Assembly (NCBI GenBank): GCA_022844105.1
Contig: JALHMJ010000002.1
Location: forward strand, 62,001 to 126,000
Source of the DNA: Hyphomicrobium sp.
GTDB lineage: Bacteria > Pseudomonadota > Alphaproteobacteria > Rhizobiales > Hyphomicrobiaceae
Reading direction: 5' to 3'
DNA length: 64,000 bases
Shown: positions 1-64,000 of the stretch, piece by piece
How positions within the stretch are numbered: the first letter of the stretch is position 1
Layout: each line of letters begins with the position of its first letter
Notes under the pieces: generated by a model
What the model saw: the letters and a program-made list of their open reading frames with translations, nothing else
Databases searched by the model: none
What the model was told of the DNA's origin: nothing
Made by a program: the position numbers and the translations under genes

Positions 1-883
1 TGGACAATTCCTGGCGGTTTGCAGCGGAGATCGCGCCGATGGCGACGCGGTCGCTGACCCCGCATTGCATTGCGAGCCGGCGCAGGTCATCCTCATAGGG
101 GCCGCTGCCGATAATCCGGAGTTGCAAGTCCGGAAAGTCCGACAACAAATATGGCAGCGCCTCGATTGCGCGATGATGACCCTTATAGCGTTCGAGCCGT
201 CCGACTGAAAGGATCAAGCGCCCAGCAGACTGCTGCGCGGACGCCGCATCCGGCTGCGGCAATTCTGCGCCGTTGGGAATAACAGCCATCCGTCGTCGGT
301 CGAGGCCCATCTGATTGCAGAATGTCTCGGCCTCAAATCGCGAAACGCCGATGCAGCGGCGTGCCCTGGAGACCAACGGGCGCAGCAGGTTCCATTGCAA
401 GGGCCGCAACCACCTGCGCCAGCCCGATGAATGACCGCCGCTATGAAAGGTGATGACAAACGGGATCTTCGATCTAATCGCACCTAACATTGCGAGCGGC
501 GCGACCAACGTATGGTAACCCTGAATATGAATAAGGTCCCATTTCGTCGGATCAATCAGCCTGATAATTCCTGGCGCGAAAAGATAGTCACGATTGCGCG
601 GCCATGCGCGCAACCGGATGATAGTCACGCCGTCGACCTGTTCGTTTCGCTTCAGTTCGCCCGTCGGATCGGCGGTCAGCACGCCAACGATATGCCCGGC
701 TTGGGCGAGGCGCCGGCTGACCTCATGAACGTGGGTCTCCGTTCCACCACTGTAGGGCAGATAACGTGCGGCAACCATGAGAACGCGAAGCGGTGGCCCA
801 GAGACGTCAGTCGATTTGTGCAGTGGTGCAACCCGTCCGGCACCGGCCGCAAGATCGCTTCGTATGTAGCCCTGCATCAGCAT
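1..883 (-). CDS. GT4-family glycosyltransferase, C-terminus cut by the window edge
   Basis: The minus strand stays open from the ATG at 883 to the first base of the window, giving about 294 codons without the C-terminus. After a variable leader the protein has the GT4 opening VLMVAARYLPYSGGTETHVHE (shortened here), the typical start of retaining nucleotide-sugar transferases with a GT-B fold. Further on come IPNGAE and LILSVGRLERYKGH, the start of the donor-binding domain. The acceptor-side E-x7-E motif would lie outside the window. It begins 11 bases after the GT2 gene, so the two are probably co-transcribed in an exopolysaccharide locus. A second ATG two codons downstream is an alternative start. 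Donor and acceptor cannot be told from sequence. Confidence 0.85.
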   Translation of the reverse strand, partial: MLMQGYIRSDLAAGAGRVAPLHKSTDVSGPPLRVLMVAARYLPYSGGTETHVHEVSRRLAQAGHIVGVLTADPTGELKRNEQVDGVTIIRLRAWPRNRDYLFAPGIIRLIDPTKWDLIHIQGYHTLVAPLAMLGAIRSKIPFVITFHSGGHSSGWRRWLRPLQWNLLRPLVSRARRCIGVSRFEAETFCNQMGLDRRRMAVIPNGAELPQPDAASAQQSAGRLILSVGRLERYKGHHRAIEALPYLLSDFPDLQLRIIGSGPYEDDLRRLAMQCGVSDRVAIGAISAANRQELS

Positions 884-894
884 TGCACATCCGC

Positions 895-1764
895 CTATTC
901 GCCGGGCAATTCGGCAACAGAGCCACCGCCACCAGCATGGCCCCTCTTGCGATCACGCAACCCAAGCGATTGCATCACGATCATTCGCATGACGCGAATG
1001 CCGTCAGGAATAGCCTTCAGATTGCTTTGACCGAAATTACGCGGCGCTTCAAAGCTCGGAACCTCGCAAATCTTCAAGCCCGATCGTAGCGCGCTTAAGC
1101 AGAGGGATGTTTCGATCTCGAAGCCATCACAGTTGTAATCCAGGTCGGGAAGATTTCGACGCCAGAAAGCATTATAGCCATAACAGAGATCCGAGAACTC
1201 GCCGCCACAGAGCACGCGGCCGACATGCATGAGGCTCCAATTTCCGAGCATACGAAATAACGACATGTCTGCCGTGCCGCCGCCCTGAACGAAGCGTGTG
1301 CCTTTTGCAAAGTCGCAGCCGGACATAAGGGCAGCTACGAAGCGCAGAATTTCGTTGGGATCCATCGAGCCATCAGCGTCGATGGTGACGATAATGTCGC
1401 CCGTTGCTGCACCAAACCCGGCGGCCAGCGCAGCGCCTTTTCCCCGGCGCTTTTCCAAAACAATCCGCACACCGGGATACAGCGCGCGGGCGACGTCTAC
1501 GGTCTCATCGGTGGACCGTCCATCAACGATAATGACTTCATCTATCCATTTCGGTATGCGCGGCAACAGAAGTGGCAGGTTCTTCGCCTCGTTCAATGTT
1601 GGAATGACGACGCTGACGCTAGGCAGCTCAAATCCAGCAGAACAAGACGCATCCGGTTTAACTGCAGTCCATGTCCTATTCTGCGACAATGCCGTCTCGT
1701 CCTTCCACCCTGGGCTTAATTGGCCCGGTTTCTCGGCCAGCGCATCGTCGGTAGTAAAGGACAT
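895..1764 (-). CDS. GT2-family glycosyltransferase (dolichyl-phosphate mannose synthase-like)
   Basis: This 289-residue protein has a single GT-A domain starting near residue 47 with SVVIPTLNEAKNLP. The DGRSTDET nucleotide-sugar motif follows, then the metal-binding DADGS (Asp-x-Asp), and later GTRFVQGGG. That order is typical of DPM1-like and exopolysaccharide GT2 enzymes that move a sugar from a nucleotide donor to a lipid carrier or growing chain on the cytoplasmic face. No membrane segments are obvious, so it lacks the C-terminal anchor some relatives have. It lies between the ExoF-like export gene (45 bases upstream) and the GT4 gene (11 bases downstream), which supports a role in building the same polysaccharide. 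Confidence 0.85.
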   Translation of the reverse strand: MSFTTDDALAEKPGQLSPGWKDETALSQNRTWTAVKPDASCSAGFELPSVSVVIPTLNEAKNLPLLLPRIPKWIDEVIIVDGRSTDETVDVARALYPGVRIVLEKRRGKGAALAAGFGAATGDIIVTIDADGSMDPNEILRFVAALMSGCDFAKGTRFVQGGGTADMSLFRMLGNWSLMHVGRVLCGGEFSDLCYGYNAFWRRNLPDLDYNCDGFEIETSLCLSALRSGLKICEVPSFEAPRNFGQSNLKAIPDGIRVMRMIVMQSLGLRDRKRGHAGGGGSVAELPGE

Positions 1765-1809
1765 GACTGTGACTCTTCTCGGCTGACTAATCGACGAATG
1801 CAGATATTG

Positions 1810-3246
1810 CTATTGGCTGGCCGCATTTGATGAATTAGCGGCAGCCGACGCTGCGGAAGGTGAGGCATTGGATTTCGATACGCGAACGCGAACGAGATCT
1901 CCCGGCTGCAATTCGAACGTTCCTGGAACGGTCTGCGCGAAGGTTTCATCCGCAGTCTTGCGAACGACTTCGAACACGACGCCATCTTTGTCCTCATCAT
2001 CACCAGTGAGCGTCGCGGCACGCATCGCATCGAGTGTGCTCCCACTCGACTTTAAGGCAATCTCCGCTTCATCGATTTCCTGATGCGCCTTGATGATGTC
2101 CTGCGACAACGACAGCCGGGAATCGTTCTCGGCTTTAGCCCGATCGTTGATGATCTGTGCCAAGCGGCTTTGGGCCTCTTCAACGGCAATCAGAGCGGTG
2201 ATGTGGCGTTCTTTAGCCGAGCTGAGCGCGACTTCACCCTCAATGCGCAATGTCGCACTGATGGAGCGCCTGTTCGCCAGCTCGACCAAATCCGTTGCCC
2301 GCTGCTCTTGAAGAGGAATTGCCTTCTCGATCTGCGTGACAAGTGCCTGCTTGCGCTCCATCTCGGCTTCGGCTGCCTGTTTGGACAAATCCAGCGCCGC
2401 TAACTGAGCCCGAACTGCATCGACCCGAAGTCGGCGCAACTCCAATTCTTCATCGACCAGTCGCCGAGCTTCGGCACTCCCCGCAAGCTCCACCAGACGA
2501 TCGGGGATCTGCACCTCTCCATCGCTATGTTCGACCTTGAGAACGGCGAGTTTCGCCCAGAGTTTTCTAGCGATCTGTGAATACTTCTGCTGTTTCTCAG
2601 CCTCGCCGATCGCTTGCATCAAGCGGCTCATATCGACCGACATTCGGTCGAAACCGCCCGCAAGCGTTACGGCGTGCCAAACGGTCATGCCCTGCGAAAA
2701 CGAGAATGTTCCTGGCCGCTTGACAGGACCCAGCAGGTAAATCGGACGATGCTGAACAGCGACACTAATGAAGCCAAAGCGCCCAATCTTCTCTTCGAAT
2801 ATCTGGCTGACGTCAGCTTCAAAATTCGCCAGCGTGCGATTGGCCACCGGGATCGGCCCGAGAAGCGGAATCACGACGCTGCCGTTGCCTTCGACGGCAA
2901 ACGTGCCACTGAGTTCGGTCCGCTGATAAAAATTCTGCATTGGCCGGCGTGAACGCGCCGCAGCTGCCCATTTGGAATCCTGGTCGACGGCAAGCTTTTC
3001 GAAGAATGTAACTGTGATGCGGTCGCCAATCCGAAGCTTCAGATCGCGATCCGACGACCTCGTGCCTCCAGCAGAGTCTTCGGCGGCCGCTGGCGATTGA
3101 AGGCCCGGCTCGGTCGCACTTGCTGCTTCGGCGACATGAAATTTTGCCAACAGCGCAAGGACCAGCAGCGCCAAAACAACAACAGGCGTCAGCACGATCA
3201 GAAGCGAGACGGTCCAACGCCACGCGTGTAACATTTTATTGGTCAT
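1810..3246 (-). CDS. ExoF-like polysaccharide export protein with long coiled coil
   Basis: About 478 residues. The N-terminus has a strong membrane segment (VSLLIVLTPVVVLALLVLAL, roughly residues 12-31). The Poly_export/SLBB region follows, with LRIGDRITVTFFEKL, then VEGNGSVVIPLLGPI and VAVQHRPIYLLGPVKRPG. The second half is rich in Glu, Lys, Arg and Ala and should form long coiled coils. It ends with GDLVRVRVSK, a further SLBB-like strand. This layout matches ExoF-type proteins of rhizobial exopolysaccharide loci. I chose ATG 3246, which follows a GGATCGGGA ribosome site; an in-frame GTG at 3279 is possible. It heads the three-gene minus-strand group that runs off the left edge. Confidence 0.82.
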   Translation of the reverse strand: MTNKMLHAWRWTVSLLIVLTPVVVLALLVLALLAKFHVAEAASATEPGLQSPAAAEDSAGGTRSSDRDLKLRIGDRITVTFFEKLAVDQDSKWAAAARSRRPMQNFYQRTELSGTFAVEGNGSVVIPLLGPIPVANRTLANFEADVSQIFEEKIGRFGFISVAVQHRPIYLLGPVKRPGTFSFSQGMTVWHAVTLAGGFDRMSVDMSRLMQAIGEAEKQQKYSQIARKLWAKLAVLKVEHSDGEVQIPDRLVELAGSAEARRLVDEELELRRLRVDAVRAQLAALDLSKQAAEAEMERKQALVTQIEKAIPLQEQRATDLVELANRRSISATLRIEGEVALSSAKERHITALIAVEEAQSRLAQIINDRAKAENDSRLSLSQDIIKAHQEIDEAEIALKSSGSTLDAMRAATLTGDDEDKDGVVFEVVRKTADETFAQTVPGTFELQPGDLVRVRVSKSNASPSAASAAANSSNAASQ

Positions 3247-3763
3247 TCCCGATCCAATTCGAAGCACTTTGAGAGCCACGAAGGCATTTAAGTAAATAGA
3301 CGGTAAGCAATTGTTTGAGAACGGCTCATCGTTGTTAGTGGTTAAAGCAGTTCGGCGCTCCGGCGGGAAATTGATCTACCGCAATTCCAGCGTCGAGGAA
3401 TGGCCGATTGCACGCATTGTTTGACCCCAGCCGATTGGCGCGTTTCCTCGGTGACAAATCGTTTCGACGCCACCCGAAGGCGACCCTGGATTCCGCAATT
3501 CGGACACCGTTCAGGCGCACGACCGCGACCCGTTCGTCAGGTTCGCTGGCCCGGACGGACGGCACTTAGACGATCATTCAACCGCGCTCTGGATTAAGTT
3601 TGGAAATTGTGGCGTGTGATCGGGGGTAAGGGAGGGAGTAACGCAGCGAGCTTCAGTCATGCTGCTTGTTCCGCTGCGCCAAAGCCGGTAGGCCAATCAA
3701 CTGCCGCTCAGGTCAAATCCCGAAATCATCCCCATCCGTTCTATCGCAACCAGCAGCAGTGCA
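3247..3763. other. Intergenic region between divergent ExoF-like and HAD genes
   Basis: About 517 bases lie between two divergent genes. The part nearest the ExoF-like gene (about 3285-3345) is clearly AT-rich for this genome and is the best place for its promoter. The short open frames here have no recognisable product and look like chance frames in GC-rich DNA. I saw no RNA gene or repeat. The HAD gene start at 3764 has no clear Shine-Dalgarno sequence. Confidence 0.5.
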
Positions 3764-4639
3764 ATGACCGACCTGCCCCCCCCACCAATCATCACCCAGT
3801 CGCGCGATCTCCTCGCGCGCTATGATGTGTTGTTCTGCGACGTGTGGGGCGTCATCCACGACGGCTTTGCCGCCTATCCAGGTGCCGTACGCGCGCTGAC
3901 CTCGTTCCGGCGCAAGGGCGGCACTGTGGTGCTTGTCTCCAACGCACCGGTCCCCGCTCACCGCGTCGCCCGCATGCTTGCCGACCGGAAAGTGGATCGG
4001 GACAGCTGGGACGAGATCGTCTCCTCCGGTGCCATCGCGCTTGATCATTTGGCCGCAAAAAAATACGCGACCGTCTTTGCCATCGGGCCCCGTGACCGCG
4101 ACGCAGCCTTTATGGAGCGTCTGACGGCAGCGACAGTGCCCCTCCACGAGGCCGAGGCCATCGTCTGCACCGGCCTTAACGACGACCGAACCGAAACCGT
4201 CACCGATTATGCCGATACTCTCGAACAGGGCCGTGAGCGCGGCCTGCCATTCGTGTGCGCCAATCCCGATCTCGTCGTTGACGTTGGCGGGCGCCATTTT
4301 GTCTGTGCAGGCGCCCTTGGTGAAGCCTATGCCGCCCTCGGCGGCGAGGTGTTCTGGGCCGGCAAGCCGCATCCCTCGGCCTATGCGACGGCGTTGGCCA
4401 AAGCCGAGGCCATCCGCCAGACGAGCGTCCCGAAGGCACGCATCCTCGCCATCGGCGACGCCATCCGCACCGACCTCAAAGCGGCGCAGGGTGCGGGCGT
4501 CGACGCACTGTTCGTGACTGCCGGCATTCACCGCGCAGACACAATGACCGGCGATGCTGTCGATCCTGAAAAACTGAGCCGCGCGTTGGGTCCGGGGTCG
4601 CCCCCAGCGATCGCCGCCACCGCCTACTTCGATTGGTGA
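3764..4639 (+). CDS. HAD-IIA family hydrolase (TIGR01459-like)
   Basis: This 291-residue protein has the HAD nucleophile motif DVWGVIHDG at about residues 26-34. The second Asp of the usual DxD is Trp, as I recall for this HAD-IIA subgroup. VVLVSNAP (motif II) follows, and AIGDAIRTDLKAAQGAG near residue 235 supplies the acidic metal-binding motif. Such enzymes are soluble phosphatases of small molecules; the substrate of this group is not known to me. Its last codons overlap the methyltransferase gene by 7 bases, which indicates translational coupling. There is no clear ribosome site before the ATG, but no better in-frame start exists. Confidence 0.82.
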   Translation: MTDLPPPPIITQSRDLLARYDVLFCDVWGVIHDGFAAYPGAVRALTSFRRKGGTVVLVSNAPVPAHRVARMLADRKVDRDSWDEIVSSGAIALDHLAAKKYATVFAIGPRDRDAAFMERLTAATVPLHEAEAIVCTGLNDDRTETVTDYADTLEQGRERGLPFVCANPDLVVDVGGRHFVCAGALGEAYAALGGEVFWAGKPHPSAYATALAKAEAIRQTSVPKARILAIGDAIRTDLKAAQGAGVDALFVTAGIHRADTMTGDAVDPEKLSRALGPGSPPAIAATAYFDW

Positions 4640-5478
4640 CGCCGATGCTCTTCCCCACCACTGAACTACAGCTGCTGAAAGAGGCCGCCGACCGCCGCGC
4701 CAAAAACAGCGATGTGTCCGATGCACTCTCGGGCTGGTTCGAAGGGCGATCCTCGCTCGACGTCCTGGACCTCCACGCCGGCACCGGCGCCACATTGCGC
4801 GCTCTGGCGCCGATACTGGCGCCGGATCAGGCCTGGACCCTCTATTGCCGGGACGCGGCGGAAGAAGCGCTCGCGCGCGATCACCTCACCCGGTGGGCGC
4901 CGGCCGCGCAAACCACGCAAGATGGCCTCTTCATCGAACGCCACGGCCAGAAAATAGCTGTCCGCATCAAGCATCACGACGTGGTAGCAGCCGGCGGCAA
5001 GCCGAGCGAGCCGCCGCCGGCTCTCGTCGTGATTGATGAAGACCTGTTGCGCTACCCGGCAGCCGCAATTCGCAATCTCGTCGCCACACTCGCCGCCCGC
5101 CGCTCGGTCATGCACGCCCGCCTGCTCTACGACGGCCGCCTTAAACTGCAGCCGCACCACGCCGCCGATGGCGCCTTTACCGCCGCCCTCCATCGCCGCC
5201 TGATGCGCGATCAAGGCGCTGGTGAGGCCATGGGCCCGCAAGCCGCTAACGAACTCAGTGAGCAACTTCGCCTTTCGGAGTATTCCGTGATCGAAGGCTC
5301 GAGCCACTTGCACCTGCGCGCGGCCGAAGCGCCTTTAATCCGCGCCATGCAGTCAGAACTTGCTGAGGCCCAACGCGTGGTCGCCAAAGGCCACGACAAA
5401 ATGATCGACGCCTGGCTCGCCAGACCGCGCGCCACGCTTGAAATCAGCCAGACCGACCTCGTCGGCCTGCCGCCCTGA
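4633..5478 (+). CDS. Putative SAM-dependent methyltransferase-like protein
   Basis: 281 residues starting with GTG or at ATG 4645 (MLFPTTELQLL). The only clear motif is VLDLHAGTGATLRAL near residues 44-58, which resembles the glycine-rich SAM-binding motif I of class I methyltransferases. LVVIDEDLLRY near residue 131 could be the following acidic strand. The rest is alpha-rich without recognised signatures, so the call is tentative. It overlaps the HAD gene by 7 bases and ends 18 bases before the glucan exporter gene, suggesting a three-gene transcription unit. Confidence 0.55.
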   Translation: MVTPMLFPTTELQLLKEAADRRAKNSDVSDALSGWFEGRSSLDVLDLHAGTGATLRALAPILAPDQAWTLYCRDAAEEALARDHLTRWAPAAQTTQDGLFIERHGQKIAVRIKHHDVVAAGGKPSEPPPALVVIDEDLLRYPAAAIRNLVATLAARRSVMHARLLYDGRLKLQPHHAADGAFTAALHRRLMRDQGAGEAMGPQAANELSEQLRLSEYSVIEGSSHLHLRAAEAPLIRAMQSELAEAQRVVAKGHDKMIDAWLARPRATLEISQTDLVGLPP

Positions 5479-5496
5479 TCCACCGGATATTGCGCC

Positions 5497-7269
5497 ATGC
5501 AAAAGCACGCCCCACCCGGTCTGACGCTGCCGCAGGTTTACACGCGCGCGCTCGCGCTGCTGGCCACAGAACGCAATCTGGCGATCACATTGGCGTTTGC
5601 CAGCGTGGTGGTCGGGCTCATCCAGCTTATTGAACCGATCCTGTTCGGCCGCGTTGTCGACGCCCTGTCGAACAAGGAAGGCGCCTTCGGCTTGATCGCC
5701 ATGTGGGCAGCCCTGGGTATATTTGGCATCACCGCCAGCGTCATCGTCGCCGTCATTGCCGACCGTCTCGCCCACCGCCGCCGGCTCGCGGCCATGGCCG
5801 ACGCCTTCGAACGCGCCATCACGTTGCCCCTCAGCTACCATGCCGAACGCGGCTCGGGCTCAGTTGTCCGCGCCATCATTTCCGGCACTGACGGTCTGTT
5901 CTGGGTCTGGCTCAGCGCGCTACGTGAACAGCTGACGGCAATCAGCAGCATTATCCTCCTCGTGCCGACGGCCATTTCCATGGACTGGCGCATGGCTCTG
6001 ATCCTCGCCGCGCTGGCCATCTCCTATATCTTCATGAACGTCCTCGTCATGCAGAAGACGCGGCTCGGTCAGGCCGCGGTTGAGCGCTATCATTCCGATT
6101 TGTCGGGCCGCGTGGGCGACGTGCTCGGGAACGTGACCGTGGTGCAAAGTTACACACGCCTGGCAGCGGAAGCCGAAGCGATGCGCTCGCTGATGAGCCA
6201 TCTGCTCAACGCGCAATATCCCGTGCTGACATGGTGGGGCGTCCTGACCGTGCTTCAGCGCGCCGCCGCCACGATCACCATGGTCGCGGTATTCTCGATT
6301 GGAGCGCTCCTGGCCGGTCGCGGCGAAATGACGGTCGGCGAAATCGTCAGCTTCGTCGCCTTTGCCGGACTGATGATCGGCAAGCTTGATCAGATCGCTG
6401 CCTTTGTCATGGGCCTCAACCGCACCGCACCGACCCTGCGCACCTACTTTGCCCTCGTGGACGAGCCGGACGCCATCCCCGAAAAACCCGGTGCCCTTGA
6501 GCTGCCGCCGGTGGCCGGCGATGTCCGCTTCGAGGACGTCACATTTCGCTTTCCAGCGAGTGAGCAAGGGATTTTCAACATCGACATTCACGCCGCCCCG
6601 GGTGAAACGGTGGCCCTCGTCGGACCGACGGGATCGGGCAAGACCACAACGTTGTCGTTGCTGCAACGTCTCCGACCGCCGCATGGCGGCCGTATCCTTG
6701 TTGACGGCCATGACATATGCGACGTCACGGTGACATCGCTGCGCCATTCCATTGCCGTGGTGTTTCAGGACGCCGGGCTCTTCAACCGCTCCATTGCCGA
6801 GAATGTCCGCGTCGGCCGCATCAATGCGACGGACGTGGATATCGAGCGCGCCTGCCGTCTCGCCGAAGCGCACGACTTCATCATGCAGAAGCCGGGCGGG
6901 TATCAGTTCGTCATCGGAGAACGCGGCGCCTCGCTCTCGGGCGGTGAACGCCAACGGCTTGCCGTCGCCCGCGCCATTCTCAAGGACGCTCCGATCCTGA
7001 TCCTTGATGAAGCGACAAGCGCGCTCGACGCGGAAACGGAAGCCAAGATCAAACGCGCGCTCGACCGGCTGCGCGAAAACCGGACCACGTTCGTCATCGC
7101 CCACCGCCTCTCGACGGTCGCCAACGCGGATCGTATCTATGTGCTGGATAAGGGCCGCATCGTCGAGACGGGAAAATTCCGTGACCTCGCCAAGGGTAAT
7201 GGAGTGTTCGCTCGCATGGTGGCGGAGGGTGGATTTACAATTCCGATGGAGAAGGAACCGGCCGATTGA
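5497..7269 (+). CDS. ndvA: Glucan ABC exporter, NdvA/ChvA-like (fused permease and ATPase)
   Basis: This 590-residue half-transporter matches the length of the NdvA/ChvA family, which exports cyclic beta-1,2-glucan to the periplasm in rhizobia and agrobacteria. The N-terminal 320 residues are a six-helix permease with family-like segments such as EPILFGRVVDAL and NAQYPVLTWWGVL. The ATPase follows: Walker A GPTGSGKTTT, the signature LSGGERQR and Walker B ILILDEATSALD, then the switch region IAHRLSTV. No ndvB-type glucan synthase lies in the window, so the exported glucan may be made elsewhere or differ. ATG 5497 is 18 bases after the previous stop. The family is secure; the exact substrate is inferred. 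Confidence 0.85.
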   Translation: MQKHAPPGLTLPQVYTRALALLATERNLAITLAFASVVVGLIQLIEPILFGRVVDALSNKEGAFGLIAMWAALGIFGITASVIVAVIADRLAHRRRLAAMADAFERAITLPLSYHAERGSGSVVRAIISGTDGLFWVWLSALREQLTAISSIILLVPTAISMDWRMALILAALAISYIFMNVLVMQKTRLGQAAVERYHSDLSGRVGDVLGNVTVVQSYTRLAAEAEAMRSLMSHLLNAQYPVLTWWGVLTVLQRAAATITMVAVFSIGALLAGRGEMTVGEIVSFVAFAGLMIGKLDQIAAFVMGLNRTAPTLRTYFALVDEPDAIPEKPGALELPPVAGDVRFEDVTFRFPASEQGIFNIDIHAAPGETVALVGPTGSGKTTTLSLLQRLRPPHGGRILVDGHDICDVTVTSLRHSIAVVFQDAGLFNRSIAENVRVGRINATDVDIERACRLAEAHDFIMQKPGGYQFVIGERGASLSGGERQRLAVARAILKDAPILILDEATSALDAETEAKIKRALDRLRENRTTFVIAHRLSTVANADRIYVLDKGRIVETGKFRDLAKGNGVFARMVAEGGFTIPMEKEPAD

Positions 7270-7479
7270 AGCGGCTTCTCCCGACTGGTCCGCACATCGA
7301 TGCGGGTGAGAAAGCCATACGCGAAAGGACAAAATTTATGTCGTTGGGCTTGCTATGCCCGACCTGAAAGCAGCGTCCCGGCACTGGTCAGTCGCGCGAG
7401 ACTGAGTTAGGCAGTCACACGCGGAATTTCGTCGGAACTCCGCTTCTCGTTGGCCTACTAGTGAACATTCGGAGCGTCA

Positions 7480-8256
7480 ATGCAGAGCCCCCCAAGCTAC
7501 TTCGGCAAGTATCCCAACTTGGCATTCTCGCGCGAGGCTGAGACCGGCATCCTCGAAATCCGGATGCACACCGACGGCGGGCCGTGTCTTTATAACGATC
7601 GGGTCCAATCCGATCTTGTCGACGCCCTTCACGACATCAATCGTGACTGGGACAACCGCGTCATTATCTGGACGGGCACCGGCGACATCTGGATGGGTGG
7701 CCCGGATTTTTCCACATTCGGCGATGTCGCGGACCCGAACGCCTGGGATAAGGTCTACACGAACGAACGCCGACTTCTGATCAACATGCTCGAAATCGAC
7801 GTGCCCATGATCAGCGCCGTCAACGGCCCCGCGAGCCTGCATACGGAACTGATCCTGACAATGGACATCATCCTTGCCTCGCGCACCGCTTGGTTCCAGG
7901 ACTACCCCCACTTGACGTTCGGCATCGTGCCCGGCGACGGTCTGCAGGTTCTCTGGGCCGACGCGCTCGGGACATCCCGCGCCCGGTATTTTCTCTGGAT
8001 GCAGGAAAAGATTTCCGCCGAAGAAGGCCACCGCCTCGGCGTGGTCCATGAACTCCTCGAGCCGGATGCGGTCATGCAGCGTGCCTGGGATGTCGCGCGC
8101 CATCTCGCCAAACAACCCACTTTGAACCTTCGCTACACCCGACAGGCGCTCACCCAGCGCTTGAAGCGGCTCGTGCACGAGGGCATCGGTTACGGCATGG
8201 CCCTGGAAGGCCTGACCGCCGCCCATCTGGCCCGGACATCGCAAGCCAAAGCATAG
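7480..8256 (+). CDS. Crotonase-superfamily hydrolase resembling 6-oxocamphor hydrolase
   Basis: 258 residues with a crotonase fold. Glycine-rich segments follow the order of the superfamily: TGTGDIWMGG, AVNGPASLH and FGIVPGDG. The stretch FQDYPHLTFGIVPGDG, together with His121, His144, Asp153 and Glu243, lines up (one residue off) with the residues I recall as catalytic in 6-oxocamphor hydrolase, which cleaves a cyclic beta-diketone by a retro-Claisen reaction. A carbon-carbon hydrolase is therefore more likely than a hydratase. ATG 7480 follows GGAGCGTCA, a good ribosome site. The gene stands alone, with 210 bases upstream and 255 bases downstream before its neighbours. The natural substrate is unknown. 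Confidence 0.78.
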   Translation: MQSPPSYFGKYPNLAFSREAETGILEIRMHTDGGPCLYNDRVQSDLVDALHDINRDWDNRVIIWTGTGDIWMGGPDFSTFGDVADPNAWDKVYTNERRLLINMLEIDVPMISAVNGPASLHTELILTMDIILASRTAWFQDYPHLTFGIVPGDGLQVLWADALGTSRARYFLWMQEKISAEEGHRLGVVHELLEPDAVMQRAWDVARHLAKQPTLNLRYTRQALTQRLKRLVHEGIGYGMALEGLTAAHLARTSQAKA

Positions 8257-8511
8257 TTGAACCTGTCAATCGCGTCGCGCGCCGGCCATCCCGGTCGTCG
8301 GCGGACTGCTGTTCGACCGGTTAAGGATCTGCCTTCCCTAATCTGTGCGGCCTGAAGTACCGTCAGCGGCTTCCGCCACCGCAGCGCACCCACTGTGATG
8401 GTCTCACCCTATCGATCGTCTTGCACGGGAAGCCAGGGCGGACCAGTATTGCGCCGAGCGGCCAGCGCAAGTCATCGCGCTTCCTTTTCGCCCATCATGA
8501 TGGAGACGAAA

Positions 8512-9852
8512 ATGACACTCCGGTTAGGACAACTCTGCGCTGCTTTCGTCCTGTTGCTGACGGCGCTGCTGTCCATCCCGGCATCCGCCGACCAGGTGCT
8601 CTTCGTGAATGTCCGAATTTTCGATGGCAAGAGCGCCACGCTTTCCGAGCCCTCGAACGTGCTCGTTGACGGCAACGTGATCAAGAGCATCTCGACGGCG
8701 CCAATTGCATCCGCAGACGCCACGCGCATCGCGGGAAACGGCCGCACCTTGATGCCCGGCCTGATCGACATGCATTGGCATGCCATTCTCGTGCGGCCCA
8801 CACCACTGGCCGCGATTTCCGGTGACATCGGCTACACCAATCTCCTGGCGGCGGATGAGGCGACCGCCACGCTCATGCGGGGCTTCACCACGATCCGCGA
8901 CATGGGAGGGCCGGTTTTCGGATTGAAGCGCGCCATCGACGAAGGCATCGTTGCCGGACCGCGAATATATCCCGCCGGCGCGATGATCACCATCACGGGC
9001 GGCCATGGCGACTTCCGACAGCTCTCAGATTTGCCGAGGACCATCGGCGGCACCCTGACACGCATGGAGCAGATTGGCGGCAGTATGGTCGCCGACAGCC
9101 CCGATGAAGTCCGCGTGCGTGTGCGCGAGCAATTGATGCAGGGCGCATCTCAAATCAAGCTCACGGCGGGCGGCGGCGTGGCCTCACCGTTCAGCCCGTT
9201 GGACGTGTCGACCTTTACGGAGGCAGAGGTTCGCGCGGCCGTCGAAGCCGCGGAGAATTGGGGCACATACGTTGCGGTGCATGCTTACACGCCAGTCGCG
9301 ATCCAGCGCGCGATTGCGGCGGGCGTGCGCTGCATCGAGCACGCGCACCTGATGGATGAGGCCACTGCAAAACTTATGGCCGAACAGAACATCTGGCTTA
9401 GCACGCAACCCTTCCTCCCAGGCGGCAACCCGGGCGTTCAGAAATTGGGCGGCGAGCAGGCGGCAAAGAAGCAGCAAGTGTCCGAAGGAACCGACCGCGT
9501 CTATGCACTGGCGAAGAAATACAAGCTCAAGACGGCGTTCGGTACCGACATTCTTTTCTCGAAGTCGGAAGCCGAACGGCAGGGGGCTCGGCTTGTCGAT
9601 CTAGGTCGTTGGTTCACACCTGCCGAAGCGCTGGCCATGGCTACATCGACGAACGCTGAACTGCTACAATTGTCCGGCTTGAGAAATCCCTATCCCGGAG
9701 CACTAGGCGTTGTGCAGCAGGGGGCCCTGGCCGATCTCATCCTTGTCGAAGGCAACCCTCTCGATGATCTCGCCCTCGTCGCCGATCCGGCCAAAAACTT
9801 CAAAGTCATCATGAAAGACGGCAAGGTATTCAAAAACACATCGGCTAATTGA
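8512..9852 (+). CDS. Secreted amidohydrolase (imidazolonepropionase/prolidase-like)
   Basis: 446 residues from ATG 8512, chosen because GGAG lies six bases upstream and because it opens a clean signal peptide (MTLRLGQLCAAFVLLLTAL, cleavage near ASA-DQ). An upstream in-frame extension to 8395 is unlikely to be translated. The mature protein has the metal-binding MPGLIDMHWH (His-x-His), a candidate bridging Lys in QIKLTAGGG, then AVHAY and IEHAHL with two more metal-binding His, and FGTDILF with the last Asp. This is the metal-dependent amidohydrolase layout of secreted Xaa-Pro dipeptidase-like enzymes. It acts in the periplasm or outside. The substrate cannot be named. Confidence 0.82.
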   Translation: MTLRLGQLCAAFVLLLTALLSIPASADQVLFVNVRIFDGKSATLSEPSNVLVDGNVIKSISTAPIASADATRIAGNGRTLMPGLIDMHWHAILVRPTPLAAISGDIGYTNLLAADEATATLMRGFTTIRDMGGPVFGLKRAIDEGIVAGPRIYPAGAMITITGGHGDFRQLSDLPRTIGGTLTRMEQIGGSMVADSPDEVRVRVREQLMQGASQIKLTAGGGVASPFSPLDVSTFTEAEVRAAVEAAENWGTYVAVHAYTPVAIQRAIAAGVRCIEHAHLMDEATAKLMAEQNIWLSTQPFLPGGNPGVQKLGGEQAAKKQQVSEGTDRVYALAKKYKLKTAFGTDILFSKSEAERQGARLVDLGRWFTPAEALAMATSTNAELLQLSGLRNPYPGALGVVQQGALADLILVEGNPLDDLALVADPAKNFKVIMKDGKVFKNTSAN

Positions 9853-9899
9853 CACTTACTCTCACGAGCGCGGACCCGCGTGACCCGACCGGCCCGACC

Positions 9900-10652
9900 T
9901 CACAGTTCGTGCGCAAGCCGCTTCCGCTTGGTTTCGAGATACGCCTTGTTGTGAGGGCTCGCTTCGACGATGAGCGGAATGCGTTCGACAACTTCGATTC
10001 CGGCCGCGATCAAGGCCTCGATCTTGTCAGGATTATTGGTCATCAGCCGGATGCGCGTTAGCCCGAGATCCTTCAGAATCTCACCCGCAAACGCATAGTC
10101 ACGCGCGTCGATCGGCTGGCCCTGCTCCAAATTGGCATCGACCGTATCGAGCCCCTGATCTTGCAACGCATACGCCTTGATCTTGCGGAACAGGCCGATG
10201 CCGCGACCTTCCTGGTACGGCAAATAAATCAGAACCCCCAGCGGTTCGCTGGTGATGCGCCCCATCGCGGCTTTCAGCTGGGCATGGCAGTCGCAGCGCA
10301 GCGAATGAAAAACGTCGCCCGTGACGCAGCCGGAGTGCAAGCGCACGACCGGCACTGTTTCAGCGGCGGGGTCGGCGCGGTGGACGAGAGCGACGGCCTG
10401 AATATCGGGTTCGCGGCCCTGGTAGGCGTGCGCCTCCAGTGCGACCTCCGCACCGCCGAATTCGATCGGCAGAACCGTCTCGACAGACCAATCGATCGCG
10501 AGTTTCACGGACTTGAGGTCCCCGGGCCGCATGCCAATCTCTCGAGCAGTATGATGGGCCATCATTCTCCCGGCATTGTCCGCTGGCCGCTGCTTGGCGA
10601 CCGCCTTGCGCTGCGCGCTCAACTCCCGCGGCTGACAGCGTGTCAACTGCAT
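9900..10652 (-). CDS. ribA: GTP cyclohydrolase II (riboflavin synthesis)
   Basis: RibA opens the imidazole ring of GTP, the first step of riboflavin synthesis. The zinc site is visible as HSGCVTGDVFHSLRCDC, with three Cys, and PYQEGRGIGL is the GTP-binding segment. DARDYAFAGEIL and the C-terminal MTNNPDK are also typical. As drawn it has 250 residues. The start is uncertain: in-frame ATGs occur at about residues 30, 31 and 41, and the first 45 residues carry no family signature. No DHBP synthase domain is fused. It lies alone between convergent and divergent neighbours, and no FMN riboswitch is evident upstream. Confidence 0.9.
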   Translation of the reverse strand: MQLTRCQPRELSAQRKAVAKQRPADNAGRMMAHHTAREIGMRPGDLKSVKLAIDWSVETVLPIEFGGAEVALEAHAYQGREPDIQAVALVHRADPAAETVPVVRLHSGCVTGDVFHSLRCDCHAQLKAAMGRITSEPLGVLIYLPYQEGRGIGLFRKIKAYALQDQGLDTVDANLEQGQPIDARDYAFAGEILKDLGLTRIRLMTNNPDKIEALIAAGIEVVERIPLIVEASPHNKAYLETKRKRLAHEL

Positions 10653-10910
10653 TCTTTACGCGAGTTGCCAGCCGGCAGACTTTCGTTCTGCGCTGGCTCG
10701 GCGGCCGGTTCAAGCCCTATCATGGAACAGCCCTTAGAGCCTCCTGGGTCAGGCGTAAACCGCGTTCGTTCGGCGAAGTTGCCGCGGACCCTAAGTCAGA
10801 TCGCGGGTGCGGCTGAACGCGGGTTGTGTTCGATACCCTGGCGTGCTCGCTTTATCCGTCCCTGCCGCCGACACAATCCTGCGCCAAATGACCCGCCCCC
10901 TCTGATACAT

Positions 10911-13196
10911 ATGAACCCCGGACGCATGCGCTCACTCCTTGCATTCACCTTGTTTCTCCTGGCCTTCACGCCGGCTCTGGCCAACCCCGTCGGCTCAGAC
11001 AAGCCCCGGCCACCAGTTGCCGCAGCACGCGACCCCAACAATGAGCGCGACATCGAGCGCGCTGTTGCCGCCCTCCTGAAGCGGATGACGCTGGAGGAAA
11101 AAGTCGGTCAGTTGCATTTCCCATCGCTCGCCTTCCCGCATCAACCGCAGCTTGAGGCGGTTCGCCGTGGCGAGATCGGCGCGATGCTCAACGTCGTCGA
11201 TCCGAGATTTATCCGCGCGTTCTCCAACGCCGCCCGCCAGTCACGCCTCGGCATCCCCATGCTCTTTGCCATCGATGCCATCTACGCCTTGAAAATCACG
11301 TTCCCGCCACCGCTCGCATGGGCCGCGACCTGGAGACCGGAGTTGGCCGAACGTGCCGCTTTCGAAGTTGGCCGCGAGGCCCGCGCCGTCGGCGTGAACT
11401 GGACCTTCGCCCCAATGGTCGATGTTTCGCGCGATCCCCGCTGGGGCCGGGTCATCGAAGGCGCTGGCGAAGACGCGTTTCTCGCCTCCGCCTTCGCCGC
11501 CGCCCGCGTCAATGGTTATCGTCGCGGTGGGCTTGCGACCTCGGTCAAGCATTTCGTCGGCTACGGCGCTCCGGAAGGCGGCCGCGACTACACCGGCACA
11601 GAGATTTCCACCCCTGAACTTCTTGACCGCTATCTACCGCCGTTTGTGGCCGCCTTGCAGGCCGGCTCGGAAACCGTGATGGCCTCGTTCAACACCATCA
11701 ACGGGGTGCCGGTCACGATGAACCGCAAACTCATCACGGACCTTTTGAAAAAGCAGCTTGGTTTCGACGGCTTCGTCACCAGCGACTTCGTGGCCATTGG
11801 CGAACTCGTCAACCACGGCGTCGCACGTGACCTTGAAGAGGCCAGCGTACTCGCCTTTCGCGCCGGCATCGACTTCGACATGGCGAGCGGCGGCTATGAT
11901 CTGGCCCTCGCCAAAGCCGTGCGCGACGGACGCATCAAAACCTCCGAAATCGACGAGGCTGTACGCCGCGTCTTGCGCGTCAAATACCGCCTCGGACTCT
12001 TTGATGCGACACCAGCCGATTTCGCCGCCCTCCCACGACCGGTGGACGAGACGAGCGTGCGCCGGAGCGCGCGCGACGTCGCACGCGAAAGCTTTGTGCT
12101 CGTCAAGAACGATAAGTCGGCGCTGCCGCTGACCGCAGCAACGCCCGCAATTGCTCTGATTGGCGCCGCGGCCGACACGGCAGCGCACGACCATTCCTGG
12201 TGGGGCCCAGCAGGGCATGCAAAGCCGGTCACCGAAACGCTGCGCCAAGCCATCGAAAAGCGTCTCCGCCCGGGCCAGACACTGAACTACGCGCCGGCCT
12301 TCGCCGATGCCTGTGGGCGAAAATATCTCGACAAAGGTGCCGCCATCGCCGCCGCGATACGATCCGATATCGTCGTGTTCAACGTCATCGAGGATTGCGA
12401 TGTTCAAGGCGAAGGCGTCTCGCGCACGAAACTCGAACTCTCCGGCCGCCAGCAGGACATGCTCGACGCTCTGGCCGCCACCGGCCGGCCCATTGTGCTC
12501 GTTGTGGAAACAGGCCGTCCGCTTGTCCTCGCCAAACCCGACCGGCAAGCAGACGCCATTCTGATCGCCTGGCATCCCGGGACGGAGGGCCGCACGGCGC
12601 TGGCTGAAGTCCTCACCGGCGAGGTTGCGCCGTCGGGAAAGCTGCCGATGACCTTTCCCCGGTCGGAAGGCCAGATCCCGATCGCCTACAACACGCTTCC
12701 AACAGGCCGCCCCTGGACGGGCAGCCGCTACACCACCGGCTACATCGACGAGGCGAACACGCCTCTTTACCCCTTTGGTCACGGCCTCTCGTACACGACC
12801 TTCGCCTACGACCCGATCATCCTTTCCCAACCAGCGATGTCGACGACGGGGTCCATCGACGTCGAGGTCATGGTTCGCAACACCGGCTCCCGCACGGGTA
12901 GCGAAGTCGTCCAGCTCTACACCCGCCAACTTGTGGCCAGCCGCTCGCGGCCGATCAAAGAATTGCGCGGCTTTGAAAAGATCACACTGAAACCCGGCGA
13001 GAAACGCAGCTTACGCTTTCGCCTTGCGGCTCAAAGTCTTGGATTTCATGACGATGCGGGACGCTACGTCGTAGAAGCCGCGCCGTTCAAAGTTTTCGTT
13101 GGCGGAAGCTCCGACACGGCTGTCACGACCGATTTCCTGATCACCCCGGCTTCAGCCCGAGGCGCGCCAGTTCGATCTTCGGGCAGCGGTCCATGA
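10911..13196 (+). CDS. Periplasmic GH3 beta-glucosidase (BglX-like)
   Basis: 761 residues from ATG 10911. ATG 10926 is also possible; both give a signal peptide (SLLAFTLFLLAFTPALA). The open frame extends far upstream, but that part is antisense to ribA and is rejected. The GH3 TIM barrel shows MTLEEKVGQL, WTFAPMVDVSRDPRWGR, the acid-rich KHFVGYG and the nucleophile motif GFVTSDFVAIGEL, in which the Asp of TSD is catalytic. The second alpha/beta domain and a fibronectin-like C-terminus (ELRGFEKITLKPGE) follow. It should remove terminal beta-glucose from oligosaccharides in the periplasm. Its 3' end overlaps the opposing CoA-binding gene by 56 bases. Confidence 0.88.
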   Translation: MNPGRMRSLLAFTLFLLAFTPALANPVGSDKPRPPVAAARDPNNERDIERAVAALLKRMTLEEKVGQLHFPSLAFPHQPQLEAVRRGEIGAMLNVVDPRFIRAFSNAARQSRLGIPMLFAIDAIYALKITFPPPLAWAATWRPELAERAAFEVGREARAVGVNWTFAPMVDVSRDPRWGRVIEGAGEDAFLASAFAAARVNGYRRGGLATSVKHFVGYGAPEGGRDYTGTEISTPELLDRYLPPFVAALQAGSETVMASFNTINGVPVTMNRKLITDLLKKQLGFDGFVTSDFVAIGELVNHGVARDLEEASVLAFRAGIDFDMASGGYDLALAKAVRDGRIKTSEIDEAVRRVLRVKYRLGLFDATPADFAALPRPVDETSVRRSARDVARESFVLVKNDKSALPLTAATPAIALIGAAADTAAHDHSWWGPAGHAKPVTETLRQAIEKRLRPGQTLNYAPAFADACGRKYLDKGAAIAAAIRSDIVVFNVIEDCDVQGEGVSRTKLELSGRQQDMLDALAATGRPIVLVVETGRPLVLAKPDRQADAILIAWHPGTEGRTALAEVLTGEVAPSGKLPMTFPRSEGQIPIAYNTLPTGRPWTGSRYTTGYIDEANTPLYPFGHGLSYTTFAYDPIILSQPAMSTTGSIDVEVMVRNTGSRTGSEVVQLYTRQLVASRSRPIKELRGFEKITLKPGEKRSLRFRLAAQSLGFHDDAGRYVVEAAPFKVFVGGSSDTAVTTDFLITPASARGAPVRSSGSGP

Positions 13197-13602
13197 CCAC
13201 CGTCAGTCCCGCGGCAATCGCCCGCTCAGCCGCAATCTCGTTAACAACACCGAGTTGCATCCATATCACTTTGATCCCGAGCCGCTGTTTCTCAGCAATC
13301 GCCTCATCCACCACGCTCAGCGCTGCTTCGGGCGACCTGAATACATCGATGACTTGGACGGGGGCGGGTACATCAGCAATCGTCGCGTAAACCTGCTGGC
13401 CGAGTATGGAGCCGCCGGCTTGGCCCGGATTGACCGGCACGACATGATAGCCGTGGGTCAAGAGCCGCTCCATCACGCCATAAGATGGCCGGTCGGGCTT
13501 TGCCGACGCGCCGACGACCGCGAATATCCTGACTGACGCGAGCAGTTCGGCAAGTTCGCCATCGCTGGGGTTCTCAAACGGGATGTTCAGCAGCCTTTCC
13601 AT
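13141..13602 (-). CDS. CoA-binding protein (YccU-like)
   Basis: 153 residues forming a single Rossmann-type CoA_binding_2 domain. IFAVVGASAKPDRPSYGVM carries the dinucleotide-binding glycine motif. HGYHVVPVNPG, VIDVFRSPE, KVIWMQLGV and VVMDRCPKIE follow in the order known for YccU/YneT proteins, which bind coenzyme A and have no firm cellular role. It lies downstream of the enoyl-CoA hydratase gene on the same strand; their coding regions overlap by 16 bases, so they are probably co-transcribed. Its 3' end overlaps the convergent GH3 gene. Confidence 0.88.
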   Translation of the reverse strand: MERLLNIPFENPSDGELAELLASVRIFAVVGASAKPDRPSYGVMERLLTHGYHVVPVNPGQAGGSILGQQVYATIADVPAPVQVIDVFRSPEAALSVVDEAIAEKQRLGIKVIWMQLGVVNEIAAERAIAAGLTVVMDRCPKIELARLGLKPG

Positions 13603-14402
13603 ACGGGCGGCCGCTTATCGAGAAACGCCGATATGCCTTCCGCGGCATCGGCCTTCAGCAAGTTCTCGACCATCACCTTGGCGGCATAATCGTACGCTGC
13701 CGACAGCGGCATTTCGATCTGATCGTAGAAGGCAGCTTTGCCCATAGAAATCGTCAACGGCGATTTCGACGCGATGGCGCGAGCCATTTCGATAGCGGCG
13801 GCCAAGCTCTCGCCTTTCGCGACCACCCGGTTGATCAACCCATATTCCGCAGCCTCGGCCGCTCCCATCATTTCACCGAGAAGAAGCATTTCCATCGCCC
13901 GCTTACGCGGGACATTTCGTGCAAGCGCCACCATTGGTGTCGAGCAGAAGAGCCCAATGTTGACGCCCGGCGTCGCAAAACGGGTGTCCTCCTCCGCAAC
14001 GGCGAGATCGCACGTTGCCACCAATTGGCAGCCCGCGGCGGTCGCGATGCCATGCACCGCTGCAATAACAGGCTTGGGACATGCGACGATGGACTGCATC
14101 AGCGCTGAACATCGCGCCATGGCCTCGGCAAAGAAGACGCGTCCACCGTCCGCATCCTCGCGCCGAGCGGTCAATTCCTTGAGGTCGTGACCGGCGCAGA
14201 ACGCCGGCCCTTCGGCCGCGATGACAATAGCCCCAATGCTCGGATCGTTGCCGAGTACGGCTATCTCGCCGTGCAAAGCCGCCATCATGGCGACGCTCAA
14301 ACTATTGCGTTGCTTCGCGCGATCGAGAAACACGACCGCGACGCCCGCCGTCAGGCGCTCGCTGCGAACCGGCGCGCGCGAAACTCCCACGTCGATGTTC
14401 AT
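13587..14402 (-). CDS. Enoyl-CoA hydratase/isomerase family protein
   Basis: 271 residues from ATG 14402, chosen because it follows the upstream stop by 13 bases and has CGGGA at good spacing; the longer frame would overlap the upstream gene. The crotonase oxyanion-hole segments are AFCAGHDLKEL and AVHGIATAAGCQLVATCDLAVA, followed by FATPGVNIGLFC. A catalytic Glu is not obvious at the second usual place, where GLFCSTP stands, so hydratase activity is not certain. These features resemble the ECHDC3-like branch of enoyl-CoA hydratases. It sits between an exported protein gene and the CoA-binding gene on the same strand. Confidence 0.82.
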   Translation of the reverse strand: MNIDVGVSRAPVRSERLTAGVAVVFLDRAKQRNSLSVAMMAALHGEIAVLGNDPSIGAIVIAAEGPAFCAGHDLKELTARREDADGGRVFFAEAMARCSALMQSIVACPKPVIAAVHGIATAAGCQLVATCDLAVAEEDTRFATPGVNIGLFCSTPMVALARNVPRKRAMEMLLLGEMMGAAEAAEYGLINRVVAKGESLAAAIEMARAIASKSPLTISMGKAAFYDQIEMPLSAAYDYAAKVMVENLLKADAAEGISAFLDKRPPVWKGC

Positions 14403-14415
14403 ATCGATCCCGTCG

Positions 14416-15033
14416 CTACTTTTTCTCATCCGGCTTGGCTGCGCCATCCGCTGGCGGTGCGCCGTCTTCCGGCTGGCTCTCACCCGCGCCTTCAACCGTC
14501 AACTTTTCCAGTTCCGGCTGATACTTTTTCACAACCTCGATGTTGCTCGCGAACTGTAGCGGCTTGGCGGCTTTTATTTCCTGGTTCAGATCTTCGACGA
14601 CGAGCTTTTTGTCGTCATCGGGGATCGACGCATCACTTTTGATGTTTTCCAGTTCCTGCTTCATCTTCTCGACAGGATTAGTGTAGTTGCCCGTTTTGCG
14701 GTCCAACCCGTCGAGCACCAGCGAAATATTCGCGCCAACGATTTCCATGTCCATGAACGACTGAAAGCCGTGCTTTTTGGCAATGCCGTCCAGCTCCCCC
14801 TTGAGAGTGTCGTCTGGCTTATCGCCGCCTTCGAGCAGCTTGGCCGAGAGCGGTTGTAAATCCTTCTGAGCTGAGATGAATCCCGATACCTGCGCATCAG
14901 ACAATTCGATCTGCTTTAACTCCTCGACATCTTGAGCGGCGGCGGATCCGGCATGAAACGCTGCCGCAAGCAACAGGACCGCCACTGGTGCCAGTGCGCG
15001 GCCGACGGGCGAGGCGAAGAACGATTGCAACAT
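14416..15033 (-). CDS. Exported protein of unknown function
   Basis: 205 residues with a clear signal peptide (ALAPVAVLLLAAAFHAGSAAAQ, cleavage near residue 34). The mature part is charged and helical: it starts VEELKQIELSDAQVSGFISAQKDL (shortened here) and ends in a Pro/Ala/Asp/Lys-rich tail with many acidic residues. I do not recognise a named domain. It is probably a soluble periplasmic helical protein. It is the first gene of a unit with the enoyl-CoA hydratase and CoA-binding genes, and its upstream region carries several palindromes. The gene is well framed and codon use looks native. Confidence 0.75.
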   Translation of the reverse strand: MLQSFFASPVGRALAPVAVLLLAAAFHAGSAAAQDVEELKQIELSDAQVSGFISAQKDLQPLSAKLLEGGDKPDDTLKGELDGIAKKHGFQSFMDMEIVGANISLVLDGLDRKTGNYTNPVEKMKQELENIKSDASIPDDDKKLVVEDLNQEIKAAKPLQFASNIEVVKKYQPELEKLTVEGAGESQPEDGAPPADGAAKPDEKK

Positions 15034-15115
15034 AGAGGATCTCCAGACGGGGCAGGACGAACGTCGTGCAAAATAGCGAGTGCGCGGTTGAGATGACCCA
15101 TGACTGCGACCGCAT

Positions 15116-15131
15116 TAAGGATGACCTTAAC
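15116..15131. promoter_or_regulatory. Inverted repeat TTAAGG-N4-CCTTAA
   Basis: A perfect 6-base inverted repeat with a 4-base spacer lies about 83 bases upstream of the exported-protein start. It also reads as TTAA-N8-TTAAC, one base longer than the CtrA consensus spacing. It could be an operator; no binding protein can be named. Confidence 0.3.
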
Positions 15132-15189
15132 GACTTTGCACAACAGGCCTGATCGGCCCCGGTTCCCAAGCAGCGGGCTCTAAAATAAC

Positions 15190-15225
15190 GGTAGCATGAT
15201 ACCTTTTAACTGGTATTATAATACC
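15190..15225. promoter_or_regulatory. Twin 14-base palindromes, candidate operator
   Basis: GGTATTATAATACC at 15212-15225 is a perfect palindrome. GGTAGCATGATACC at 15190-15203 matches it with one broken pair. Their starts are 22 bases apart, about two helical turns, so two dimers could bind on the same face. The site lies between divergent genes and overlaps the likely promoter area. The regulator is unknown. Confidence 0.5.
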
Positions 15226-15296
15226 GCATTAGTTTAACTAAGGAAATAAGGGCAAATTTCCAGCCTACGTGACAGTTTATGGCTCTTGTTGCTTGA

Positions 15297-15363
15297 CGCC
15301 AGCGCATCTCTCGCCTATCCCAGCCTCGTTCGGGCTGCGAAGCCCGCATGCGCCCCGCTGGCG
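15297..15363 (+). promoter_or_regulatory. Structured 5' leader of rplM, possible L13 autoregulation element
   Basis: An 8-base stem (CGCCAGCG 15297-15304 with CGCTGGCG 15356-15363) encloses a 6-base hairpin CGGGCT-GCGA-AGCCCG (15331-15346) closed by a GNRA tetraloop. AGGCTGG (15377-15383), just before the rplM start, could instead pair with CCAGCCT at 15320-15326 or 15260-15266. Such leaders are known to mediate ribosomal-protein autoregulation; this one is inferred from pairing only. Confidence 0.45.
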
Positions 15364-15393
15364 CCAAATTAATCCCAGGCTGGAACCTGAATC

Positions 15394-15855
15394 ATGAAAA
15401 CCTACGTCGCCAAGACCGGCGAGGTGGACAAGGGCTGGATTTTGATCGACGCCGACGGTCTCGTCGTCGGCCGTCTCGCCGCCCTCATCGCCACCCGCCT
15501 TAGAGGCAAGCACAAAGCCATTTTCACCCCGCACGTCGACTGTGGTGACAACATCATCGTGGTCAACGCCGAGAAGGTAGTCTTTACCGGCAACAAGACC
15601 GAAGACAAAAAATACTACCGGCACACGGGCTACGTCGGCGGCATCAAGGAAACGACGCCCAAGCGCCTGCTCGAAGGCAAGTTCCCCGAGCGCATTATCA
15701 CCAAGGCCGTCGAGCGTATGCTGAAGCGTGGACCATTGCAGCGCCAGCTGATGCGCAACTTGCGCGTCTATAAGGGCTCGGAGCATCCCCACGTAGCTCA
15801 GAACCCGACCAAGCTCGACATCGCCGCGCTCAATCGCAAGAACTCGAGGGCCTGA
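15394..15855 (+). CDS. rplM: 50S ribosomal protein L13
   Basis: 153 residues, full length for alphaproteobacterial L13. The N-terminal [19 protein letters not shown] is the family start. [20 protein letters not shown] and the conserved [19 protein letters not shown] follow. L13 binds 23S rRNA early in large-subunit assembly. rpsI starts five bases after the stop, the standard rplM-rpsI operon. A folded leader precedes the gene, so translational feedback is plausible. Confidence 0.97.
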
Positions 15856-15860
15856 GAACC

Positions 15861-16340
15861 ATGGCATCCGAAGCAAAGACGCTGAGTGATCTCAGCGCCA
15901 TCAAGACCGCAGCGCCCGCCGAGGCGCCGGTCTATGTCCAGAAACTTGACAAGCTTGGCCGCGCCTATGCGACCGGCAAGCGCAAGGATGCGGTCGCCCG
16001 CGTCTGGATCAAGCCCGGCAAGGGCATGATCACCGTCAACGAAAAGGACTTCACGAAGTACTTCGCGCGTCCCGTGCTGCAGATGCTGTTGAAGCAGCCT
16101 TTGAACGCGGCCAACCGCCTGTCGCAGTACGACATCCGCGTCACCGTCGCCGGCGGCGGACTGTCCGGACAGGCGGGCGCCGTCCGCCATGGTATCTCGA
16201 AGGCGCTCACCTACTTCGAGCCGGAACTTCGCGGTATTCTGAAGAAGGGTGGCTTCCTGACCCGCGATAGCCGCACGGTCGAGCGCAAGAAGTACGGCCG
16301 CATGAAGGCGCGCCGCAGCTTCCAGTTCTCGAAGCGTTAG
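15861..16340 (+). CDS. rpsI: 30S ribosomal protein S9
   Basis: 159 residues. After an alphaproteobacterial N-terminal extension of about 30 residues come [37 protein letters not shown] and the C-terminal [18 protein letters not shown], whose basic tail reaches the ribosomal P site. ATG 15861 follows GAGAACC directly after rplM. A strong terminator begins 27 bases after the stop, so the operon ends here. Confidence 0.97.
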
Positions 16341-16366
16341 TCACAGGCTTCTCTTGCTGGTTGCGA

Positions 16367-16400
16367 ACAGCCCGCTGCACTCGGCGGGCTGTTTACGTTT
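16367..16400 (+). terminator. Rho-independent terminator of rplM-rpsI
   Basis: A perfect 9-base stem ACAGCCCGC/GCGGGCTGT with an 8-base loop is followed by TTACGTTTT. It sits 27 bases after the rpsI stop codon. Confidence 0.8.
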
Positions 16401-16498
16401 TCGGCGCCTTCTTGCCCGTCGCCGCGCAGGGTGCCACATAGCCCCGACCCTGGACTTCGCCTATGGCTGCGGACGCGTCGCCGACTGGAGATTAAGCA

Positions 16499-17230
16499 AT
16501 GGACATGCTTGAGACCGTTATCACCGACATAGGTCTCCTGTTGTCGCCCGACTGGTGGCGCACGCACTGGACGGCGTTGTTCAACATCTTGCTGATCGAC
16601 CTGACGCTCGCCGGCGACAACGCCATCGTCGTCGGCATTGCCGCGTCGCGCGTTCACCCGTCCATCCGAGCCAAGGTCATCTTCTGGGGCATCGCCGGCG
16701 CCGTCGTACTGCGCATCATGTTTTCGGCCGTCGCCCAACAGATGCTGCAGATAATCGGGCTCACGCTCGCCGGTGGAATTCTCCTGCTTTTTGTCTGCTG
16801 GAAGATGTACCGCCAGATCGTCGAAGGCGAGCAGCACTCGATCGAAGATGTCGAGGCCGGCCTCGCCAATCAAACAACGAGCGGCAACGAAGTGCCCTTC
16901 TGGTCGGCGCTCTGGACGATTATTCTCGCTGACCTTTCAATGTCCCTCGACAACGTGCTCGCCGTCGCCGGCGCAGCCGGTGAATCCACGCTTGTCCTCG
17001 TCATCGGCCTGGCGGTGGCAATCATCCTCATGGCCGTCGCCTCCACCTACATCGCCAAGCTGCTGCATAAGTATCCTTGGATCGCCTGGGTCGGCCTCAT
17101 CATCATTGTCTATGTCGCCCTCGACATGATCTATCGCGACAGCCACCAGATCGCCTGCGCGGCCTATGGCGTCGGCTGCTCGGAAACCATCTGGCAAGGC
17201 GTCTTGCACAGGCTCGGGCTGAGGGGCTGA
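16499..17230 (+). CDS. TerC/YjbE-family integral membrane protein
   Basis: 243 residues with about seven membrane segments. The family signatures are LTLAGDNAIVVGIA in the first half and its repeat ADLSMSLDNVLAVAGAA in the second, each placing an Asp-Asn pair inside a helix, as in TerC/YjbE/MntP-like metal exporters. Related proteins are linked to manganese efflux or metal loading of exported proteins; the substrate here is not known. It lies between the ribosomal operon and argC, with 7 bases to argC. No yybP-ykoY manganese riboswitch could be recognised in the 98 bases upstream. Confidence 0.85.
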   Translation: MDMLETVITDIGLLLSPDWWRTHWTALFNILLIDLTLAGDNAIVVGIAASRVHPSIRAKVIFWGIAGAVVLRIMFSAVAQQMLQIIGLTLAGGILLLFVCWKMYRQIVEGEQHSIEDVEAGLANQTTSGNEVPFWSALWTIILADLSMSLDNVLAVAGAAGESTLVLVIGLAVAIILMAVASTYIAKLLHKYPWIAWVGLIIIVYVALDMIYRDSHQIACAAYGVGCSETIWQGVLHRLGLRG

Positions 17231-17237
17231 CAAGCCG

Positions 17238-18161
17238 ATGACGATTTCGGTTTTCATCGACGGCGAGGCTGGCACCACCGGCTTGCAGATCCGCGAGCGG
17301 CTTGCCAGCGAAAGTGCGATCCGCCTGCTCTCGATCCCCGCTGACAAGCGCAAGGATGTCGACGCGCGCCGGACCCTGATGGGAATGGCCGATCTCGTTG
17401 TGCTTTGCTTGCCGGACGATGCGGCAAAGGACGCCGTCGCTCTGGCCGCAGACCTCGGCAAGTCGGCGCCCAAGATCGTTGACGCCTCGACCGCTCATCG
17501 CGTGGCGCCCGGCTGGGTCTATGGCTTTGCCGAACTCGACGCCGACCAATCTGAAAAAATCCGGGCCGCCCGGCACGTCACCAATCCCGGCTGCTACCCG
17601 ACCGGCGCCATCGCACTTCTGCGCCCACTTGTTGCGGCCGGCCTGATCCCGTCAGATCACCCGATTACCGTCAATGCGGTGTCGGGATATTCCGGCGGCG
17701 GCAGGTCAATGATCGAAACGTACGAGCCGGTGCGCTCCGCGCCCAACTTCGAGCTGTACGCATTGACCCTCGAGCACAAGCACGTGCCTGAATTGATGGC
17801 TTACAGCGGATTGCAGCGGCGGCCGATTTTCGTGCCCTCGGTCGGCAATTTCCGTCAAGGCATGCTGGTCTCGATCCCCCTTCATCTGAACACATTGCCC
17901 GGCTCACCCCGCGCCGCCGATCTCGAGGCCGCACTCGTTCGACATTATGCCGGCGCACCGTCCGTGCGTGTCGTCGATGCCGCGGCCGCGGCCCACACAC
18001 GTCTTGAACCGGAAGCGCTGAACGGCACGGACGAACTTGAACTCTTTGTCTTTGGCAAGAGTGAGCTCGGCCATGCGTTGCTCGTCGCCCGCCTCGACAA
18101 TCTCGGCAAAGGTGCCGCCGGCGCCGCGGTGCAAAACATCAAATTGATGCTCGGCGTTTAG
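17238..18161 (+). CDS. argC: N-acetyl-gamma-glutamyl-phosphate reductase
   Basis: ArgC makes N-acetylglutamate semialdehyde, the third step of arginine synthesis, using NADPH. The 307-residue length and VFIDGEAGTTGLQI start mark the shorter ArgC form. DASTAHRVAPGWVYGF follows, then the catalytic Cys in NPGCYPTGAI, and SGYSGGGRSMIE. It follows the TerC-like gene by 7 bases and may share its transcript, though the two roles are unrelated. A hairpin lies just after its stop. Confidence 0.95.
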   Translation: MTISVFIDGEAGTTGLQIRERLASESAIRLLSIPADKRKDVDARRTLMGMADLVVLCLPDDAAKDAVALAADLGKSAPKIVDASTAHRVAPGWVYGFAELDADQSEKIRAARHVTNPGCYPTGAIALLRPLVAAGLIPSDHPITVNAVSGYSGGGRSMIETYEPVRSAPNFELYALTLEHKHVPELMAYSGLQRRPIFVPSVGNFRQGMLVSIPLHLNTLPGSPRAADLEAALVRHYAGAPSVRVVDAAAAAHTRLEPEALNGTDELELFVFGKSELGHALLVARLDNLGKGAAGAAVQNIKLMLGV

Positions 18162-18173
18162 GCGACGCTGATC

Positions 18174-18195
18174 CATTTGACTGACCGGTCAAATG
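18174..18195. terminator. Bidirectional hairpin between argC and ctaA
   Basis: CATTTGAC and GTCAAATG form a perfect 8-base stem around TGACCG in the 38-base gap between two convergent stop codons. There is no clear T-run on either side, so it may be a weak or Rho-assisted terminator. Confidence 0.4.
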
Positions 18196-18199
18196 TCCA

Positions 18200-19258
18200 C
18201 TACGCCGCAGCTTGGCGCACGATAAAGAGATGCCGAACTGCGATCGCGAGCACGATGGCGGCAAATCCTTGATGCGCAATTCCGAGCCCGATCGGCACCA
18301 CATGCAGCAGCGTTACGATCCCGAGCATCGTCTGTCCGACGAGGCCGCCGGCAAGCAACAGCGCCGACTTGCGCACATCAACATCGACGGGCGCGCGCAT
18401 GAGCGAAATGGCATGCCACAGCCCAAGCCCGACGACGACGTAGGCCACGAGACGATGATTGAACTGCACTGTCGTGGCGTTCTCGACGAGGTTCACGAAC
18501 CATGGCGACATCGCAAACAAGTCGTCGGGGATCACCCGTCCGTTCATCAATGGCCAGGTGTTGTAGGCAAGTCCCGCCTTCAGCCCCGCCACGAACGCTC
18601 CGAGCCCTACCTGGGCATACACGATGCAGACGATCACGAACGCGACCGTTGCAACGCTCGCGGGCAGCCGGGCCGACCTGAGCCGGGCCGGCTTCTCACT
18701 GAGATCCATCGCCAGCCAGACGAGGAGACCAAGGATCATGAACGCAACACAAAGATGCAGTGCCAGCCGATAGTGGCTGACATCGACGCGCTCGACGAGC
18801 CCCGACGACACCACGTACCAGCCGATTGCTCCTTGCAGTCCGCCAAGCGCCAGCACGCCCAGATACTTTGGTAGAGCGCCGGGTCGAAGCATACCGCGCC
18901 AAGCAAAGACGACGAGAGGCACCGCGAACGCAAGGCCGATGAACCGGCCGAGAAAGCGATGCCCCCACTCCCACCAGTAGATGAACTTGAACGCGTCAAG
19001 CGACATCCCCTTGTTGACGAGTTGATATTCTGGGATCTGCCGGTACTTCTCGAACGCCTCCAGCCAATGAGCCTCGCTCAGCGGCGGAATGGCCCCCAGG
19101 ATCGGCTTCCATTCGGTAATCGAAAGCCCGCTGTCGGTCAGTCGCGTGGCACCGCCGACGATGATCATGCACAGGACGAGGAACGCGACCGACACGAGCC
19201 AGATCTGCACGAAACGATCGGCGTTCGTTTTCTCCAACGTCAGTGTTGCCTGCACCAT
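18200..19258 (-). CDS. ctaA: Heme A synthase (CtaA/COX15)
   Basis: This enzyme oxidises the methyl group of heme O to give heme A for aa3-type cytochrome oxidase. The 352-residue protein has about eight membrane segments in two four-helix halves. Heme-binding His candidates are visible in WWEWGHRFLGR, LALHLCVAF, QFNHRLVAY and GIAHQGFA. The N-terminal VGGATRLTDSGLSITEWKP is the signature of the COX15-like (type 2) group of alphaproteobacteria and mitochondria. It stands alone on the minus strand and is convergent with argC. Confidence 0.95.
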   Translation of the reverse strand: MVQATLTLEKTNADRFVQIWLVSVAFLVLCMIIVGGATRLTDSGLSITEWKPILGAIPPLSEAHWLEAFEKYRQIPEYQLVNKGMSLDAFKFIYWWEWGHRFLGRFIGLAFAVPLVVFAWRGMLRPGALPKYLGVLALGGLQGAIGWYVVSSGLVERVDVSHYRLALHLCVAFMILGLLVWLAMDLSEKPARLRSARLPASVATVAFVIVCIVYAQVGLGAFVAGLKAGLAYNTWPLMNGRVIPDDLFAMSPWFVNLVENATTVQFNHRLVAYVVVGLGLWHAISLMRAPVDVDVRKSALLLAGGLVGQTMLGIVTLLHVVPIGLGIAHQGFAAIVLAIAVRHLFIVRQAAA

Positions 19259-19388
19259 GATTGCTCCGGTCTGCCCTGTGTCTTGACTTCGCGTCTGCTT
19301 CTGATAGCCGCTTCACCCACCGGCGGGCAATCTGATCCCGCTGGAGTGTCAGACGCCAATGACCGCACGCAATTGTTGAGATCAGTGC

Positions 19389-19592
19389 ATGACCCCCCGC
19401 ATCCGAAAGCTCGTCGGCACCATAATCCTGCTCGTCGTGATTGCGGTTTACTGTTTGCTGGCAATGGCTGCCGCGGTGATCCTTCAGGTCAACGAGGCTA
19501 ACAAGACCATTGAATTGATCTACTACGTTACGGCCGGATTGCTGTGGGTGCTTCCGGCTGGCCTGATCATAAAATGGATGCAGAAGAGCTGA
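19389..19592 (+). CDS. Small DUF2842 membrane protein
   Basis: 67 residues with two membrane segments (TIILLVVIAVYCLLAMAAAV and YYVTAGLLWVLPAGLIIKWM). Length and layout fit DUF2842, a short alphaproteobacterial inner-membrane protein of unknown role that is often found near ctaA. Here it is divergent from ctaA with 130 bases between, and its stop lies 11 bases from the convergent deacetylase gene. No catalytic residues are visible. Confidence 0.8.
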   Translation: MTPRIRKLVGTIILLVVIAVYCLLAMAAAVILQVNEANKTIELIYYVTAGLLWVLPAGLIIKWMQKS

Positions 19593-19603
19593 GCCGGCAA
19601 TCG

Positions 19604-20671
19604 TCAAGCTGCGGCTGGTGCACCCGTCAGACGTTTCACCGCATCGCGCAACGCAAATGGCGCGCCCGACATGAACACCTTCACAAACCGCATGTCCTGG
19701 TAATCGCCGTTGAGCGATACTCGCGGCAACGCCGTCATGCGATCCTTATGCCGCGCGTGAACGAGACCCTTGCGCGTCGTGACCGCCACCGAGGCCCCCG
19801 CGTCCGCCGCCATCCGAAACTCACGCTCCCCCGCGGCAGTGACATCGCCATAAGGAAAGCTGAAGCTTTGGCACGGTCGGCCCAGTTCACGACTGAGAGT
19901 AGCGATGCTTTCGACTATTTCGGCGCGAGCACGTGCCTCGGGGAGTTTCGCCAGTGCATAGTGACCGTTGGTGTGGGCGCCAAATGAAACCAGCGGATGA
20001 TGCGCCATCGCGCGAATTTCATCCCATGTCATCAATAGGTCGTCGGCAAGTGCGCGGCCATCGATGCCATGCGCCGACGCAAGCCCGGCGACGATCATGC
20101 GAGCATCGTCTTCGTCGATCCGCCGCAAGCCCCAATAAATCTGATGAAAGGCATGCATTTTTTCAGCAAGCGAGCCAGTCCGGAAATCACGCGGCAAACC
20201 GTGTAGTGAAATCTCGATCTTATTCGCGACCCTGATCGTCTCTTCCAGGACCAGCCACCACAGGTCCGCCTTGCCGGACGGAAAATCGCCGGGAACGAAC
20301 ACTGTAAACGGCAACCCATGCTTCTCGAAAACGGGAAGTGCAAAGTCACGGTTGTCCCGATATCCATCATCGAACGTGAAACATGCGAATGGCGGCGCGT
20401 CAGACTCACCCGCCAGCCGCTGTGGAACGTCATCGAGGGCAACGACGTCGAAGCCGCCACGAACGACTTCAGTAAGCACCGCGTCGAGAAAATCTGGCGT
20501 GATCTTCAAGATGCGATTCGGCTCGAAAGGCTGCGGCGGTTCAGGGCGTACGTGATGCAGCGTGAAGATGACGCCGGCCCCGCCCGTTAAAGGCGCCAGC
20601 ATGCTGTCAGCGCGCGCGTAATGCATCGCCGTGAGCGCAGCTTTGATCAGGGATGTCGTATTGCGGCTCAT
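19604..20671 (-). CDS. Polysaccharide deacetylase family protein
   Basis: 355 residues from ATG 20671; a GTG at 20710 would add 13. The NodB-homology domain begins near residue 90 with FTFDDGYRDN (first catalytic Asp and metal Asp) and continues with SFGAHTNGHYAL (the two metal-binding His) and SFPYGD. About 60 residues lie between these motifs that NodB lacks, as in larger exopolysaccharide deacetylases. No signal peptide is obvious, so it may act at the cytoplasmic side or use a non-standard export route. It closes the minus-strand side of the main exopolysaccharide block. A CtrA-type site lies 85-124 bases upstream. Confidence 0.82.
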   Translation of the reverse strand: MSRNTTSLIKAALTAMHYARADSMLAPLTGGAGVIFTLHHVRPEPPQPFEPNRILKITPDFLDAVLTEVVRGGFDVVALDDVPQRLAGESDAPPFACFTFDDGYRDNRDFALPVFEKHGLPFTVFVPGDFPSGKADLWWLVLEETIRVANKIEISLHGLPRDFRTGSLAEKMHAFHQIYWGLRRIDEDDARMIVAGLASAHGIDGRALADDLLMTWDEIRAMAHHPLVSFGAHTNGHYALAKLPEARARAEIVESIATLSRELGRPCQSFSFPYGDVTAAGEREFRMAADAGASVAVTTRKGLVHARHKDRMTALPRVSLNGDYQDMRFVKVFMSGAPFALRDAVKRLTGAPAAA

Positions 20672-20794
20672 CCTAATGGGTCCGTATCGTCCTGATCCAA
20701 GCGCCCGCACTGAGGCCGTAATGGAGCTATCCGAGCAAGTTTCGTGCTAGCGCGAACCGGCCGTTCCTCTTCGACGCACGCAAAGAGCGTGGGG

Positions 20795-20809
20795 TTAAGA
20801 ACGCATTAA
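20795..20809. promoter_or_regulatory. CtrA-type box TTAA-N7-TTAA upstream of the deacetylase gene
   Basis: TTAA at 20795-20798 and TTAA at 20806-20809 are separated by exactly seven bases. Read on the minus strand, toward the deacetylase gene, the second half continues as TTAACC, which fits the TTAA-N7-TTAAC consensus of the cell-cycle regulator CtrA. It lies in the short gap after the Wzz-like gene. Confidence 0.45.
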
Positions 20810-20820
20810 TGATTGTGCCG

Positions 20821-23037
20821 TCAGCCGCTGACGGCGGCGGCGCTGCGCCCGGTACGCATGATGCGCTGACCTGCGGCCGCAACTTGCCGGTCGTACCGAA
20901 CGAGGTCGATTTCGGCCACTTCAAAACCGAGGTAGCTTCCCGGTGGGTCGCGAAGCACCGATCCGATCCGTCCGGGGTCCGCAACGAGAACGCCGCAGTC
21001 GACACGGCCCTCGATAGCCTCAAAGAAGGCGCGCGAGGATTCATATCGCCCTGCCACGATCACTTGATCGTAGGCCTCGTCGAGTGCATCGAGCACCAGG
21101 CTCAAGCGGTCAGGGTCAAGCACAGCCGCCATGTCGCCATCGAATGCGCCCGAGCCAATGATCTGTGCGTCGCTGCCGGGAACACGGCGCACGACCTGTT
21201 CGAAGTTGGCGCCCCCAGAAAGTAATTCGAATATGCCGGGCCCCTGCGGCATCGTCAGCGCGTGCGCGATGCCGTCGCCCTCAGGCGCCCAGTCGATGAG
21301 AATGACACTCTGCCCGATCTCGGCAACAGCTTTGGCCAACTCGATGGCATGACTACCGATGCCCATCATGTCTGTCTCGCCGGCAATAAGCGTGCGATAG
21401 CCGCCGCCGTCGCAACGCGAGGAAAGCCTCCGTGCCAGTGAGCCAATGGTACCCACACGGGCAACGTCGACTTCGGCAATCGGCAACGGCTCATTGGCAA
21501 CCGAGGTTTGCTCGTCACCCAACTCGACGTCTGGCCGCACAGCGGCATGGACCGGAGCCAATACGGGCTCGGTTCGACCCGCCGATCGCGTGGCTGCGGA
21601 TTGGCCGACGCGCGGCGCGGTAATATTCCGCGAGCCGGCGAGCAGCGCGCGCGTGATGGTGATGGCCAAACCAAGCAGAAGCGTCGCAAAGGCGGCAAGC
21701 CCGGCGAACGGGCCTTTGCGGGGAAAGTCCGGAACACTGGCGGCGCGGGCCCGGCTTACGATCCGGGCTTCGATCGGCACCGAGCGGCTGTCGGCCTTGG
21801 CGCGATTGGCCTCGAATTGGGCCTGCAAGCGCTCGAGCTCCTGCCGCTTCGACTGCGCCTCCGTCTGCAGTTGGCGCAATTTGACTTCATCGGGACCCGT
21901 ATCGACCACGCGCGTTTTCACGCTGGCGACATCCTTTTGCACGGCCTCGACCCGAAGCGCCGCCGCCTTCGCTTCTTTGTCGAGACTATCCACGACCTTT
22001 GCCACTTCGCCGGCAATCTGCTTCTTTAAGCCCACAAGATCGGCGTTGAGCTGCTGCATGCGCGGATGGCCCGGCAGAAGCGAAACTGAAAGCTCTGAAA
22101 TCTGCCGTTCGAGCCGCACACGCTGTTGCACCACGGCCTGCATCAACGGCGAGCGCTGCACCTCGGGAATGGCGTCGCCGCTGCCGGACTTCATCATCTC
22201 ACGCGCCGCAGTGAACCGTGATTGCACTTCACTTTTCGTCGCCTGCGCCCGCGACAGCTCTGCCGTTAGCTCGGCCAATTGCTGCTCGTTGAGCCCTGTT
22301 GACTGCTGCCCACCCTTGAAGATGTCAGCTTCGCCGCGAAATCTTTCCACAGCGGCGTCTGCCTCGCCGACTTCAAGTTTCAACTTGTCGATTTTTGGTC
22401 CAAGCGCCTGCTGCACCTCGTCAGTCTCGACGATGGATTGTTCCGCCAGCGACCGGCGATAGGCTTCAGCCAGTGCGTTGGGAACATCGGCTGCAAGATC
22501 CGCGTCCGTCGCAGTGAACCGGATGGCGATGGCCCGGCTCTCTTTTGGCGAATAGATTTCAAGCCGCTCAAAAAAGCGGTTGAGCACACGATCCTGTTCG
22601 CTCTCGCCGGCACGCGGGGCTCCGATTCCGGCAAGCAGAAGGATCCGGCCGAGGCTATCGACAGGCCCTAGCGCCGGATTGAATTCCGGCCGCTCCGCCA
22701 GCTTGAGTTTGGCCGCAATCTCAGCTCCCAATTCCGGCGAACGCAGCGCGCGCACGTGCGTGTTCACCGCTTCCTTATCCATTCGAACGCTGAACGACTC
22801 AGCGCCGCCGCCGTCCCTGCGCGGTGACTGGAACGGATCGACGAGCCCTCTGGCCGACACGACCAATTCGGCTTCCGACTGATAGCGCGGAGCAACGAGC
22901 CCCAAACCGAGAAACGTCACGGCACCGGCTGTGACCGAGAGCACCACGAGCAGCGGCACCCGCACCTTTATCGAAGCGAGAACCGCGTTGAGGTCGATAT
23001 TGTCGGGCGAGACTTGGGACATGGCATCAGACCGCAT
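20821..23037 (-). CDS. Wzz/ExoP-like polysaccharide co-polymerase with degenerate kinase domain
   Basis: 738 residues. A Wzz domain surrounds the first membrane helix (about 28-50), and long periplasmic coiled coils with many Gln, Glu and Arg follow. The second helix lies near 435-465. The C-terminal 190 residues match the BY-kinase fold, but the Walker A site reads GETDMMGIGSHA without the usual Gly-Lys-Ser/Thr. A VILIDWAP strand keeps the Walker A' Asp, and there is no C-terminal tyrosine cluster. It should set chain length and couple synthesis to export, but probably cannot autophosphorylate. It is divergent from the export lipoprotein gene. ATG 23022 is an alternative start. Confidence 0.82.
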   Translation of the reverse strand: MRSDAMSQVSPDNIDLNAVLASIKVRVPLLVVLSVTAGAVTFLGLGLVAPRYQSEAELVVSARGLVDPFQSPRRDGGGAESFSVRMDKEAVNTHVRALRSPELGAEIAAKLKLAERPEFNPALGPVDSLGRILLLAGIGAPRAGESEQDRVLNRFFERLEIYSPKESRAIAIRFTATDADLAADVPNALAEAYRRSLAEQSIVETDEVQQALGPKIDKLKLEVGEADAAVERFRGEADIFKGGQQSTGLNEQQLAELTAELSRAQATKSEVQSRFTAAREMMKSGSGDAIPEVQRSPLMQAVVQQRVRLERQISELSVSLLPGHPRMQQLNADLVGLKKQIAGEVAKVVDSLDKEAKAAALRVEAVQKDVASVKTRVVDTGPDEVKLRQLQTEAQSKRQELERLQAQFEANRAKADSRSVPIEARIVSRARAASVPDFPRKGPFAGLAAFATLLLGLAITITRALLAGSRNITAPRVGQSAATRSAGRTEPVLAPVHAAVRPDVELGDEQTSVANEPLPIAEVDVARVGTIGSLARRLSSRCDGGGYRTLIAGETDMMGIGSHAIELAKAVAEIGQSVILIDWAPEGDGIAHALTMPQGPGIFELLSGGANFEQVVRRVPGSDAQIIGSGAFDGDMAAVLDPDRLSLVLDALDEAYDQVIVAGRYESSRAFFEAIEGRVDCGVLVADPGRIGSVLRDPPGSYLGFEVAEIDLVRYDRQVAAAGQRIMRTGRSAAAVSG

Positions 23038-23203
23038 CAGTGGATCACGGCGCCAGCTGCGCGCACGAACAGTAGGGATCGGAGTAAAGCCGGACGCCGG
23101 TAAGCAAACTCTTAACTGTGCCGCAAAAAGACATCCGGTGAGCGTTTGTTAACCTCACCCGCGTACACAAGCCCCTAGCAGTTTGTGAACGGACTTGTGT
23201 GCC

Positions 23204-23896
23204 ATGGTCGCCTGCCAGAGAAAACTGAAGCCCGGTCTGTTATGTTTTTTGGCGGCAATTCTGGCGTCGGGATGTGCAGGCTCGTCCGATTTCACAGTGC
23301 CGATGCCCGACCTGAGCCTCGCTGGTCCCGCCAATTCCCATTCCGATGTCGCAATAGCCGAAACCATCGCTTATGGCGAACCGGCAGTCGTTCCCGTTGA
23401 ATTCAGTGGCGGTCCGCAGGCTGTGGCCGATGCCGACGGCCCGTATTTGCTCGATACCGGCGACCGTTTGCGCGTCTTTGTCTATGGCCAGCCCAATCTG
23501 TCGCGCGGCTACACCGTCGACCACGAAGGGGCCATCACTGTTCCCTTGATTGGTGCTGTCAAAGCCCGCGGCCTCACCACCCGCGACCTGGAAGCAGCCA
23601 TCACCAGTCAGCTTGGCTCGCAATTCGTCCGCGACCCGCAGGTCACCGTCGACATTCAACAGAACCGCCCGTTCTTCATTCACGGCGAGGTCAAAACGTC
23701 CGGTCAATACCCCTACGTGTCGGGCATGACCGTCGAGACAGCGGTCGCCATCGCGGGTGGATTGTCCGAACGTGGCTCTGCACGCCGGTTTCGCATCTCG
23801 CGCCGGACCAACGGCTTCGTCGAACAGATCATCGCGCCCGCCGACTATGTCATTAAGCCTGGCGATACCGTTTTCGTATACGAGCGGTTCTTCTAG
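23204..23896 (+). CDS. Outer-membrane polysaccharide export lipoprotein (Wza/OPX-like)
   Basis: 230 residues from ATG 23204; an in-frame TTG lies nine bases earlier. The signal sequence ends in a lipobox-like LASGCAGS. The Poly_export domain starts LLDTGDRLRVFVYGQPNLSRGY (shortened), followed by GAITVPLIGAVKARG and then an SLBB domain (FFIHGEVKTSGQYPYV). It ends at KPGDTVFVYERFF, without the long C-terminal helix of E. coli Wza, so it is a short OPX type. It is divergent from the Wzz-like gene and opens a plus-strand run with the GT4, initiating transferase and polymerase genes. Confidence 0.87.
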   Translation: MVACQRKLKPGLLCFLAAILASGCAGSSDFTVPMPDLSLAGPANSHSDVAIAETIAYGEPAVVPVEFSGGPQAVADADGPYLLDTGDRLRVFVYGQPNLSRGYTVDHEGAITVPLIGAVKARGLTTRDLEAAITSQLGSQFVRDPQVTVDIQQNRPFFIHGEVKTSGQYPYVSGMTVETAVAIAGGLSERGSARRFRISRRTNGFVEQIIAPADYVIKPGDTVFVYERFF

Positions 23897-23922
23897 TTCC
23901 GCATCGAACCGGCAGAGCCCAG

Positions 23923-25041
23923 GTGACCCAGCGCCTTCGTATTGTGCACTGCATGCGCGCGCCGGTTGGCGGGCTATTTCGCCACGTCCTCGATCTGGCA
24001 GCCGAACAATCAGCCCGCGGCCATGTGGTCGGCATATTAGCCGACGCCACCGCCACCGATGCCCTCACCGATCACCGCTTTGGCGCTATTGCCCCGAAAC
24101 TGGCCCTTGGGGTGAAGCGTCTGCCCATGAGCCGCAAGCCGGGGATAGGCGATCTCCTTGCCGCCCGTGCCGTGACCGCCCACGTGCGCCCGCTTGGACT
24201 GGACGTATTGCACGGGCACGGCGCCAAGGGCGGCGCCTTTGCGCGTCTCGCCGGCCGACAGGTCTCCGCCTGCCGCATCTTCTACACGCCACACGGCGGC
24301 ACCTTGAATGTCTCGCCCGGCTCCCTCGAAGGCCGCATCTATCTCGGTCTGGAAAAGTACTTCGCCAGCCTGACGGATGGCATCGTCTTTGAAAGCGAAT
24401 ATGCCCGCCGCACGTTTGCCGAGCGCATCGGCAGCCTTGCTACGCCGCAACGCGTTGTCCCGAATGGCCTCCAACCAGCCGACTTCGCCGCCCACATGCC
24501 CGCAGACGATGCTGCCGACTTCGTTTTCATCGGCGAATTGCGCGATCTGAAGGGCGTTAGTGTCCTTTTGCGCGCCCTGCAGCACCTCAACACACAACAA
24601 CGTGTCACCGCCGTCATCGTCGGATCGGGCCCTCATTCCGGCCAATTCAAATCGCAAGCACACGAACTTGGCCTCGATCCGGTGGTCAGCTTTCCGGGTG
24701 CCTTAGCGGCCGGTGAAGCCTTTCCGCTGGGACGCGCGCTCGTCGTGCCCTCATTGAAAGAAAGCTTCCCCTATATCGTTCTAGAGGGCGCCGCCGCCGG
24801 CCTGCCACTGGTTGCGACCCGCGTCGGCGGCATCCCCGAAATCGTCGCGGGTACCGACACCCCACTCGTTTCGGCCGGTGACGCCACCGCGCTCGCCGAC
24901 GCCATGCGATCTGTTCTCACAGACCCGCTTACCGCCCGCGACCGCGCCGCGCGCCTCAAAGCCAACGTCCAGAGCAAGTTCAACGTCGCGGCAATGGCGG
25001 CCGAAATTCTCGACTTCTATACGGCCGCCCGCAGGTCTTAA
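23923..25041 (+). CDS. GT4-family glycosyltransferase
   Basis: 372 residues beginning with GTG 23923 after AGGTG, 26 bases past the previous stop. The acceptor domain opens RIVHCMRAPVGGLFRHVLDL, followed by HGHGAKGG. The donor domain has RVVPNGLQPADF, DFVFIGELRDLKGV and the motif PSLKESFPYIVLEGAAAGLP, which contains the E-x7-E pair of retaining GT4 enzymes. It should add one sugar to the lipid-linked repeat unit on the cytoplasmic side. The sugar cannot be named from sequence. Confidence 0.87.
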   Translation: MTQRLRIVHCMRAPVGGLFRHVLDLAAEQSARGHVVGILADATATDALTDHRFGAIAPKLALGVKRLPMSRKPGIGDLLAARAVTAHVRPLGLDVLHGHGAKGGAFARLAGRQVSACRIFYTPHGGTLNVSPGSLEGRIYLGLEKYFASLTDGIVFESEYARRTFAERIGSLATPQRVVPNGLQPADFAAHMPADDAADFVFIGELRDLKGVSVLLRALQHLNTQQRVTAVIVGSGPHSGQFKSQAHELGLDPVVSFPGALAAGEAFPLGRALVVPSLKESFPYIVLEGAAAGLPLVATRVGGIPEIVAGTDTPLVSAGDATALADAMRSVLTDPLTARDRAARLKANVQSKFNVAAMAAEILDFYTAARRS

Positions 25042-25150
25042 CGCTTCCTTTACCTCACCAATCGGCTGGGCCGGCCGATATGCTCATTAAGCCTCCCACT
25101 GGCACGCTCGATGCTTTGCTCCTGGCAAAACACGAGGTGTCTGGCTTTCC

Positions 25151-26635
25151 ATGTCATCAGCAGCAATCATAGAACTGCCCCGCCTTCCTCGTCTTACCGC
25201 CGGTTGGAGCGCTGAAGAAGGCAGTCTGGTCTCGCGCCACGTTCTCACGGGAATTGTCAGGTTAGCAGACGCGGCTATCGTTGCCATCGTCGGCCTGTCC
25301 ATCGCCCTGCTTTACGTCAGCGAGCCGATCGTTACGCGCGACGCAAACTATGGGCTCATTCTTGCCGTTGCGATGTTGATCACGGTCGGCGTCTTCCAGT
25401 CGCTCGGCCTCTATAATGCCGCCCGCTTCTCCTCGCTCATCGGCCAAATCCCGCGCGTCCTCCTCGGCTGGACCATGACCCTCGCCTTGGTCGGTGCCGG
25501 TCTCGTCTTCATGAAAGCCGCTCAGGAATATTCTCGCGTCTTCCTCGCCCTGTGGTTCGTCACCGGCAGCATGGCGCTGGTGGCCACCCGTGCCGGACTC
25601 ACTTATCTTGTCCGCATGTGGGCGCGCGAAGGCCGCCTCTATCGCCGTGCGGTGATCTACGGCGCGGGCCCGGTTTCGGAAAGTGTCATCGAGCAACTGG
25701 AGATGGATGCCGGCATCGACATCCGCATTTCCGGCATCTTCGACGACCGCAACGAAGAAGGCCGCGCGCCCCGTGTCATCGCTGGTTATCCGCGCCTGGG
25801 CGGCCTGCAAGAACTGCTGACACTTGCCCGTCAAAGCCGCATCGATCTCGTCATCGTGGCTCTACCCGTATGTGCCGAAAGTCGACTGTCGCAGATTGTG
25901 AAGCAACTGTCGGTTCTGCCTGCCGACATCAAGCTGCCAGCACGGGCAACATCCATTCGCTTCTCGCCGAAAACCTACAGTCATGTCGGCTCGGTCGCGA
26001 TGATCGATCTCTACGACAAACCCATTGCCGATTGGGGCACAGTTTCAAAATGGCTTTTCGACAAGATTCTCGCCGCCATCGCACTCATACTTCTGGCCCC
26101 GGTCATGGCAGCGGTCGCGCTGGCGATCCGCTGTGACAGCCGCGGCCCGATCCTATTCAAACAAAAACGGTACGGCTTCAACAACGATCTGATCGAGGTT
26201 TATAAGTTCCGCTCGATGTACGCCGACATGTGCGACGCCAAGGCAGCACGGCTCGTCACGAAGCAAGACCCGCGCGTCACGCGTGTCGGACGCTTTATCC
26301 GCAAGACGAGCCTGGACGAACTGCCCCAGTTGTTCAACGTGCTCAAAGGCAATCTGTCGCTCGTTGGGCCGCGCCCTCACGCGGTATCGGCCAAAGCCGC
26401 AAACCGGCTCTATGATCAGGTCGTCGATGGCTATTTCGCACGCCACAAGGTCAAGCCCGGCATCACCGGCTGGGCGCAGATCAATGGCTGGCGCGGAGAA
26501 ACCGACACGGCGGAAAAAATCGAGAAGCGCGTCGCGTGCGATCTTTATTACATCGAGCACTGGTCAATCGTGTTGGATCTCTACATTCTCCTGAAGACGC
26601 CGCTGTCGCTTCTGAAGGCCGAAAACGCCTACTGA
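25151..26635 (+). CDS. Undecaprenyl-phosphate sugar phosphotransferase (WcaJ/ExoY type)
   Basis: 494 residues. The N-terminal half has four membrane helices and a Rossmann-like CoA_binding_3 domain ([20 protein letters not shown], shortened). One further helix ([20 protein letters not shown]) leads into the catalytic Bac_transf domain with [34 protein letters not shown] and SLVGPRPHA. This enzyme starts the repeat unit by moving sugar-1-phosphate (often glucose) from UDP-sugar to undecaprenyl phosphate. It sits in the middle of the plus-strand block. ATG 25151 is the first Met. Confidence 0.9.
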
Positions 26636-26799
26636 ACTGCGCAACCCCAATGGTGCCGAAAACCGGCCCCGGTCACACGACCGGCGGCTGGCAAGCGTTG
26701 CAGGAAAGCTCTGCGCGCGACCATCCGCGCCCATTCCGGCCCGCCCTTTGCAATTGCCATTGGAAATGCATCCGCGATCATAGAAAGCGCGCAGGTTTC

Positions 26800-28044
26800 A
26801 TGTCTTTTGCGGCACATTCCATCCCGGTTCTGGACGCCACCCCGGCCGACCACCGAAAAAGCGCTGTTCACCTGATGACGCTGGCCGCCGTATGGCTGAC
26901 GTTTGCCGCAAGCGGCGTTGTCTTTTCCGAACCTGCGCCCGTCGACATTCTCTCCGCCGGGCTGATGATCCTCCTCCCGACCGTCGGCCTGATCCTCGTC
27001 ACGCCGCTGCTGCTCACCTACATCAGTCTATGGCTGGTCGCCGCATCCGGTGCCTATCTCGCGGCGACCGTGTCACGCGACCTCGCCGACAGCCTGACCC
27101 ACACGTCCGTCTCGCTGTTTTTATATCTCGTATCGTTTGTCATCGCAGCCTTCATCGCCCGCCGCCCCACGGCACACACAAAACTCATCTTCTCGGCCTG
27201 GATCTTCGCCGCCGTGATCGCCGCGAGCGCTGGTCTGGCGGGCTACACGCATGCCGTGCCCGGCGCCTATGAATTGTTCACGAAATTCGATCGGGTCGCT
27301 GGAACCTTCAAGGACCCGAACGTCTTCGGACCCTTCCTCGTGCCGCCATTCCTGTACTGTTTGCACCTCGCGATCACCCGATCGGCCACCAAGGCCCTTT
27401 TGCCGCTCGCAGGCGCCGGCTTTTTCGCGGTGGCGATCCTGCTCAGCTTCTCGCGCGGCGCCTGGGTCAACCTTGCGCTCGCCGCTGCGCTTTACGTTTG
27501 GCTCGCGTTCGTCACCGCATCGGGGCAATCACAGCGCACGCGCATCATCCTTTTGTCCACCATCGGCGCGCTGATCACCATTGGTGCCGTACTCGTTGCG
27601 CTACAGTTCGATACCGTCTCAAATTTGTTATCCCAGCGCGCCAGCCTGACACAGAGCTACGACGTCGGTCCCGATGGCCGCTTCGGCGGCCAGCAAAAAG
27701 CTCTTGATCTTATTCTCTCCAATCCGCTCGGCATTGGGGCACAGCAATTCACGCCGATCTATCATCACGAGGAGGTCCACAACGTCTTCCTCAGCATCGT
27801 CCTCAACGCTGGATGGATCGGCGGCGGAGCGTATTGGATCGTGGTCGGCCTGACGCTCGTACTCGGATTTCGTCATGCCATGCACGCGACCACCTGGCGC
27901 CCACTGTTCATCATCGCCTACGCAGGCTTCGCCGCAACTGCGTTCGAAGGCTGGATTATCGATTCCGACCACTGGCGGAGTTTCTACACTTTGATGGCCA
28001 TCGTCTGGGGCTTGATGTCGGCACCAACGCAGGAGGCGCGGTGA
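26800..28044 (+). CDS. O-antigen ligase/polymerase family membrane protein (Wzy/WaaL-like)
   Basis: 414 residues from ATG 26800, with AGG five bases upstream; an earlier frame start inside the previous gene is rejected. There are about ten to twelve membrane segments. FDRVAGTFKDPNVFGPFLVP followed by LLSFSRGAWVNLAL and the HHEEVHNVFLSIVLNAGW segment match the Wzy_C periplasmic loop and its conserved Arg and His. In this context it most likely polymerises the repeat units at the outer face of the inner membrane, although ligase activity cannot be excluded. Confidence 0.85.
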   Translation: MSFAAHSIPVLDATPADHRKSAVHLMTLAAVWLTFAASGVVFSEPAPVDILSAGLMILLPTVGLILVTPLLLTYISLWLVAASGAYLAATVSRDLADSLTHTSVSLFLYLVSFVIAAFIARRPTAHTKLIFSAWIFAAVIAASAGLAGYTHAVPGAYELFTKFDRVAGTFKDPNVFGPFLVPPFLYCLHLAITRSATKALLPLAGAGFFAVAILLSFSRGAWVNLALAAALYVWLAFVTASGQSQRTRIILLSTIGALITIGAVLVALQFDTVSNLLSQRASLTQSYDVGPDGRFGGQQKALDLILSNPLGIGAQQFTPIYHHEEVHNVFLSIVLNAGWIGGGAYWIVVGLTLVLGFRHAMHATTWRPLFIIAYAGFAATAFEGWIIDSDHWRSFYTLMAIVWGLMSAPTQEAR

Positions 28045-28508
28045 AAACGCGAACCAACATCGACGCGCTGCCGTTCTTTTGGCCATCAATTGCAAAGTGC
28101 AGAATGCAAGACAAAGTTGCCAAGAACGGTCTGCCGGCATTGAAACGCAAGGCGGCGAACCGCGCATGGATACTTGGCGCTCTCAGCGGTCTGGGCCTCG
28201 CCGCATTGCTTCTCATCTTGGGCGTCGGTAAAACGACGGTCGTGGCGCCTTGCATGGTGGCCTTTGGTATCTTGGCGCTCGCGCTTCGTAGAGCCAGCAC
28301 CCTTCCCCGCAAGGGGCGACAGGCACGCGTTCTTCACGATGTCCGCCCAATCCTGCAGAAGCCGGTCATTGTCGTGCCGGAAATGAAACGGGCCCCGCGC
28401 ATTGTTCGCGCCGAGCCCGGTCTCATCATTCCTGCCTTGCCGCCCGATCGGCCACGGACCCGGATCTCAGAGCGCCGTCCTGGCCCGGTGCCGGACGACG
28501 ATGCCTGA
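28041..28508 (+). CDS. Small membrane protein of unknown function
   Basis: A 155-residue frame opens with GTG 28041, overlapping the previous stop in GTGA, or with ATG 28104. It has a basic start, two adjacent membrane segments (WILGALSGLGLAALLLILGV and VAPCMVAFGILALALR) and a Pro/Arg-rich cytoplasmic-looking tail. I recognise no domain. The four-base overlap suggests coupling to the polymerase gene. Coding is plausible but not proven; codon use looks native. Confidence 0.5.
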   Translation: MKTRTNIDALPFFWPSIAKCRMQDKVAKNGLPALKRKAANRAWILGALSGLGLAALLLILGVGKTTVVAPCMVAFGILALALRRASTLPRKGRQARVLHDVRPILQKPVIVVPEMKRAPRIVRAEPGLIIPALPPDRPRTRISERRPGPVPDDDA

Positions 28509-28512
28509 TGCG

Positions 28513-29004
28513 TCAGTCTGCTTCGTTGGCCGAATCTGAGTTGAGCAGACCGTAATTCTCGACGCCAATTCGCTGCAAGAGATCGAGTTGCGTCTCCAGG
28601 AAGTCGAGGTGTCCTTCCTCATCCTTCAGGAGATGTTCAAAGATGCCCATCGTTACGTAATCTTCGTGCTTGCGGCAGACGTCACGACCCCGCGTGTAGG
28701 TCTCGATGGCAATCTTCTCGCCCTTCATATCGCACTCGAGAACTTCCTTGATGTTCTCGCCGATCATGAGCGGTGCGACATGCTGAAGGTTTGGGAAACC
28801 GTCGAGATAGATGATGCGATCGATGATCTTGTCGGCGTGAACCATTTCCTCGATCGACTCGGCGCGTTCCTTCTTCGCCAGCTTGGTGTAGCCCCAGTTT
28901 GCGAGCAGCCTGTAATGCAGCCAATACTGGTTCACGGCCCCGAGTTCGAGCTTCAGCGACTCATTGAGGATGTCGATGATTTCTTTATTGCCCTTGCCCT
29001 TCAT
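28513..29004 (-). CDS. bfr: Bacterioferritin
   Basis: Bacterioferritin stores iron as a mineral in a 24-subunit shell. The 163-residue protein keeps the ferroxidase ligands Glu20, Glu53 and His56 (in [11 protein letters not shown]), plus Glu and His in [16 protein letters not shown]. Met54 is the axial heme ligand of true bacterioferritins. A strong ribosome site (GAGGAGA) precedes ATG 29004. bfd lies directly upstream on the same strand, 133 bases away, so storage and release of iron are encoded together. Confidence 0.96.
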
Positions 29005-29137
29005 GGGGTCGTTCTCCTCGATGCATTAATGGAAAAAATCAGCGCGGCGGACCCTACGTCATCCGAGCCGGACCCTTCAACAGATCCGGCGAGCGGACCG
29101 TCTCACATATTTGGAACGATTACAAAGTAGAACCCGA

Positions 29138-29485
29138 TCACCGGATCGCTTTATCACGCACCGCCACAGGCTCGGGCAGGACACGCGGCGTACCGCGCAG
29201 CGGACGCGATACGCGCCGCTCTGGCGCCGCCAGCAAATCCTTCATGCGAGTTTTGGCCGTCGCGCAAGCGCACGGGCAAATCAAGCCGCGCTGCTCAAGT
29301 TCTTCCATCTTTGCGTAAATCGTTTCTGCGGCCAACGGAGCACATCCGCAGCACTGCATTTTCTTCTGTAGATGCCGATATATAACGCCCGGAGTCGGCA
29401 GCGGAGCGTTGTCCTGACTCATCACCTCGAGTACGGCCTGCTCCAGGTCCCGATCCGTCACATACGCACAAGAACACACGATCAT
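29138..29485 (-). CDS. bfd: Bacterioferritin-associated ferredoxin-like protein with C-terminal extension
   Basis: 115 residues. The N-terminus carries the 2Fe-2S ligands of Bfd: Cys4 and Cys6 (IVCSC) and a later C-x-x-C in QCCGC (Cys45-Cys48). Bfd binds bacterioferritin and reduces the stored iron for release. The protein is nearly twice the length of E. coli Bfd: it adds a helix and a second Cys-rich patch ICPCACATAK near residue 70, then a basic tail. The start is followed by a normal frame, and a hairpin covers the ribosome site just upstream. Confidence 0.8.
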   Translation of the reverse strand: MIVCSCAYVTDRDLEQAVLEVMSQDNAPLPTPGVIYRHLQKKMQCCGCAPLAAETIYAKMEELEQRGLICPCACATAKTRMKDLLAAPERRVSRPLRGTPRVLPEPVAVRDKAIR

Positions 29486-29787
29486 GAGTTTGCCCCTTCC
29501 AAGGGGGCCTCACGGCACAGTGCCGGAAACAAGAACAGGACGACCATGGGCGCACGAAACTGGGGCACGGACTAGCTCCAAACCTTGGGGTTCAAGGCCC
29601 CATATTGGATACATCTGGATGTTTAAAATCCTGTCTCAAATACACCAGCCAAGCGGGGAGCTGTCAAGGTGCGCCCTCGTTAGGGTTGTCCGCGCAGATT
29701 GTCACCTTCGACCGTCCATGTCTCCGTTGGAACAGCGCTTTATCAGCCCGGCCCCTACAGCTTCTCATCCAACAGTGAGGAGCCTCG
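29486..29787. other. Divergent intergenic region between bfd and alpha/beta hydrolase genes
   Basis: 302 bases with no gene. Next to the bfd start, on the minus strand, GCCCCCTTGGAAGGGGC can fold over the AAGGGG ribosome site (29492-29508). A second short inverted repeat, TGGGG/CCCCA, lies near 29587-29603. I saw no perfect Irr (ICE) or Fur box. Confidence 0.4.
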
Positions 29788-30624
29788 ATGTCCCGGATCA
29801 AAACCAGTCTCGCGTCTTTGCTTCCGCCGGCAGACGGCCGCACCGGCGTCCTGCTGGTCCACGGACTGTGCGGCTCACCAGCAGAAATGCGGTTCATCGC
29901 CAATGGGTTGACCCGGTCGGGCTACATCGTCCATTGCCCGCAGCTTGCCGGCCACGGCGGCAGTGAAGCAGAATTGACGGCGACCCGTTGGCAGGATTGG
30001 TACGACAGCGCCGAGAAGGGCCTGGATGAGCTTTGCGCACGGTGCGATCGCGTCGTGGTCGGTGGCCTTTCCACCGGAGCCGTGCTCGCACTCATGCTCG
30101 CCGCCCGCCACCCGGACAAAATTTCCGGCCTCGCACTCTATGCTCCGACACTCTGGCTGAACGGTCGCAGCGTGCCGTGGTATGCCAGCCTCTTCCGCAT
30201 GGTTCGCAGTCGCAGGCTGGCCGCCCTCTTCCGTTTCCCGGCGCCGCATGACTTTGGTATCAAGGACGAGAGACTGCGGACATTCATCAAAGCCGCCCTG
30301 ACCGTGCCCGGCACGCCGGTCACCCCATTCGCGACTCCCGGCGTTGCCGTTCTCGAGCGCCATCGGCTGGTGGTCGCGCTCCTGCCCCACATCGCGTCGA
30401 TCCGGATGCCTGTGTTGATCCTACACCCCCGCGAAGACGACTACGCTGGCCTTTCGAACGCCACCCATCTGCAGAAATCCCTCGCCGGCCCCGTTCAGCT
30501 GGTGGTGCTTGAGGACAGCTATCACCTCGTTACGGTCGACCGGCAGCGCGACGTAGTGCTCGACCGCACCTTATGCTTCCTGGCCCAGATTGGCGACCGC
30601 CTGACGCAACGGGCAGCCGCATAA
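29788..30624 (+). CDS. Alpha/beta hydrolase (carboxylesterase/monoacylglycerol lipase-like)
   Basis: 278 residues from ATG 29788, preceded by GTGAGGAGCCTCG. VLLVHGLCGSPAE gives the HG oxyanion motif. VVVGGLSTGAVLAL holds the nucleophile elbow, a Gly-x-Ser-x-Gly type with Ser in GLSTG. HPREDDYAG supplies the acid and DSYHLV the His. The cap region is short, as in Est30-like carboxylesterases. No signal peptide is seen, so it is cytoplasmic and acts on an ester or acyl substrate not identifiable here. It stands alone, divergent from bfd. Confidence 0.85.
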   Translation: MSRIKTSLASLLPPADGRTGVLLVHGLCGSPAEMRFIANGLTRSGYIVHCPQLAGHGGSEAELTATRWQDWYDSAEKGLDELCARCDRVVVGGLSTGAVLALMLAARHPDKISGLALYAPTLWLNGRSVPWYASLFRMVRSRRLAALFRFPAPHDFGIKDERLRTFIKAALTVPGTPVTPFATPGVAVLERHRLVVALLPHIASIRMPVLILHPREDDYAGLSNATHLQKSLAGPVQLVVLEDSYHLVTVDRQRDVVLDRTLCFLAQIGDRLTQRAAA

Positions 30625-30762
30625 ACCTCATCAGATCAGCTGATTGCCAGACTTAGGCCTCCTGTTACCGCCGGAACAGCCGCACGGCGGTCGCTCAGGC
30701 ATATTGATCCCACTGACGGCCGCACGGCCAACCCGACGCCCAACGTAAAAATGGAGAGTGTC

Positions 30763-31389
30763 ATGTCCGCCAAGTATAGCACCGCAATCGCTGCCACGAT
30801 CGTTGCCGCCTCCATGGCCTTCACGACCACGACCGCCCAAGCCGGCCGTGGTCTCGGCCTTGGCATTGGCCTCGGCGTCCTGGCGGTTGGCGCCATGGCT
30901 GCGGCCTCCCAGGCCGAACAGCAGCGGGCTTACGAAGCAAAGCGAGCCCGTGCCGCCGCCGAAGCCCGTGCCCGGGCGCAGGCCAAAGCCGAAGCCCAGG
31001 CCCGCGCGAAAGCCGAGGCCAAAGCCCGCGCCATCGCGCAAGCCAAAGCAGAAGCCAAGGCCCGCGCTATTGCCGAAGCCAAGGCAGAAGCCCGCCGTGA
31101 AGCCGCTAAGGAAACGGTCGTGGCCGCCGCGACCGAAACCGTCGCCCCCGCCACGAGCGTCGAAACCCCCATCGCGACGGAAGCAACCAATCTGATGCCC
31201 GCCGAAACCACGGCCGCAACGACGACTGCCGCCAATACCGAGCCCGCTCCGGCGACCGTCGTCTCGAATGCGGAATCGCCCGCTACCACGTCTGCGACCG
31301 AGACCGGCTCAGACGAAACTGCGACGTCCACCGGTGAATGCCGCCGCTACATCCCCGCCGTCGGCGTCACGATCAACGTCGGCTGCTGA
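30763..31389 (+). CDS. Secreted Ala/Lys/Arg/Glu-rich repeat protein of unknown function
   Basis: 208 residues from ATG 30763 (GGAGAGTGTC upstream). A signal peptide ends near AQA-G27, followed by a glycine-zipper-like stretch GRGLGLGIGLGVLAVGAMAAA. Residues about 50-125 form a highly charged helix with near-perfect 12-residue repeats (AKAEAKARAIAQ, then AKAEAKARAIAE). A Thr/Ala/Glu-rich linker leads to a conserved-looking tail with a Cys at each end, ECRRYIPAVGVTINVGC. The Cys pair may form a disulphide. I recognise no family. It precedes an ABC ATPase and HlyD adaptor but is separated from them by a terminator. Confidence 0.75.
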   Translation: MSAKYSTAIAATIVAASMAFTTTTAQAGRGLGLGIGLGVLAVGAMAAASQAEQQRAYEAKRARAAAEARARAQAKAEAQARAKAEAKARAIAQAKAEAKARAIAEAKAEARREAAKETVVAAATETVAPATSVETPIATEATNLMPAETTAATTTAANTEPAPATVVSNAESPATTSATETGSDETATSTGECRRYIPAVGVTINVGC

Positions 31390-31439
31390 TCCGGCGGCCC
31401 GACAATCCGGCTACTCACGCCTGTTATCTCTTTCGAATA

Positions 31440-31467
31440 CCCCGGGAACCTCCTCCCGGGGTTTTTT
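31440..31467 (+). terminator. Rho-independent terminator after the repeat protein
   Basis: A perfect 8-base stem CCCCGGGA/TCCCGGGG with loop ACCTCC is followed by six T. It lies 51 bases after the stop codon. Confidence 0.9.
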
Positions 31468-31624
31468 CGATTCTATCCTCCGGCAAAAACAAATAACCGT
31501 GTGCCTGGAGGAACAGCGCACGCGCCGCAAATCAGTCAATGTGCCCAGCAACGAGACAAGACGATGCCGCGATCGACATCGCGCCCCCCCCCGCAGCAAC
31601 GGACTCACACGCCGAGGTACTTCC

Positions 31625-32338
31625 ATGTCTGTCGACCGTTCCGTCATCGTTCGCGCGCGCGGCATCACCAAGACGATTGCGACCGGCGCCGGCGATCTGA
31701 CCATCCTCAAAGGCGTCGACCTCGATCTCTATCCCGGCGAACTGACGCTCCTGATGGGACCGTCCGGCTCTGGTAAAACCACATTTCTGTCGATCCTCGG
31801 TTGCATTCTGACCGCCACTGAGGGCCACCTCACGATCAACGGCGAAGAAGCCGTGGGCCAGACCGCGGAAGGCCTCGCCGATTTACGCCGCCGCAACATG
31901 GGCTTCGTGTTCCAGGGATACAATCTGTTCCCCACGCTGACGGCGCTCGAAAACGTCTTGATGGCACTCGATGTGCGCGGCGCGCGTCTCGCCGATCCAT
32001 ATCAGGCCGCCCGTGATGCGCTCATCGGCGTCGGCCTTGCGCACCGGATCGACGCCTATCCCTCGAAGCTTTCAGGCGGCGAGAAACAGCGGGTCGCGAT
32101 CGCCCGTTCGCTCGCCGGCAATCCAGCTGTGGTGCTCGCCGACGAGCCGACCGCTGCGCTTGACAGCGAGAATGGCAAGGCCGTGATGGAATTGCTTGCT
32201 CGCGTGGGTCAAGACCCTTCGCGCGCCGTGCTCGCGGTTACCCACGATCATCGAACATTGAGTTACGCCGACCGCATCATCAAGATCGAAGACGGCCGCA
32301 TCGTCGGCGACGAGCGACCCAACGGGCTCGCAGCCTGA
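31625..32338 (+). CDS. ABC transporter ATPase, DevA/MacB/LolD type
   Basis: 237 residues from ATG 31625, with GAGG seven bases upstream; a longer frame reaching into the previous gene is rejected. Walker A is GPSGSGKTTF, the signature LSGGEKQR, Walker B VVLADEPTAALD, and the switch His lies in AVTHDHR. FVFQGYNLFPTLTALENV (shortened) is the Q-loop typical of the MacB/LolD/DevA group that drives lipid, peptide or polysaccharide export with an adaptor. It is followed by an HlyD adaptor gene, but no permease gene adjoins either of them. Confidence 0.88.
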   Translation: MSVDRSVIVRARGITKTIATGAGDLTILKGVDLDLYPGELTLLMGPSGSGKTTFLSILGCILTATEGHLTINGEEAVGQTAEGLADLRRRNMGFVFQGYNLFPTLTALENVLMALDVRGARLADPYQAARDALIGVGLAHRIDAYPSKLSGGEKQRVAIARSLAGNPAVVLADEPTAALDSENGKAVMELLARVGQDPSRAVLAVTHDHRTLSYADRIIKIEDGRIVGDERPNGLAA

Positions 32339-32398
32339 TCGAACCTTGCATCTGATCTCATCGCCTGCAGACAACCGACAACAAGGACACGCTGAGCC

Positions 32399-33424
32399 AT
32401 GAAAATAAACCTGGGTTTGTTGGTACTTGGCGGCGTCGCTGCCGTCGGCGCCTATCTGGCCTATGGCCAGTTCAGCGGCGCGGATCGCGCCCCAGCCCGT
32501 GCGGCGCCCGAAGCGGAAATCGCTTGGATTGCGGCCGCTCCTGCACGCGCCGAGCCCAAATCGGGCGAGATCCGCATCGGCACGGGCATCCTCGGCCGCG
32601 TCATCAAGGTGCATGCCGCGGTCGATGAGAAAGTCGAAGAGGGCGAACTCATCGTCCAATTGGACGACGCGGAAGCCCGCGCGCGGTTGACCTCCGCCGA
32701 AACACAGGCAGAAGCCCTGCGCGAAGAACGCGAGAAAGCATTCGCGTCTGGCCGCGAAGACGTCCGCAAGGCCGAAGACGCCATCTACTCCGCCGAACGC
32801 GCGGTGACCGGCGCCCGCATCGAACTCGACGGCGCTTTGATCGCCAAGCGCACGTCCAATGGATCTGAACAGTCGGTTAGTGAAGCGCGCAAGCGGCTGA
32901 CAGAGGCCAATGAGCGTCTCGAGCGTGAACGCCTTGCCTTTATCCGGGCCCAGTCGAAGGCAAATCTTCCCGCTCCGAGCAGTGCGGAAAGCGCCGTCAG
33001 CGCCGCGCGGACCGAAGTCCGCTTGGCTGAAGCCCTGCTCGACAAGACCCGCATCCGCGCACCGCTTGCCGGCACCGTTCTCCAAGTCAACGCAAAAGCC
33101 GGCGAGATCGTCGCGCCCAGCCCTGAAGCGCCCCTGATTGTCATGGGGGACATGTCGAGCATTCGCGTCAAGGCTGAAGTCGACGAGGGCGACATCTCAA
33201 AGATCACGGTCGGACAGAAGGTTTTCGTTCGCTCGCTGAGTTTTCCCGGCAAGGAATTCGACGGCACCGTCGCGAGTCTGGCACCGACGCTGGCCCAGCC
33301 GCGAATCGGCCCTCGCGGTCCTAAACGCCCCAACGATGTCGAGGTGCGTGAAGTCACGATCGACCTGGACGCCGCTTCTCCACTATTGCCGGGAATGCGC
33401 GTCGACGCCTTCTTTCGCAAGTAA
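32399..33424 (+). CDS. HlyD/RND-type periplasmic adaptor (DevB-like)
   Basis: 341 residues. An N-terminal anchor (LGLLVLGGVAAVGAYLAYG) is followed by a biotinyl-lipoyl-like half-domain (GRVIKVHAAVDEKVEEGELIVQLDD, shortened). A long alpha-helical hairpin rich in Glu, Ala and Arg follows (about 95-190), then the second lipoyl half TRIRAPLAGTVLQVNAKAGE and a beta-barrel ending at LLPGMRVDAFFRK. It should link an inner-membrane exporter to an outer-membrane channel. It follows the ATPase by 60 bases. The missing permease must be encoded elsewhere. Confidence 0.88.
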   Translation: MKINLGLLVLGGVAAVGAYLAYGQFSGADRAPARAAPEAEIAWIAAAPARAEPKSGEIRIGTGILGRVIKVHAAVDEKVEEGELIVQLDDAEARARLTSAETQAEALREEREKAFASGREDVRKAEDAIYSAERAVTGARIELDGALIAKRTSNGSEQSVSEARKRLTEANERLERERLAFIRAQSKANLPAPSSAESAVSAARTEVRLAEALLDKTRIRAPLAGTVLQVNAKAGEIVAPSPEAPLIVMGDMSSIRVKAEVDEGDISKITVGQKVFVRSLSFPGKEFDGTVASLAPTLAQPRIGPRGPKRPNDVEVREVTIDLDAASPLLPGMRVDAFFRK

Positions 33425-33809
33425 CGCCAAGTAATCTAGCGCAACGAATTGTGACAGCTGTTCACCATACAGCCTTCGGACGACAGACAAGATTAAAAAC
33501 GCGTCCTGAAAACCGCGGTTTTTTCTGTCGCAGCGGCGACAACGACACAGTTTTCGCCACCCAACTGTCGTAATTTCCTCGCTCAGTGATGTGTCGCCGG
33601 GAACTGTCACGGTGCCAGATGAGGCGCAGGGTTCATCGGACGCAACTAAGTTGGCAAAGCGGCTTTCGGCAGTGAAACGCTAACCGCATCGCCAGAGCAA
33701 AGCATGTGGGCATTGGACGAGATCCGGTGCCGAATCACACCCGTCCCGTGCTATTTCTAATGATGGCGTCGGGGTCCACGCACTGACGTTGAAGACGGAG
33801 ACCGCAGCT
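33425..33809. other. Intergenic region with nested inverted repeats
   Basis: 385 bases without a recognisable gene. CGACAGA (33481-33487) and TCTGTCG (33524-33530) enclose the perfect palindrome AAAACCGCGGTTTT (33509-33522), which runs into a T-rich stretch and may end the HlyD transcript. The remainder to 33809 probably contains the promoter of the next gene. Confidence 0.4.
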
Positions 33810-34283
33810 ATGACTTCTCATGCAACAGGATCGAGCACCGCGACATCCGGAGTCGTGACGCAGTCTGTCGTCAACCCGATCGATCCGTCCGACGTCCCAA
33901 CGGTTGCGGTACGTGAACTTGCCACCGCGCTCAAAGTTCTCGCCGACGACGTCATGGCCCTCGCCCGTGCGTCTGAATGGAGCGATGAAGATTTCCGCCG
34001 CGTCGAGCAGTACTTCTGGCAGCGATTTCCGCGCGACCGTCAGCGCAAAATCGCCGCCCTCGTTCGCCTGCGCAGTTTGATTGCCGTCTGCAAAGCCCGC
34101 CGCATGCAGAAGCTCATCGCCGAGCATGGCGCGCTCGCAGTCCAGTCGATTATCGAAGCGGCGGCATCAATGCGGCTCAACACAAGCTTCGGCTTCAGTC
34201 CGGTCAAGATTTCTTGCGCCGTTCTAGAATCTTTGCGGGACCCGTCGACCGGCATGTTTCGTGACGCCTCCGCCGCGGCCTGA
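33810..34283 (+). CDS. Protein of unknown function
   Basis: 157 residues from ATG 33810 (GGAG nine bases upstream); an in-frame TTG at 33789 would add seven. The first 25 residues are rich in Ser and Thr, and the rest is predicted helical: VRELATALKVLADDVMALAR, EDFRRVEQYFWQRFPRDRQRK and a basic, hydrophobic region VRLRSLIAVCKARRMQKLIAEHG (shortened). There is no signal peptide, membrane helix or known motif. It is monocistronic with a long upstream region. It might bind nucleic acid or a partner protein, but that is a guess. Confidence 0.6.
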   Translation: MTSHATGSSTATSGVVTQSVVNPIDPSDVPTVAVRELATALKVLADDVMALARASEWSDEDFRRVEQYFWQRFPRDRQRKIAALVRLRSLIAVCKARRMQKLIAEHGALAVQSIIEAAASMRLNTSFGFSPVKISCAVLESLRDPSTGMFRDASAAA

Positions 34284-34367
34284 CCACGGCCGATCTGTCG
34301 CACCAAATCCTTCGCCACACACTGACCGCGAATTGATCCGGCGGATCACGCTGTGCGTATCATATCC

Positions 34368-34463
34368 ATGATCAGCACCGCGATTCTCGTACTCGGCTAT
34401 CTTGCCGTCTTTCTGCCGGCGCTTGGTGGACTGTTGTGGGCGATGACCCGTCTTACCGATTGA
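34368..34463 (+). CDS. 31-residue single-span membrane peptide
   Basis: ATG 34368 opens a 31-codon frame encoding MISTAILVLGYLAVFLPALG and a short tail ending in TRLTD. One hydrophobic helix of about 22 residues fills nearly the whole peptide, as in known bacterial small membrane proteins. CATATCC upstream gives no good ribosome site. It lies between the unknown 157-residue protein and the convergent SGNH gene. The frame could be chance. Confidence 0.35.
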   Translation: MISTAILVLGYLAVFLPALGGLLWAMTRLTD

Positions 34464-34502
34464 CCGGCCAATATATGACGGGCTGGTTTGTCCGTCCGCC
34501 GC

Positions 34503-36584
34503 TTAGCGCAATGCCGCTGTCGACTGCTGACCATATTTCCTCAGCACCTCACGTGCCCGGTCAGCGACCGCATCTGCAATCGCCGCATGGCCCTCTGCGG
34601 TGGGATGGAACGCACCGGAATACGTAGCAGCCAGTAGAACTTGGAACCGAGCGAGGCTCTGGAAGGCCAGCGCCCGGGTCGCCACCGATCCGGCAGCATG
34701 AAAATTTCCGGTCATGAACGCATCATTCGGCGTCCGAAACCAACGCTGGCGCGACGCATAAGCGCGAAAATCCGTCGGCGCGAATGGTTCCCACTTGTTG
34801 CCGACCATGCGCGGCACGCGCAGATCATCGGCAATGGAAAAGGAGTTGTCGGTAAAGCCCGCGCAGATGCCCCGGCCGACGAAGGCATTGCGATGCGCCG
34901 TGGCAAACGACCATCCGTGCGTGCGGGCGCTGCGGGCCATGACCCGCTGCAGCTGGTCGGCCAGATCCGATCCTGCTTTGGCACGCCTTTCGCTCAGATA
35001 AAAATCGCCGGTGACATCCATTCCGGCCGTGCCGTCGGGACAGACCCGCCGGCCATCGCCCAGCAGCGCCAACGGCGGATAAGCAGTCAGGATCACCCGG
35101 TCGCTCTCTTGCCACGGCAGCTGCAGGATGCCGTGAATGGCGCGGTTCAATGCCTTGTAGCGTTCGTCGAGGCGGTCGAGCAGGGCCTTGGATTCGAGAT
35201 TTCCGTGGATCTGTCCGAACCACCCACCGAGCTGTCGCAGAGTGCTGTCATCCGCCAGCACGGCGTTCGCCACCAACCGAGCAAAGCCGATGTCGTTGCC
35301 GCCAATTGAGACGAGCAGCAGATCGATCTTGCGGGCCATCTCCCGCTTGCACTTTTTGAGAACGAGGCCACCCTTCAATTCCGGAATTATGCCGTTGATG
35401 TGGTAGGCCTCGGGCATGTCGATAAGATCGGCGGGTTCGCGCCCGCACTGCACATCGGCGAGTGCGGAGATCTGCGACAGGTCCGGTGGGTTGGGCACCC
35501 ATTCGTTGCCCTTGTAACGCAGGAACAACCCCCAGGTGACCTCAGCGCCCGAGCACGAAAGTCCCACGAACGTCACAGCCCGGTGCGGATCCTCCACGGC
35601 AAGCTGCAACGCCGCACGCATCTGATACGAATAGAGAGACCGGTGGCACGCCGTATCGAGCCACCGCGCCCCTTCCTTATTGAAAATCTTGTCGCCGATC
35701 CTCTTCCAGTCGCCGATGCGGGCCGGGAGGTTGGCCAACCGCTCATCCTTTGCCGCATAGGAGGCCGTGCGCTCCGGCGAAAATCGCACCGGCACATCGG
35801 GATTGCCCTCGCCTGAACCGAAGCTGTCGCCCATGGCGGCAACGAGCAGGTCCGTCACAACGACATCGGTCCGCGCCACTTCGCGGCCGCCGATCTCGAC
35901 GGTCACCCGGGCCCCCCTCGGATAGGGAATATCGAGGGTCGCCTCATCCGAACACTTCTGCCGCAAGGATTGCCCGCGCGAATTCGATGTCCCAAGCGGC
36001 GCTGTCAGCCATGTGCAGTCGACGCGCGGATCATCGACGCCCGTGAGTTTGAACAGCGCGGGGTGGATATCAGGCGAAACGTAGGCTGTGCCGTCGCCGC
36101 AATCATAGCGATTTTTGGCGTTGGACCAGCACACGTCGTCGATCATCGTCGCGGCCCAACCATCGGGATGCCGGGTACTCAGTTCCTGTTCGGCAGCCAG
36201 CACCGGTGTCGCCCGCTTGACCGCGTCAAGCGACAGCCAGGTCGCCCGATGTACCTCCGTATCGGAAGCATTCTTGAAAAAGCGGAACGGGTTCGCGACC
36301 CGCCATTCGATGCGCGCCACCGGTGCGCTGATTTCGGCCGGCAGAATAGCACCGTCAGGTAGCGGCGCGGCGACGGGTGCTGCCGTATCGGGCCGCGACG
36401 GTGCCGGCACGGTGGCCTGCGGCTCGCTCCCCGTTGCGGGCGCCGGTTCGGTCAAAGGTGCCTCGAGAGGCGCGCGCTCGATGGCCGACGGCTCTTGCGC
36501 GATCGTCGCAACTGGACTGATACTAAGGCCGCAAAGCATTGCCGCGAGCGCCGCCCCGCCCCGCCGCCTCTGCAAACGCCGCAT
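34503..36584 (-). CDS. Large periplasmic SGNH/GDSL-family hydrolase
   Basis: 693 residues from ATG 36584, where GGAGA lies five bases upstream and a signal peptide begins (AALAAMLCGLSISPVATIAQ). A TTG at 36617 is an alternative. About 60 Pro/Ala-rich residues follow. SGNH blocks are present: AAMGDSFGSGEG near 250 (nucleophile Ser in GDS), IGGNDIGFA near 430 (Gly and Asn), and FHPTAEGHAAI near 660 (catalytic His). The 180-residue gaps between blocks and many Cys are unusual for this family. It should be a secreted esterase or acyl hydrolase, perhaps acting on polysaccharide acyl groups given the window, but the substrate is unknown. Confidence 0.78.
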   Translation of the reverse strand: MRRLQRRRGGAALAAMLCGLSISPVATIAQEPSAIERAPLEAPLTEPAPATGSEPQATVPAPSRPDTAAPVAAPLPDGAILPAEISAPVARIEWRVANPFRFFKNASDTEVHRATWLSLDAVKRATPVLAAEQELSTRHPDGWAATMIDDVCWSNAKNRYDCGDGTAYVSPDIHPALFKLTGVDDPRVDCTWLTAPLGTSNSRGQSLRQKCSDEATLDIPYPRGARVTVEIGGREVARTDVVVTDLLVAAMGDSFGSGEGNPDVPVRFSPERTASYAAKDERLANLPARIGDWKRIGDKIFNKEGARWLDTACHRSLYSYQMRAALQLAVEDPHRAVTFVGLSCSGAEVTWGLFLRYKGNEWVPNPPDLSQISALADVQCGREPADLIDMPEAYHINGIIPELKGGLVLKKCKREMARKIDLLLVSIGGNDIGFARLVANAVLADDSTLRQLGGWFGQIHGNLESKALLDRLDERYKALNRAIHGILQLPWQESDRVILTAYPPLALLGDGRRVCPDGTAGMDVTGDFYLSERRAKAGSDLADQLQRVMARSARTHGWSFATAHRNAFVGRGICAGFTDNSFSIADDLRVPRMVGNKWEPFAPTDFRAYASRQRWFRTPNDAFMTGNFHAAGSVATRALAFQSLARFQVLLAATYSGAFHPTAEGHAAIADAVADRAREVLRKYGQQSTAALR

Positions 36585-36613
36585 CGATCTCTCCAATTCC
36601 CGATTGTCCGCTC

Positions 36614-37447
36614 TCAAAAGCGACCGAGCCGCGCCGCAAGCCAGAGTCGCAGACTGCGCTCGAGCGGCGAAGGTTCAGCGACATCACGGACGGAGTCGCG
36701 ACCAGCGCTCTGAATCGCCCGTAAATATGGCCCGGCAAGGGCAACCGGCACGATGACGCGCCGCAGATCACGACTTATACGCCGCAGACGGGGACGCAAG
36801 GCGGCCCACGCCGTTGCAGCCTCGTCGATGAGATGTGCCATCGCTGAACGCAATTCGCCTTCGTCGATGGTCGCGCCTTCGCCAAACTGATCGGCGCTGA
36901 GCGGAGTGCGCCCTTTCGCGAATAAATAGGGCATTCGCGCAGCCGCGCGCACGAGACCAAGCGCGCGTGCGGCCTCCTCCTCGATCGCAGTATCGGTCAC
37001 GGGGTGAAAGCCGAGCAATGCCGCCCGCAATCGCATGGCCGCCAGTTCCGGCGACGTGACATAGGCTTCAAAGGCCGCGCGGGTCGCAAACGGCTCCGCG
37101 TAGAGTTCGGCTGCGCGCGCCTCAAGCACCGGCGCGATGAAGTCCCCGACCGGTAGCGGCAACAGCGGCTGCATAGCGCGCACCGCATCGGCAACGGGAT
37201 GACCGGACGGACCGTCGGCAGCGAGCGCGTCGCGCCACCACTGCAGCCGGATTTCGCCGAGTGCCGGGTCGCTAACATGCAGCGGAATGCGCGCCAGTTC
37301 CCCCATTAGCGCGGCTATGGCGATAAAGTCCGCCTGTTGTTTGTCAGGGGCGAGCAGAGCCGCAAGGTAGTCGTCATACGCTAAATCGCGTGCAGCCCGG
37401 CGGACAGCTCCGTCAGCATATTGTGCAGCAGTTCGGGCATCCGCCAT
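36614..37447 (-). CDS. Squalene/phytoene synthase-like protein, NDUFAF6-related
   Basis: 277 residues from ATG 37447, five bases after the upstream stop. It belongs to the squalene/phytoene synthase fold: RDLAYDDYLAALLAP, then EIRLQWWRDAL and LPLPVGDFIAPVLEA. The Asp-rich motifs (DxxxD) that bind prenyl diphosphate are not visible at their usual places. The QWWRDAL motif and this absence match the branch that includes the mitochondrial complex I assembly factor NDUFAF6, so a non-catalytic assembly role is more likely than terpenoid synthesis. It follows an Mth938-domain gene. Confidence 0.75.
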   Translation of the reverse strand: MADARTAAQYADGAVRRAARDLAYDDYLAALLAPDKQQADFIAIAALMGELARIPLHVSDPALGEIRLQWWRDALAADGPSGHPVADAVRAMQPLLPLPVGDFIAPVLEARAAELYAEPFATRAAFEAYVTSPELAAMRLRAALLGFHPVTDTAIEEEAARALGLVRAAARMPYLFAKGRTPLSADQFGEGATIDEGELRSAMAHLIDEAATAWAALRPRLRRISRDLRRVIVPVALAGPYLRAIQSAGRDSVRDVAEPSPLERSLRLWLAARLGRF

Positions 37448-37452
37448 CGGTA

Positions 37453-37830
37453 TTAGTCCACGGCGAGAAGAGCAGCGCTGACGTCGCGCTCTTCCGCCAG
37501 CAGAACGTTGTAGGTCCGCGCCGCTGCACCCGTATCCATCACCTCCAGCCACAACCCAGCTTGACGGAACGCGTCCAGGACGGCGGCAGACGGGAAGACT
37601 GGGGATCGCCCGGTGCCCAGGAGCAGCACGCCGCTCACCGCGCCTTCCTCCTGCAAGATACGGATAAGGTCCGCTGTGATGTCAGTCACCGATTCCGCCG
37701 GCCACGCCCGAATGGCGGCCGGCAGACACAGAATTGACCCACGGTGACTCATGCCCGCGAAACGAAACCCCCCATTTCCATAGGCTTCAATCGGGGCGCG
37801 ACCGGGATAGCGCGGCGTCACTTCGGACAT
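37453..37830 (-). CDS. Mth938-domain protein (NDUFAF3-like)
   Basis: 125 residues from ATG 37830, with GAGGGA upstream; a longer frame would overlap secF by 32 bases. GGFRFAGMSHRGSILCLP is the family start. GVLLLGTGRSPVFP and LEVMDTGAAARTYNVLLAEERDV (shortened) follow, the order of the DUF498/Mth938 fold. The human relative NDUFAF3 helps assemble respiratory complex I. It lies 47 bases after secF and five before the NDUFAF6-like gene, so two possible complex I assembly proteins share a Sec operon. Confidence 0.85.
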   Translation of the reverse strand: MSEVTPRYPGRAPIEAYGNGGFRFAGMSHRGSILCLPAAIRAWPAESVTDITADLIRILQEEGAVSGVLLLGTGRSPVFPSAAVLDAFRQAGLWLEVMDTGAAARTYNVLLAEERDVSAALLAVD

Positions 37831-37876
37831 GGGCACCGTTTCCCTCAGCGGCTGGCCATCGCCGCGTCGAATACGA

Positions 37877-38824
37877 TCAGCCGGCGGACTTGACCTCCGA
37901 ACCGACAACCGTCTCGCGCTTCACGCCAAGGTATTCCAAGATTGGCGCACCGATGAAGATCGATGAATAGGTACCGATGATCACGCCGAATAGCATGGCG
38001 AACGTGAAATTCTGCATCACCGCGCCGCCGAGGAAATAGAGCGCAATCAGCACGGCAATTGTCGTCACGCCGGTCAGGATCGTGCGCGACAACGTTTCGT
38101 TGATCGACAGATTCAACAGTTCGGTCAGATCCATGCGCTTGTACTTGCGCAAGTTTTCTCGAATGCGGTCGGAAACCACGACCGTGTCGTTGACCGAATA
38201 GCCCAGGATGGTCAATAGCGCGGCGACGATCGCCAGATCGAATTCCATCTGAAACAATGCGAAAATGCCGGCGGTAACGAGAACGTCGTGTGCAAGTGCA
38301 AAGATGGTTCCTACCGCGAACTGCCATTCGAATCGGAACCAGACATAAACGACAATCGCCAGGATCGAAGCCAGAACGGCAATCGTGCCGGTCCGTCGCA
38401 ATTCACTCGATACAGCCGGTCCGACAATCTCCACGCGCCGCTGTTCGTAGGCTTGACCCAGCACACCCTGGACCTTCTTCAAGGCATCCTGCTGGGCCTG
38501 GTCGCCGCCGGCCTGCTCCTCGACGCGGATCAGAACGTCCTGCGGCGAGCCAAAGCTCTGGATCTGCACGTCGCCGAGTCCCAGCTTGCCGATGCTGTCG
38601 CGCAGGCCGGCAATGTCGGCGGGCCCGCTTTTCGACTTCACCTCGATCATCGCGCCGCCCTTGAAGTCGACGCCGTAGTTGAAACCCTTGGTAAAGATCA
38701 GGGCCAGCGAGATGATCATGGCCAGGATCGAAAGCCCAAAGCACAGATCCTTGAACTTCATGAAGTTCAGCCGCGTGCCATGCGGAAAGAAGTCGATGCC
38801 CTTGAAGTCGGGGACGAGAAACAT
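37877..38824 (-). CDS. secF: Protein translocase subunit SecF
   Basis: 315 residues with six membrane segments. The N-terminus has GFNYGVDFKGGAMIEVKSK (shortened), and the membrane domain has GTIFALAHDVLVTAGIFAL and ILGYSVNDTVVVSDRIRENL (shortened), the SecF signatures. With SecD it uses the proton gradient to complete protein export through SecYEG. It begins 13 bases after secD, the standard order yajC-secD-secF. Confidence 0.96.
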   Translation of the reverse strand: MFLVPDFKGIDFFPHGTRLNFMKFKDLCFGLSILAMIISLALIFTKGFNYGVDFKGGAMIEVKSKSGPADIAGLRDSIGKLGLGDVQIQSFGSPQDVLIRVEEQAGGDQAQQDALKKVQGVLGQAYEQRRVEIVGPAVSSELRRTGTIAVLASILAIVVYVWFRFEWQFAVGTIFALAHDVLVTAGIFALFQMEFDLAIVAALLTILGYSVNDTVVVSDRIRENLRKYKRMDLTELLNLSINETLSRTILTGVTTIAVLIALYFLGGAVMQNFTFAMLFGVIIGTYSSIFIGAPILEYLGVKRETVVGSEVKSAG

Positions 38825-38837
38825 TGTGCGGTCCTTG

Positions 38838-40466
38838 TCAGATCGGAATCTGGATAGCGCGGCCTCTGATCGTCTTATTGTTCTTCAGCCACAGCGCGAC
38901 CAGCAGGCGCGTGATGGTCACGGCCGCGAACACGGACGTGAGGATGCCGAGCGACAGTGTCACGGCAAAGCCTCGGATCGGACCCGAACCCAGCCAGAAC
39001 ATGATGAGTGCGGCGGCAAGCGTCGTCAGCTGGCTGTCGAGAATGGTGACGAACGCCCGCTGGAAACCGCCGTCGATGGCCGCGATTGCCGTCTTGCCGG
39101 CCCGCAATTCTTCACGAATACGCTCGTAGATCAGCACGTTCGCATCGACCGCCATGGCGATGGTCAAGACGAAACCAGCGATGCCGGGCAGTGTCAGCGT
39201 GGTGCCAATCGCCGACATGAGTGCTAGGATCAGCAGCGCATGCACCGCAAGTCCGATGACGGCGTAAACGCCGAAGGTGCCGTAGGCAAGCACGGTCATG
39301 ATGGCCGTCGCAGTGAGGCCGACGAGACCCGCCCGCATGCCCGCCTCAATGGAATCCGCTCCGAGCGACGGCCCGACGGTCCGCTCCTCGACCACCGTCA
39401 GCTTCGCCGGCAATGCACCCGATCGCAGCTGGATTGCGAGATTGTTCGCGCTCTCCACCGTGAAGCTGCCGGAAATCTGACCCGTCCCACCCAGGATCGG
39501 CTCTCGGATCACGGGCGCCGAGATCACCTTGTCATCGAGCACGATGGCGAACGGACGGCCGACATTGTCTTGCGTGTACTTGCCGAATTTGCGCGCGCCC
39601 GCCGTATTGAAGCGGAACGAAATGATCGGCTCGGTCGTCCGACTATCGAAGCCCGGCTGGGCATCGTCGAGATCATCGCCGGGAACGATCGATGTCTCCT
39701 GCAGCAGATATTCCGTCGGCCCACCCCGCTCGACGTCGGTACTCGCATAAATCTTGTAACCGAGTGGAATTCGCGACGCGCGGGCTTCTTCGGGGCTAAT
39801 CGTCGGATGAACGGCGTGGAACGAGAGCTTTGCCGTTTGTCCAATGAGGTTCTTGAGGACTGTCGTGTCGTTGAGCCCGGGGTACTGGACCAAAATGCGA
39901 TCCTTGCCTTGCCGCACCACCGTCGATTCCGCCGTACCAAGCGCGTTGACGCGACGGTTGATCGTCTCGATCGATGCCGTCGTGGCGTTGGTCAATCGCT
40001 GATCGAACCCCATCTGTGTCGGGGTGATGGTGAATTGATTTTCGCCAATTTTTGCGATGACGAGATCATTGCCACCCGTACCAAGGACAGCGTTTCCGAC
40101 GGGAGAGATCAGCTTTTTCAGCTCCGTCTCCGCGCGCCCGGCATCTTCCGCCTTGACCAGCGTCACCTTGACCGCGCCGCCGTCGACACCGATAGCCGAG
40201 AAGCCGATGCGCGCTTCGCGCAGGCTCGCCCGGGAAGAATCCTGCACGCCCTGCAGCCAATCCTTGCGGATTTCATCCTGATCGAGCGCCAGTAGAAGAT
40301 GCGCCCCGCCGCGCAGGTCAAGACCGAGCGGCATCTGGCGCTTGGGCACGAAGTTGGGCCACGTTGCCAATGTCTCCTTGGAGACAAAATTCGGCAACGC
40401 GAACATGAAGCCCGCCAAACACGTCAGAAGGATCGCGATAATTTTCCAGCGGTCGAAATGCAGCAT
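38838..40466 (-). CDS. secD: Protein translocase subunit SecD
   Basis: 542 residues. After the first helix, the motif PLGLDLRGGAHLLLALD marks SecD. The large periplasmic P1 region follows. The membrane part contains GAGLP-type SecD helices ending TIAMAVDANVLIYERIREEL (shortened), with the charged residues needed for proton-driven export. Length is close to the usual 530-550 residues of alphaproteobacteria. It starts 87 bases after yajC. Confidence 0.96.
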   Translation of the reverse strand: MLHFDRWKIIAILLTCLAGFMFALPNFVSKETLATWPNFVPKRQMPLGLDLRGGAHLLLALDQDEIRKDWLQGVQDSSRASLREARIGFSAIGVDGGAVKVTLVKAEDAGRAETELKKLISPVGNAVLGTGGNDLVIAKIGENQFTITPTQMGFDQRLTNATTASIETINRRVNALGTAESTVVRQGKDRILVQYPGLNDTTVLKNLIGQTAKLSFHAVHPTISPEEARASRIPLGYKIYASTDVERGGPTEYLLQETSIVPGDDLDDAQPGFDSRTTEPIISFRFNTAGARKFGKYTQDNVGRPFAIVLDDKVISAPVIREPILGGTGQISGSFTVESANNLAIQLRSGALPAKLTVVEERTVGPSLGADSIEAGMRAGLVGLTATAIMTVLAYGTFGVYAVIGLAVHALLILALMSAIGTTLTLPGIAGFVLTIAMAVDANVLIYERIREELRAGKTAIAAIDGGFQRAFVTILDSQLTTLAAALIMFWLGSGPIRGFAVTLSLGILTSVFAAVTITRLLVALWLKNNKTIRGRAIQIPI

Positions 40467-40553
40467 CGAGGCTCTACCTGTTGATCATTGACGCGTCGGC
40501 GCGCGCGCAGGCGGCGGGAACGCAAGCGCGGAACGATGTCCTACGAAAAGACG

Positions 40554-40892
40554 TCAGGTCGTTTCCTTCACCGGCTCGCCTTTGGCGCGCACGTCCATCA
40601 AAGTCGAGCGCAAGACCCGGATGCGCATGGTGTCAGACAGTTCGACCTCGACCTCGTCCGAGCCGTCCGAAACCTTCGTGACCTTACCGATCATGCCCCC
40701 GGACGTGACCACGGTATCACCGCGACGAACTTTCTCGACCATTTCCTTATGTTGAGAGGCGCGCTGCGATTGCGGACGAATGACGAGAAAATAAAAGATG
40801 AGGACCATCAGCAGCATGGGGATCAAAAGACCCGTGAACGGGTCAGCCCCTGCGGCCGGGGCCCCTTGTGCGAATGCGGGTTCGATGAACAT
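40554..40892 (-). CDS. yajC: Preprotein translocase subunit YajC
   Basis: 112 residues from ATG 40892, chosen because AGAGGA lies upstream and the earlier frame adds a non-homologous leader. The single membrane helix PMLLMVLIFYFLVIRPQ runs into QSQRASQHKEMVEKVRRGDTVVTSGGMIGKV (shortened), the family core. YajC joins SecDF in the translocon. It is the first gene of the secDF operon. Confidence 0.94.
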   Translation of the reverse strand: MFIEPAFAQGAPAAGADPFTGLLIPMLLMVLIFYFLVIRPQSQRASQHKEMVEKVRRGDTVVTSGGMIGKVTKVSDGSDEVEVELSDTMRIRVLRSTLMDVRAKGEPVKETT

Positions 40893-41138
40893 ACGGGTCG
40901 TGTCCTCTTCTTCACCGGCCGTGATCGGGCCGGAATTAATGGCTGCAAGGGCAAATGGGCAGGCGTGCGGGGTCAGATAACCCCACCCTGCCGCCACACC
41001 AAGGAAATTTCGCGCGACTATAGTGGCAGCCCCTTGCTTTGCAACCGCATCGGAGCTGTGAACGGACTAGGCGAGACCCCCGCCGACGGTTTAGAACCAA
41101 CCCCGACCAAGTTCTGAATGAGACGGGGAATCAATAAC

Positions 41139-42014
41139 ATGACGACGATCGGGCCAGACGGCGAACTGGGCCAGCTGCTCGCCCGGGTCGCCACCGCACT
41201 GGAACGGCTGGCGCCGCCCCCCGTCAAAACCGTCGATTTCGAAAAATCGGACGCTTTCGTCTGGTCGGGCGCCTCGGCAGGCTTTGAGGCGGTAGCGAAA
41301 GTCAACCGCGTCCCGCTCGCCCTTCTGACGGGTATCGATCTCGCCGCCGCGCAACTCCATGCCAATACCGAACGGTTCGCACGCGGCCTGCCGGCCAACA
41401 ACGCCCTCCTGTGGGGTGCGCGCGGCATGGGTAAATCGAGCCTCGTCAAAGCCGTGCACGCCGACGTCGCAGCCGCCGGCCCGCATCGTTTGAAGCTTGT
41501 CGAAATCCACCGCGAGGACATCGCCACCCTGCCGGCCTGCCTCGCGATATTGAAGCGGCAGCCAAACCGCTTCATCGTGTTTTGCGACGACCTCTCCTTC
41601 GACAAGGACGACACCAGCTATAAATCTTTGAAAGCCGTGCTCGAAGGCGGCATCGAAGGCCGGCCGCAAAACGTCGTATTCTACGCCACCTCCAACCGCC
41701 GTCACCTGATGCCGCGCGACATGGTCGACAATGAAAGGTCGACGGCCATCAATCCGGCCGAAGCAGTGGAAGAAAAGGTTTCCCTCTCAGACCGCTTCGG
41801 TCTTTGGCTCGGCTTCCACAATTGCACCCAGGAACAGTACCTCGGCATGATCGGCGACTATGCGCGCTATTACGGCCTCGATGCCGATCCGGCCGAAATA
41901 GAACGCAGCGCGCTCGAATGGAGCCTGACGCGCGGCGCCCGCTCCGGCCGCGTCGCTTGGCAATTCATTCAAGATCTCGCCGGCCGCCTCGGCGCCACGC
42001 TCGACCGCGCCTGA
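41139..42014 (+). CDS. DUF815-family P-loop ATPase
   Basis: 291 residues from ATG 41139, with GGGGA about nine bases upstream; ATG 41118 would add seven. Walker A is LLWGARGMGKSSLVKA near residue 90, and Walker B is RFIVFCDDLSFD. DTSYKSLKAVLEGGIEGRPQNVVFYATSNRRHL (shortened) is the DUF815 hallmark segment with the sensor Asn-Arg. It resembles an AAA-like ATPase of unknown role that is often found beside yajC-secD. It is divergent from yajC. Confidence 0.88.
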   Translation: MTTIGPDGELGQLLARVATALERLAPPPVKTVDFEKSDAFVWSGASAGFEAVAKVNRVPLALLTGIDLAAAQLHANTERFARGLPANNALLWGARGMGKSSLVKAVHADVAAAGPHRLKLVEIHREDIATLPACLAILKRQPNRFIVFCDDLSFDKDDTSYKSLKAVLEGGIEGRPQNVVFYATSNRRHLMPRDMVDNERSTAINPAEAVEEKVSLSDRFGLWLGFHNCTQEQYLGMIGDYARYYGLDADPAEIERSALEWSLTRGARSGRVAWQFIQDLAGRLGATLDRA

Positions 42015-42020
42015 CCCAAG

Positions 42021-42053
42021 AAAAAAGGGCTGCACGCATTTGCATGCAGCCCT
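42021..42053 (-). terminator. Terminator of the LysM/LytM gene
   Basis: AGGGCTGCA (42026-42034) pairs perfectly with TGCAGCCCT (42045-42053). On the minus strand the stem is followed by six T (42026-42021). It lies 22 bases past the stop of the minus-strand gene and also faces the end of the DUF815 gene. Confidence 0.85.
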
Positions 42054-42074
42054 GAAGTTCGAATATCAGGGGCG

Positions 42075-43430
42075 TCAGTTTCTTTCCAGATACCCGGTCG
42101 GATCGACCGGCGTTTGGTCGCGGCGAACTTCGAAATGCAGCTGCGGCTGATCGACGGCGCCGGTCTTGCCGGCCTTGGCGATCACCTGCCCACGCGTGAC
42201 GCGATCACCGCGCTTGACGAGAATTTCGCTGGCATGTGCGTAGGCTGTGACGAGATTGTTTTCGTGGCGGACGAGAATGAGGTTGCCGTAGCCCTTCAGT
42301 TCGCTGCCAGCGTAGGCAACGCTGCCGCTCTCGGCGGCATGAACATCAGTGCCCGCAGGCACGGAGATATTGATGCCGTCGTTGTGCGTTCCGTCGTTGC
42401 GCGGGCCGTACCCTGCGATCACGCGCCCCATCACCGGCCAGCGCAATTTGCCGTCCGCCACCGACCCCGACGCGGGCGCCGTGACGGCAACTGCGGTGCC
42501 GGCATCAAGCGCGGCCACCTTCTTTTCCTCAGCCCCGGAATTCAAAATCTTGGGGGCCGCCGACGGCGCCGACGGATCAAGTGCGAGAGGCGGGACATTG
42601 GCCGTGACCGGCGACTGCGCTGGCGGCGTCAAAACCGGCGCCGGCGAGGTCGTCGCGGGCACTTCGGCCAGCACCGCGCCGGCGACGCCCGGCACCTTCA
42701 AAACCGTTCCAGGTTTCACCCGGCGCACATCGGTGATGCCGTTGAAGCGCTGCAAGTCGTCGAGCTTGACCTTATTCTGACGCGCGACGTTGTAGAGCGA
42801 ATCGCCACCCTTAATGGTGTACGACCCGGTCCAGTCGGCCGGCGCCGGGGCGGCCGCAACCGCCGCAGGAGCCGCAGGACGCGCACGCGCCACAGCCCGA
42901 CCCGATGGCAGCGACAGTTTCTGACCGGGCTTTAAAACCGGCGTCGTTAGCCCGTTGACCCGCATGAGTTCGTTCAACGAGACATTCTCGCGCTTGGCGA
43001 TGCCGTACAGCGTGTCGCCGCGCTTGACCTCGATGTCCTGTCCCCGCTCCATCGGATCGACCGGCGGCGGGGCAAACGATGTGACAGGCGCCGGTGCGGC
43101 GCGCTGCGCGCGCACGGCCACGGGCTCCGGGGCGGGAGGCGGCAAAGCCGCCACCTGGATGCTCTTTTCGGCCGCGGGCGGCGGCGCGTTGTAGGCTTCC
43201 GCTAGCGGCTGAGTGGATGCCGGATCGGCACCCAGTCCCGACCGTTCATTGGTCGGCAGCGCACTGGTACTGTCATTGAAGTTGGCTGAAGCCGGGAAAT
43301 CGAAGCGCGCGATATCGGCGCTGCATCCGCCGGCAGCAAGCGCTGCCATCGCGGTTAGTGTGCTGATCGGGCGGCCGTAAATACGGCGGCCTGAGGAACC
43401 GGAACGCAGGAGACTGGACATGGTACGCAC
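42075..43430 (-). CDS. nlpD: LysM/LytM (M23) cell-division protein, catalytic site degenerate (NlpD/DipM-like)
   Basis: 451 residues. A signal ending in AALAAGGCSAD suggests a lipoprotein. Two LysM domains at about 128-170 (VKRGDTLYGIAKRE) and 202-247 (IKGGDSLYNVARQ) should bind peptidoglycan. The LytM domain fills the last 125 residues (KLRWPVMGRVIAGYG). At the zinc site, the expected H-x-G-x-D reads NDGIN, and HLH reads PQLHFE, so metal binding looks lost, as in NlpD and DipM that activate amidases. It lies in the nlpD position after surE. A CtrA-type box is upstream. Confidence 0.85.
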   Translation of the reverse strand: MRTMSSLLRSGSSGRRIYGRPISTLTAMAALAAGGCSADIARFDFPASANFNDSTSALPTNERSGLGADPASTQPLAEAYNAPPPAAEKSIQVAALPPPAPEPVAVRAQRAAPAPVTSFAPPPVDPMERGQDIEVKRGDTLYGIAKRENVSLNELMRVNGLTTPVLKPGQKLSLPSGRAVARARPAAPAAVAAAPAPADWTGSYTIKGGDSLYNVARQNKVKLDDLQRFNGITDVRRVKPGTVLKVPGVAGAVLAEVPATTSPAPVLTPPAQSPVTANVPPLALDPSAPSAAPKILNSGAEEKKVAALDAGTAVAVTAPASGSVADGKLRWPVMGRVIAGYGPRNDGTHNDGINISVPAGTDVHAAESGSVAYAGSELKGYGNLILVRHENNLVTAYAHASEILVKRGDRVTRGQVIAKAGKTGAVDQPQLHFEVRRDQTPVDPTGYLERN

Positions 43431-43448
43431 CTCACAACCTACGATCCA

Positions 43449-43479
43449 TTAACCGTTAATCGGTTAACACCGCCTTAAC
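43449..43479. promoter_or_regulatory. CtrA-type box and inverted repeat upstream of the LysM/LytM gene
   Basis: TTAA (43464-43467), seven bases, then TTAAC (43475-43479) fit the CtrA consensus exactly. It overlaps a perfect inverted repeat TTAACCG-N5-CGGTTAA (43449-43467). The site is 19-49 bases upstream of the start codon, within promoter range. Confidence 0.5.
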
Positions 43480-43681
43480 GGCCGGCAGGCGCCTGCTTCG
43501 AAAAATGCCCACCCGCGCGTGCCAGGCAAGCCAAACCGATGTCCGCGTCTCGGCCAGCGCATGGTGCAATAGACGCGCGCTGCTCCGGTCGTCGACCAGG
43601 TTCACAATCTGCTCGTAGCGAGCGATTGTGCGTTGAGAACGGAGAAATTACGCCGAACTGACGACAATCCAAAAAGTCGGC

Positions 43682-44479
43682 TTAACCCGCGGTTTTGGCC
43701 GGTCGTTCGCCACCGAGCGGATCGGCGAAGTGCTGCGCCAGATCTTCACGGAAAACATGATGCGTCAGATCCATCGACAATGGCGTGATCGAGATCGCCC
43801 CGTCGGCGATGGCGCGAAGGTCTGTCCCCTCGGGCGGATTGGTCTTGCGCCGATCGAAGGCGAACCAGAAATACGCGTCCCCCCAAGGATCGTTGCGCGC
43901 CTCGATGTCGAGCCCCTGATCGCGACGTCCCTGCCGGGTGATGCGGATTTCGCTGACGCCGTCGGGCGCCAGATCGGGATAGTTCACGTTCATCAACACG
44001 CCGTGCGGCCACTCGCGCGCCATCAGCCGGTCCACGATCTCCGGACCGTAGGTCATCGGCGTCTTCCAGTGCTGAAGGCCGCTTTTGTCGAACCCCAGCG
44101 TCAGGCTCATGGCGATCGAGCGGATGCCGATCAGCGTGCCTTCCATCGCGCCGGCAATGGTTCCCGAGTAGGCAACGTCCTCGGCAAGGTTGGCCCCGTG
44201 GTTCACGCCCGATAAAATCAGATCCGGCGCTTTGTCTTTGAGAACGTGACGAACGCCCATGATCACGCAATCGGCCGGCGTACCGCGCACGGCAAAGGCC
44301 CGCTCGCCGATTTCACGATAGCGCAGCGGCACCTGCAGCGTCAGCGCATGCGACGCGCCGGACTGATTCATCTCCGGCGCAACGATCCAGATGTCATCCG
44401 AAAGTTCGCGCGCGATGGCATGCAGCACGGTCAATCCGTGCGCGCCCGCGCCATCGTCGTTGGTGATCAAGATCCGCAT
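43682..44479 (-). CDS. surE: 5'-nucleotidase SurE
   Basis: 265 residues. The metal-binding start is MRILITNDDGAGAHG (Asp-Asp), followed by PEMNQSGASHALT and LSGVNHGANLAEDVAYSGT (shortened), whose Asn, Ser and Gly complete the site. SurE removes phosphate from nucleoside 5'-monophosphates and from some 3' forms. It is 70 bases from serS. No pcm gene lies between surE and the LysM/LytM gene, unlike in some related genomes. Confidence 0.95.
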   Translation of the reverse strand: MRILITNDDGAGAHGLTVLHAIARELSDDIWIVAPEMNQSGASHALTLQVPLRYREIGERAFAVRGTPADCVIMGVRHVLKDKAPDLILSGVNHGANLAEDVAYSGTIAGAMEGTLIGIRSIAMSLTLGFDKSGLQHWKTPMTYGPEIVDRLMAREWPHGVLMNVNYPDLAPDGVSEIRITRQGRRDQGLDIEARNDPWGDAYFWFAFDRRKTNPPEGTDLRAIADGAISITPLSMDLTHHVFREDLAQHFADPLGGERPAKTAG

Positions 44480-44495
44480 GTGTCCATTTTCTCCT

Positions 44496-44521
44496 TCTCC
44501 CCATTGTCTTCAATGGGGAGA
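44496..44521. repeat. REP-like palindrome between serS and surE
   Basis: CTCCCCATTG and CAATGGGGAG form a perfect 10-base stem (11 with the flanking T-A pair) around TCTT. The adjoining GAGGGTCGGGGTGAGGGG continues the sequence of the short interspersed repeats common in Rhizobiales. It fills most of the 70-base gap. Confidence 0.55.
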
Positions 44522-44549
44522 GGGTCGGGGTGAGGGGCAGCCGCTTGTT

Positions 44550-45845
44550 CTACACTTTCGCTATTCTCTCCAGTCCACCCATATACGGCCTCAGCGCGTC
44601 GGGGATCAGAATGGACCCATCTTCCTGCTGATAGTTTTCCATGACGGCGACCAGCGTGCGGCCAACGGCTAGTCCCGACCCATTCAATGTATGCACGAAA
44701 CGCACGTCTTTCGATCCCTTGGGACGATACCGCGCGCCCATGCGCCGGGCCTGGAAGTCGCCGCAGACCGAGCACGACGAAATTTCACGGTAGGTGTTTT
44801 GCCCCGGCAGCCAGACTTCGATGTCGTACGTTTTCTGCGACGCAAAACCCATGTCACCCGTACATAAAAGCATCGTGCGGAACGGCAGGCCAAGAGCCGT
44901 CAAAATGCCCTCCGCGCACGCGGTCATGCGCTCGTGCTCGGCGAGGCTGTGTTCCGGCGTGGTCACCGAGACGAGTTCGACTTTGGAAAACTGGTGCTGG
45001 CGGATCATGCCGCGCGTATCGCGCCCCGCCGCACCCGCTTCCGACCGGAAGCATGGCGTCCATGCCGTCACGCGAACCGGCAGCTTGTCTTCGTCGAGAA
45101 TCTGCTCGCGCACGAGGTTGGTCAGCGACACTTCCGCCGTGGGGATGAGCCAGAAGTCATTCGTCGTCCGAAAAAGGTCCTCCGCAAACTTCGGCAAATT
45201 GCCCGTGCCATAAGCGGCTTGATCCTTCACCAGCAGCGGTGGGTTTACTTCCGTGTAGCCGCCGTGATTATCGCCCGCAGGTGACGTGTGATTATCCAGC
45301 ATGAAGCTGGCAATCGCTCGCTCCAGCCGCGCCAGCGCACCCTTCAAAAACACGAACCGTGCGCCCGACACTTTGCCCGCCGTATCGAAGTCCATGAGCC
45401 CCAGCGCTTCGCCGAGTTCAAAATGCTGCTTGGGCGCAAAGCCGAACGTCACCGGCGTGCCGGCCTTGCGCACTTGCCTGTTGTCGTGCTCGTCCTTGCC
45501 ATCTGGAACATCGTCGCGCGGCAGGTTCGGGATGATCGCCAGTGCCGCTTCCAATTCGACGTTGACCGCGCGCTCCTCGTCCTCGCCCTTGGCGATCGTG
45601 TCCTTGAGTGCCGCGACCTCCTCCATCAGCCTCGCGGCCGTCGCCTCGTCCTTCGACGCCTTCGCCTTGCCGATGTCCTTCGATGCCGCATTGCGCCGCG
45701 CCTGCGCCTCCTGCAACGCGGTCAGGATCACGCGACGCCTCTCGTCGATGGCGATAAGGGACGCGGCAAGCGGCGCCAGTCCCCGGCGTTGCAGCGCGCC
45801 ATCGAACGCTTCGGCGTTGTCGCGGATCCATTTTATATCGTGCAC
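44550..45845 (-). CDS. serS: Seryl-tRNA synthetase
   Basis: 431 residues, full length. The N-terminal coiled coil that grips tRNA-Ser (about residues 30-100, rich in Ala, Lys and Glu) is followed by the class II core: motif 2 as [23 protein letters not shown] (shortened) and motif 3 as [18 protein letters not shown], plus TAEVSLTNL. It charges tRNA-Ser and begins the surE-side operon. On its other side lies the inserted higBA module, transcribed divergently. Confidence 0.96.
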
Positions 45846-45940
45846 GGGAAGCCTCGGCTTTCTCTAGTTGACCGGTCTATAGGCCTGCGAAAGCGCGCGG
45901 TCTAGATGACCATTTACGCTGACGGTGGTGGAGCCATCGC

Positions 45941-46061
45941 TTGACATATGTAAGGCGTCACTTGACACTCGGTCGAGGTCATGTTAACCGCCGGCATCAG
46001 AGCTGATGATCATGCAGGCATTGCGCCTACCGGCTCGAACCTCGAAATGGCAGGGGCGAGC
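45941..46061 (+). promoter_or_regulatory. Probable higBA promoter region
   Basis: Two TTGACA -35-like hexamers occur at 45941-45946 and 45962-45967. About 17 bases after the second lies the weak -10 candidate TGTTAA/TAACCG. Upstream TTGACA matches are rare in this GC-rich window. The region lies just before the toxin start. Confidence 0.35.
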
Positions 46062-46340
46062 ATGATCATTTCTATTCGCAACAAGGCACTGAAAAAATTT
46101 TGGGAGAATAACGAAGCCTCCAAGCTACCCGCTGATCGCATTCAAAAGATCGCAATGATTTTGGACCGTCTCGAAGCTGCGGTACGTCCGGAAGATATGG
46201 ATCTCCCCGGGTTGCGGTTCCACAGATTGATCGGTGAGCAAAAAGGACGCTTTGCAGTTTCAGTCACTGCAAACTGGCGCATAACCTTTGCATGGCAGGA
46301 TCAAGACGCGCTCGACGTGGATTTTGAAGATTATCACTGA
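46062..46340 (+). CDS. higB: HigB-family toxin (RelE superfamily mRNA interferase)
   Basis: 92 residues from ATG 46062 after GGGGCGAG. SIRNKALKKFWENNEAS and GEQKGRFAVSVTANWRITF, ending DVDFEDYH, are the core of HigB toxins, which cleave mRNA on the ribosome; Asn-Trp-Arg and the final Tyr-His are family-conserved. It is followed by the higA antitoxin gene. The module is less GC-rich than its surroundings and interrupts the conserved tatC-serS order. Confidence 0.9.
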   Translation: MIISIRNKALKKFWENNEASKLPADRIQKIAMILDRLEAAVRPEDMDLPGLRFHRLIGEQKGRFAVSVTANWRITFAWQDQDALDVDFEDYH

Positions 46341-46374
46341 AAGTCAACAATCGGTCGGGAATGAAGATTTAAAG

Positions 46375-46686
46375 ATGGCAGAGCTACGCAAACGATCGAC
46401 AGAACGATGTCCGACGCATCCAGGTGCCATGCTTCGCCAGATTGTTTTACCGGCTCTGTCGGTCGGCAAAACCGAGGTCGCACGTGCTATGGGCATTTCG
46501 CGGCAAAGTTTATACGACATATTGAATGAGCGGCAGCCTGTTACCCCCGCCATGGCCGTTCGTCTTGGGGCGGTGTTCGCCACGTCGGCTGCGTCGTGGC
46601 TAAACATGCAGACCGCCTACGACCTCTGGCACGCGGAACGCGCGATCGATACGTCACAAATCACAAAGCTCAAGACGGCGAGCTGA
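46375..46686 (+). CDS. higA: HigA-family antitoxin
   Basis: 103 residues from ATG 46375. THPGAMLRQIVLPALSVGKTEVARAMGISRQSLYDILNE (shortened) is the helix-turn-helix of HigA, which binds HigB and represses its own operon. NMQTAYDLWHAE is the family C-terminal motif. It follows higB (toxin first), 34 bases downstream. Its stop overlaps the convergent tatC end by 17 bases. Confidence 0.9.
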   Translation: MAELRKRSTERCPTHPGAMLRQIVLPALSVGKTEVARAMGISRQSLYDILNERQPVTPAMAVRLGAVFATSAASWLNMQTAYDLWHAERAIDTSQITKLKTAS

Positions 46687-47467
46687 CAGGTTGAGCGCGC
46701 TTTTCGACCCGGTCAACCGCCAGGATCGACAGCTCGTAGAGCAGCACCGTCGGCATTGCCATGATCAACATGCTCAGCGCATCGGGTGGGGTTAAAACAG
46801 CGGCCACCGCGAAGATGGCAACGATCGCATAACGCCGCCCCGACCGGAGCGTCTGCGCCGTGATCAGCCCCGCGCGCGCAAGCAGCGTCAGCACCACGGG
46901 CAACTGAAAGCAAATTCCAAAGCCGAAAATCAACGTCATGATCAGCGAAAGGTATTCCGACACCTTCGGCAGCAGTTCGATTGTTGCCGCGCCTTCCGAA
47001 CTCGCCGTCGCCGCCAGCCCGATCGAGAATTTGATCAGAATCGGCATGGCGACGAAATACACGACCGCCGCGCCAAGCACGAAAAACAAGGGGGTGGCGA
47101 TGAGATACGGCAGAAAGGCGTGGCGCTCGTGCTTGTAAAGACCGGGCGCCACGAATTTGTACACCTGGGTCGCCACGACGGGAAACGACAGGAACGCCGC
47201 CCCGAACATGGCCAGCTTCAAGTGTGTGAAAATCTGTTCGAGAAAATGCGTTGCGATCAGCCGCACATGATCCTGCCCCGAGACCCAGACATAGGGCCAG
47301 ACCAGGATTTGATAGATCTGGCTTGCGACCGTGAAGCACAAAAGAAACATCACAAAGAACGCCGCGACCGCCCAGATCAGCCGCGTGCGCAGCTCGATCA
47401 GGTGATCCATCAACGGCGCCTTGGATGCGTCGATGTCATCCTGCCCGGGCGGAACGCGCTCCTGCAT
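46670..47467 (-). CDS. tatC: Twin-arginine translocase subunit TatC
   Basis: 265 residues from ATG 47467, four bases after the tatB stop; the longer frame overlaps tatB and is rejected. There are six membrane helices. PLMDHLIELRTRLIWA and FPVVATQVYKFVAPGLYKHER (shortened) hold the conserved Glu and the signal-recognition site, and PDALSMLIMAMP ends the family core. TatC binds the twin-arginine signal of folded export proteins. Confidence 0.96.
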   Translation of the reverse strand: MQERVPPGQDDIDASKAPLMDHLIELRTRLIWAVAAFFVMFLLCFTVASQIYQILVWPYVWVSGQDHVRLIATHFLEQIFTHLKLAMFGAAFLSFPVVATQVYKFVAPGLYKHERHAFLPYLIATPLFFVLGAAVVYFVAMPILIKFSIGLAATASSEGAATIELLPKVSEYLSLIMTLIFGFGICFQLPVVLTLLARAGLITAQTLRSGRRYAIVAIFAVAAVLTPPDALSMLIMAMPTVLLYELSILAVDRVEKRAQPVSSPS

Positions 47468-47471
47468 CGGT

Positions 47472-47927
47472 TCAAGCCCCCGTCTTAGGCGCAGGCACAG
47501 CGGACTGCGGTGCGGCGTTATCGGCGACGGGTGCCGGCAGCGCCGCCATTTCGGCCGGCGCAGGCAGCGCCACAGCTTCCGTATCAGGACCAGTGACGGC
47601 AGCAACGGGCACCGGGCCAGCCGCAATTGTGCGAGCTTCGTTCACACCCTTCTCAGCCGCCTTCATGGTGTCGCCAACCGCCGTCTCGGCCGCGTGCGTG
47701 GACTTTGCGAACTCATCGCGCATCCCTTCGAGTTCCTTGCGCAGATTGTCCATCTCCGCTTCGCGCATCGCATCTTCGAAATGGCGCTTGAACTCGTTCG
47801 CCTGCCGCCGGAGCATACCGGCGTACTTGCCGAGCGTGTTGAAGAACACGGGCATATCCTTGGGGCCCACGAAAATGAGCACCACCACGGCGAGGATGAG
47901 AAGCTCGCTCCAGCTAATTTCGAACAT
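47472..47927 (-). CDS. tatB: Twin-arginine translocase subunit TatB
   Basis: 151 residues. MFEISWSELLILAVVVLIFVGP (shortened) is the TatB start with the membrane helix and Gly-Pro hinge. A charged amphipathic helix follows, and an Ala/Pro-rich tail of about 50 residues ends the protein, as is usual in alphaproteobacteria. It lies between tatA and tatC, with four bases to tatC. Confidence 0.94.
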   Translation of the reverse strand: MFEISWSELLILAVVVLIFVGPKDMPVFFNTLGKYAGMLRRQANEFKRHFEDAMREAEMDNLRKELEGMRDEFAKSTHAAETAVGDTMKAAEKGVNEARTIAAGPVPVAAVTGPDTEAVALPAPAEMAALPAPVADNAAPQSAVPAPKTGA

Positions 47928-47976
47928 ATGTTCCGTCCGTAAACGTCACGGGCCCGACCGGCCTTGACGCACGAAT

Positions 47977-48204
47977 TCAGCCGCTCTTCGTCGTATCGCG
48001 GCGCGTCTCGCCCGTTCGCGCTTCGTGTTCGATGGAGCGCGGCGGCGCATCCTGCGGCTCGGGCGTCTCGTCGTCCTGCATGCCCTTCTTGAAACTCTTG
48101 ATGCCCTTGGCCACGTCGCCCATCAACGACGAGATCTTCCCGCTTCCGAAAAGAAGCACGACAACGAGCAACAGCAGCAACAGATGTGTGGTTGAGAAAC
48201 CCAT
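47977..48204 (-). CDS. tatA: Twin-arginine translocase subunit TatA
   Basis: 75 residues from ATG 48204; the preceding 13 codons of the open frame have no homology. The single helix [21 protein letters not shown] and the amphipathic segment [15 protein letters not shown] are the TatA core. Its oligomers form the export pore. It opens the tatABC unit. Confidence 0.94.
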
Positions 48205-48315
48205 GACTACAATGATCCTTATGGCGACCGCGCTGCGCGTCACAATCGTTGCAAGTTATCGCAAACTGACGACACCGGGGCAATGCCATGCGCCCTGATA
48301 GTTCGTTAAGGTTGC

Positions 48316-49446
48316 CTAGACCTCGCCGCCGGCCGCCGGGAAGACGAGGGCCCGGCTGACATCGACCTCGATGCCGACTTCGCTGCCCTTCAAGCGCATC
48401 CGGCCTTCGTGGGTCCGCACGCGCAGCGGAGCCTCGAAACCCTGCACACCCACCTCCAGGAAAGCGATGTCACCAAGGAACTTGGCGTGCAGCACCCGTC
48501 CCGGCAAGCCCTGCCCCGCTGAAACAACCCGAATGCCGCGCTCCCGCAGGCCCAATATCGCCACGTCGCCTTCCGCAACGCCGGGCGCGGCCACGCGCCC
48601 GATCGGCGTTTCAATGACGCCGCCCCCCGCCCGATAGGCTATTTCATTGATCTCTGAGAAAAGCCGCGCGACGAACAATTCGCAGGGATGATCGTAGAGC
48701 TCCTCCGCTGTCCCTGCTTGGACAATCCGCCCGCGCCGCAATACCGCGATGCGGTCGGCAAGCCGCATGGCCTCCTCGGGATGATGCGTGACAATCACGG
48801 ACGTCGCGCGCGTCTCGCGCAGCAGCGCTAAAGTCTCCTCCTGCATGCTGTCGCGCAACTGCACGTCGAGGCCGGAAAACGGCTCGTCCATCAGCATGAC
48901 CGCCGGCCGCGGCACCATCGCCCGAGCTAGCGCCACGCGCTGCTGCTGGCCGCCCGACAGAACGTGCGGATAGGCTTCACTCATATGCGCCAGCCCGACG
49001 CGCGTCAGCATCGCGCGCGCTTCCCGCTCCGCCTCGCGCTTTGGAAGTGCTTTGAGCCCAAAGGCCACGTTGTCGATGATCGTCAGGTGCGGAAACAAAG
49101 CGAAATCCTGGAACATCAACCCGACGCTGCGCTCCTCGGGTGGCTTGAACCGCGACGGTCCGGCGACTTCCTGCCCGTTGATCAGAACGCGCCCGCCGGT
49201 CGGCCGCTCGATGCCCGCAGCCAGCCGCAGCAACGTCGTCTTCCCGCAGCCCGACGGCCCGAGCAGACACACGACCTCGCCAGGCGCGATCGACAGCGAA
49301 ACATTGTCGAGCGCCAGCGTCTCGCCGTAGCGGCGTTCGACGTTCTCGAACGACAAGCTGGCGGCAAACGTCGCGGCAGCGCGCCGGGGCGACACACCCT
49401 CTGGCACAATCGCGCGTTCGTCGCTGTCGGGAGACCTCCGGGTCAC
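48316..49446 (-). CDS. ABC transporter ATPase with TOBE domain (FbpC/PotA-like), orphan
   Basis: 376 residues. Walker A LLGPSGCGKTTLLR, signature LSGGQQQR, Walker B AVMLMDEPFSGLD and the His loop VIVTHHPEEA are intact. A C-terminal TOBE domain of about 120 residues (GVAEGDVAILGLRERGIRVVS, shortened) matches importers of iron, polyamines or sulphate. No permease or binding-protein gene lies near. It sits between scpB and tatA, where many related genomes have nothing. It needs partners elsewhere, or it may no longer serve transport. Confidence 0.88.
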   Translation of the reverse strand: MTRRSPDSDERAIVPEGVSPRRAAATFAASLSFENVERRYGETLALDNVSLSIAPGEVVCLLGPSGCGKTTLLRLAAGIERPTGGRVLINGQEVAGPSRFKPPEERSVGLMFQDFALFPHLTIIDNVAFGLKALPKREAEREARAMLTRVGLAHMSEAYPHVLSGGQQQRVALARAMVPRPAVMLMDEPFSGLDVQLRDSMQEETLALLRETRATSVIVTHHPEEAMRLADRIAVLRRGRIVQAGTAEELYDHPCELFVARLFSEINEIAYRAGGGVIETPIGRVAAPGVAEGDVAILGLRERGIRVVSAGQGLPGRVLHAKFLGDIAFLEVGVQGFEAPLRVRTHEGRMRLKGSEVGIEVDVSRALVFPAAGGEV

Positions 49447-49487
49447 GCTTTCGTCTTTCGCAACGCCGGAAACATCCGGCCTGAGCC

Positions 49488-50375
49488 TCAGGCGCCGTCG
49501 GGGCTACCCGGCTCCGGCTTATCGGGCTCGTCCTCGTCCGGCAAGTCGAGCTCCATTTCAGCCTGAACGATCGCCTCGTCTTCTTCATCCGCCGAATCGA
49601 GAGGCAGTTCGTCCGGCATCAAAGCCGCCACATCCGTCGGGCTGGGCACGCTGAACCCAGGCGGCAAAGTGCTATCGAGCAAGCCCTGCGCCTTGAGATC
49701 GGCAAGCCCCGGCAGATCCTTGACGCTATCCAGACCGAAGTGAGCCAGAAACGCCTCCGTCGTGCCGTAGGTGATCGGCTTGCCGGGTGCCCGCCGCCGT
49801 CCGCGCGGACGGACCCAGGCCGATTCAAGCAGAATGTCGATCGTTCCCGCCGAAGTCGAAACCCCGCGAATTTCTTCGATCTCGGCCCGCGTCACAGGTT
49901 GGTGATACGCGATGATCGCCAGTGTCTCGAGTGCGGCCTTCGATAGACGGCGTTCCTCGTAGGCGTGCTTTTCCAACAGCCACGACAAATCATCCGCCGT
50001 TCGGAACGCCCACTTTCCCGCCGTCTTGACGACGGTAATCCCACGCCCGGAATACTGCTCCTTTAACTCAGACACGACGGCGCCAACGTCGGTGCCTTTC
50101 GGCAAGCTCTCCGCCAACGTCGCTTCATCGAGGGGCTCGGATGCAGCAAACAGCAGCGCTTCGACGATACGAACATTGGTCAACTGCTGGCGCAGATCGC
50201 CCTCGCCGAAGTCGGGGGCCGACGCCACGCCCAATTGAACGTCGCCCAGCGCCGCGGCCAGTTCGAGCGCTTCCGCTGCCAGCGGATCGTCGGGATCGAG
50301 GTCACGGTCCATGCTCTCGTTGTTCGAGACGAGTTTCAGCCGGGGCGGTGTCATTTTTTTCTTCCCGTCGTTCAT
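49488..50375 (-). CDS. scpB: Segregation and condensation protein ScpB
   Basis: 295 residues from ATG 50375, with GGGAAACG directly upstream. NVRIVEALLFAASEPLDEATLAE (shortened) starts the winged-helix domain; ALETLAIIAYHQPVTRAEIEEIRGV (shortened) and YGTTEAFLAHFGLDSVKDLP complete it. An acidic, Pro-rich tail of about 60 residues is longer than in many ScpB proteins. With ScpA and SMC it condenses the chromosome. It follows scpA by 22 bases. Confidence 0.94.
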   Translation of the reverse strand: MNDGKKKMTPPRLKLVSNNESMDRDLDPDDPLAAEALELAAALGDVQLGVASAPDFGEGDLRQQLTNVRIVEALLFAASEPLDEATLAESLPKGTDVGAVVSELKEQYSGRGITVVKTAGKWAFRTADDLSWLLEKHAYEERRLSKAALETLAIIAYHQPVTRAEIEEIRGVSTSAGTIDILLESAWVRPRGRRRAPGKPITYGTTEAFLAHFGLDSVKDLPGLADLKAQGLLDSTLPPGFSVPSPTDVAALMPDELPLDSADEEDEAIVQAEMELDLPDEDEPDKPEPGSPDGA

Positions 50376-50397
50376 CGTTTCCCGAACGCCAACTCTT

Positions 50398-51243
50398 TCA
50401 GCCGATCCGCTGCCATGTGGAGCCATCCTCGCGGCGGCGCACATAGAGCGGCGCAAAAGGCGCCTCCTGCTGCAATTCCAAAACGCCTTCGCGCGCCATT
50501 TCCAGTGTCGCGCCGAACGAACTTGCAATAACGGTTTTCACGTCTTCGGCGACTTCTGTCTGCGGCAGATAGTGGTTGAGAAAAAGATCGAGCTGCGTCC
50601 AAGACCCTGTGCTTTCCCCAACGAGCTTTTCGAGCCGCGACCGGGCCTCCTTGATGGACCAGACCCTGCGGGCCTTGATCACGTGCGAGACTTTCACCGT
50701 CCGCCGCCGCTGATCGGCATACGCCTTGAGTAGATCGTAGATCTGGGCCGTCCATTCCGTATCGCGGACCGTCTTGACGCCCTCCGGCATGCCGCGCGCA
50801 AACACATCCCGGCCCAACCGCTTTCGCGTCATGAGCTGCGCCATGGCATTGCGCATGGATTCAAGACGGGCGAGGCGGAAGGCGAGTTTCTGCGCCATCT
50901 CCTCTGCCGATTGCTCGCCGGGCTCAATCTTCTCTTTCGGCAGCAGCAGGCGCGACTTCAAGAAGGCCAGCCACGCCGCCATGACCAGATAATCGCCGGC
51001 AATCTCGAGTTTCAGCCGTTGCGCTTCGTTGATGAAGGTCAGGTACTGCTCGACCAGTGCCAGCACCGACACAAGCGCGAGGTCCACCTTCTGCGTCCGC
51101 GCCAGCGCCAATAGCAGATCGAGCGGTCCCTCGAACCCGTCCACATCGACGATGAACGCTTCCGACGCCGACGGCGCATCCTCCGCGTCGGGAAGGTCCC
51201 AACGCGCCGTGTCACGCGCCGATTCTGAAGGTTCCTCGCCCAT
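50398..51243 (-). CDS. scpA: Segregation and condensation protein ScpA
   Basis: 281 residues. FIVDVDGFEGPLDLLLALAR is the signature start that binds SMC; the helical middle contains YLVMAAWLAFLKSRLLLP. The C-terminus is a kleisin-type winged helix (FGATLEMAREGVLELQQEAPFAPLYVRR, shortened). The start may be internal, because the first 25 residues are not conserved. It lies 56 bases from nagZ. Confidence 0.94.
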   Translation of the reverse strand: MGEEPSESARDTARWDLPDAEDAPSASEAFIVDVDGFEGPLDLLLALARTQKVDLALVSVLALVEQYLTFINEAQRLKLEIAGDYLVMAAWLAFLKSRLLLPKEKIEPGEQSAEEMAQKLAFRLARLESMRNAMAQLMTRKRLGRDVFARGMPEGVKTVRDTEWTAQIYDLLKAYADQRRRTVKVSHVIKARRVWSIKEARSRLEKLVGESTGSWTQLDLFLNHYLPQTEVAEDVKTVIASSFGATLEMAREGVLELQQEAPFAPLYVRRREDGSTWQRIG

Positions 51244-51299
51244 CCTGTCCTTGTTTCGCCGGGCCCACGCGATGTTGCCGCACAGGCCCCACCTGAACC

Positions 51300-52337
51300 C
51301 TACACCGATTCAGAATTGCGGCCATGCCCGGCAATAACCTCGGCCAATAGTCGTTCTGCCGCCGCAACGTCAAACACCTGCGGTTGTTGCAGCACCGCCA
51401 GGGCCACACCGGCTCGGCGCAAGGCGTCGCCGGCCAAGATCGGCACCCCACTTGCGGCCGCCTCCATCTCGGCCAGTACGCCGGAGCAGTGCAACGCAAC
51501 GTCAGAGCCCGCTGCGATCACCGCTTCGGCCCGCTCCCGCATCAAACCCGTGAGCGCGTGCATCCCCAGGTCATCGCTCATCAATAAGCCGTCGTAGCCA
51601 ATCTCACCGCGAATAAACTCTTCCGTGACCCTGGCCGACGTGCTGGCCGGCCGATCCGGGTCGATGGCGGTGAAAACGACGTGCGCCGTCATGGCGGCAG
51701 GAACGTCGGCGAGCGCCTTGAACGGGGCAAAATCGCTCGCGGCAAGCTCCGTCCGCGGCGTGCTGACGATGGGCAGGTCGAGATGGCTGTCCTTCGTGGC
51801 CCGCCCATGCCCAGGAATGTGCTTGATGACAGGCAGGACACCGCACGACATGAAACCTTCCGCCACGGCACGGCCGAGACGAATGACTTGTTCAACGCTG
51901 GAGCCATAAGCCCGATCACCGATGATCGCATGTGCCCCGGCGACCGGCAGATCGAGGACGGGCGCGCAATTCGTGTTGATGCCTAGATCGCGAAGGTCGC
52001 GCGCCACCAGCTGCGCCGCCGCGGCCGCGGCCGCACACGCGGCCGGCCCATCGCCGGCTTCATACCGTTTTGCATAGGCCTCCGCCGGCGGCAGAGCCCG
52101 TCCGAGCGGCGGCCGCAACCTCTGAACCCGCCCGCCCTCCTGATCGATCAGCACCAGCGTGTCGTCCGTGCCGATCGCATCGAGCGCGTCTGCGACGAGC
52201 TGCCGAATCTGCCCCGCCGCTTCGCAATTGCGCGCAAAAAGGATGATCCCTAGCGGCCGAACGGTGCGCAGGAACTGCGCTTCGGCTGCGGTCAAGACCG
52301 CGCCTTCGAGCCCGGTAATGAGCGCGGCGCGGGTCAT
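51300..52337 (-). CDS. nagZ: Beta-N-acetylhexosaminidase NagZ
   Basis: NagZ removes GlcNAc from cell-wall muropeptides in the cytoplasm during peptidoglycan recycling. The 345-residue GH3 protein has LIDQEGGRVQRL, the catalytic His-Asp loop KHIPGHGRATKDSH and the nucleophile Asp in LLMSDDLGMHAL. No signal peptide is present, as expected. It lies between the SPOR-protein gene and scpA. Confidence 0.95.
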   Translation of the reverse strand: MTRAALITGLEGAVLTAAEAQFLRTVRPLGIILFARNCEAAGQIRQLVADALDAIGTDDTLVLIDQEGGRVQRLRPPLGRALPPAEAYAKRYEAGDGPAACAAAAAAAQLVARDLRDLGINTNCAPVLDLPVAGAHAIIGDRAYGSSVEQVIRLGRAVAEGFMSCGVLPVIKHIPGHGRATKDSHLDLPIVSTPRTELAASDFAPFKALADVPAAMTAHVVFTAIDPDRPASTSARVTEEFIRGEIGYDGLLMSDDLGMHALTGLMRERAEAVIAAGSDVALHCSGVLAEMEAAASGVPILAGDALRRAGVALAVLQQPQVFDVAAAERLLAEVIAGHGRNSESV

Positions 52338-52378
52338 TCAGTGGATCGCTTCTTTGGCAACGTTGCACCATAAACAAA

Positions 52379-52402
52379 AGGCCGCGGGAGCCCCCGCGGC
52401 CT
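52379..52402 (-). terminator. Terminator of the SPOR-protein gene
   Basis: AGGCCGCGGG/CCCGCGGCCT forms a perfect 10-base stem with loop AGCC. On the minus strand it is followed by TTTTGTTTA. It lies 23 bases past the SPOR gene stop. Confidence 0.75.
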
Positions 52403-52424
52403 GTCACGAAAACTCTGTCGCCGC

Positions 52425-54188
52425 TTAGTAGGCCATAACCCAGCAACTCGAATAGCCGGCCGTTTTCAACTGCGAACAAACCGAATTGGCGCCGTCCTTC
52501 GAACCCGGGGGGCCCACGACAAGCCGATGATAGCGGCCCCTCTCCCCGAGATTGGCTTCAGTGACGTCGGGCGTCTTGTTCTGGAGAATGCCGCCATAAC
52601 GCTGCTGCAGATCCGCAAACTGCTGCAAAGCATCGATCCGGCTCGTTCCCGAGGCTGGCACCGAAGCGATCACCGCGACATACCCGAGTCCCGACGGGGC
52701 CGCGGCCTTGGCCGGTACGGACGGTGCGGCCGAATCCGGCAGAGCGGCCGTCTTGGTCACCGGCTTAGGTGCCGGCTTCGGCTTCTCGGCCACCGGCGCA
52801 ACGCTCTCGGAGTTGAGCGATTTCGGCAAGATCGGCGCCGAACGGGGTGCATCGTTGCTGGGCACATCGTTCGCCGCCACTTGCACCGGTTGCGGTTGCT
52901 GGACTGGCGGTTGCTGGACTGGCGGCTGCACGACAATCGGCTGTGGGCGCTGCGCCACCGGCGCACTGCTCGGCGAGGGAACGTCGATCAGGGTCATGCC
53001 GGGCACGGGCACAGATACCCCAGGAACTTCGACGGCGTCCGGCGCTGCGCCGGGCGCTTGAATGGCGCCATCGCGCCCAACGACCAGCGTCTGGACCTTG
53101 CGTCCGCCCCCGCTGTCGGCGTCGGATGCTGCCGACGACGATGGCGCGCTACTGCCGCCGTCACCGAGCCGGCCGAGCAACTTGCTATCGGTATTTGCGA
53201 ATTGTTTGCCGCCGGGTTCCGACGGCTTCACTTTTGATGGGCCCTCAGCGCTCCGCACAACCGGCGTCGGCCCGCCGCCGCTGTCACCGAGAAGGCTCTG
53301 ATAAGAATACGTCAAACCGCCGCCGACCACGATGGCGCCGACGAGCGCTGCGGCGATGGTCATCCACTTGCGGCCGCGCACAGGGTCCTCGGCCTCATAG
53401 CCGTCGTCCTCGTAGCCTTGCGCATTGGGATCGGCATACGCCTGCTGGTCATAGCCCTGCGGCGTGCCGTAGGCGGCCGGATCATATTGCTGTTGCCCCG
53501 CGTAGCCCTGCGGTGCCTGCTGATAGCCGGATTGATGACCCCAGTCGGAGTAGCCCGGCTGAGGGTGGGTCGCCAGATCGGCGGTCAAATGACCGTAGTC
53601 CGGAGCGGCAACAGGCGGCTGCGGCTGCGGGCGGCCCTGCGGCGGCATATAGCTGGCAAGATCGTAGCCGCGCGGATCGCTGGCCGGTTCGGCCGCCGCG
53701 GCCCATTGGTCATACTGCGCACCGCGCAGCGCCGGAGCCGGTTGTTCGGGATAATTTGTGTAGCCCGGGTTGTACGCCGGTTGCTGCGGTGGGGCACCAA
53801 AGGTCTGCGGCGATGGCTGCGGCGGTGCGGCGCCGTAACCGTTTGGGGCCGGCTGGGCCGGACGCCGCGACGGCATCGTCTGTGGAACGTAAGGATCAAA
53901 GAGCGGAGGCGCAGCAGCCGCTTGCGGATCGGCACCCCAGTAATAGCCCTGGTCTGAATGTCCATATCCCGCCTCGACCGGCGGCTGACCGTAACTCTGT
54001 TGCTGCGGATAACCCTGTGGAGCGGCCTGTTGCGGCTTCGGATTGGGAAGCGGGGCTCCGCTAAGCCCTTGCGTCCAAACCGCCAAATCGTAATCGCCTT
54101 GCCCTTGAGCGTTCTGCGGCGGGGCGCCTTGCGGACGCTGCGCCGGCCATCCGCCCGGAGGTGCCTTTGGACTTTCGGAGCGGGACAT
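52425..54188 (-). CDS. SPOR-domain cell-division protein (FtsN-like)
   Basis: 587 residues. The first 265 are rich in Gln, Pro, Tyr and Gly and probably disordered in the cytoplasm. One membrane helix (WMTIAAALVGAIVVGGGLTY, about 272-292) leads to a Pro/Ser/Val-rich periplasmic stalk. The SPOR domain (about 500-587) binds denuded glycan at the division site and ends WVMAY. The layout fits FtsN-like septal proteins. It lies between argS and nagZ in the order common in alphaproteobacteria. Confidence 0.85.
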   Translation of the reverse strand: MSRSESPKAPPGGWPAQRPQGAPPQNAQGQGDYDLAVWTQGLSGAPLPNPKPQQAAPQGYPQQQSYGQPPVEAGYGHSDQGYYWGADPQAAAAPPLFDPYVPQTMPSRRPAQPAPNGYGAAPPQPSPQTFGAPPQQPAYNPGYTNYPEQPAPALRGAQYDQWAAAAEPASDPRGYDLASYMPPQGRPQPQPPVAAPDYGHLTADLATHPQPGYSDWGHQSGYQQAPQGYAGQQQYDPAAYGTPQGYDQQAYADPNAQGYEDDGYEAEDPVRGRKWMTIAAALVGAIVVGGGLTYSYQSLLGDSGGGPTPVVRSAEGPSKVKPSEPGGKQFANTDSKLLGRLGDGGSSAPSSSAASDADSGGGRKVQTLVVGRDGAIQAPGAAPDAVEVPGVSVPVPGMTLIDVPSPSSAPVAQRPQPIVVQPPVQQPPVQQPQPVQVAANDVPSNDAPRSAPILPKSLNSESVAPVAEKPKPAPKPVTKTAALPDSAAPSVPAKAAAPSGLGYVAVIASVPASGTSRIDALQQFADLQQRYGGILQNKTPDVTEANLGERGRYHRLVVGPPGSKDGANSVCSQLKTAGYSSCWVMAY

Positions 54189-54280
54189 TTGCGATCATTC
54201 CTTCAGCTTGAGGCCAACCGCCCGTCCGGTTTTACCGGGGGGGACTGTAGACCCTGCTCGAATCGGCGTTACGGCCAAAT

Positions 54281-56092
54281 CTAGCGCATGGTTTCCGGGG
54301 CCTCGACCCCTAGAACTCCAAGACCTGAGGATATCACCGTACGCGTTGCAGAGACGAGTGCACACCGCGCAACCGTCAGGGCCCCATCCTGTGCTTGGAT
54401 AAAGCGCAAATGTGGCAAATCATTGCCGCGCGTCCAGAGACCATGAAAAGCGGAAGCCAGATCATAGAGATAGAAGGCCAGCCTGTGCGGCTCGCGAGCC
54501 TCTGCCGCGGTTGCAATCAGGCGCGGGTAATGGGCCAGCTTGCGCACAAGGTCGAATTCTGCCGGATCGTCCAACCGCGACAAGTCTGCACGGACGAGCG
54601 CGGCTTTGGAAATTTCGAGCGCCGGCATTTGCTCAGCGACGTTGCGCAACACACTCGCAGCCCGCGCATGCGCATACTGGACGTAGAAGACCGGGTTATC
54701 CTTCGACTGTTCGGTCACCTTGGCGAAGTCGAAATCGAGCGGTTCGAGTTCCTTGCGGTAGAGCATCATGAAGCGCACGGGATCACGGCCGACTTCATCA
54801 ACGACGTCGCGCAGCGTCACGAACGTTCCCGCGCGCTTCGACATCTTGAACGGCTCGCCGCCCTTGTACAGCTTGACGAGTTGCACGACCTTGATCTCGA
54901 GATCGGTCGTGCCGCCGCGCGTCCGCCAGGATTTCAGTTTGCCCTTCTGATCGCGTTCGAGCGCTCCACCGGCCAGTGCCGCCACCGCCGCCAGCATGCG
55001 CGGAATGTATCCGATGTGATCGGCGCCAAAGACGTTGATGAGGTGGGGAAAGCCACGGCTGATCTTATCGAAGTGGTACGCGATATCGCCGGCGAAGTAA
55101 GTGTAGGTTCCATCCGACTTCTGTAGCGCACGATCCATGTCGTCGCCGAACTCTGACGACTTGAACAGCGTCTGCTCGCGATCTTCCCACTCCTCGTCGT
55201 CATGCCCGAGCGGCTTGGCCAGCCGGCCTTCATAAATTAGTCCTTTCGCGCGCAGCGCCGCAATGGCCGCCTGCACTTGATCGACACCACCGCGCGACAG
55301 AGATGCTTCCGACACGAAAACATCATGCCGGATATTGAGGGCGGCCAAATCGTCCTTGATCAGGACGATCATGGCCGCGATCGCCTCTTCGCGCATGACG
55401 GCGAGCCACGCGCCTTCCGGCTGGCCGATAAACCGGTCACCATATTTTTGCGCCAACGCTTCGCCGAGCGGCTTCAGGTAATCGCCGGGGTAAAGCCCCT
55501 CGGGAATATCGCCAATGGCCTCGCCCAGGGCCTCGCGGTAGCGCAAGTGCACCGACCGCGCCAGCACATCCACCTGCCCGCCGGCATCGTTGATGTAGTA
55601 CTCGCGCGTCACCGGATAGCCGGAGAACGCCAATAGATTTGCCAGCGCATCGCCCAGCACGGCGCCGCGGCAATGCCCGACATGCATCGGCCCGGTGGGA
55701 TTGGCGGACACATATTCGACGTTGACACGATCGGCCCGCGCCGCACCGCGCCCGTAGACCTCGCCATCGACAACAATGGCGGTGATGAGCTTCTGGAAGA
55801 CCGCGGGCGTCACCGTGATGTTGAGAAAGCCCGGACCCGCCACGGCGACCGAGGCGATCTCGGGATCACCATCCAGCTTCGCCTTCAAGGCGTCCGCCAA
55901 ATCGCGCGGCTTCATGCCGGCCGGTTTAGCCAGGGTCATGGCGACGTTGGACGCAAAATCGCCGTGGCTCGTGTCGCGCGGCGTCTCGACCTCGATGTGC
56001 GGCAGGCTCACATCGCGCGGGATCAAACCCTCGACCTTGAGATCGGCCAGTACGGCCGCGATCTTGGCCTCGACGTGGGTGAAGACGTTCAT
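54281..56092 (-). CDS. argS: Arginyl-tRNA synthetase
   Basis: 603 residues from ATG 56092; upstream codons in the same frame belong to the antisense of dgt and are rejected. The class I motifs are HVGH in [17 protein letters not shown] (HIGH) and KMSKRAGTF (KMSKS). The N-terminal tRNA-binding domain and the C-terminal anticodon domain with [10 protein letters not shown] are present. It charges tRNA-Arg. It follows dgt by 34 bases. Confidence 0.95.
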
Positions 56093-56126
56093 GTCGCAAT
56101 GTCCTGGAGAAAGAAGCTTCGCGCCT

Positions 56127-57335
56127 CTAACGCAATTCCGGGGTTTCGGCAAACAGCCGCCGGTGTTCGGCAATCGCGTAACGGTCGGTCTGCCCGGCCA
56201 TATAGTCGGCAGCGAGCCGCGCCCGCTGCCGTCGCGGCAAGTGCTCGCTGATCGCCTGCCACGGCTCCGGCAGCGCCGTTCGATGGTTGGGATCGGCATA
56301 GCAGGCAAAAAGTTCGCGCACGATGCCTTCCGCCGCCGTCATCACGCGCAGGACGCGCGGGTGGCGATAAACGCGATCGAACAAAACCGCCCGCAGCGCT
56401 GACAGGCCTTCTGAACTCTGAGCCGAAAACCCGATCACGGCCCGGCCGGCACCGCGAATGTCGTCGGGCGTAGCCGGAGCGATCTCGGCCAGTTTCATCC
56501 GGCTTTCAACAACCACGTCATGGATCAGGGCAGTGATCATGCGTCGGGTCACTTCGAACACCGCCCGGCCCTTGTCACCCGCCTGCCCATCCGCGAGGAC
56601 GGCCGCCGCGAATGGCCCGGCGAACGGCATGTCCTGCAAGTCTTCAAGCGACAACAGACCGGCGCGCAACCCGTCATCGACGTCGTGCGTCAGATAGGCG
56701 ATATCGTCGGATAGCGCGGCCACTTGCGCTTCTGCGCTGGCCCAGCTTGCAAGTTCGAGCGAGCACCACGTCGCCAGCGGTGCCGCAACCTTTTCGACCG
56801 CACCGGCGAACACCGGACCATTATGCTTGGCCAGCCCCTCCAACGTTTCCCACGTCAGATTGAGGCCATCGAAGCCGCGGTATTTCCGTTCCAGCGCCAT
56901 GACGAGCCGCAAACTCTGGGCGTTGTGATCGAACCCCCCGTGCTCGGCCATGGACCCATCCAGCGCCCGCTCGCCTGCATGCCCGAACGGCGGATGGCCA
57001 AGATCGTGGGCCAGAGCCAGCGCCTCGGCCAGATCTTCATCGAGGCGCAACTGTCGCGCGATCGTGCGTGCGATCTGCGCCACCTCCAGGCTGTGCGTCA
57101 GCCGCGTGCGGTAATGATCACCCTCATGATGAAGGAACACCTGCGTCTTGTGCGTCAGCCGCCGAAATGCGCTGGCGTGCAGAATGCGGTCCCGATCGCG
57201 CTGGAACGGACTGCGGGTCGGACAATCAGGCTGCGGATGGCGCCGGCCGCGCGACGGCACGCCGCCGGCCGCATAAGGTCCCGGCGACCGTTCGCCAGGT
57301 TGCAGATCAGCCCCGTAGCGAGCAAGGTCAGACAT
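56127..57335 (-). CDS. dgt: dGTP triphosphohydrolase-like protein (Dgt, HD domain)
   Basis: 402 residues. The HD site is visible: [18 protein letters not shown] supplies the first His, and [18 protein letters not shown] the His-Asp pair. The second Asp lies in [18 protein letters not shown]. Family members remove triphosphate from dNTPs to balance the pool. It is the first gene of the long minus-strand housekeeping unit, divergent from erpA with 154 bases between. Confidence 0.93.
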
Positions 57336-57489
57336 GGTGGAGCACGTTCATGCGGGTTCGACTGTCCACTGTGTTTCGGCGGGCCTATTTGACAGGGGCT
57401 GCAGGCCTCCTATCTTCCTCTTGAACGCAACGCACCGACCTTGGCAATCCCGCACGCCCGGCGCGGCGCCTCAACCCCTAGGGTATTTC

Positions 57490-57822
57490 ATGACCGAAAC
57501 AACCGTCATCGTCACCGCGCCGGCCGCCCGACGCATTGCCGAAATCGTTGCCGCTGAACCCTCGGGCACGATGCTGCGGGTCGCCGTTGAAGGCGGCGGC
57601 TGCTCCGGTTTCAAATATCGGTATGATCTGACACAAGAAGCCGCTGCCGACGACATCGTAATCGAGCGCGATGGCGCCAAGGTGCTGATCGATCCGGTAT
57701 CTCTCGAATATTTGTCCGGTTCGCAGATCGATTTCGTCGATGACTTGATCGGCGCGTCCTTCCAGATCCGCAATCCCCACGCAACATCCTCGTGTGGATG
57801 TGGCACGAGCTTCTCGCTCTGA
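57490..57822 (+). CDS. erpA: Iron-sulfur cluster insertion protein ErpA/IscA type
   Basis: 110 residues from ATG 57490. The A-type carrier Cys are in VEGGGCSGFKY and in the C-terminal SSCGCGTSF. LIDPVSLEYLSGSQIDFVDDLIGASF (shortened) is the family core. It passes Fe-S clusters to target enzymes. ErpA and IscA are hard to separate by sequence alone; the place next to dgt is the usual ErpA-type context here. xthA follows 28 bases downstream. Confidence 0.92.
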   Translation: MTETTVIVTAPAARRIAEIVAAEPSGTMLRVAVEGGGCSGFKYRYDLTQEAAADDIVIERDGAKVLIDPVSLEYLSGSQIDFVDDLIGASFQIRNPHATSSCGCGTSFSL

Positions 57823-57850
57823 TGCCTCACCGGATCGGTCCACGTCGTCC

Positions 57851-58630
57851 ATGAAAGTCGTCACCTGGAACGTCAATGGCGTGAAGGCGCGGCTTGAAAT
57901 CGCGTTGACGTATCTGCGTGAAACCAAGCCCGACGTCATCGGTTTTCAGGAAATCAAATCGATCGACGAAGGGTTCCCCACTGAGGCCTTCGAGGACCTT
58001 GGCTACAAAGTCGCCACTCATGGCCAGAAGGGATTCAACGGGGTCGCAATCCTCTCCCGCCTGCCGATGGAAGACGTCACGCGCGGTTTGCCGGGCGGCG
58101 ACGGCGATGAACAGTCCCGCTACATCGAAGCCACGATCATCGACGGCGGTTTGGCGCTTCGGTTTGCCTCGCTGTACCTGCCGAACGGCAACCCCATCGG
58201 CACCGAGAAATTCACCTACAAGCTCGCTTGGATGCAGCGCTTTGAGGCACACGCCCGCGCGCTGCTCAAAACTGAAATGCCGCTCGTTCTTGCCGGCGAT
58301 TATAACGTGATCCCTGAGCCCGTCGATGCCAAGCGGCCCGCAGCATGGACCGGCGACGCGCTGTTTCAGCCGGAAAGCCGCGCCATGCTCCGGCGCATCG
58401 AGGCCCTAGGGCTGACCGATGCCGTCCGCGCCTGTCACCCCGGACCGGGCGTCTACACGTTTTGGGATTATCAGGCCGGCTCCTGGCAGAAGGACGATGG
58501 CATCCGCATCGATCACGTTCTGCTGTCGCCACAAGCCGCTGACCGCCTCATCGGCGCCGGCGTCGACCGGTTTACTAGAGGCTGGGAAAAACCCTCCGAC
58601 CATGCGCCGGTATGGGTGGAAATCGGATGA
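57851..58630 (+). CDS. xthA: Exodeoxyribonuclease III
   Basis: 259 residues from ATG 57851. The catalytic residues sit in VTWNVNGVKARLE, FQEIKS (metal Glu), LPNGNP, LAGDYNVIPEP (Asp and Asn) and the C-terminal SDHAPVW. It cuts DNA at abasic sites and degrades 3' ends during base-excision repair. It follows erpA and ends seven bases from the convergent ribbon-helix-helix gene. Confidence 0.94.
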   Translation: MKVVTWNVNGVKARLEIALTYLRETKPDVIGFQEIKSIDEGFPTEAFEDLGYKVATHGQKGFNGVAILSRLPMEDVTRGLPGGDGDEQSRYIEATIIDGGLALRFASLYLPNGNPIGTEKFTYKLAWMQRFEAHARALLKTEMPLVLAGDYNVIPEPVDAKRPAAWTGDALFQPESRAMLRRIEALGLTDAVRACHPGPGVYTFWDYQAGSWQKDDGIRIDHVLLSPQAADRLIGAGVDRFTRGWEKPSDHAPVWVEIG

Positions 58631-58636
58631 GAAAAA

Positions 58637-58915
58637 CTAGGCGCGCTTGTTATGCTTGCCGTCGATCTTCAGGTCGTTATCGCCGTCCAACTTCTCGAAG
58701 CTGCTGCCGTTGGCGATATCCAACACACCGAAATCCTTCGACCGCGATTGCGTCGTCGCAACGCCCTCTTGCACCGCTCGCAATCCCCTATTGAGAAGCT
58801 CCCTTACCGCAGCCGCGCGGCTGGGCATTCGTGTGCGGTATCTGAAATCGTCGACAGCTCGCAACTCATGAAGTGTCAGCATGATTTGCAGCCGTTCTTC
58901 GCGCTCCCTTTTCAT
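58637..58915 (-). CDS. Ribbon-helix-helix-like DNA-binding protein
   Basis: 92 residues from ATG 58915, two bases after GGAGG; the frame extends 17 codons further. EERLQIMLTLHELRAVDDFRYRTRMPSRAAAVRELLNRGL (shortened) matches the short ribbon-helix-helix proteins of Rhizobiales: one beta-strand, helix A, and helix B ending in a Leu-Leu-Asn motif. The rest is a charged tail. It has no toxin partner next to it. It may regulate its own or neighbouring genes. Confidence 0.7.
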   Translation of the reverse strand: MKREREERLQIMLTLHELRAVDDFRYRTRMPSRAAAVRELLNRGLRAVQEGVATTQSRSKDFGVLDIANGSSFEKLDGDNDLKIDGKHNKRA

Positions 58916-59088
58916 GTCCTCCACCCAACAATGACTAACAAACCGTAGTTGCCTAAGAAAACGCATTGGTTGTCACTGAGTTCCATTGCGGACAGGACCA
59001 ACACGCCGCTTCTACTGCAAGGTCCTCACTGATCTAATTGAAAAGGATCACAAAATCGACGATCTGTTAGAGAGCGTGGAGGTTGTGT

Positions 59089-59499
59089 ATGGTTCATGTA
59101 TTGCTGCTCGAAGACGACTTTCTCATTTCAATGATGCTGGAAGATGAGCTGCGTGAGCTCGGCCATTGCGTTGTGAGCGTCGCCACCGTCGAGCGCGGAC
59201 TGGCCTTGGTGGTTGAGAGCCCACCTGATTTTGCGGTGATCGATTTTCAACTGGCCGACGGCAATTCATCCGACGTAGTTTCAGAGCTGCAAAAGCGCCA
59301 GATTGCGTTTGTGCTCGTAACTGGGTCGCAGATTGATCGAACCGACGTCAGACTTACCGACGTCGAGGTGCTGGCAAAGCCGGTCAACCTCGATCAGCTC
59401 ACAAGAATTTTGACGCGCGCCACCGTTGCACCGGCTCGTTGTCTGAACTCGCAATCGTCGAAAAAACACCATGGGGTGACTGTCGACGCCCTGGTCTAG
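59089..59499 (+). CDS. Single-domain response regulator
   Basis: 136 residues from ATG 59089, six bases after GGAGG. Only a receiver domain is present: acidic Glu8-Asp9-Asp10, phosphoacceptor Asp52 in FAVIDFQLADG, Thr78 in LVTGS and Lys97 in LAKPV. No output domain follows, only a short basic tail. It must act through partner proteins, as CheY-like or phosphorelay proteins do. No histidine kinase lies nearby. Confidence 0.88.
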   Translation: MVHVLLLEDDFLISMMLEDELRELGHCVVSVATVERGLALVVESPPDFAVIDFQLADGNSSDVVSELQKRQIAFVLVTGSQIDRTDVRLTDVEVLAKPVNLDQLTRILTRATVAPARCLNSQSSKKHHGVTVDALV

Positions 59500-59547
59500 C
59501 CTTGGATGGTTTGCGTCCACGATGGCCGAGGCGAGGGCCCGGACATT

Positions 59548-60579
59548 TCACCGGTTGTTCGGATCTCTCACGTCAGCACCGACGTCGCGGAGCTGCGGCG
59601 CCGTTGTTCCATAGACAAACCCAGACCCCGTCGCCGCTGGGCTGGCCGGCGTCACCCGCACGCTAGGCACGGCGACGACGGGTTCATCGCGGCTTTCTTT
59701 GATTGGAGTAACCGCTTCGCCGTTCTGGCAGCTGCGCTGCGGCTCGGCCGCAAGCAAACCAATGCCTGAAGCATCACGCGTCTCCGGCTTGCGCCCGAAG
59801 CGGTTGCCCCAAGCGGCCACGATACCGGTCGCCTGCTTGCGGATACCTTCCCCCGCTCCGCAATAGATATTCTGGTAGATGTCTTCGATCCACAGCCGGT
59901 CATAGACCGGTGCGTTTTCAACGGCGATAGCAATGAGCGCCAACGCCGTCGCCTTATCGGCCTTTAAATATTTTCCCCGCCACAGGAGATCGGCAAGAAA
60001 CGCCTGCGCGCCGGCATGTCCGCGCTCCGACAAATCGGCCAACCAATGCCGCGCGGTGGCTGCATCTTCATCAACACCGTCGCCCGACAACTTCAATTTC
60101 GCCAATTCGAATTGCGCATCCTCGTCGGCAAATGTGGTCGAGGCATTTTGCAGATAAATGACCGCTTGCTGCGGATTGGCCTTGAGACCGATCTCTTTCA
60201 AGCCGCGCCGCATATAGCCCGCCAAGGCCGTCAGTGATTTACCGACATACGGCGCGCGGGGATCGTCATCGGGATCGGCATCGGCATACTCGTTGGCGAT
60301 CTGTTGAAACAGCAGATACGCCTTGGCGTGATTGGTGTGCGCCCCGGAGTTGTCGCTGTAGATGCGCGCCAGGTAGTACTCGGCCATGAACTCGCTCTTC
60401 GCAGCAGCGAATTCAAGCGCGGGAATCGCAATCTCGAAATAGCCGCCCTGATAGGCGCTCATGCCTTGCTTCAACGCCTCGCGCGGCGAGTCAAACGTCA
60501 CCGTTTGCGCGAACGCGCCCGCAGCGAACAGGGGAATAAGCGTAGCTGCGAACGCAGCACTGAATCTAGATATCCGCAT
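59548..60579 (-). CDS. exoR: ExoR-like periplasmic Sel1-repeat regulator
   Basis: 343 residues from ATG 60579. A signal peptide ([20 protein letters not shown]) precedes Sel1-like repeats that follow S. meliloti ExoR in order: [70 protein letters not shown] and [17 protein letters not shown]. ExoR binds the sensor ExoS in the periplasm and restrains ChvI, controlling exopolysaccharide and motility. About 80 C-terminal residues here are extra and Pro/Val-rich. The start overlaps the ilvD end by 14 bases, suggesting coupled translation. Homology is by reading only. Confidence 0.72.
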
Positions 60580-62290
60580 AGCAGACAACTTCAGCCTTTC
60601 CTCCACGATGGGTCACGGCGCCAAAGCGCGCTGGCCCCACCTGATCCGCGAACTTGCGGATCGCGCCTGTCTGATAGGCATTGGGCGGTGCCGTCCACGC
60701 CTTGCGGCGCGTCTCCAGAACCGCTGCATCGACGTCGAGTTCGAGCGTGCCTTTGTCGGCATCGATCGTGATGATGTCGCCATTCTCGATCAGTCCGATC
60801 GGCCCACCGACGGCGGCTTCCGGACCGACGTGGCCGATGCAGAAGCCGCGCGTGGCGCCCGAAAAGCGCCCATCGGTGATCAAGGCCACTTTGTCGCCCA
60901 TGCCCTGGCCGTAAAGCGCAGCCGTGGTCGACAGCATCTCGCGCATGCCAGGTCCGCCTTTAGGCCCCTCATAGCGAATGACGAGCACTTCGCCTTCCTT
61001 GAAGTTGCCGGCGCCGACCGCGGCGAAGGCATCCTCCTCGCATTCGAACACGCGCGCGGGACCGGAGAATTGCAATTTCTTGAGACCGGCAACTTTCACG
61101 ATCGCGCCTTCCGGTGCAAGCGAGCCCTTGAGTCCGACCACACCGCCGGTCGGCGACAGCGGATTGGAAACCGGATAGACGACTTTCTGATTGGTATTGA
61201 AGGTTACGCTTGCGAGATTTTCCGCCATGGTCCGGCCGGTGACGGTGATGCAATCGCCATGCAGGAAACCTCCGTCAAGCAAGGCCTTCAAAACCTGCGG
61301 CACGCCGCCAATCTCGAACACGTCTTTTGCAACGAATTGCCCGCCCGGCTTCAAGTCTGCAATGTACGGCGTGCGCTTGAAGATTTCGGCCACGTCAAAA
61401 AGATCGAATTCGATGCCGCACTCGTTGGCCATCGCCGGCAGATGCAGCGCGGCATTCGTTGACCCGCCCGTGGCGGCAACGACGGTCGCGGCATTCTCGA
61501 ACGCCTTCCGTGTGGCGATGTCGCGAGGGCGCAATTGCTCGGCAACGAGCCGCATCACGGCCTTGCCGCTGGCAACCGCGTAGCTGTCGCGTTCTTCGTA
61601 AGGTGCCGGCGATCCGGCCGAACCCGGCAACGCAAGGCCGATCGCTTCCGATACCATGGCCATGGTATTGGCCGTGAATTGACCACCGCACGCTCCCGCG
61701 CTCGGACAAGCGACGCATTCCAATTCATGCAGATCGTTCGCCGACATTTTTCCGGCCGAATACATGCCGACGCCCTCGAACACATCGACAACCGTAACGT
61801 CCTTGCCGCGAAAACGCCCCGGCAGAATGGAGCCGCCGTACATGAAGACCGACGGAACGTTGAGACGCAGCATCGCCATCATCGTGCCGGGCAAAGATTT
61901 GTCGCATCCGGCAATGCCGACGAGCGCATCGTAACAGTGACCGCGCATGGTCAGTTCAATGGAATCGGCAATAACTTCGCGCGACACGAGCGACGACTTC
62001 ATGCCTTGGTGGCCCATGGCGATACCATCGGTAACCGAGATCGTACAAAACTCGCGCGGTGTACCGCCGGCTTCGTTGACGCCCACCTTGGCAGCCTGAG
62101 CCTGGCGCATCAGCGCGATATTGCACGGTGCAGCTTCATTCCAGCACGAGACGACGCCGACAAACGGGCGGTTGATCTGTTCTTCCGTCAAACCCATCGC
62201 ATAATAATACGAACGATGCGGCGCACGCGACGGCCCGACGGTGACATGGCGGCTTGGCAGTTTCGATTTGTCGAACGTCTTCGCGTCCAT
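60566..62290 (-). CDS. ilvD: Dihydroxy-acid dehydratase
   Basis: 574 residues. IlvD makes the 2-keto acids for valine, isoleucine and leucine. Fe-S ligand Cys are in [20 protein letters not shown] and [23 protein letters not shown] and [12 protein letters not shown] are the dehydratase motifs. The N-terminal part [15 protein letters not shown] matches the [4Fe-4S]-like group. Its stop overlaps the ExoR-like start; it has 445 bases upstream without a gene. Confidence 0.95.
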
Positions 62291-62735
62291 TCTTCATTTC
62301 CTCTAAAGCTCGACCACCGAGAGACGGAACACATCCGGACGGATGATCAGTCCCGACACACTTGGGAGCTTCGAATGCGTTTAGCTATTGCTTGCCCGAC
62401 CCGCATGCACCCGCGGCTCGGGCCGTCCATTGAGACGCCGGGCCACTATGTGTGTCGCTCCGTTTTGTGGCTCAAAAGAGGCATGTTTCCAAGCCTTTCG
62501 TGGCCATCAAGCAACATTTACTCTGAATTGTTCGGCAGTGTTTTTTAGCCCCACCGGCCGCTGACCCAATCTGCCAGCCACCGCCGGGGTTTAGCCGGCC
62601 CGCATGGCGCCAGCGCGGCCCGATCGGGGCAGGTTAACGACCGCGCCGCGTCAACTGTGGCGCCGGCGGCCGCCGCCCCTTACACTCACGGCGGGCTCGC
62701 CAAAATTCGGGCCGCCGCGTCGAACCGGAACCAAC
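62291..62735. other. Divergent intergenic region between ilvD and M48 protease genes
   Basis: 445 bases, GC-rich to the right of 62560 and mixed on the left. A run of six T lies at 62541-62546. Frames opening here, for example a 58-codon one from 62374, show no protein signature. I see no repeat or RNA gene. The promoters for ilvD (left side) and the M48 gene (right side) must be here. Confidence 0.5.
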
Positions 62736-63908
62736 ATGTCTGATAAGGCCCCGCCTTCGTTTGTTGCTCGCTACAGTGTCAAAACACGATCCCCCTCGCG
62801 CGACGTCCGGGTCCGGCTGACGCAAGATGGCATCAGCATCGAAGAGCCGGATGCGCCTTCGACCGGAGGCCAGCCTCTCCTTTGGCGCTATCGGTCACTC
62901 AGCATCGCCGAGCCATTGTCGGCGCACGCCATCGACGCTCTGCTGGCTTCGTCCGATCATCCCGGCGCGGCACTTTTCGTGCCGGATAAATCATTCGCCC
63001 GCGCTCTTGCCAGCCAAGCCCCGCAATTGACCACAAGCTCCCATCGGCGCCGCACCACCCGACCCTGGATCTGGGCGGCCGGAACCCTGGTCGCGCTGCT
63101 CGTCGCCGTCTGGCTGTCCGGATTCTCTCCCGCCAAGGCCGTGGCCAATCTGCTGCCCGGCAGCGCCCGCGACATGCTGGGCGAGCAGGTCGTTGACTCA
63201 ATGACCCGCGACCGCGCGACGTGTACGGCGCCGGCCGGCCTCGCGGCCCTCGATCAGTTGACGGCCAAATTGTCGGTCGCCGCCGGCACGCGCCAGCATT
63301 TCAAGGTTGTCGTGGTCGATTGGAATGTCCTCAACGCCTTCGCCGCCCCCGGCGAGCGCATTGTCCTCACCCGGGCGCTGATTGAGCGCGCGAAATCACC
63401 TGACGAGGTCGCGGGTGTTCTCGCCCACGAGATGGGCCACGGCATCGAGATGCATCCCGAAGCCGGCATCGTCCGTGGCATCGGCTTGGCGGCCGCGACA
63501 GACTTGATCATCGGAGGCGCCGGCGGCAGCCTCGCCAACATTGGCGTTCTGCTGACACAGCTTTCCTATTCGCGCGAAGCCGAGCGCGAAGCGGACGCCC
63601 ACGCGCTCAAAATCTTGAAAACGGCAAAAGTCTCCCCCCACGGCCTGCTCGACTTCTTCGACCGCATGGCTGAGATCGAGAAAGACGGCGACGGGGGCCC
63701 CGGCGTGTTTCGCTCCCACCCGCAGACGCAGGAACGGCGCGAAGTCGTCGCCGCTGCCGTCGGGTATTCGGCTACACCAGCCCTAGCAGCCAAAGAGTGG
63801 GCCGCGCTCCAATCACTTTGCTCGGTAACGACACGTGTTGAGCCGGAGCCGGATCGTCCGGCTCCATCGCCATCTGGCCGTGCGCGACCAGGCGAAATCG
63901 ACAGCTAA
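62736..63908 (+). CDS. M48-family membrane metallopeptidase
   Basis: 390 residues from ATG 62736; the longer frame upstream lacks homology. About 105 residues of N-terminal domain precede a membrane helix (PWIWAAGTLVALLVAVWLSGF). The peptidase domain has the zinc site VLAHEMGHGIEMH (His-Glu-x-x-His) and the third ligand Glu in YSREAEREADAHA. It resembles periplasmic quality-control proteases such as BepA/HtpX relatives, but has no TPR domain. The last 25 residues are Pro/Ser/Arg-rich. Confidence 0.85.
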   Translation: MSDKAPPSFVARYSVKTRSPSRDVRVRLTQDGISIEEPDAPSTGGQPLLWRYRSLSIAEPLSAHAIDALLASSDHPGAALFVPDKSFARALASQAPQLTTSSHRRRTTRPWIWAAGTLVALLVAVWLSGFSPAKAVANLLPGSARDMLGEQVVDSMTRDRATCTAPAGLAALDQLTAKLSVAAGTRQHFKVVVVDWNVLNAFAAPGERIVLTRALIERAKSPDEVAGVLAHEMGHGIEMHPEAGIVRGIGLAAATDLIIGGAGGSLANIGVLLTQLSYSREAEREADAHALKILKTAKVSPHGLLDFFDRMAEIEKDGDGGPGVFRSHPQTQERREVVAAAVGYSATPALAAKEWAALQSLCSVTTRVEPEPDRPAPSPSGRARPGEIDS

Positions 63909-64000
63909 GCCAGCCATAGCGGAACTCTTTTTCGCGACCCGCGATAAAGAGCGCCCGCAACCCACCTTTTCGTCGCCCGACACAAGTCGCAATGATGCTG
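63909..64000. other. Terminal 92 bases
   Basis: No gene can be supported. An ATG at 63992 could start a gene that continues beyond the window, but only three codons are visible. Confidence 0.3.

Follow-up and report, generated by a model that had tools for sequence, protein, structure and literature searches.

How does a DevA/MacB-like ATPase work with an HlyD adaptor when no permease is encoded beside them? This question is raised by a locus in a stretch of 64,000 nucleotides from Hyphomicrobium sp. (hereafter the window), in which, according to an earlier note on this DNA, the pair lacks a permease and stands downstream of a gene for a secreted Ala/Lys/Arg-repeat protein with a Cys-bounded tail. 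The open reading frames and their Pfam and NCBIfam matches agree with that description (Table 1), and the ORF list of the window contained no permease between or beside the ATPase and HlyD genes. The sequence likewise confirms the features of the repeat protein, with one correction, namely that a terminator-like hairpin with a T run separates its gene from that of the ATPase, so that the two probably belong to separate transcription units. A hairpin scan gave four sites compared to a mean of 3.8 in shuffled sequences, with the longest stem, of 9 pairs, at the site between these genes. A permease remnant in the same gap was considered and rejected, as tblastn with the orphan permease described below returned only a 9-residue match (E 1.1) and a 26-residue match (E 7.3) for positions 31381-31630.

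Table 1. Features of the locus, with positions counted from the first letter of the window.
Feature	Positions	Strand	Remarks
Alpha/beta hydrolase (S33/monoglyceride-lipase-like)	29788..30624	+	PF12146/PF12697; first gene of the conserved neighbourhood
Cys-tail protein 1 (repeat protein)	30763..31389	+	Signal peptide, Gly-rich hydrophobic stretch, Ala/Lys/Arg/Glu repeat, Thr/Pro-rich linker, Cys tail
Signal peptide of repeat protein	30763..30843	+	Probable cleavage between AQA and G, read by eye from the sequence
Ala/Lys/Arg/Glu-rich repeat	30913..31113	+	Bounds approximate; helical by composition
C-terminal tail of repeat protein	31339..31386	+	CRRYIPAVGVTINVGC (C-x14-C); profile match in source genome E 2.7e-9, this tail itself being one row of the profile
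Terminator-like hairpin and T run	31439..31470	+	Between repeat gene and ATPase gene
DevA/LolD/MacB-type ATPase (A-type)	31625..32338	+	PF00005 above cut-off; TIGR02982 below cut-off
HlyD/DevB/MacA-type periplasmic adaptor (A-type)	32399..33424	+	PF16576 and PF13437 above cut-off; TIGR02971 below cut-off
Conserved protein	33789..34283	+	Next to HlyD in many loci read; no match in Pfam and NCBIfam searches

The order hydrolase, repeat gene, ATPase, HlyD and conserved protein is kept in all five other genomes of the genus that we read, which argues against a chance arrangement; identity to the window proteins is 89-92% for the ATPase and 86-91% for HlyD. The repeat gene is co-conserved with the pair, contradicting the lack of co-conservation that the earlier note had named as a counterargument. 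The repeat protein comprises 208 amino acids from the ATG at 30763 (another in-frame ATG lies at 30751), and in its five orthologs the tail is near-invariant while the length of the repeat varies. Many of the relatives read likewise have an alpha/beta hydrolase gene ahead of their tail genes. Further upstream of the window locus, we noted a bacterial sugar transferase gene and an O-antigen-ligase-type gene (25151-28044).

The source genome does encode an orphan DevC/MacB-type permease, at C18 (G000:C18:22567-23778), with neither an ATPase nor an HlyD gene of the split system beside it. In relatives, the ortholog of this permease gene directly precedes the same ATPase-HlyD pair, in the unbroken order permease-ATPase-HlyD, and in G020, G012, H. 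zavarzinii L095, L096, L097 and L102 it sits between a tail gene and the ATPase gene. The window site and L095, from H. zavarzinii ATCC 27496 with its intact operon, have bacterioferritin, hydrolase, tail gene, ATPase, HlyD and the conserved protein at 33789 as common neighbours. Directly upstream of the C18 permease there is a gene for a second secreted protein, whose tail CRKFIPAVGSTVTVSC has the same C-x14-C spacing as CRRYIPAVGVTINVGC and whose gene ends in CRKFIPAVGSTVTVSCN. Judged by these sequence comparisons, an ancestral operon is split, its permease gene having moved to C18 with one Cys-tail gene, and we are not dealing with a permease-less transporter. The proposal that the pair may serve a permease elsewhere is therefore supported, and the alternative proposal of a new arrangement stands only as far as the separation of the permease gene is concerned. 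Simple loss, which a permease beside the pair in close relatives had been expected to indicate, is rejected: such a permease is there in relatives, but in the source lineage an intact ortholog persists at C18. This permease shows 86-90% identity in all five other genus genomes, and the split form occurs in 6/6 genomes of the genus. Furthermore, in g1, G009 and G018, which fall among lineages of unbroken order in a tree, the operon is broken and the tail gene has stayed with the permease. As the permease gene of this three-part exporter stands apart in several lineages, an ATPase-adaptor pair that lacks a neighbouring permease gene is no proof that this gene was lost.

The C18 permease matches PF02687 (48.3 bits) and PF12704 (46.8 bits), both above cut-off, and its AlphaFold2 model (pLDDT 81.5) predicts one helix, a periplasmic domain and three helices, with MacB (5gko, E 5e-17) as the best fold match in Foldseek. 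The model of the window HlyD matches EmrA and MacA. An FtsX and MacB_PCD permease with the expected topology, an HlyD/MacA-type adaptor and an ABC ATPase are thus all present, as in exporters of the MacB/DevC type. The system resembles MacAB-TolC in these domains and this helix arrangement, in its MacA-like adaptor and in its LolD/MacB-type ATPase, but here ATPase and permease are separate polypeptides encoded at separate loci, and a family of secreted proteins with the tail goes with the system. As to DevBCA-HgdD of heterocyst-forming cyanobacteria, the closest NCBIfam models are DevC for the permease, DevA for the ATPase and DevB for the adaptor, yet none of the three reaches the curated cut-off (C18 permease to TIGR01185, E 7e-49, 166.7 bits against 290.35; ATPase to TIGR02982, 224.6 against 295.8; HlyD to TIGR02971, 94.7 against 129), which counts against membership of the Dev families, and the gene order in unbroken relatives is permease-ATPase-HlyD instead of B-C-A. 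Outer membrane channels are represented in the source genome by six OEP domain matches at three places, none of them near the window genes or the C18 permease.

The two tails belong to a family of strict geometry. In all 112 distinct tails counted, 14 residues separate the cysteines, and 110 of them end 0-4 residues from the C terminus. The tail occurs on differing bodies, for example TPR; up to seven tails per genome were detected at the threshold used, and for 95 of the 150 listed ones an A-type permease follows within 5 kb, many copies being unlinked. The tail is not strictly terminal, since it is internal in a 1142-aa cyclase/PDZ/Sel1 protein (L232) and, as a weaker match of 12.3 bits, is followed by about 70 residues in L240, and we counted both cases against its reading as an export tag. 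No Pfam model matched the tail in 11 proteins and no NCBIfam model in 5. Outside the family we obtained no match among the genomes sampled, 297 from the order and 289 from the class, the screens inside and outside the family having scored part of the first-look candidates in some genomes (for example 20 per genome in one). A literature search, with thin coverage of subscription journals, returned no description of the tail or of the split system. By a crude scan, 104 of the 109 tail ORFs scanned encode a hydrophobic core, and signal peptides were read by eye. Glycine follows AxA in 24/104 tail proteins compared to 7/80 other ORFs, but the count is crude, and a glycine at +1 as in Aat cargo was set aside because of this imprecision.

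The availability of many related genomes allowed us to assess how closely tail and transporter go together. Among the 30 A-type permeases read, a tail gene is immediately upstream of 27 and the ATPase gene immediately downstream of 19; for the 22 permeases of the unsplit paralogous system (B-type) the corresponding numbers are 0 and 21. Seven records (L089-L094, L098) were left out of this 52-locus count as duplicates of G001-G005, G018 and G015. In a list of 103 genomes of the family, 68 of the 75 places with an A-type permease are preceded on the same strand by a listed tail at a distance below 1 kb, where A and B were divided by a narrow cut (at least 468 bits for A, at most 466 for B) and low-scoring A loci were read in part; assignment by best match in the 52 loci gives the same division, as does the A/B split in the tree. 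Three further tail-permease cases (G076, G046, G093) come on top of these 68. Presence of transporter and tail agrees in 97 of the 103 genomes (76 with both, 21 with neither, 4 with the system only, 2 with the tail only), a partial permease of 64% identity in G070 being taken as A here and not in the count of 75 places. The Fisher p value of 7e-16 overstates independence, as the genomes are related. Within genera, system and tail switch jointly between presence and absence, with no mismatch in g37, g38 and g40 and one each in g3 and g6.

Exceptions were retained in these counts. G011 has an A-type ATPase-HlyD pair and a tail gene beside a hydrolase gene, and only a B-type permease was found; its sister G118 has the tail and, at the thresholds used, neither subunit; the second A-type permease of G019 has no tail gene upstream and a DUF2147 protein with a diverged Cys-bounded end downstream. 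All three count against the explanation given below. That G063 truly has the tail without the system is doubtful: the tail lies at the very edge of a contig of 3362 bases, the last 26 residues equal those of the G001 tail gene and the neighbouring sequence is unrelated, so that contamination or misassembly is likely, and it was kept as a mismatch. We also kept as misses G067, where some 320 bases separate the end of the tail gene from a contig end that could hide the permease, G040, with an N run within the start of the permease ORF, G048 and G053, with the permease near a contig start, and G103, with HlyD near a contig start.

Taken together, these data suggest that the tail labels proteins which the pump then handles or exports. 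Our best explanation, to which we give a probability of roughly one half, is a split exporter similar to MacAB and Aat, for which Sec-delivered, tail-bearing proteins would be the cargo. The window ATPase and HlyD adaptor would be two subunits of a MacB/DevC-type tripartite exporter with its permease encoded at C18, and the subunits would reassemble in trans, permease and ATPase in the inner membrane and the adaptor in the periplasm, together with a TolC-type channel in shared use. The repeat protein and other small secreted proteins would be delivered to the periplasm by Sec, where their two tail cysteines could close into a disulfide-stapled hairpin; this might be recognised by the periplasmic domain of the permease together with the adaptor, and an ATP-driven stroke would then push the protein across the outer membrane. 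The idea that the repeat protein is cargo or a surface partner is strengthened by co-conservation, but not proved by it.

There are precedents for such a pathway. According to PMC5985334 and PMC7943197, MacAB-TolC exports the Sec-delivered, disulfide-bonded enterotoxin STII and AatPABC exports CexE/dispersin. Aat (AatPABCD) likewise has a LolC/MacB-like permease, a LolD-like ATPase, an adaptor and small Sec-dependent secreted proteins, to which the predicted secreted proteins encoded upstream of most A-type permeases would correspond. In some genomes the Aat cargo genes adjoin the operon at a distance of up to 1 kb, and in just over half they lie apart from it. In contrast to the split found here, aatPABC formed a single operonic unit in every example. 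Aat cargo is acylated at its N-terminal glycine by AatD, and the passages of PMC7943197 consulted mention no shared C-terminal tail. PEP-CTERM/exosortase, GlyGly-CTERM/rhombosortase and MYXO-CTERM (PMC1569441, PMC3237569, PMC11980579) also combine a short C-terminal homology region on differing secreted proteins with one co-occurring membrane machine. Our tail resembles these in its position at the extreme C terminus of different proteins and in its co-occurrence with a dedicated machine, but it is a Cys-x14-Cys element without a transmembrane helix and is paired with an ABC exporter, not with a protease or transpeptidase.

Alternatively, the split transporter might export a lipid or glycolipid like DevBCA, and the Cys-tail proteins, as partners at the surface or in the periplasm, would bind or organise this material without being cargo themselves. 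A glycolipid is what DevBCA, the best-known relative, exports (PMC8277102), which we counted against protein export. The Dev families are nearest for all three subunits, a lipase-like hydrolase often adjoins, a more distant DevC-type permease in G018 adjoins a beta-ketoacyl synthase gene and a 2209-aa polyketide-synthase-like ORF, and the window locus comes after the sugar transferase and O-antigen-ligase-type genes. We nevertheless regard this as rather unlikely, since on its own it leaves unexplained why the tail gene is more constant next to the permease than the ATPase gene is, and why the same tail is found on unlinked proteins with other bodies. It is quite improbable that the tail protein encoded next to the permease assists or regulates the transporter as a periplasmic subunit, with the other tail proteins as paralogs competing for its site. 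An N-terminal RLGFGFPLG-type motif in 18 of the 27 permease-adjacent copies would fit, both ends then being conserved around a variable middle, but the number of copies per genome, many of them unlinked, and their diverse bodies, TPR and others, argue against it.

An ancestral co-localisation without functional meaning, the tail being a small domain common in the Hyphomicrobium family, would be consistent with the relatedness of the genomes and the restriction of the tail to one family; it is very improbable, as the tail gene stayed with the permease at the broken operons of g1, G009 and G018 and as tail and transporter switch together within several genera. Finally, a switch of the window pair to the permease of a complete paralogous system at C11, leaving the C18 permease as a relic, is also very improbable despite the 60% identity between the two ATPases and the pair with only a B-type permease in G011, because the C18-type permease is intact and conserved throughout the genus genomes read and C11, adjoined by a 46% identical paralog of the window hydrolase, comprises a tight operon with a separate ATPase and HlyD, which also makes its permease a less likely partner.

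Extending the export reading to the whole Hyphomicrobium family, we tentatively propose that a 16-residue disulfide-stapled C-terminal hairpin may act generally as a tag for export or surface sorting. A single dedicated DevC/MacB-type exporter would read it in the periplasm and handle several modular proteins in each genome (up to seven at the threshold used), and the tag-permease gene pair would be the unit that evolution preserves when the operon breaks. To our knowledge, the partners of known Gram-negative C-terminal sorting tags are proteases, transpeptidases or the type IX system. Our proposal, should it hold, would add a short C-terminal signal that a mechanotransmission-type ABC exporter reads from the periplasm, and it would provide a testable recognition signal for MacB-type pumps as well as a surface-protein pathway for Hyphomicrobium.

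The three genes described in the earlier note, encoding a repeat protein, an ATPase and an HlyD-type adaptor, proved real when the open reading frames were read. In the repeat protein, a signal peptide, judged by eye to end between AQA and G, is followed by a Gly-rich hydrophobic stretch, an Ala-, Lys-, Arg- and Glu-rich part of ~65 residues, a linker rich in Thr and Pro, and the C-terminal end CRRYIPAVGVTINVGC, a C-x14-C segment hereafter called the Cys tail (tail genes encode secreted proteins bearing one). The protein matched no Pfam family, and in NCBIfam only TolA and EntB, below cut-off and on the low-complexity part. A structural model of the adaptor (pLDDT 81.4) matches EmrA and MacA in fold. 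Because of the intervening terminator-like hairpin, the repeat gene and the ATPase-HlyD pair are probably not one transcript. In the family genome G020 (locus L109), relatives of the window's sugar transferase and O-antigen-ligase-type genes directly precede the hydrolase and tail genes, and the ferritin gene has the same position in H. zavarzinii ATCC 27496 (L095) as in the window.

Features of the window and of two further loci
Feature	Position	Remarks
Sugar transferase (PF02397) and O-antigen-ligase-type (PF04932) genes	25151-28044	bacterial sugar transferase; upstream of repeat, ATPase and HlyD genes
Ferritin-fold gene (PF00210) and BFD-like gene (PF04324, below cut-off)	28513-29485	ferritin-fold gene bacterioferritin-like; divergent to hydrolase
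Repeat protein	30763-31389	208 aa
Terminator-like hairpin	31439-31470	between repeat gene and ATPase-HlyD pair
ATPase	31625-32338	nearest DevA, below DevA cut-off (NCBIfam)
HlyD-type adaptor	32399-33424	nearest DevB, below DevB cut-off (NCBIfam)
33789 protein	33789-34283	conserved; next after adaptor
Orphan permease, contig C18	C18:22567-23778	DevC-type, 404 aa
Protein with internal tail, G066:C13	L232:5715-9143	1142 aa; cyclase, PDZ, Sel1 and peptidoglycan-binding domains

A genome-wide domain search gave nine matches to the FtsX domain in the window's genome. The match on contig C11 is part of a complete paralogous permease-ATPase-HlyD set, whose HlyD and ATPase share 41% and 60% identity, respectively, with their window counterparts. 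Another, on contig C18, is a permease beside which neither an ATPase nor an HlyD belonging to the system is encoded. It passes the FtsX and MacB_PCD cut-offs and matches DevC with an E-value of 7e-49, below cut-off, and its AlphaFold2 model (28 sequences, mean pLDDT 81.5) places a periplasmic domain between a first helix and three others, with MacB and LolCDE as top fold matches and HrtB within the first 20. We consider it very probable that this permease is the partner of the window ATPase-HlyD pair.

Judged from sequence, the window system is a split operon. A C18-type permease lies directly upstream of the orthologous ATPase-HlyD pair in G020 (73% identity) and G012 (65%), and likewise in H. 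zavarzinii ATCC 27496 and three further loci (L096, L097 and L102), where the order is hydrolase, two tail genes, permease, ATPase, HlyD and 33789 protein, with bacterioferritin encoded at the hydrolase end, just as in the window. Given this shared order and placing, the window site appears to correspond to theirs, with the tail-permease segment missing. The split form is found in all 6 genomes belonging to the window's genus, where a separate contig carries the permease along with a tail gene; G009 and G018 are likewise split. These eight are among the 11 permeases of the window-like system (A-type: window ATPase/HlyD plus C18-type permease) that have no ATPase directly downstream; in G010 and G105 the ATPase and HlyD genes instead precede those for hydrolase, tail and permease, and the G006 contig stops at this point. 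In a 37-tip tree built from the concatenated permease, ATPase and HlyD sequences (some nodes with moderate support), the window's genus clusters with G020, and G018 joins the H. zavarzinii group; both of these partners are unsplit, and G009 falls outside them. Either more than one independent split or a single split with re-joining is needed. In genus g7, tail genes occur in G011 (L146, L198), together with an A-type ATPase-HlyD pair, and in G118 (L238, L239); a search of both genomes found no A-type permease, and real permease loss in this genus is possible.

Another small secreted protein, different from the repeat protein, is encoded 57 bp upstream of the orphan permease; it ends in CRKFIPAVGSTVTVSCN, the same kind of tail as that of the repeat protein. 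We read 30 A-type permease loci, each on its own contig. In 27 of them the next gene upstream, on the same strand, is a tail gene; the next gene downstream is the ATPase in 19. Of the three loci outside the 27, L234 has a weaker tail (11.6 bits), L233 an N run within the first part of the permease ORF, and L116 no upstream tail gene, its downstream DUF2147 protein having a diverged Cys-bounded end. A short N-terminal motif of the RLGFGFPLG type occurs in 18 of the 27 permease-adjacent tail proteins. Across 103 family genomes, at least 68 of 75 permease places are preceded by a listed tail at a distance below 1 kb, the gap spanning 55-731 bases with a median of 187. For the unsplit paralogous systems (B-type, such as that on C11), 0/22 permeases have a tail gene immediately upstream and 21/22 have the ATPase immediately downstream, the remaining one being at a contig end. 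A gene for a secreted DUF2147 protein lies near 21 of the 22 B-type loci read (L123 to L144 and L148), which gives a second case of an exporter constantly accompanied by a secreted protein. A DevC-type permease that is more distantly related (51-52% identity; L120, G018:C114) has as neighbours a gene for beta-ketoacyl synthase and an ORF of 2209 aa, surroundings that recall glycolipid/polyketide gene clusters.

A profile of 33 tails and 18 columns, searched in 40 relatives and then in the 103 family genomes, matched 78 of the latter at E 0.001 or better. The A-type system, scored as present if either the C18 permease (75 genomes) or the window HlyD (77) was found, occurs in 80. System and tail agree in 97/103 genomes (76 with both, 21 with neither; Fisher p = 7e-16, a rough guide only as the genomes are related). 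The system alone was scored in G040, G046, G093 and G103, although tails were seen in G046 and G093 on reading of the loci and both are still counted as misses; the tail alone was scored in G063 and G118. A 3362-base contig of G063 (L236, C58) starts with the end of a tail that matches its G001 counterpart, fused to unrelated sequence, and is probably chimeric or contaminating. In genera g37, g38 and g40 some members have the system and others lack it, and the presence of the tail switches with it, without mismatch. The same switching is seen in g3 and g6, with a single mismatch in each; the remaining four mismatches fall one each in g4, g7, g13 and g11 (G093). No tail was found in any other family among the order sample (11/297 genomes positive, all of the Hyphomicrobium family) and the class sample (1/289, the window's own).

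For tail geometry we counted, in the loci collected, 112 tails above 15 bits, distinct by their last 45 residues (near-identical orthologs counted separately). Exactly 14 residues separate the two cysteines in 112/112; the regular expression permitted 12 to 16, and the profile favours 14. The second cysteine is followed by 0-4 residues in 110/112, the exceptions being L057, with 8, and the internal tail of the 1142-aa protein; L240 has a weaker internal tail (12.3 bits), under the 15-bit cut. The consensus is CKKFIPAxGxTVxVxC; the tail may form a hairpin of two strands, turning at PAxG and held by a disulfide staple. The bodies of the proteins differ, comprising Ala/Lys/Arg repeats, TPR (L241, L242) or a CISCEY-type start (e.g. 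L188, L200, L246). When repeat proteins of the genus are compared, few parts vary as little as the tail, while the repeat differs in length. When 11 tail proteins were compared with Pfam and 5 with NCBIfam, no family's best stretch covered the tail.

The subunits (permease, ATPase and adaptor) belong to an exporter type already known; the literature searched held no description of the tail family or its coupling to one DevC/MacB-type permease. PEP-CTERM, GlyGly-CTERM and MYXO-CTERM follow a similar logic, but unlike them the Cys tail has no transmembrane helix. MacB-type pumps are described as taking substrates from the periplasm and pushing them out through TolC, with STII arriving by Sec, then gaining disulfides and then being exported by MacAB (PMC5985334). 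The Aat system likewise exports CexE/dispersin, by means of a LolC/MacB-like permease; the genes for its cargo often lie apart from the transporter operon (PMC7943197). With MacAB and Aat the system shares a MacB-fold permease, ATPase, adaptor and small Sec-type proteins beside the permease; OEP channels, encoded in the window's genome at sites unlinked to the system, may supply the outer-membrane part. The main alternative, in which the system exports lipid and the tail proteins act as its partners at the surface, appears to us less likely. Given the parallels of the window system with MacAB and Aat, we judge an exporter of cargo bearing a C-terminal recognition tail the likeliest reading, with a probability of roughly 0.5 for the mechanism as a whole; the tail would then be the signal by which the exporter recognises its cargo.
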